From Elusimicrobiota bacterium (lineage in GTDB: Bacteria; CG03; SLGR01; PWQF01), in NCBI GenBank assembly GCA_003557485.1, contig PWOI01000117.1, positions 1 to 19,691 on the forward strand: a DNA stretch of 19,691 bases, given 5' to 3'. Position 1 is the first letter of the stretch. Each line of letters opens with the position of its first letter. Below the pieces are notes generated by a model. That model saw only the letters and a program-made list of their open reading frames with translations, was not told where the DNA came from and did not search any database. Both the position numbers and the translations under genes were made by a program. Of the stretch, positions 1 to 19,691 are shown one piece after another.

Positions 1-570
1 AAACGCCTTGAACCGGACTATAAAGGTTCGTTCACACCTTATGAAATACGAAATGTTCAGGCGTTTCTGTATATGGAGCAAAAGGAAAGAGCAATGGAAC
101 TTTTTGACTACCTCGTCAATGATTGCCGCAGGCCTCCCGGATGGCGCCAGTGGCCGGAAGCTGTTTATTTTCCTGTCAGGACAGCCGGATTTTTCGGAGA
201 TATTCCTCATACATGGGTCGGTTCGGGCTATATAAATACGCTGCGCAGTTTTTTTGTTTACGAGCATATGGAAACGCTGGTCCTCGGCGCCGGCATCAGA
301 GATGAATGGCTGGATTTACAGTCAATCTCTGCAGGCGTACTGCCTACGGAATTCGGAGAAATTTCATACACTCTGGAGAAGAATGAAAATAGACTTATTT
401 TTTCAGCGGCAGGAAATGCTTCTCCGCCGGAAGGTTTTCTCTTCAGAATTCCGGACGGATCAATAGAGCAGGTTAAACTCAACGGATTCAGCTGGAATTC
501 TCATTCGGATAATGAAGTCTATTTTGACAAAATACCATCATATTTAGAAATAGAACTTTCTGTACGGTGA
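1..570 (+). CDS. C-terminal part of a large carbohydrate-active protein (alpha/alpha-barrel type), 5' end outside window
   Basis: The reading frame is open from base 1 and ends at a TGA at 568-570, giving 189 residues with no start needed inside the window. The readable segment contains GWRQWPEAVYFP, then GDIPHTWVGSGYINTLRSFF and LVLGAGIRDEWL, then a short beta-rich tail. The 'PHTWVGS..I...R..F.YE...LVLGAGI...WL' pattern resembles the C-terminal end of the bacterial proteins annotated as discoidin (F5/8 type C)-domain or (alpha/alpha)6-barrel glycoside hydrolases; this is recollection of a family pattern, not a search. The substrate cannot be read from this fragment. It lies 55 bases upstream of a secreted GH144-like gene on the same strand, so the two may be co-transcribed. 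An internal ATG at 73 is in frame but is not a likely start, because the homologous-looking sequence continues upstream of it. Confidence 0.6.
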   Translation, partial: KRLEPDYKGSFTPYEIRNVQAFLYMEQKERAMELFDYLVNDCRRPPGWRQWPEAVYFPVRTAGFFGDIPHTWVGSGYINTLRSFFVYEHMETLVLGAGIRDEWLDLQSISAGVLPTEFGEISYTLEKNENRLIFSAAGNASPPEGFLFRIPDGSIEQVKLNGFSWNSHSDNEVYFDKIPSYLEIELSVR

Positions 571-625
571 AATTTTTGAACTATTGTATTAGTATTAGAA
601 ACAAAGAACTATGATTGGAGGAAAA

Positions 626-2389
626 ATGAGCTTAAGAAAATTGATTGCGGCATTTGTAGCCGCTGTGATGTGCGCCGCCGGAACTGTCAGGGCATGGAGC
701 CCGGAGCCCATGAGCGATGAGGAGCTACTTGAAACAGTACAGAGACAGACCTTCCGTTATTTCTGGGACTACGCTTATCCCGACAATGGTATGATAAGAG
801 AAAGAAGCAAAGGAATGACCGGGGAAGTACTTGAACCATTTGAGTCGGCTTTCTTTCTTACACCCGATGGTGAGAAAGGGTTGAAGGGTGAGTATTTCAA
901 CAATATGCACTTCTCCGGCGAGCCTGAATTGGTGAGAGTGGATGAAATTATAGATATGGACTGGGAACTGGGCAGCCCCGATCCAATAATAAACGAAGAT
1001 CGTTTTTCCATAAGATGGACAGGTTACATTGTCTTTCCTGAAGACGGGGAGTATGAAGTAGGGCTGGGAAGCGACGACGGTTCCCGCCTCTACATAGACG
1101 AAACTCTTATTATTGACAACTGGGGAGACCACGCCTTTCAGGTCGTTTCAGGAAAATTTGAAGCAGAGGCCGGAAAAGAATATCCCCTGCTGCTTGAATA
1201 TTATGAAAATACCGGAGAAGCTTCTATAAGTCTCGGCCTGGTTCACAGGCACGAGCCGGACGGCGAAATAAGAGAAACCCGCACAAACAGCACGGTCGCA
1301 ACCGGAGCGACTGGAATGGGAGCTATGGCAATAATAGTGGGGGTGGAAAGAGACTGGATAACCCGCCAGGAGGCTGCTGAAAGGATACTCAGCATTGTCA
1401 GTTTCCTTGAAGAATCTGACAGGTATCACGGGGTTTTCCCGCACTGGCTTGACGCCCAGACGGGAGAAACCGTCAAGTTTTCAGAACTGGATGACGGAGC
1501 AGATACAGTTGAAACAGCTCTTCTTTTCCAGGGGCTTCTTGCAGCCCGGGCCTATTTTTCAGAGGATAACGAAACCGAAAATCTTATCCGTGAAAAGATA
1601 ACAAAGCTCTGGAACGAAATAGAGTGGGACTTCTTCACCCGTGGTGAAAATGTTCTTTACTGGCACTGGTCACCTAATCACGGTTGGGGGGCAGACCTTC
1701 ATGTAAGCGGCTGGAACGAGTGCCTTATACTGTACATTCTTGCAGCCGGCGCAGAGAATCATGCAATTGATCCCGATGTCTACCACTGGGGCTGGGCCCG
1801 CAACGGCAATATGGCTAACGGAAAAGAGTTTCACGGAATAAGGCTTCCTCTGGGCCCGGATTACGGAGGCCCTCTCTTTTTTGCCCATTATACATTCCTG
1901 GGTGTTGATCCCCGGGGACTTTCCGACCGTTATGCAGATTACTGGGAACAGAACGTAAACCACACCCTGATAAACAGGGCCCATTGTATCCATAATCCAA
2001 ATAATTACAGGGGTTACGGGCCTCAGAGCTGGGGTTTAACGGCCAGTGACAGCCACGGCGGCTATAGCGCTCACAGTCCGGCCAATGACCTGGGAACAAT
2101 AACGCCCACGGCTGCTCTGGCTTCGATGCCGTACACCCCGGAATACAGTATGGAGGTATTGAGACACTTTTACTACAATCTTGGAGACAAGCTCTGGAGC
2201 CCCCTGGGCTTTATTGATGCTTTCAGTGAGCATTACAACTGGTATGCAGGAAGCCACATCGGCATAGACCAGGGGCCTATTATTATCATGATAGAAAACC
2301 ACAGGACAGGCCTGCTTTGGGATATATTTATGGAAATACCCGAAGTGCAGAGAGGCCTGAGACGCCTGGGTTTTGAAGGCAATTTCTAA
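626..2389 (+). CDS. Secreted GH144-type endo-beta-1,2-glucanase-like enzyme with a PA14 module inserted in the catalytic domain
   Basis: The 587-residue product begins with a signal peptide (about residues 1-23, MSLRKLIAAFVAAVMCAAG..). The start at 626 is preferred over the in-frame ATG at 611 because GGAGG at 617-621 lies just before 626 and a normal signal peptide then starts at residue 1. Residues 30-62 (LLETVQRQTFRYFWDYA..RERS) match the start of the Pfam 'Glycoamylase'/GH144 fold, which resumes at about 221 (STVATGATGMGAMAIIVGVERDWI) and runs to the end. Between them, about 80-210 reads as a PA14 beta-barrel (GLKGEYFNN, FSIRWTGYI, GSDDGSRLYID, NWGDH). Candidate catalytic or binding acids are D289/D290/D293 in DDGADTVETA and E365 in WNEC. 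Characterised GH144 enzymes cut beta-1,2-glucan; that activity here is inferred. It would act in the periplasm or outside the cell. Confidence 0.8.
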   Translation: MSLRKLIAAFVAAVMCAAGTVRAWSPEPMSDEELLETVQRQTFRYFWDYAYPDNGMIRERSKGMTGEVLEPFESAFFLTPDGEKGLKGEYFNNMHFSGEPELVRVDEIIDMDWELGSPDPIINEDRFSIRWTGYIVFPEDGEYEVGLGSDDGSRLYIDETLIIDNWGDHAFQVVSGKFEAEAGKEYPLLLEYYENTGEASISLGLVHRHEPDGEIRETRTNSTVATGATGMGAMAIIVGVERDWITRQEAAERILSIVSFLEESDRYHGVFPHWLDAQTGETVKFSELDDGADTVETALLFQGLLAARAYFSEDNETENLIREKITKLWNEIEWDFFTRGENVLYWHWSPNHGWGADLHVSGWNECLILYILAAGAENHAIDPDVYHWGWARNGNMANGKEFHGIRLPLGPDYGGPLFFAHYTFLGVDPRGLSDRYADYWEQNVNHTLINRAHCIHNPNNYRGYGPQSWGLTASDSHGGYSAHSPANDLGTITPTAALASMPYTPEYSMEVLRHFYYNLGDKLWSPLGFIDAFSEHYNWYAGSHIGIDQGPIIIMIENHRTGLLWDIFMEIPEVQRGLRRLGFEGNF

Positions 2390-2419
2390 CTTAACCAATT
2401 AGAAACCTTCTGTCTAAGT

Positions 2420-2458
2420 TTTCTCCCCTGAGATGCAGCGGCCGCTGCGTCTGAGAAA
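2420..2458. other. Strong hairpin / near-perfect palindrome after the glucanase gene
   Basis: Bases 2431-2452 form a 9-bp stem with one G-T pair around a GGCC loop (core GCAGCGGCCGCTGC). Outer arms TTTCTC (2420-2425) and GAGAAA (2453-2458) can pair outside it, leaving a 5-base bulge (2426-2430) on one side only. No T-run follows, so it is not a textbook intrinsic terminator. It ends five bases before the -35 box of the next gene, so it may be a 3'-end stabilising hairpin for the upstream transcript or a dyad bound by a regulator. Confidence 0.45.
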
Positions 2459-2462
2459 TTGC

Positions 2463-2490
2463 TTGACATTATATAAAACAATGCTATATT
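2463..2490 (+). promoter_or_regulatory. Sigma70-type promoter for the GT-B/GH57 pair
   Basis: A consensus -35 TTGACA at 2463-2468 is followed after 16 bases by TATATT at 2485-2490. Transcription would start near 2497, about 25 bases before the ATG at 2522. Confidence 0.6.
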
Positions 2491-2521
2491 CTATTCGAAT
2501 TAGAAGTACTGCAGGTAAAAA

Positions 2522-3823
2522 ATGATTGAATTTAAAATAAAGCCGGAAAATACAGAATTTGTTTTACTCTCTTTTGAGGGCCCAGACGATTATGCACTGG
2601 CAGGCGGGCTGGGAACAAGAATAAGAGGGTTAAGCAAAAACCTGGCCAAGATGGGGTATATCTCCCATCTTTTTTATATAGGGGACCCCTATCTTCCAGG
2701 TTTTGAAACTAAAATGGAAGGGAAACTTAACATATACCGCTGGTGTCAGTGGATCAGCAGGTATTATCCCGGAGGAGTTTATGACGGAGAGAATGATAAA
2801 TTAAGAGACTTTGACGGGACTGTGCCGCGCTTTGTCGCAGAAAATATAGTAAGACCCGCGGTGATGAAAAGAAAGCTTGTAGTTGTCATGGCGGAAGAGT
2901 GGCACACCGCCCAGGCCGCAATCAACTTAAGTGACTATCTTCACAATCTGGGTATAAGGGACAGGGTTGTCATACTCTGGAACGCCAACAATATTTATTC
3001 ATTTCACAGGATCAACTGGGGAGCCCTGGGATTTACCTCACAGATTACAACTGTCAGCAAATATATGAAGCATGAAATGTGGAAATACGGCCTCAACCCT
3101 ATTGTTATACCTAACGGTATCCCTGATAATTTTTTAAGGCGGCATAGTTTAAGCGGAAGGCGAAAAGAACTTCATGAGAAAACCGGCGCTGATATGATAC
3201 TTCTGAAAGTTGGCCGCTTTTCACCCGACAAGAGATGGCATATGGCGATAAGAGCCCTGGCAATACTGAAAAACATGGGAAGAAAGGCCTTTCTTATTAT
3301 GAAAGGAGGAGACGAACCTTTCGGAGGCGAAGTTTTCCATGAAATACGGCAGCTGGGCTTGACTGTCAGGGATATTAACCTTGACGAGCATACAATAGAT
3401 AACTTGCAGAAAAAGATACTTGAAGGCCCTCCGGCAGATATTTATAATGTCCTGCAGTTTATGCCGGAAAGTATGCTTAAACCGCTCTATTCTGAGTGTG
3501 ACGCTGTTCTTGCAAACAGCGGACACGAACCTTTCGGTCTTGTTGGGCTTGAAGTTATGGCATGCGGAGGTATACCGTTTCTAGGATCAACGGGTGAAGA
3601 CTACGCAATACCTTTTAAAAATTCAATAGTACTGGAGACAGATGACCCTAACGAGATAGTGTCGTACCTGGAATTCCTTTACAGAAGGCCTCTAAGGAAT
3701 ACGGAAATAAGGAAAATGGCGAAGTCCACAGCCAGAATGTATACCTGGAAGAATGTAATCCAGGGAAACCTGCTGGCCAGGCTGCTGCAGATAAAAGAAA
3801 CAAAAGGAGTAAAACATGAGTAA
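2522..3823 (+). CDS. GT-B glycosyltransferase, GT4/GT5-like (glycogen-synthase-like)
   Basis: The 433-residue soluble protein has the two-Rossmann GT-B layout. The N-terminal half carries GGLGTR (28-33), which resembles the donor-contact loop of glycogen synthases, and a hinge region around IPNGIP (196-201). The C-terminal half carries VGRFSPDKRW (230-239) and an EX7E motif, E336-PFGLVGL-E344, typical of retaining transferases that use nucleotide-sugar donors. It is therefore most likely a retaining alpha-glucosyltransferase making or extending a glucan in the cytoplasm. Donor (ADP- or UDP-glucose) and product cannot be read from sequence. It is slightly shorter than classical GlgA. Its last 8 bases overlap the next gene, a GH57 amylase, and a good promoter sits just upstream, so the two form a transcription unit. 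Its ribosome-binding site is weak. Confidence 0.78.
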   Translation: MIEFKIKPENTEFVLLSFEGPDDYALAGGLGTRIRGLSKNLAKMGYISHLFYIGDPYLPGFETKMEGKLNIYRWCQWISRYYPGGVYDGENDKLRDFDGTVPRFVAENIVRPAVMKRKLVVVMAEEWHTAQAAINLSDYLHNLGIRDRVVILWNANNIYSFHRINWGALGFTSQITTVSKYMKHEMWKYGLNPIVIPNGIPDNFLRRHSLSGRRKELHEKTGADMILLKVGRFSPDKRWHMAIRALAILKNMGRKAFLIMKGGDEPFGGEVFHEIRQLGLTVRDINLDEHTIDNLQKKILEGPPADIYNVLQFMPESMLKPLYSECDAVLANSGHEPFGLVGLEVMACGGIPFLGSTGEDYAIPFKNSIVLETDDPNEIVSYLEFLYRRPLRNTEIRKMAKSTARMYTWKNVIQGNLLARLLQIKETKGVKHE

Positions 3824-5024
3824 CAATTTAACAATCTACACAATAATACACCAGCCGCAGAGAGTACGGCTCCCTGCCCGTGAAATCCCTGAAAATGCCG
3901 GCATACGGGAACTGGATAAATATATCTTTGATGATGATATGAATAAGTATTATCTCCATAAGGTCGCAAACGAATGTTATTTCCCCGCTATGAAAATGTT
4001 TAAAAAACTTATGGACGGAGGATTTAAAATTTCGCTGGGCCTTTCGGTATCATTTATTGAGCAGGCAAAAAGCTGGAATAAAAAGCTTTTCAATGAACTT
4101 AAACAGTTTGTCTCTCATAAAAACCTGGAACTTATATGTGTGGAACCCTATCACAGTTTCATTTTTTATTTTGATATAGAAATGTTTATAGATAGAATGA
4201 AATGGGCTAAAAACTACCTGGAAAAAACTTTTTCAAAGGAAATAAAAATTACTGACACAACAGAAATGTTTATGTCAAATGACGTTTACTTCGCGCTTCA
4301 GAAAGCCGGTTTTGATGCCTCTTTTCTGGACGGAAGAGGGTGGGTCCTTGAGTGGAGGGAGCCTACACATCTCTATCACCAGAAGGGCCAGAAGATGAAT
4401 CTTCTTGCAAGGCATTTAAATTTCAGTGATGATGTCGGATACCGCTTTTCAAACAGGAGTTGGCCGGGCTGGCCGCTCACCGCTGACGCATATGCTCACT
4501 GGCTAAAAGAGGCGGCCGGAGATTTCATAGTTCTGGGATGGGATTTTGAAACTTTCGGAGAACACCATAAAAAGGATACCGGTATTTTTGATTTCATGGA
4601 ACACCTGCCCGGTGAACTGGACAAGCGGGGTATAAAAACACTTACACCAAGCGAAACCGTAGCTAAATTCTCAAAGAAAAGTCATCCTATGGAAGTTAAA
4701 GAATTCGGCTCAACCTGGGCAGGCAGCGGCGGGGTAGAGTTTTTTCTTGGAAATGCCGCCCAGCAGGCAATTTTCCGCCTGATGCATCACGTTGTAAATA
4801 AAGCTAAGCTCACAGGTAAAAAGACACTTATTGACCTTGCAATGAGGCTTACGCAGTCCGATAACCTTCATCTTATTCAGTGGGCCGGAAGATATGGCGA
4901 AGAAGCGGAAGTATCCGCCTACTTTACACCTTCACAGTGGTGGCAGCTTGGACCTGACAGGCTCCTCATTGAGCATCAGCGGGTCTATATTAATTTCCTG
5001 AAAGCAATGGACCGCTTTATTTAG
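3816..5024 (+). CDS. GH57 family alpha-amylase-type glycoside hydrolase, short form
   Basis: The 402-residue protein has the GH57 (beta/alpha)7-barrel hallmarks: the HQP motif at 12-14, NECYFPAM at 52-59, the nucleophile segment ITDTTEMFMSND with E150, and the acid/base segment VLGWDFETFGEHH with D243. Both catalytic carboxylates are present, so it is probably active, hydrolysing or rearranging alpha-1,4-glucans in the cytoplasm; no signal peptide is visible. The ATG at 3816 lies inside the end of the glycosyltransferase gene (8-base overlap) and is preceded by AAAGGAG at a good distance, which indicates translational coupling. The pair synthase-like GT plus GH57 amylase suggests joint glucan synthesis and trimming. 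Its stop codon overlaps by 4 bases the stop region of the convergent GH57 gene on the other strand. Confidence 0.85.
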   Translation: MSNNLTIYTIIHQPQRVRLPAREIPENAGIRELDKYIFDDDMNKYYLHKVANECYFPAMKMFKKLMDGGFKISLGLSVSFIEQAKSWNKKLFNELKQFVSHKNLELICVEPYHSFIFYFDIEMFIDRMKWAKNYLEKTFSKEIKITDTTEMFMSNDVYFALQKAGFDASFLDGRGWVLEWREPTHLYHQKGQKMNLLARHLNFSDDVGYRFSNRSWPGWPLTADAYAHWLKEAAGDFIVLGWDFETFGEHHKKDTGIFDFMEHLPGELDKRGIKTLTPSETVAKFSKKSHPMEVKEFGSTWAGSGGVEFFLGNAAQQAIFRLMHHVVNKAKLTGKKTLIDLAMRLTQSDNLHLIQWAGRYGEEAEVSAYFTPSQWWQLGPDRLLIEHQRVYINFLKAMDRFI

Positions 5025-5032
5025 GAAAGCGG
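5012..5032. other. Inverted repeat spanning two overlapping convergent stop codons
   Basis: CCGCTTT (5012-5018) and AAAGCGG (5026-5032) flank a 7-base loop containing TTAG (5021-5024), which supplies both the + strand TAG and the - strand TAA. It could be a bidirectional 3'-end hairpin, but neither strand has a following T-run. Confidence 0.3.
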
Positions 5033-7144
5033 CTGGATAGTATAATCAAGTCTCAGATTGAATTCCCCTCCGGATGGGATCTCAGGCTGAAAGACCGGCA
5101 TCATACATGAGGACTGGTATGAGAGTTCAAAACCTTTTTCGGAATTAGATACAACCCTGACGGGGTAATACCATAGGGAGCATTCCCTGTCAACTTGAAT
5201 AACGGTTTTATATTTTCCCGGGCCGTCATATACTCCGAAAGACCGGATGTTTTCAACGCATCCGGTTTTATCAAGAGCTGCAGTTTCGTCATCCAGAATA
5301 TATTTCTTTTCATCTGATTTGTCGGTAAGCATAGCAAAATTAAATTCAATACCGTAATTTGGAGAAATGACATCTGAAGAAATATTTTTGAGGCTTATAT
5401 GTACTGAAAACTCCCGTTTCCCTTCTTCAACAGTAATTAATTTCAATGATTTTAAGCGATCAGTCAGCATTGATTCCATAATAGCAGTTATTTTACCGGG
5501 GGCCTCTTTCACCTCAATGGAGCAGGGCATGGCACGGAAATTTTCATAGTCCTGGTGTATAAAATTTTCAAGAGAACTACCCGGCGGCATAATATGTTCA
5601 ATCAGGCTCTTACGCATATATTTGTCAAAATGCAAATACTCTGTGAATTTTTCAGTGCCGGAGGCTTTGATGTCGTGTATAGATTCAATTCCGTCCTTTT
5701 TTGCATCACCGGTATTACTCTCATTCTCTTGTAATATTTCGTTGTGATATGTTTCCTTTCTACGGGCAACCGTATCCAGGTGATTTATCGATGTGATTTT
5801 GTCCGATATATCCTCAATCATACCTCCCTTATAAGGAGAAACGCATAAGAAAAGGCTATCTGTGTTCAGAAGAAGCTCATCTTTTCCGTCACAATCCAAA
5901 TCAGTAAGATTATATTCTACAAATTTTTCTTTATGTGCAGTGGAATCAAGAATTTTGTGGAGCCTGATTAAATTTGAGTGAACCGCAGACCTCAGGTGCG
6001 GAAGATATATTCCTCCGAAAACCCCGTGCCAGTACGAGCAGTTACATTGAGACCTGTAGAGAAAATCACGGGCTTTTTCCAGAGAGGCGGGATCAGTAAA
6101 ATCACTTTCTCTCTGCTGAAGCAGATGTGAAAGGTAAAGCATCTTTTTGTTTGTATAGTTTGATTCAGGATATTTCGCAAAATAGTTCCTCCAGATTCCT
6201 CCTGCAAGGTAGGGTTCAGTTTCTTCAAGCAGTCCGCAGTCAGTAAGTCTTTTTTTCAGAGACTCTACCTTAAGTGCTCCTTCCGTCGGCATAGACCACT
6301 CCTTCATTTCATAATACTGGCATGCCGGAAGGCATACTCTCCCAAGAGGGCTATTTGAATCGTAATATTCAGAAAGGGTCCTCATTTTAATCCAGGAAGA
6401 ATTATCTTCAAGAGCTTTAAAAAAATTTTCAAGCCATCCTTTCTCGTGCACCCATTGTTTTGTATTGGGCCAGACACCAAATTTTTCACCGTCATCAAGC
6501 ATACAGAGGAGAGGTTTTTCAGACTGCCTGGAAACCTTCCGAAAACAATCTATAATTTCGTTGACCGGCTTGAAGGGAATATAGTACCTTAGGGTTTTGT
6601 TTATTATAAATAGACCCAGTTTATTCCCGCAGTCCTCGGTTAAATAGTATCCTGTAAGCCTCTCGGGCAGGAAACCCGCCTGTATAAAATGAGTGTCATC
6701 AACAGCCAGGTATTCTGCGCCTGTCCCGTTGAGAAGGGAGGGCAAGTGGGGTTCCCAGACCCTTTCAGTTAGCCATATTCCCCTTGGTTTTACATTAAAG
6801 TGTTTAATAAGAAATTTCTCTGTTTTCTTTAATTGACCGGAAATATCCTGCTTTGGTATGGAAGTCAGCACCGGTTCATAAAACCCTCCACCCAGCATTT
6901 CAATTCTACCTTTGTCAATTTCATTCTTTATCTCCTCAAGAAATCCTGAATGGTTTTCCTTGAAAAAATCAAGAAGAGGGGAAGTTATATGAAGGTTAAG
7001 CTTGAGGTTTTTATAGTTTTTAAAGCTTTCAATAATGGGTTTGTATGCGTCGCGATAGGCATTTTCAAGTATTCTTTCAAAATTTCCTACCGGCTGGTGA
7101 AAATGAAGCCCAAAAATAAAATCAACGGAACTCTCAGTTTTCAT
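5021..7144 (-). CDS. GH57 4-alpha-glucanotransferase / alpha-amylase with DUF1925-DUF1926-type C-terminal domains
   Basis: The 707-residue protein matches the long GH57 glucanotransferase architecture of the Thermococcus type. The N-terminal barrel has GLHFHQPVGNF (12-22), GGGFYEPVL (85-93), WLTERVWEP with the nucleophile E127, and MLDDGEKFGVWP with the acid/base D218. Relative to the published T. litoralis residues E123 and D214 both are offset by four, which supports the alignment. The beta-rich remainder would hold the DUF1925 and DUF1926 domains, including a DLDCDGKDEL segment near the start of the latter that may bind metal. It would transfer maltodextrin segments between alpha-1,4-glucans in the cytoplasm. 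The gene follows the phosphorylase-like gene with an 11-base overlap and no clear ribosome-binding site, so it probably depends on translational coupling. Confidence 0.85.
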   Translation of the reverse strand: MKTESSVDFIFGLHFHQPVGNFERILENAYRDAYKPIIESFKNYKNLKLNLHITSPLLDFFKENHSGFLEEIKNEIDKGRIEMLGGGFYEPVLTSIPKQDISGQLKKTEKFLIKHFNVKPRGIWLTERVWEPHLPSLLNGTGAEYLAVDDTHFIQAGFLPERLTGYYLTEDCGNKLGLFIINKTLRYYIPFKPVNEIIDCFRKVSRQSEKPLLCMLDDGEKFGVWPNTKQWVHEKGWLENFFKALEDNSSWIKMRTLSEYYDSNSPLGRVCLPACQYYEMKEWSMPTEGALKVESLKKRLTDCGLLEETEPYLAGGIWRNYFAKYPESNYTNKKMLYLSHLLQQRESDFTDPASLEKARDFLYRSQCNCSYWHGVFGGIYLPHLRSAVHSNLIRLHKILDSTAHKEKFVEYNLTDLDCDGKDELLLNTDSLFLCVSPYKGGMIEDISDKITSINHLDTVARRKETYHNEILQENESNTGDAKKDGIESIHDIKASGTEKFTEYLHFDKYMRKSLIEHIMPPGSSLENFIHQDYENFRAMPCSIEVKEAPGKITAIMESMLTDRLKSLKLITVEEGKREFSVHISLKNISSDVISPNYGIEFNFAMLTDKSDEKKYILDDETAALDKTGCVENIRSFGVYDGPGKYKTVIQVDRECSLWYYPVRVVSNSEKGFELSYQSSCMMPVFQPEIPSGGEFNLRLDYTIQPLS

Positions 7145-8804
7145 TCAGCATTTGAAGCGCTTTAAGATAGAAATCAGAGGCATAATCCTTTGCCATCTCG
7201 TCTATAGTCATTGTCATTCCTGCCTTATAAGAATTATACATCAGCTTTTTATAGATGGTATTTTTTCCTTCAATACAATCATAGTAGAGGCGGGAAGCTG
7301 TTTCAAGCTTTCGGTAAAGTGTTCTCGGGTCATAAGGATCAAGGAAAAAAGCTGATCCCTCTCCGGTTTCAGGATCGATTTCGGAAAGATATTCTCTGGC
7401 TCCTCCAGTAAATGTCGAGATATTTATATTACCGTTCATTGCTGCGCGCTGATCACTTGTACCGCAGGCTTCAAGGTCTTTTATTGGGCAGCTTACCCAT
7501 ATGTCGCAGCCTCTTGCCCCGTGGAGAAGAAGATCCTGGCCGTACCCGGGAAGAAAAGCAAATCTGCCGGCAAGTTTTTTATCCTTTGTCCAGTTAACAA
7601 AGTGGTGGAGCCATTCCTGTCTTTCGTTATCATCGGGATGGGCAATACCTGCAACAAAAACCTGCATCCCCAGTCCGTCAAGTTTTCCAAATGGAGTATC
7701 GACTTTTTCACCCCGGGGAGCACATAGCGCCCATACAATATCTTTGAGCATCGGAAACTGCTGTTTATACCCGGCCAGTCTCCTGAAAAGACCGGCAGTC
7801 GGTTTGTTAATATCAAAGGAGACAGTCATTCCAAGGTGGTTTTTAAGTCTCAGGGCGGCGTCTTCAAGCGCCTTTTCTTTACAGGAATGATGTATTTCCC
7901 ATAAACTTTCCGGAGTTACTTCGTGAGAATTTCTCAACTCTTCAGCCTGCCAGTACAATGACGAACCGTTAGTTATACCGCATATTTTATCTCTAAAGGT
8001 CAAGAACATATTTTTGGTGACCTCTCCGTGCTCTTTCGAGACGCCGTTTGTCAGTGAAGATATTTTCAGCGCTGCAAGAGTAAAATCAATTACTCCGGAC
8101 TCGTTAAACAAACTTTCGTACTTTTCGCCTAAATCCATACTGCCGAACCAACTCTGGTCATATTTTTCCATACCTGCCGGAACGGGAGTATGTGTAGTAA
8201 AAAGAATAGGGATATTCCTGTATTCCTCTATTTCCTTTATGTAGCATGCGGCGGTTACCGTGTGAGCTTCGTTTAAGTGAATAAAATCAATATGAAGGTT
8301 TATTGCGCTCATTAACTTCGGAACAGCTTTTCCGATGACAACTTCCTGCCTGAGCCTCTTTTTTCTGTCACCGGTGTATAGAATATCAAAAACATCGTCA
8401 TTCTTGAGCAAATATACCTTTACGCCGTTTCGCATAATGCTGTATATATTAACAGGGTAGATCCGGCCTTCAAAATCAACATCAATTACAATAGGCTGGC
8501 CGTCGCTATTTTTTTCTTCTTCTACCGGCTCACTGCTGTAATCAACTTTTTTAATTTCAATATGCTGCCTGTTTTTTGATATTTTCTGAATCCAGGTGTC
8601 GGAGTACATAGGTATAACTGCTGCAACATCCAATCCGATATCATCCAGTCCTTCCATTGTATCGCCGGCAAGAACTCCAAGGCCTCCCTTAAAGTTTGCG
8701 GATCTTGCCTCCGAGTTCATCTCGGGGAAGAGCATTTCCATACTTAAATAGAGAATCTTTTTGCCTGCAAGCTGCGGCGTGTTTTCTTCAATCCACTGAA
8801 CCAT
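7134..8804 (-). CDS. Short alpha-glucan phosphorylase-like protein (GT35 type) with Arg in place of the PLP-binding Lys
   Basis: The 556-residue protein shows GT35 hallmarks: YLSME (19-23), GGLGVLAGD (40-48), FTTHTPVPAG (202-211), NGVSKEHG (253-260), RRLAGYKQQ (341-349, where R342 and K347 fit the phosphate-site Arg and Lys) and EACGTS (445-450). The family motif EASGTSNMK or EACGTSGQK ends in the lysine that carries pyridoxal phosphate. Here the segment is EACGTSDQR, so R453 replaces it. FVAGIAHPDD (383-392) also has Ile where GKAHP has Lys. Classical phosphorolysis is therefore doubtful; it may be a glucan-binding regulator or a PLP-independent transferase. The length fits the short archaeal/thermophile group. 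The ATG at 8804 has AAAGGA upstream. It precedes and overlaps the GH57 glucanotransferase gene. Confidence 0.75.
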   Translation of the reverse strand: MVQWIEENTPQLAGKKILYLSMEMLFPEMNSEARSANFKGGLGVLAGDTMEGLDDIGLDVAAVIPMYSDTWIQKISKNRQHIEIKKVDYSSEPVEEEKNSDGQPIVIDVDFEGRIYPVNIYSIMRNGVKVYLLKNDDVFDILYTGDRKKRLRQEVVIGKAVPKLMSAINLHIDFIHLNEAHTVTAACYIKEIEEYRNIPILFTTHTPVPAGMEKYDQSWFGSMDLGEKYESLFNESGVIDFTLAALKISSLTNGVSKEHGEVTKNMFLTFRDKICGITNGSSLYWQAEELRNSHEVTPESLWEIHHSCKEKALEDAALRLKNHLGMTVSFDINKPTAGLFRRLAGYKQQFPMLKDIVWALCAPRGEKVDTPFGKLDGLGMQVFVAGIAHPDDNERQEWLHHFVNWTKDKKLAGRFAFLPGYGQDLLLHGARGCDIWVSCPIKDLEACGTSDQRAAMNGNINISTFTGGAREYLSEIDPETGEGSAFFLDPYDPRTLYRKLETASRLYYDCIEGKNTIYKKLMYNSYKAGMTMTIDEMAKDYASDFYLKALQMLNEN

Positions 8805-8902
8805 AAAAACCGTTCCTTTCTTCCGTTATCCAACACATCTCTGAAAAGGCAATTTTAAAAAAAACGCCCCAATAAATCAAATTAGAAAAAGTTCCTGAGA
8901 AG

Positions 8903-9166
8903 TTATTTTTTTTTCTTTCTGGCTGCAGTTCTTTTGAGTTTTTTTTCTGCTCCGTACCAATCCTCCTCGTGGCGCCCGTGTTCTCCGCCGCGGCTTATGT
9001 AACTAAAATATGCCGCAGTGCGCACATCCTCTTCGCTTATTTTCTTTTTACGCGATACCGTTGGTTTCTTCTTCACAGAACTTTTTTTCACTGCATTCTT
9101 TTTTACGGAACTCTTTACGCTTTTTACTGTTTTTTTTGTTTTGGCGGCAACAGGTTTCCTTGGCAT
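8903..9166 (-). CDS. Small lysine-rich basic protein with a DUF2934 domain
   Basis: The 87-residue product has two parts. Residues 1-43 are an extremely lysine-rich tail with repeated KSVKSSVKK/KKSSVKKK units, like bacterial histone-H1-type tails. Residues 44-77 (SEEDVRTAAYFSYISRGGEHGRHEEDWYGAEKKL) match the short DUF2934 pattern (helix, RGG.HG...DW..AE..L). It ends in KKKK. The tail suggests binding to nucleic acid or another polyanion; DUF2934 has no established function that I know. AAAGGAG lies at a good distance before the ATG. It reads in the same direction as the phosphorylase-like gene, 98 bases upstream of it, with no clear terminator between, so the two may share a transcript. Confidence 0.8.
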   Translation of the reverse strand: MPRKPVAAKTKKTVKSVKSSVKKNAVKKSSVKKKPTVSRKKKISEEDVRTAAYFSYISRGGEHGRHEEDWYGAEKKLKRTAARKKKK

Positions 9167-9260
9167 TGTTTTTTTCTCCTTTAAAAATCATATAGATCCG
9201 GCACCCATTTCCTGGTTATTCATATTCTATTTACACTTTTTACTTCATTTGTGACTCATA

Positions 9261-9274
9261 AGATATGAATATCT
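9261..9274. promoter_or_regulatory. Operator-like dyad next to the -10 box of the DUF2934 promoter
   Basis: AGATAT-GA-ATATCT is an inverted repeat with 6-base arms. It directly abuts the minus-strand -10 box (9275-9280), so it would cover the predicted transcription start. Such dyads are common repressor sites, but AT-rich chance palindromes are also common. Confidence 0.3.
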
Positions 9275-9302
9275 CTTATAGCATTTTAAATAAAAAAATC
9301 AA
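9275..9302 (-). promoter_or_regulatory. Candidate promoter for the DUF2934/phosphorylase/GH57 unit
   Basis: On the minus strand TTGATT (9302-9297) is separated by 16 bases from TATAAG (9280-9275). A start near 9268 would give a leader of about 100 bases before the ATG at 9166. Confidence 0.4.
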
Positions 9303-9309
9303 TCCCTGT

Positions 9310-9338
9310 TTGACAAGAAAATCCATTTTATATAATAT
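9310..9338 (+). promoter_or_regulatory. Strong promoter for the GH57-DUF3536 gene, almost leaderless
   Basis: Consensus TTGACA (9310-9315) is followed by TATAAT (9331-9336, spacer 15) or TAATAT (9333-9338, spacer 17). The start would fall at about 9343-9345, only 6-8 bases before the ATG at 9351. Confidence 0.65.
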
Positions 9339-9350
9339 TTATTTCATATC

Positions 9351-10937
9351 ATGGAAAGAAACGTAATCATTCACGGTCATTTCTATCAGCCGCCAAGGAA
9401 AAATCCGTGGAGCGGTCTGCTTGGAAAGCAGGCAGGCGCTTCTCCCGCTGACAACTGGAACGAGCGCATCCTCAATGAATGCTACATGCCTAACACAGAA
9501 GCCCGTATCAATGAAAGCGAAACAGCAAACAACTACGAATTAATTTCCTTCAATATGGGCCCCACGCTCTCTGGCTGGATGGCAGAAAACTATATAGACA
9601 TATATAAAAAGATAATCTCAGCCGATAATCTATCAGGCGGGGCGGCAGCTCTCCCTTACAACCATACAATTCTTCCTCTTGACAACGAATTTATAAGAAA
9701 GATTCAAATATCATGGGGAATCCAACACTTTGAATTAAACTACTCAAGACAGCCTGAGGGTATGTGGCTTCCCGAGTGTGCTGTAAACTACGATGTAATA
9801 GATGATCTGGTGAAAGCAGGAATTAAATATATATTTCTCACACCCGGACAGGCTGAAGCGATAAAGAGAATAAACGGGTATCACTGGTACGATGTTTCTG
9901 ACGGCTCTATAGATGTAAGAAGACCCTACAGGCTTTTCAGCCACAGCGGATATTTAGACGTTTTTTTCTCAAACCAGGAGCTTGCGGTCGATTTTTCATT
10001 TAGAAAGATTCTGGATAATCCGGCAGGCGCAGCGGAAAAAATAGAAAAAATGTTCGGACACAAGCATGCCGAGAACCTGGTGCTGAGTATAGTAACTGAC
10101 GGAGAAACTTTCGGACACCACCACAAAGGAGCAGAAATCGGCCTTGTAAAACTTATAAAAGAGGAACTTCCGGCGAGAGGGATAAAAACGGTAATGCCTT
10201 CAGATTACATAAGAGGCAGAAAACTTGAATGTGAAGTAAAAATAAAAAACAACTCTTCCTGGTCCTGCGTTCACGGAGTCAAGAGATGGATGGAAGATTG
10301 CGGATGCGGAACAGAAGACGGAAGCAATCTGAAATGGAGAAAACCGCTCAGGGAAGCAATAGACTGGCTTGGAAAAACAATAATTGACATTTTCGTTGAG
10401 AAATCTGCCGGATTTTTTAATATTCCGGTTTTAGAGGCTGCCTCTAACTTTGGAAGGGTTATTTCAAACCCTTCAATGCTTTCCGACTTTCACAACAAAT
10501 TTGTCAGGGATGAATTCAGAAACAGCATTACCGTAAACAAAGCTATAGAGCTTATGCATTTTACATGCTATATGTTTACATCGTGCGGCTGGTTTTTCGG
10601 CAATCTGAAGAGGCTTGAGCCGGCTCAAAACATCTCGGTAGCTCTAAGAGCAATAGAAATACTAAAGGACCTTTGGGGTTTAGACCTTGAGCCTGAATTC
10701 TATGCAAAGCTTAATCAGCATGAAGACGCAAAATTCGTATGGGACAATATGGTTATAAAAAGAAAAAAAGAGCCTTATGCAATAGCAGAAGAATTTATGA
10801 ACATTTATAAATTTACCGGAATAAAATGCGATCACCGGGGATACTGGCAGATGGAGATTGTCGATAAAAATCCTTCTAAAAAAATAAAAATGCAAAATTC
10901 CAAAACCGGAGAGGTTTTTGAATTTGAGATAAATTAA
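9351..10937 (+). CDS. GH57 glycoside hydrolase with DUF3536 C-terminal domain
   Basis: The 528-residue protein opens with IHGHFYQPPR (7-16), the GH57 entry motif of this subgroup. The nucleophile segment is GMWLPECAVNYDVID with E142, and the acid/base segment is SIVTDGETFGHHHKG with D250. The region after about residue 290, with WSCVHGVKRWMEDCGC and FTCYMFTSCGWFF, fits DUF3536, which accompanies GH57 in cyanobacterial and other bacterial proteins; known members are often longer than this one. The exact reaction of this subgroup is not settled; alpha-glucan hydrolysis or transfer in the cytoplasm is likely. The ATG is right because the conserved N-terminal motif starts within a few residues. 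No ribosome-binding site is visible and the promoter lies directly upstream, so translation probably starts on a nearly leaderless message. Confidence 0.82.
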   Translation: MERNVIIHGHFYQPPRKNPWSGLLGKQAGASPADNWNERILNECYMPNTEARINESETANNYELISFNMGPTLSGWMAENYIDIYKKIISADNLSGGAAALPYNHTILPLDNEFIRKIQISWGIQHFELNYSRQPEGMWLPECAVNYDVIDDLVKAGIKYIFLTPGQAEAIKRINGYHWYDVSDGSIDVRRPYRLFSHSGYLDVFFSNQELAVDFSFRKILDNPAGAAEKIEKMFGHKHAENLVLSIVTDGETFGHHHKGAEIGLVKLIKEELPARGIKTVMPSDYIRGRKLECEVKIKNNSSWSCVHGVKRWMEDCGCGTEDGSNLKWRKPLREAIDWLGKTIIDIFVEKSAGFFNIPVLEAASNFGRVISNPSMLSDFHNKFVRDEFRNSITVNKAIELMHFTCYMFTSCGWFFGNLKRLEPAQNISVALRAIEILKDLWGLDLEPEFYAKLNQHEDAKFVWDNMVIKRKKEPYAIAEEFMNIYKFTGIKCDHRGYWQMEIVDKNPSKKIKMQNSKTGEVFEFEIN

Positions 10938-10968
10938 GACTTATTTAAAACACTTTTCTTTACACAAC

Positions 10969-10998
10969 TTGACTTAAAGGCTATAAAAAAAGTATATT
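10969..10998 (+). promoter_or_regulatory. Candidate promoter for the ROK kinase operon
   Basis: TTGACT (10969-10974) and TATATT (10993-10998) are separated by 18 bases. Transcription would start near 11005, leaving a leader of about 70 bases that contains the inverted repeat at 11033-11057. Confidence 0.4.
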
Positions 10999-11032
10999 TA
11001 AACTTAAAAGTAATTGTCTGCACTAAAAATAT

Positions 11033-11057
11033 GCATACTAATATTTATTTAGTATGC
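11033..11057. promoter_or_regulatory. Perfect inverted repeat in the leader of the ROK kinase gene
   Basis: GCATACTAA (11033-11041) and TTAGTATGC (11049-11057) are exact reverse complements with a 7-base loop. The repeat ends three bases before the purine-rich ribosome-binding segment AGAGAGG (11061-11067). It may be a repressor operator or an RNA hairpin influencing translation; there is no T-run after it, so it is not a terminator. Confidence 0.5.
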
Positions 11058-11074
11058 TCAAGAGAGGAAAATAA

Positions 11075-11989
11075 ATGAAAAAAGCGATAGGCATAGATAT
11101 CGGTGGAACTATAACTTCCGTAGCTATTGTTGATGAAAATTTCGAAATTTCTTCAAATATTGATTTTCCGACACCGCGCAATCCGGAAGAAGCGGCCGGG
11201 AAAATAATAGAGTCTGTCAATAGAATAGACCCCGAAAAATCATATCCATGCGGCATAGCCGTTTGCGGCCTTATATCTCAGGACGGCCGAATCCTCTATT
11301 CAGCGCCTAACCTGAAGTGGAAAAACATTGAACTGGAAAAACTGTTTTCGGGCCTTGACCGGCAATTTGCAGCCGTAAATGACGGATCGTCCGCAGCCTG
11401 GGGGTGTTACATAGCTGAAGGTAACTCAGAAACTGAAAACCTTCTCTCTATAACAATGGGTACCGGAGTAGGGGGAGGAATAGTTCTAAACGGCAACCTT
11501 ATTTTCGGAGCAGCAGAGATAGGGCATATTAAAATGGACCCTGATGGGCCAGTCTGCGGATGCGGAAAGAAAGGGTGCCTGGAAACATACATAGGGGGCA
11601 TACACATACCTGCAAGAGCTAGGGAGTGGGAGGGACTTGAAGTAGATACTACCCAGCAGCTTTTTGAGCTTGCCGAAGCTGGAAACAGAAAAGCTGTGAA
11701 GTGCTGGGAAAGAATTGGGTTTATAGCGGGTTACATACTTGCCGGCGTTGTCAACTTAAACGGGTCACATAAAATACTTCTCGGAGGCACAGTGGCTTCT
11801 TACGCCGGGGTGTTTTTTATTGATACACTAAGAAAAACTTTAATTGAGAATCTTCTTGCGCCTGAATATCAGCATTGTGAAATAGAGATATCAAAATGGA
11901 AAAACGACATATCCCTCCTGGGCGCTGCCGCCTTATTATTAAAACGTCCTCTGAATATGGATGCAAACAGGATAATTGACAGTCGTTGA
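11075..11989 (+). CDS. ROK-family sugar kinase, probably glucokinase
   Basis: The 304-residue protein carries the ATP-binding DIGGT motif (8-12), a catalytic Asp in VNDGSSAAWG (D103), the MGTGVGGGI phosphate loop (128-136), the sugar/zinc ExGH motif EIGH (148-151) and the ROK zinc cluster CGCGKKGC (C161, C163, C168, with H151). All key residues are present, so it should be an active ATP-dependent hexose kinase, most likely acting on glucose released by the neighbouring glucan enzymes; N-acetylmannosamine or fructose kinases of the same family cannot be excluded. There is no N-terminal helix-turn-helix, so it is an enzyme and not a ROK repressor. AGAGAGG precedes the ATG. It is the first gene of a probable four-gene operon ending at 14927. 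Confidence 0.83.
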   Translation: MKKAIGIDIGGTITSVAIVDENFEISSNIDFPTPRNPEEAAGKIIESVNRIDPEKSYPCGIAVCGLISQDGRILYSAPNLKWKNIELEKLFSGLDRQFAAVNDGSSAAWGCYIAEGNSETENLLSITMGTGVGGGIVLNGNLIFGAAEIGHIKMDPDGPVCGCGKKGCLETYIGGIHIPARAREWEGLEVDTTQQLFELAEAGNRKAVKCWERIGFIAGYILAGVVNLNGSHKILLGGTVASYAGVFFIDTLRKTLIENLLAPEYQHCEIEISKWKNDISLLGAAALLLKRPLNMDANRIIDSR

Positions 11990-12014
11990 TTACAATTAAG
12001 GAGAAAAAAAAACA

Positions 12015-12329
12015 ATGCCGGAAAAAGAGAAAATTATAGCGTTCTTGAGGACACAGTCTGCCAAGCTTTCTGAAATACGCAAAGATATCAATGAGTGTGA
12101 AACTGATATTAATGAACTTATGAGCGAACTGGAAGATGAAAGCCGTCTGGGCTCTCCTGTTATATATGATTTCGGCAGCAAGAAAATAAAAAAATTTGAA
12201 AAAAACCTTGACAATACGGTAAAAAAATACATAAAGGAACTTAAAAAAATCCACACCTCCATAGAAAACATGCAGGACAAATCAAGTGCCGAACTGGATA
12301 GTTACATGAAGGAGTTTTTGGAAGATTAA
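12015..12329 (+). CDS. Small charged coiled-coil protein of unknown function
   Basis: The 104-residue product is highly charged and helical: residues about 5-42 (LRTQSAKLSEIRKDINECETDINELMSELED) and about 56-95 (KKIKKFEKNLDNTVKKYIKELKKIHTSIENM) both show heptad-like spacing of hydrophobic residues, joined by a short loop containing GSPVIYDFG. No signal peptide, membrane segment or known domain is recognised. AAGGAG ends 11 bases before the ATG. It begins 25 bases after the ROK kinase and ends 8 bases before the first GGDEF gene, so it is probably co-expressed with them and could be a partner or scaffold; that role is only inferred from position. Confidence 0.65.
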   Translation: MPEKEKIIAFLRTQSAKLSEIRKDINECETDINELMSELEDESRLGSPVIYDFGSKKIKKFEKNLDNTVKKYIKELKKIHTSIENMQDKSSAELDSYMKEFLED

Positions 12330-12337
12330 AAAAGCTT

Positions 12338-13654
12338 TTGTTAAATGATTACATAAAAGATTTTCTTGGAAAACTATTTATTGCAGTACTCTGCTTTGCC
12401 GTTACTGTAAGCCTCACAAGAAGCAGCAATATACACTTCCATATGGCACTGTATATTGCAATTGAAATACTTGCCTTTGTTCTATTCCCTTTTTTCGGAG
12501 CCATTTCAGTAGCAATTGTTGCCACATTTGCCGCAATTGGAGCTTATATGATTACCGGTGAAATTATTGCACTTATTGCAATAGCTGCTTTTTGGCTGAC
12601 CGCGCGCATTCTAAGCACTTATATGAATGAATTCAACGAACGGGAAGGCTTGCTGCGTTTTGAGCAGGAAAAAAGAGAAAAGGAAGTTACTCAGCTGGCT
12701 TTCAGTAAAAAGGAATTAGAAAAACAACTCCCCGTTTTTAAGGAAAAGCTTTCCAGATATCAGATTCTTTCCGATATATCTTTAAAACTGTCAACTACAT
12801 TTAAGCAGGAAGATATCTATTCATTCATAAAAACATCTCTCCATCAGATATTTCCGGGAAAGAAAATAGATATAATTGCATCTCCAAGCGATCAATATAG
12901 CTTATGGGTAAATCAAAATGCAAGTTCTTTGCTTATCGAAAACACTGGAAAAGATTATCGTTTTTCTGAGTCGCAATCAGATTTTCTGTCTTTGATTGAG
13001 TGTCCTATTTTAAGCCAGCATCACAATGTTATCGCTTCAATAAGAGCTGTGGGAATAAAAGAATCTTTTGCTCCAGGTGACCTCCGGGTTCTGGGGGCAG
13101 TAACTAATATGGCTGCTATTGCCCTTGAAAAATCCAGGTTGTTTATTAGAACGCAGGAACTTTCAATAACAGACTCCCTAACCGGCCTCCATACCCATAA
13201 ATACTTCATGGAAAGACTGGATGAAGAAATAAAAAGGGCAGCCAGATACAGGGAAAACTTTGCTCTTTTTATGATAGATATAGATAAATTTAAAATCTTT
13301 AATGATACTTACGGCCATCAGTATGGAGATAAAGTTTTGCGGCTGGTGGCTCAGTCCATTAGAAAAAATGTAAGGGAAACTGATATCTCCGGAAGGTATG
13401 GAGGGGAAGAGTTCTCTGTCATTCTTTTGAATTCCGAAAAAGAAACTGCTTCTTCCTTAGCCGAAAAAGTAAGAAAAAATATTGAAAATTTAAAGTTTAA
13501 TTTTGAAGGTGACAATGTAAATGTTACAGTAACCATAGGAATAGCCGCCTTCCCGGATAATCCTACAGCTGAATCAATTGTGACAGCAGCAGATAGAGCA
13601 TTATATGAAGGAAAAAGAAAAGGGAGAAACAAAGTTGTTTTTTCAAAGAACTGA
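12338..13654 (+). CDS. Membrane GGDEF protein (diguanylate cyclase) with GAF-like sensor
   Basis: The 438-residue protein starts with about four hydrophobic membrane segments (roughly 12-29, 36-52, 53-72, 74-93). A coiled coil (100-140), a GAF-like domain (about 140-270) and a C-terminal GGDEF domain (about 277-436, SITDSLTGL onward) follow. The catalytic signature is intact as GGEEF (355-359). An inhibitory-site motif RETD (346-349) sits exactly five residues before it, as in product-inhibited cyclases. It should make c-di-GMP from GTP at the membrane in response to a signal sensed by the GAF-like or membrane part. The start is a TTG with no clear ribosome-binding site 8 bases after the previous stop; no ATG gives a complete first membrane segment. 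The gene is followed by an overlapping second GGDEF gene. Confidence 0.83.
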   Translation: MLNDYIKDFLGKLFIAVLCFAVTVSLTRSSNIHFHMALYIAIEILAFVLFPFFGAISVAIVATFAAIGAYMITGEIIALIAIAAFWLTARILSTYMNEFNEREGLLRFEQEKREKEVTQLAFSKKELEKQLPVFKEKLSRYQILSDISLKLSTTFKQEDIYSFIKTSLHQIFPGKKIDIIASPSDQYSLWVNQNASSLLIENTGKDYRFSESQSDFLSLIECPILSQHHNVIASIRAVGIKESFAPGDLRVLGAVTNMAAIALEKSRLFIRTQELSITDSLTGLHTHKYFMERLDEEIKRAARYRENFALFMIDIDKFKIFNDTYGHQYGDKVLRLVAQSIRKNVRETDISGRYGGEEFSVILLNSEKETASSLAEKVRKNIENLKFNFEGDNVNVTVTIGIAAFPDNPTAESIVTAADRALYEGKRKGRNKVVFSKN

Positions 13655-14927
13655 TACATCTTATAAGAAATATCTTTTAATCTTTTCTATAATCGGTGTC
13701 GGTTTAATTATCTTTTGTATTATTAACGAGCACACTGAATTAATGAGTATTATGGGACTTTTAATGACTCTCTTAATTTTACAGTTAGGCAAAGTCCAGG
13801 CTCCGGAAAAATTTGTTCTTCCGCTTGTTTTTATTTCTATCATACTTTTTATTGGCGTAAATGATGCTCTTGTAAGGGGATTCTGGCTGGCCTTTCTTTT
13901 ATCTGTCGCTCCCTATTACAAATTCAAAATTATGCTCAGGTCTTCTTCCTCAATATTTGAGCAAAAATTCACAGTTTTTCAGGATGAAAAACAATTACTT
14001 AACAATTCAATCAAAGAAATCAAAAAAGAAAAAAATACGATTAAGGAAACCTTAACAAGATATGAAAGGCTTTATGAGCTCTCCAGAGATATGGCTCACA
14101 TAGAAGAAAGCAATGAAATAGCTGAAAGGGCTCTTGCTTATATTTCTTTAAAAGGCGATTTTCGTTTTATTGCATTTTATAAAGAAACTCCGGAAGGATA
14201 TATTTATATAACGTCAAAAGGAAATGGCGGCTACGATATTAATGATATTGATGTAATTCGCAAAGAAGCAGCCAGAAGAAACTCATATCTTGAATTTCCG
14301 CTTATTGCAGGAAAAGAGAAACTCGGCAAAATTATCTGTGATGGTGTTATGGATGACAAACAGGTTGAAGAGGTCCGGGTGCTGGTGCATCAGATAACAC
14401 TTGGTTATCAAAAAACTCTTCTGTATGAGAAAGTGCGCGAGCTTTCAAGAAAAGACGGGCTTACCGGCCTTTACCTGAGACGTTATTTGAACCAAAGGCT
14501 TCATGAGGAGGTCAAAAGGGCAAAAAGAGAGAAATATAATATAGCGTTTGCTATGATAGATTTGGACAATTTTAAAGAATATAATGATAAATACGGCCAC
14601 CCTATGGGAGACAGGGCTCTTGAAAAAGTTTCTGAAATTGTAAGGCAAAACATTTATGGCTCAGATTTTGCCGGCCGTTATGGCGGTGAAGAGTTTTGTA
14701 TTTACATGCCTCATGCAGAAAAAGAAGGGGCTGTAAAAAAAATTAATAATATAAGAAAGATGGTTGAATTAAAAACACCTGTTACTGTTTCCATTGGCCT
14801 TTGTTTGTTTCCCGAGGATGCATCCACTCCTAACACATTAATAGAATGTGCAGATAAAGCTCTGTACAAGGCAAAAAAATGCGGAAAGAACTGCATAAAG
14901 ACATACGAGACGGAAGCTAAAACTTGA
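13635..14927 (+). CDS. Second membrane GGDEF protein, inhibitory site absent
   Basis: The architecture parallels the gene before it: hydrophobic N-terminal segments (about residues 13-30, 36-52, 60-76, 80-95), a coiled coil (about 107-150), a GAF-like region (about 150-265) and GGDEF (about 270-425, RKDGLTGLYLRRYL onward). The GGEEF signature (about 350-354) is intact, but the inhibitory-site position reads YGSD instead of RxxD, so feedback inhibition at that site is probably missing. I chose the TTG at 13635 because AGGGAG (13621-13626) lies 8 bases before it; an ATG at 13605 is in frame but has no ribosome-binding site. With this start the gene overlaps the first GGDEF gene by 20 bases. The pair looks like a tandem duplication. 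Its stop codon overlaps the -35 box of the LacI promoter. Confidence 0.8.
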   Translation: MFFQRTDTSYKKYLLIFSIIGVGLIIFCIINEHTELMSIMGLLMTLLILQLGKVQAPEKFVLPLVFISIILFIGVNDALVRGFWLAFLLSVAPYYKFKIMLRSSSSIFEQKFTVFQDEKQLLNNSIKEIKKEKNTIKETLTRYERLYELSRDMAHIEESNEIAERALAYISLKGDFRFIAFYKETPEGYIYITSKGNGGYDINDIDVIRKEAARRNSYLEFPLIAGKEKLGKIICDGVMDDKQVEEVRVLVHQITLGYQKTLLYEKVRELSRKDGLTGLYLRRYLNQRLHEEVKRAKREKYNIAFAMIDLDNFKEYNDKYGHPMGDRALEKVSEIVRQNIYGSDFAGRYGGEEFCIYMPHAEKEGAVKKINNIRKMVELKTPVTVSIGLCLFPEDASTPNTLIECADKALYKAKKCGKNCIKTYETEAKT

Positions 14928-14952
14928 CAGGTTTTTTTTTATTTGTTATAAG
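14924..14952 (+). promoter_or_regulatory. Sigma70-type promoter of the LacI-family regulator operon
   Basis: Consensus TTGACA (14924-14929) is followed after exactly 17 bases by TATAAG (14947-14952). The -35 box overlaps the stop codon of the upstream GGDEF gene. The start would fall near 14959. Confidence 0.7.
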
Positions 14953-14953
14953 C

Positions 14954-14969
14954 ATGTAAACGATTACAT
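14954..14969. promoter_or_regulatory. LacI-family operator overlapping the transcription start
   Basis: ATGTAAACGATTACAT is a near-perfect palindrome (ATGTAA..TTACAT arms) with a central CG, the layout typical of LacI/CcpA/PurR-type operators. It begins two bases after the -10 box and covers the predicted start site, so a bound repressor would block its own promoter. The regulator gene begins 27 bases downstream. Confidence 0.75.
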
Positions 14970-14996
14970 AAATTGGCAGAAAATCTTTAATAAAAT

Positions 14997-16007
14997 ATGA
15001 GTATGCAAAAAATTACAATTAAAAAAATAGCTAAATTAGCCAATATATCCACTGCGACCGTTTCCAGGGCTATTAACAACCCTGAACTTGTTGCAGAAGA
15101 AACCAGGCATAAGGTTATGGAAATTCTCCATAAATATGACTATACGCCAAACCATCTGGCAAAAGGGCTTGTAAGCGGAAAATCCCAGACTCTTTCTCTT
15201 CTGACTCCAAAAGAAGGCAATTTTTTCAATGCCTTTTATTTCAGAGAAACCTTCCTCGGCATAACAGTATCGGCAGCAAGCCGGGGATACAATATTCTTA
15301 TAGACCAGTCTCTGACTCAGACAGGGGATATTATAAAAAGCCGCTTTCCCGTAGACGGATATATAATAGTATCTCCTTCGGAAGACGACCCTTTTGTCAA
15401 AAAACTGGAAGAGAAAAAGTTTCCGGCGGTACTTGTAAACAGAAGGTCATCCAGTTTGAGCTGGGTTGATCTTGACAACCAGGCAGCGGCCGAAGAAGCT
15501 GTAAACTATCTCATTGATCAGGGACATACTGATATTGTTGCAGTTGCCGGAAAACGAAACGTTAAAAACTCTTGCGATAGACTTCAGGGATACAAAAGTG
15601 CTCTGAAAGTAAACGGTATATTATATAATGAGAAATATGTGATATATGGTGACTTCAGTGAAGAAACAACATATATTGAACTGAAAAAACTTCTCACAAA
15701 AAATGAAAACATTACCGCAGTTTTTGCTTTCAACGACCTTATGGCAATTGGGGCAATGAAAGCAATAAGAGAATCAGGAAAAAAACTGCCGCGCGATATA
15801 TCTGTTGTAGGCTTTGACGATATGCCCCCTGCCTCCTACATGTCACCGTCCCTGACAACTATCCGTCAGCCATTCTATCTTATGGGATATCAGGCTTCCA
15901 GGTTTCTTATTGATATAATTGAAAAAAAAGACCAGGCTCCTTTAAAACGTGAATTTGAAGGAGAGCTGGTATTACGGGGATCAGCCGGACCTGTTTTAAA
16001 AAAATGA
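14997..16007 (+). CDS. LacI-family transcriptional regulator, likely autoregulated
   Basis: The 336-residue protein begins with a LacI helix-turn-helix: [21 protein letters not shown] (about 7-27) and a hinge PNHLAKGL (51-58). A periplasmic-binding-protein-like effector domain follows (about 62-332), with [23 protein letters not shown] near its C-terminal end as in sugar-binding family members. It would bind a sugar and release DNA. The palindrome on its own promoter indicates self-regulation, and the downstream envelope genes would follow because they are coupled: the next ATG overlaps its stop in an ATGA. Either the ATG at 14997 or the one two codons later (15003) could be the start; neither has a clear ribosome-binding site. 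The effector cannot be read from sequence. Confidence 0.88.
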
Positions 16008-16597
16008 AAAACGCATCCGGCCCAGTTTTTATTTTTTTGTTCTTTTTATTTCTTGCGGCTGGATGCATGAGACAGGACAACAATAACATTCTGACTTTGC
16101 CGGCCGCAAAATATATAGTATTAGCTAATTTTGATAACATCGGAAAGGATATTGTGGATACCTGGAATTATATACCTGATTCCCTTGAGACTTCGATCCA
16201 GGCGGAAATAGAAAACAAGATTCTTAAAATAACATACGATGTTATTTCAGAAGATTATACATGCAACGGAATTTCACTGGACCTTGGAGGCAAAGATTTT
16301 TCGTTATACAAAACGCTTCTTATAATAGCAAAAGGAGACAGAGCCGCAGGTTTTCCGGAAATTCTGACCCTTGAGATGTTTAATAAGGAGAGAAAGCTTA
16401 ATACTTTTTTTCTGAGCGGTTTGACGGAAAGGTGGAATACTTTTGCGGTGCCTATTAAAAAATTCGGCGTATTATCCGAACTTTCCGATTTACAGGAGTT
16501 TAGGGTTGTTTTTTGTTCTCGGAATACGGTTCCGGGAACAGGTGTAGTATATATAAAAGGTGTTTATCTCGAAAAGAGAAAGGAGAGTGCTTTATGA
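16004..16597 (+). CDS. Lipoprotein with CBM11/CIA30-like beta-sandwich domain (divergent copy 1)
   Basis: The 197-residue product has a lipoprotein signal, [21 protein letters not shown], with the lipobox LAAGC ending at C21. Residues about 36-193 form a beta-rich domain that begins VLANFDNIG, contains NGISLDLGGKDFSLYKTLLI and LSGLTERWNTFAVPIKKF, and ends in VVYIKGVYLEK. The same order of motifs recurs in the next three genes, of which this is the most divergent. The pattern resembles carbohydrate-binding CBM11/CIA30-type galactose-binding-like folds, so it probably binds a glycan at the envelope; this assignment rests on pattern resemblance only. It is translationally coupled to lacI upstream and to the next gene downstream through 4-base ATGA overlaps. 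Confidence 0.68.
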   Translation: MKNASGPVFIFLFFLFLAAGCMRQDNNNILTLPAAKYIVLANFDNIGKDIVDTWNYIPDSLETSIQAEIENKILKITYDVISEDYTCNGISLDLGGKDFSLYKTLLIIAKGDRAAGFPEILTLEMFNKERKLNTFFLSGLTERWNTFAVPIKKFGVLSELSDLQEFRVVFCSRNTVPGTGVVYIKGVYLEKRKESAL

Positions 16598-17202
16598 AAG
16601 CGACACTTGCAGTAGTTATTGTATCAGCTCTGGCAATTTTCACCCAGGGATGTGCAAAAGAGGTTGCTGCCCCCAGGGAGGCAGCTCCGGCAGAAGATGT
16701 ACTGATGATAGCAAATTTCGATGCCGGAAGCGCACCGAACATGCTGGGGGGCGGCATAGGCGCATGGGACCGTGATCCTGCTGATCCTACCCAGGGTGCG
16801 GAAGCTTACTTTGACTCTAATGTCAGGGTTGGCAACAGAGGGTATTCTTTACGAATTGAGTATGATGTAGATTCCCCCAATCCGGCCTTTAACGGAATAT
16901 GGATGAAACTTGAAGGCGCAGATTTTTCGGATTATTCACATCTTGCTCTTTCAGTCAGGGGTGATGCCGTCGCAGGATTTACCGAAAGGTTTAAAATTGA
17001 ACTCAAAAACGCTGCAGGAGACTCTGGAATGTATATGCTTTCCGGTGTCAGTGACAGCTGGCAGGAGTTCACTATTCCTTTGAACTCTTTCAGGGGACTC
17101 CGCGATTTTTCACGTATGGATGAATTCGTTATCGTTTTCGAAGACGCGGTCGCCAACCCCAAGACTGGTGCTATTTACATTGACAATATCTATGTAAAAT
17201 AG
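16594..17202 (+). CDS. Probable lipoprotein with CBM11/CIA30-like beta-sandwich domain (copy 2)
   Basis: I chose the ATG at 16594 because AGGAG (16581-16585) lies 8 bases upstream and the product then starts with a signal sequence, MKATLAVVIVSALAIFTQGC; earlier in-frame starts read through the previous gene. C20 sits in an imperfect lipobox (TQGC). The domain spans about 36-202: MIANFDAG, GAWDRDPADPTQG, YDVDSPNPAFNGIWMKLEGADFS, GFTERFKIELK, DSWQEFTIPL, DEFVIVFED, and the terminal IYIDNIYVK. It is close to the C-terminal domains of the next two genes and lacks their LysM part. Glycan binding at the envelope is likely but inferred. It is the third gene of the LacI operon. Confidence 0.72.
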   Translation: MKATLAVVIVSALAIFTQGCAKEVAAPREAAPAEDVLMIANFDAGSAPNMLGGGIGAWDRDPADPTQGAEAYFDSNVRVGNRGYSLRIEYDVDSPNPAFNGIWMKLEGADFSDYSHLALSVRGDAVAGFTERFKIELKNAAGDSGMYMLSGVSDSWQEFTIPLNSFRGLRDFSRMDEFVIVFEDAVANPKTGAIYIDNIYVK

Positions 17203-17253
17203 GAAATTTGCCGGATTTTTCTATATCCATCTGAAATCCGGATTATTATTTCC
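17202..17253 (+). other. Nested inverted repeats between two operon genes
   Basis: An inner stem CCGGATTT (17211-17218) / AAATCCGG (17234-17241) lies inside an outer stem GGAAAT (17202-17207) / ATTTCC (17248-17253). The strong ribosome-binding segment AAGGAGGG (17256-17263) follows just outside. No T-run is present, so it is more likely an RNA processing or stabilising structure than a terminator. Confidence 0.4.
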
Positions 17254-17268
17254 GGAAGGAGGGTTACT

Positions 17269-18135
17269 ATGGAAAGAAGAAGTGTTTTGCTTGCCGGATT
17301 ATTTGCTATTGTAAGTTTTTCTTATGTGTATTGCTCCGAAACTAAGTATGAGATAATAACGGAAAAGCTTACTCGCCAGCTTTTTTCTCTGGCAGATACG
17401 CAGGAACTGGTAATTGAAAAGTATAAAGTCCAGCGAGGGGACACTATGCTGGAAATAGCAAGAAGGAAATATGAGAATCCTTCTCTTTGGAAAGTTATAG
17501 CCAGATTGAATCCGCAGATAAGTAACCCTAATAGGATAAATCCAGGTGACATTCTGAGTGTTCCGGTGGTGGTTGAAAGGCAAGCAGACACACCACCGGC
17601 TACACCAGATTCTCCGAAAACAGATGCAGCGGCACTTAAGATATCCAACTTTGATTCAGGAGCCCATAAAACCCTGCTGGGTGATGTTTTCGGCACATGG
17701 GACAGAGACCCTAACGACCATACACAGGGATGCGTAATGGTGTTCGCCGAAGGAGTGTCTTCCAGAGACAAAGGGACTTCTATAAAGCTTGAATACGACG
17801 TTGATTCTCCGAACCCGGCCTATAACGGATTCTGGATGAAACTGGGCGCAAGGGATTTTTCCACGTATTCTTCATTTTGTTTTTCTGTCAAAGGGGATTC
17901 GACATCCGGCTTTACAGAAAAATTTAAGGTTGAATTGAAAAACGGATATGGACAGATAGGGACCTATATGGTTTCGGGTATTACTGACGAATGGAAAGAA
18001 ATAGTAATACCATTTGAATATTTTAGGGGATTAAGAAATCTAAATAACATAGATGAATTTGTTATTGTTTTTGAAGATTCCGTAGCACGGCCGAAAGAAG
18101 GCGCTATTTATCTTGACAACATATATGTAAGATAA
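17269..18135 (+). CDS. Exported LysM protein with C-terminal CBM11/CIA30-like domain (copy 3)
   Basis: The 288-residue product starts with a signal sequence (about 1-22; a Cys at 22 is a possible lipidation site but the box is poor). A short helix, EIITEKLTRQLFSLADTQELV, leads into one LysM domain at about 52-99: YKVQRGDTMLEIARRKYENPSLW..NPQISNPNRINPGDILSVP. LysM binds peptidoglycan or other N-acetylglucosamine polymers. After a Pro/Thr linker (about 103-122) the beta-sandwich domain (123-288) repeats the motifs of copy 2: GTWDRDPNDHTQG, YDVDSPNPAYNGFWMKLGARDFS, GFTEKFKVELK, DEFVIVFED, and terminal IYLDNIYVR. It would tether a glycan-binding head to the cell wall. The ribosome-binding segment AAGGAGGG is the strongest in the window. 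Confidence 0.78.
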   Translation: MERRSVLLAGLFAIVSFSYVYCSETKYEIITEKLTRQLFSLADTQELVIEKYKVQRGDTMLEIARRKYENPSLWKVIARLNPQISNPNRINPGDILSVPVVVERQADTPPATPDSPKTDAAALKISNFDSGAHKTLLGDVFGTWDRDPNDHTQGCVMVFAEGVSSRDKGTSIKLEYDVDSPNPAYNGFWMKLGARDFSTYSSFCFSVKGDSTSGFTEKFKVELKNGYGQIGTYMVSGITDEWKEIVIPFEYFRGLRNLNNIDEFVIVFEDSVARPKEGAIYLDNIYVR

Positions 18136-18208
18136 ACTGGAATGAAGACACGTCTTTTTTAGTTAGGTATTTAATGAAGTTGTATTCTTTAATGTACAGG
18201 TACTTTTT

Positions 18209-19081
18209 ATGAAAAAATATTTATTACTTTTAATATTCTGTTTTTTACTGCTTGAATGCCGTATTCCTGTTTTTTCGGGATACAATGAGAGCAAAATAAT
18301 AACAGAATCTTTAATAAGGGACATTTTTGATCTTAGCGAAAACCAGGAGCTTATTGAAAGCGAATATGAAATACAGCCCGGAGACTGGCTTCTGAAAATA
18401 GCTGAAAAAAAGTATGGTGACGGGTCATTGTGGGAGGCGATAGCATTATTTAATCCCGAAATATCAAACCCCAATTTAATATCACCCGGAGATGTAATCA
18501 GAGTTCCTAAAATAATTGAAATTGAGCCTGAAGTTATTAAAAAACCCGTTGAAGATCCTGTTGAAACTGAAATGCCGGATATTCTTGAAATAGCCAATTT
18601 TAATTCCGGGTTTGAAGAAAATTTACTTGGAGGGGCTTTCGGCGTATGGGATAAAGATCCAGACGACATAACACAGAGCTGCAGAATGGAATTCGAGAGA
18701 AACATTACTTCAACAGGATACGGTTATTCCCTTAAGCTTATATATGATGTAAATTCTCCTAATCCGGCTTACAATGGTTTCTGGATGCATCTCTTAGGGG
18801 CAGATTTTACTCCGTATAGTTTCCTCTACCTTTCTGTAAAGGGTGAGCCTGATGCCGGTTTTACAGACAGATTTAAGATTGAGCTTAAAGATACTGAAGG
18901 AGTATCCGAAAGTTTCATGCTGGATGGGATAACAGCAAGGTGGCAGGAAAAACGAATTCCTCTTGCTTTTTTTAAAAATATTGACATGTCTTCGGCAGGT
19001 GAGTTTGTTGTTGTTTTCGAGGACCAGGTATCGTCACCGAAAACAGGGATTATATATCTGGATAATATCTATGTTAAGTAA
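18209..19081 (+). CDS. Exported LysM protein with C-terminal CBM11/CIA30-like domain (copy 4)
   Basis: The 290-residue product is a full-length paralogue of the preceding gene. It has a signal sequence (about 1-23, with C17 a possible but non-canonical lipidation site), the same pre-LysM helix (ESKIITESLIRDIFDLSENQEL) and LysM at 53-100 (YEIQPGDWLLKIAEKKYGDGSLW..SNPNLISPGDVIRVP). An acidic/Pro linker (about 103-123) precedes the beta-sandwich (124-290), with GVWDKDPDDITQS, YDVNSPNPAYNGFWMHLLGADFT, GFTDRFKIELK, EFVVVFED and terminal IYLDNIYVK. It lies 73 bases after copy 3; its ribosome-binding site is weak. A short AAGAC/GTCTT dyad before a T-run lies in the gap (18145-18160), too small to call a terminator. 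Role as for copy 3: cell-wall-anchored glycan binding, inferred. Confidence 0.78.
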   Translation: MKKYLLLLIFCFLLLECRIPVFSGYNESKIITESLIRDIFDLSENQELIESEYEIQPGDWLLKIAEKKYGDGSLWEAIALFNPEISNPNLISPGDVIRVPKIIEIEPEVIKKPVEDPVETEMPDILEIANFNSGFEENLLGGAFGVWDKDPDDITQSCRMEFERNITSTGYGYSLKLIYDVNSPNPAYNGFWMHLLGADFTPYSFLYLSVKGEPDAGFTDRFKIELKDTEGVSESFMLDGITARWQEKRIPLAFFKNIDMSSAGEFVVVFEDQVSSPKTGIIYLDNIYVK

Positions 19082-19118
19082 ACAAAATTTAAGTCTTAAT
19101 GGTTTAGGGTTAAGGAAA

Positions 19119-19691
19119 ATGCGGTTTTTTATAGTTTTGGCTTTTGTCCTGTTTTTTTCTACAGGTCTTTCTCTGTCGCACACAATACTTGACGCAGGGG
19201 GTATGGGCATCTTCAACATAGGCCCAGCGGAAGGGTTCACCAGGCAGAGGTACGATGAAACTCTTGAAAAAGACGTAGTGGAACTTGAGTATTCAATACC
19301 CGAGGGTTCCGTTATGGGAGTGTGGACTAACAATTACCCGCAAACACTTGATTCACTTCGGTCCAATGCGATCAGGACTAAAGTTAAAGTGCCTTACGAA
19401 AGCCAGGTGCACGAACTGGGACTCCGCCTGGAACTTAAGGGGCCGGGTGAAGAGATGCAGGTCATTCCTCTAAGAATACAGAAGGGATGGAACACCTTTG
19501 AAACCCTCATTGAATGGGATTACATTGGAGAACTTAAAGAAGTTGTTCTTGTTGTAGACCCCCTGATAGACGAAAAAACATCAGGCAGCATTCTTTTTAC
19601 CGCGGAATTTCTTGATATAGATGAAGCTGAATTTGAAAAGCTCAAGGATGACAGGGATTATACTATCCTTGACGCAGGGGGAATGGGTATC
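19119..19691 (+). CDS. Start of an exported repeat-containing protein, truncated by the window end
   Basis: The frame is open from the ATG at 19119 (AAGG a few bases upstream) to the last base, giving 191 residues so far. A signal peptide, MRFFIVLAFVLFFSTGLSLS, is followed by TILDAGGMGIFNIGPAEGF and a beta-rich domain of about 160 residues (VELEYSIPEGSVMGVWTNNYP, GLRLELKGPGEEMQVIPLRIQKGWNTFETLIEW, VVLVVDP, GSILFTAEFLDI). The fragment ends in TILDAGGMGI, the same words that opened the domain, so a second copy starts as the window ends. The domain resembles a diverged carbohydrate-binding beta-sandwich. The full protein is probably large and exported; its catalytic or anchoring part is not in view. 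It begins 37 bases after copy 4 and probably belongs to the LacI operon. Confidence 0.7.
   Translation, partial: MRFFIVLAFVLFFSTGLSLSHTILDAGGMGIFNIGPAEGFTRQRYDETLEKDVVELEYSIPEGSVMGVWTNNYPQTLDSLRSNAIRTKVKVPYESQVHELGLRLELKGPGEEMQVIPLRIQKGWNTFETLIEWDYIGELKEVVLVVDPLIDEKTSGSILFTAEFLDIDEAEFEKLKDDRDYTILDAGGMGI

Follow-up and report, generated by a model that had tools for sequence, protein, structure and literature searches.

The window analysed here, a stretch of 19,691 nucleotides, encodes on its minus strand (7134-8804) a GT35/GT5-like protein, GT35-R, in which the lysine that carries pyridoxal phosphate (PLP) in GT35 phosphorylases is replaced by an arginine shared by a whole clade of relatives. 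Our tentative reading is that GT35-R would be a working retaining GT-B alpha-1,4-glucan glucosyltransferase without Schiff-base PLP, with NDP-glucose as the preferred guess for its donor; we infer the activity, the absence of PLP, the donor and the role of Arg453 alike. The protein was classified through TIGR02094, PF08323, the orthologues of its order and its clade, and its reading frame is unbroken over 556 codons (556 amino acids). An earlier note on this DNA had described an intact gene in a glucan operon, and both the frame and the glucan-enzyme neighbours agree with this.

The motif EACGTSDQR (residues 445-453; 7446-7472, minus strand) corresponds to the PLP-attachment motif, except that Arg453 (7446-7448) replaces the lysine of the Schiff base. 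In the alignment this arginine falls on the PLP lysine of a solved GT35 enzyme, the Segatella copri glycogen phosphorylase 9l6i (EASGTSGEK), which bears out the central claim of the earlier note, a missing PLP lysine within 7434-7481. The note had also reported the loss of a second family lysine, that of GKAHP; the lysine is indeed absent, but the numbering shifts by one, since the replacing residue in GIAHP (residues 386-390; 7635-7649, minus strand) is Ile387 and residue 386 is Gly. Translation and alignment uphold the retention of the N-domain glycine loop GGLGVLAGD (residues 40-48; 8661-8687, minus strand) and of EACGTS, and the phosphate-binding dyad common to GT5 and GT35, Arg342/Lys347, is kept under the same numbering within RRLAGYK (residues 341-347; 7764-7784, minus strand).

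To place these substitutions, 101 proteins were aligned: 77 "alpha-glucan family phosphorylases", six classical glycogen phosphorylases, eight members of the window clade, two domains of giant proteins and eight GlgA. Position 453 is lysine in all 77 of the first group and all six of the second, methionine in both giant-protein domains, isoleucine or tyrosine in the GlgA sequences, and arginine in the eight aligned clade members, as in all nine clade proteins. Position 387 is lysine in 76/77 and 6/6 of the lysine-bearing GT35 proteins and isoleucine, phenylalanine or methionine in the window clade. Only three lysines are invariant or near-invariant among the 83 lysine-bearing GT35 sequences, namely 347, 387 (82/83) and 453; GT35-R lacks the latter two, both also missing in GT5, and keeps K347, which is invariant in GT35-R, GT35 and GT5. 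The lysines common to the eight aligned clade members are 190, 264, 273, 334 and 347, with K159, K309 and K519 in seven of eight. None that is invariant in these eight lies within residues 410-470, and no other lysine takes the PLP position, a substitution that the earlier note had considered. The glycine loop (GGLG), HTP, the Arg/Lys dyad of RRxxxYK, E445 and the GT loop (EACGT) are invariant across very divergent clade members; C447 has the GT5 state, as do T466 and G468 in the proteins of the order.

Five further genomes of the order carry orthologues with 58-78% protein identity, and the public records of these genomes bear the submitter labels Elusimicrobia or Sumerlaeota; with the window's own, the order contributes six proteins. 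All the order's orthologues read EACGTSDQR, with the arginine encoded by CGC, CGG, AGA or AGG. Three more distant proteins, from two other bacterial families (genomes G294, G386 and G157), read EACGTSGMR, GMAHP and RRIVDYKNQ, and the GKAHP lysine is absent from all nine proteins. The clade sharing arginine for which the earlier note had proposed an alignment thus exists and spans the order and two other families. Because the arginine persists at 58-78% identity despite differing codons, and also in the three distant proteins, it is not a sequencing error, and its retention through CGC, CGG, AGA and AGG indicates that the arginine itself is kept by selection. An attempt to estimate dN/dS found synonymous sites saturated between the orthologues. 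The G386 protein is truncated by a contig end. The proteins of G294 (L138, residues 1-330) and G157 (L139, residues 1-250) have about 250-330 extra N-terminal residues, which had no Pfam match and by eye resemble two tandem beta-domains.

Searches of 386 and 290 genomes (partly overlapping sets) yielded no further members, so the clade is rare. Viral contigs held no relative of GT35-R, and the plasmid matches listed were confined to ordinary glgP at 27-30% identity. Among the open-access papers searched, none describing such lysine-less GT35-like proteins was found.

Against TIGR02094 the window protein scored 212.9 bits, above the cut-off of 191.7, some clade members falling below it (180 for G002). 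It also exceeded the cut-off of PF08323 (Glyco_transf_5; 61.5 bits against 22.7) and had no match to PF00343 (Phosphorylase) at E 0.001. PF08323 matched all eight R-type proteins scanned, and PF00343 three of the eight, weakly. Within alignment A4, composed of 13 lysine-bearing and six R-type sequences, PF00343 matched 14/19 and PF08323 8/19; by subtraction, with all six R-types matching PF08323, the latter is found in two of the 13 lysine-bearing members and PF00343 in all or nearly all of them. A GT5 HMM built from 22 synthases gave full-length scores of 41-64 bits for R-type proteins, 52-59 for R2, a median of 12 for lysine types (highest 54.9) and about 0 for classical glycogen phosphorylase (GP). 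With its N-half the separation was complete, every R-type protein (24-52) scoring above every lysine type (maximum 17). The glgA profile TIGR02095 gave the window protein 62 bits, far under its cut-off of 328.45, and the lysine of the GT5 N-terminal KxGGL motif is absent from it, Phe38 standing at the aligned place.

The AlphaFold model of the window protein (pLDDT 92.7) had its best VIA-align match in E. coli GlgA with ADP (2qzs; Z 33.9, 445 residues, 2.9 A), with starch synthases also at the top; phosphorylases reached Z 27-32 over more residues (best Z 31.9 over 522). As VIA-align Z depends on target length, a lysine-bearing protein equal in length, its model built from the same sequences, served as control, the open or closed conformation of the models being left free. 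Its first 50 VIA-align rows were all phosphorylases, and of the two models compared, the shift towards synthases is specific to the lysine-less protein. Foldseek alone ranked phosphorylases first for the window model. Such a structure search compares folds, not donors.

In glycogen phosphorylase the chemistry is done by the PLP phosphate and not by the Schiff base. GT5 enzymes work without PLP, both phosphates coming from NDP-glucose, and in phosphorylases the place of this diphosphate is filled jointly by the phosphates of PLP and of the substrate; for this reason NDP-glucose is preferred here as the donor. In the mechanism we propose, the donor, with nucleotide-diphosphate glucose as the most likely candidate, would have its phosphates clamped by R341/R342 and K347 and its glucose held by E445, and Arg453 would fill the PLP anchor spot and may add positive charge for the donor. 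With the diphosphate-binding dyad and E445 retained but no PLP lysine, a GT35-like protein would most simply be a PLP-free NDP-glucose glucosyltransferase. Several observations count in favour: exactly the two GT35-only lysines are missing and the GT5-shared K347 is kept; the profile is GT5-like (PF08323, GT5 HMM), and VIA-align matches GlgA where the control matched phosphorylases only; C447, T466 and G468 agree with GT5; and the arginine is conserved through codon changes. Phe38 at the KxGGL lysine and 62 bits against a glgA cut-off of 328 speak against this reading, as does the Foldseek ranking. Of the roles that the earlier note had offered, a PLP-independent transferase is the one that the profile and structure comparisons favour most.

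Judged by its gene content, the GT35-R locus is a conserved alpha-glucan-handling cluster. Downstream of GT35-R lies a gene for a GH57 alpha-amylase/4-alpha-glucanotransferase (5021-7144, minus strand; PF03065, PF09094, PF09095); its first bases overlap the end of the GT35-R gene, with 11 bases shared in the window, four (ATGA) in locus L043 and about 31 in L042. A divergent GH57 gene with DUF3536 (9351-10937, plus strand; PF03065, PF12055) has the same position and orientation in L043 and L042, where it was recognised by sequence likeness. Convergent with the GT35-R/GH57 pair, another GH57 family gene (3816-5024, plus strand; PF03065) adjoins a GT4-type glycosyltransferase gene (2522-3823, plus strand; PF00534, PF13439). 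Both are present in L042 too, but in L043 they do not adjoin the GT35-R/GH57 genes, which are followed by diguanylate cyclase and ROK genes instead. The window has both of these gene types as well, and also a glucoamylase-like gene. Elsewhere in the window (16004-19081), four consecutive proteins resemble one another in a C-terminal stretch, which is CBM11-like in the two that were scanned; one of the four (17269-18135) has a LysM domain by Pfam, and the next is similar to it in sequence. The four may represent a tandem-duplicated, secreted-looking carbohydrate-binding family.

GlgA is present in five of the nine R-type genomes, and the window's own genome probably holds a normal glycogen synthase as well, given a GlgA C-terminal fragment at a contig end (L141, G000:C152:2-232). 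GlgC (ADP-glucose pyrophosphorylase) was not found in the genomes of the order (G000, G001, G002, G003, G005 and G007), which makes ADP-glucose doubtful as a donor. Three of these genomes have GlgA despite this, and the glycogen synthase of the order may use another nucleotide sugar.

Both the neighbourhood and the glycogen genes bear on the strongest rival, which we regard as possible though somewhat doubtful: a PLP-free phosphorylase that converts alpha-1,4-glucan and phosphate to glucose 1-phosphate, with PLP bound non-covalently or with no cofactor, and replaces MalP/GlgP beside the GH57 glucanotransferase. The malPQ genes are a phosphorylase/glucanotransferase pair, and by analogy the gene overlap seen here would fit a phosphorylase. 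No lysine-bearing GT35 was found in the nine R-type genomes, whereas seven genomes from a different part of the phylum do carry such a protein (EASGTGNMK in those inspected); this absence fits a phosphorylase role too, but it comes from drafts, some 76-88% complete, and from few independent lineages. With GlgA already in several R-type genomes, and a likely fragment in that of the window, a second synthase is not needed. TIGR02094 and Foldseek group GT35-R with phosphorylases, and a phosphorylase whose chemistry is done by the PLP phosphate might do without the Schiff base. A precedent is provided by GT4, where retaining trehalose phosphorylases exist outside the PLP family GT35 (PMC8950772). 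Against a phosphorylase stand the loss of both GT35-specific lysines in every member and the greater closeness of GT35-R to GT5, by profile and VIA-align Z, than that of its lysine-bearing relatives. The selected non-phosphorylase role suggested in the earlier note therefore stands in part: selection on the arginine, the clade, the catalytic frame and the glucan cluster speak for a selected role, and "non-phosphorylase" is unproven in view of the malPQ-like pairing and the GT4 phosphorylases (PMC8950772).

A catalytically dead glucan-binding or regulatory protein, such as the glucan-sensing subunit also proposed in that note, is improbable. An ordinary PLP phosphorylase would lose its activity without the cofactor lysine, and the cluster contains other glucan enzymes, but nothing positive points to sensing, and a sensor would not be expected to retain a whole donor site, invariant here from the glycine loop and HTP through the Arg/Lys dyad to E445 and the GT loop. 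An ordinary PLP phosphorylase holding its cofactor on another lysine is very improbable: the frame is phosphorylase-like and the C-domain has the invariant lysines K334 and K347, but K347 is the phosphate-binding lysine found in GT5 too, and residues 410-470 offer no clade-invariant candidate.

A second lysine-less GT35-like domain, reading EASGTSFQM, was found in giant proteins of the window's genome (L009, G000:C199:1-3826) and of G005 (L140, G005:C7). Like GT35-R, these domains lack both GT35-specific lysines, and they lie near it in the tree; unlike it, they have methionine for arginine and sit in hosts of well over 1,000 amino acids. Their matches to PF08323 and PF00343 are alike weak. 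GT5-like domains were also seen in giant open frames of G002 (L137, G002:C25:44893-46119; 13,409 codons) and G005 (G005:C3:4767-6332; 2,581 codons), both relatives of the window's genome whose giant proteins have glucan-synthase-like parts.

In trees with a GT5 outgroup, the R clade and then the giant-protein branch fell outside all lysine-bearing GT35 (support for the lysine-bearing side 100/99, and 95 in a second tree). With the lysine-less proteins towards GT5 in two trees, absence of the lysine would by parsimony be ancestral. However, an alternative tree with GT5 beside classical GP was not rejected (AU p 0.45 and 0.2) and the diagnostic columns on the root were tied, 3 against 3, so that the root is insecure and both ancestral absence and later loss stand. 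When classical GP was left out, a tree constrained to unite the R clade with the giant branch had a higher likelihood than the unconstrained quick tree, so all lysine-less sequences may form one group; a placement of GT5 inside the lysine types was not rejected in this data set either (p 0.26). R and R2 formed one clade with support of 98/89 in one tree and of only about 75 and 67 in quick trees. A further reading, which we consider rather unlikely, is that the lineage of GT35-R and of the giant-protein domains diverged before PLP was taken up by glycogen phosphorylases, which would make them living PLP-free intermediates between GT5 and GT35; if true, it would show how a B6 cofactor replaced a nucleotide.

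The lysine-less branch bears on how glycogen phosphorylase gained B6, and its position nearer to the NDP-sugar synthases makes the question of the donor testable, whether nucleotide sugar, free phosphate or loosely held PLP. For this branch, the automatic label "alpha-glucan family phosphorylase" (TIGR02094) can mislead.

Among known systems, the GT35 short alpha-glucan phosphorylases (TIGR02094; 9l6i) have about 26-31% identity to GT35-R over its length and share with it the motifs GGLGxLAGD, HTP, TNG..W, RRxxxYK and EA[SC]GTS. GT35-R differs from them in lacking the PLP and GKAHP lysines and in having YKQ, YKN or YKK for YKR, and in the proteins of the order the LDGWW loop of GT35 is replaced by TGGAREY. 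With GT5 GlgA (2qzs) it shares PF08323, the absence of lysine at 453, E-x-C-G with its cysteine, the Arg/Lys dyad and the TGG loop; it differs in its structural identity of 18%, in missing the glgA cut-off, in the absent KxGGL lysine and in reading EACGTS for the EPCGLxQ of GlgA. In PLP phosphorylases, the PLP phosphate gives a proton to the substrate phosphate and takes one from it (PMC11046441). GT4 trehalose phosphorylases and GT35 are both thought to use a front-side mechanism, and the former, set beside GT35-R by description, offer a precedent for retaining phosphorolysis outside GT35, in another family and on another substrate (PMC8950772).
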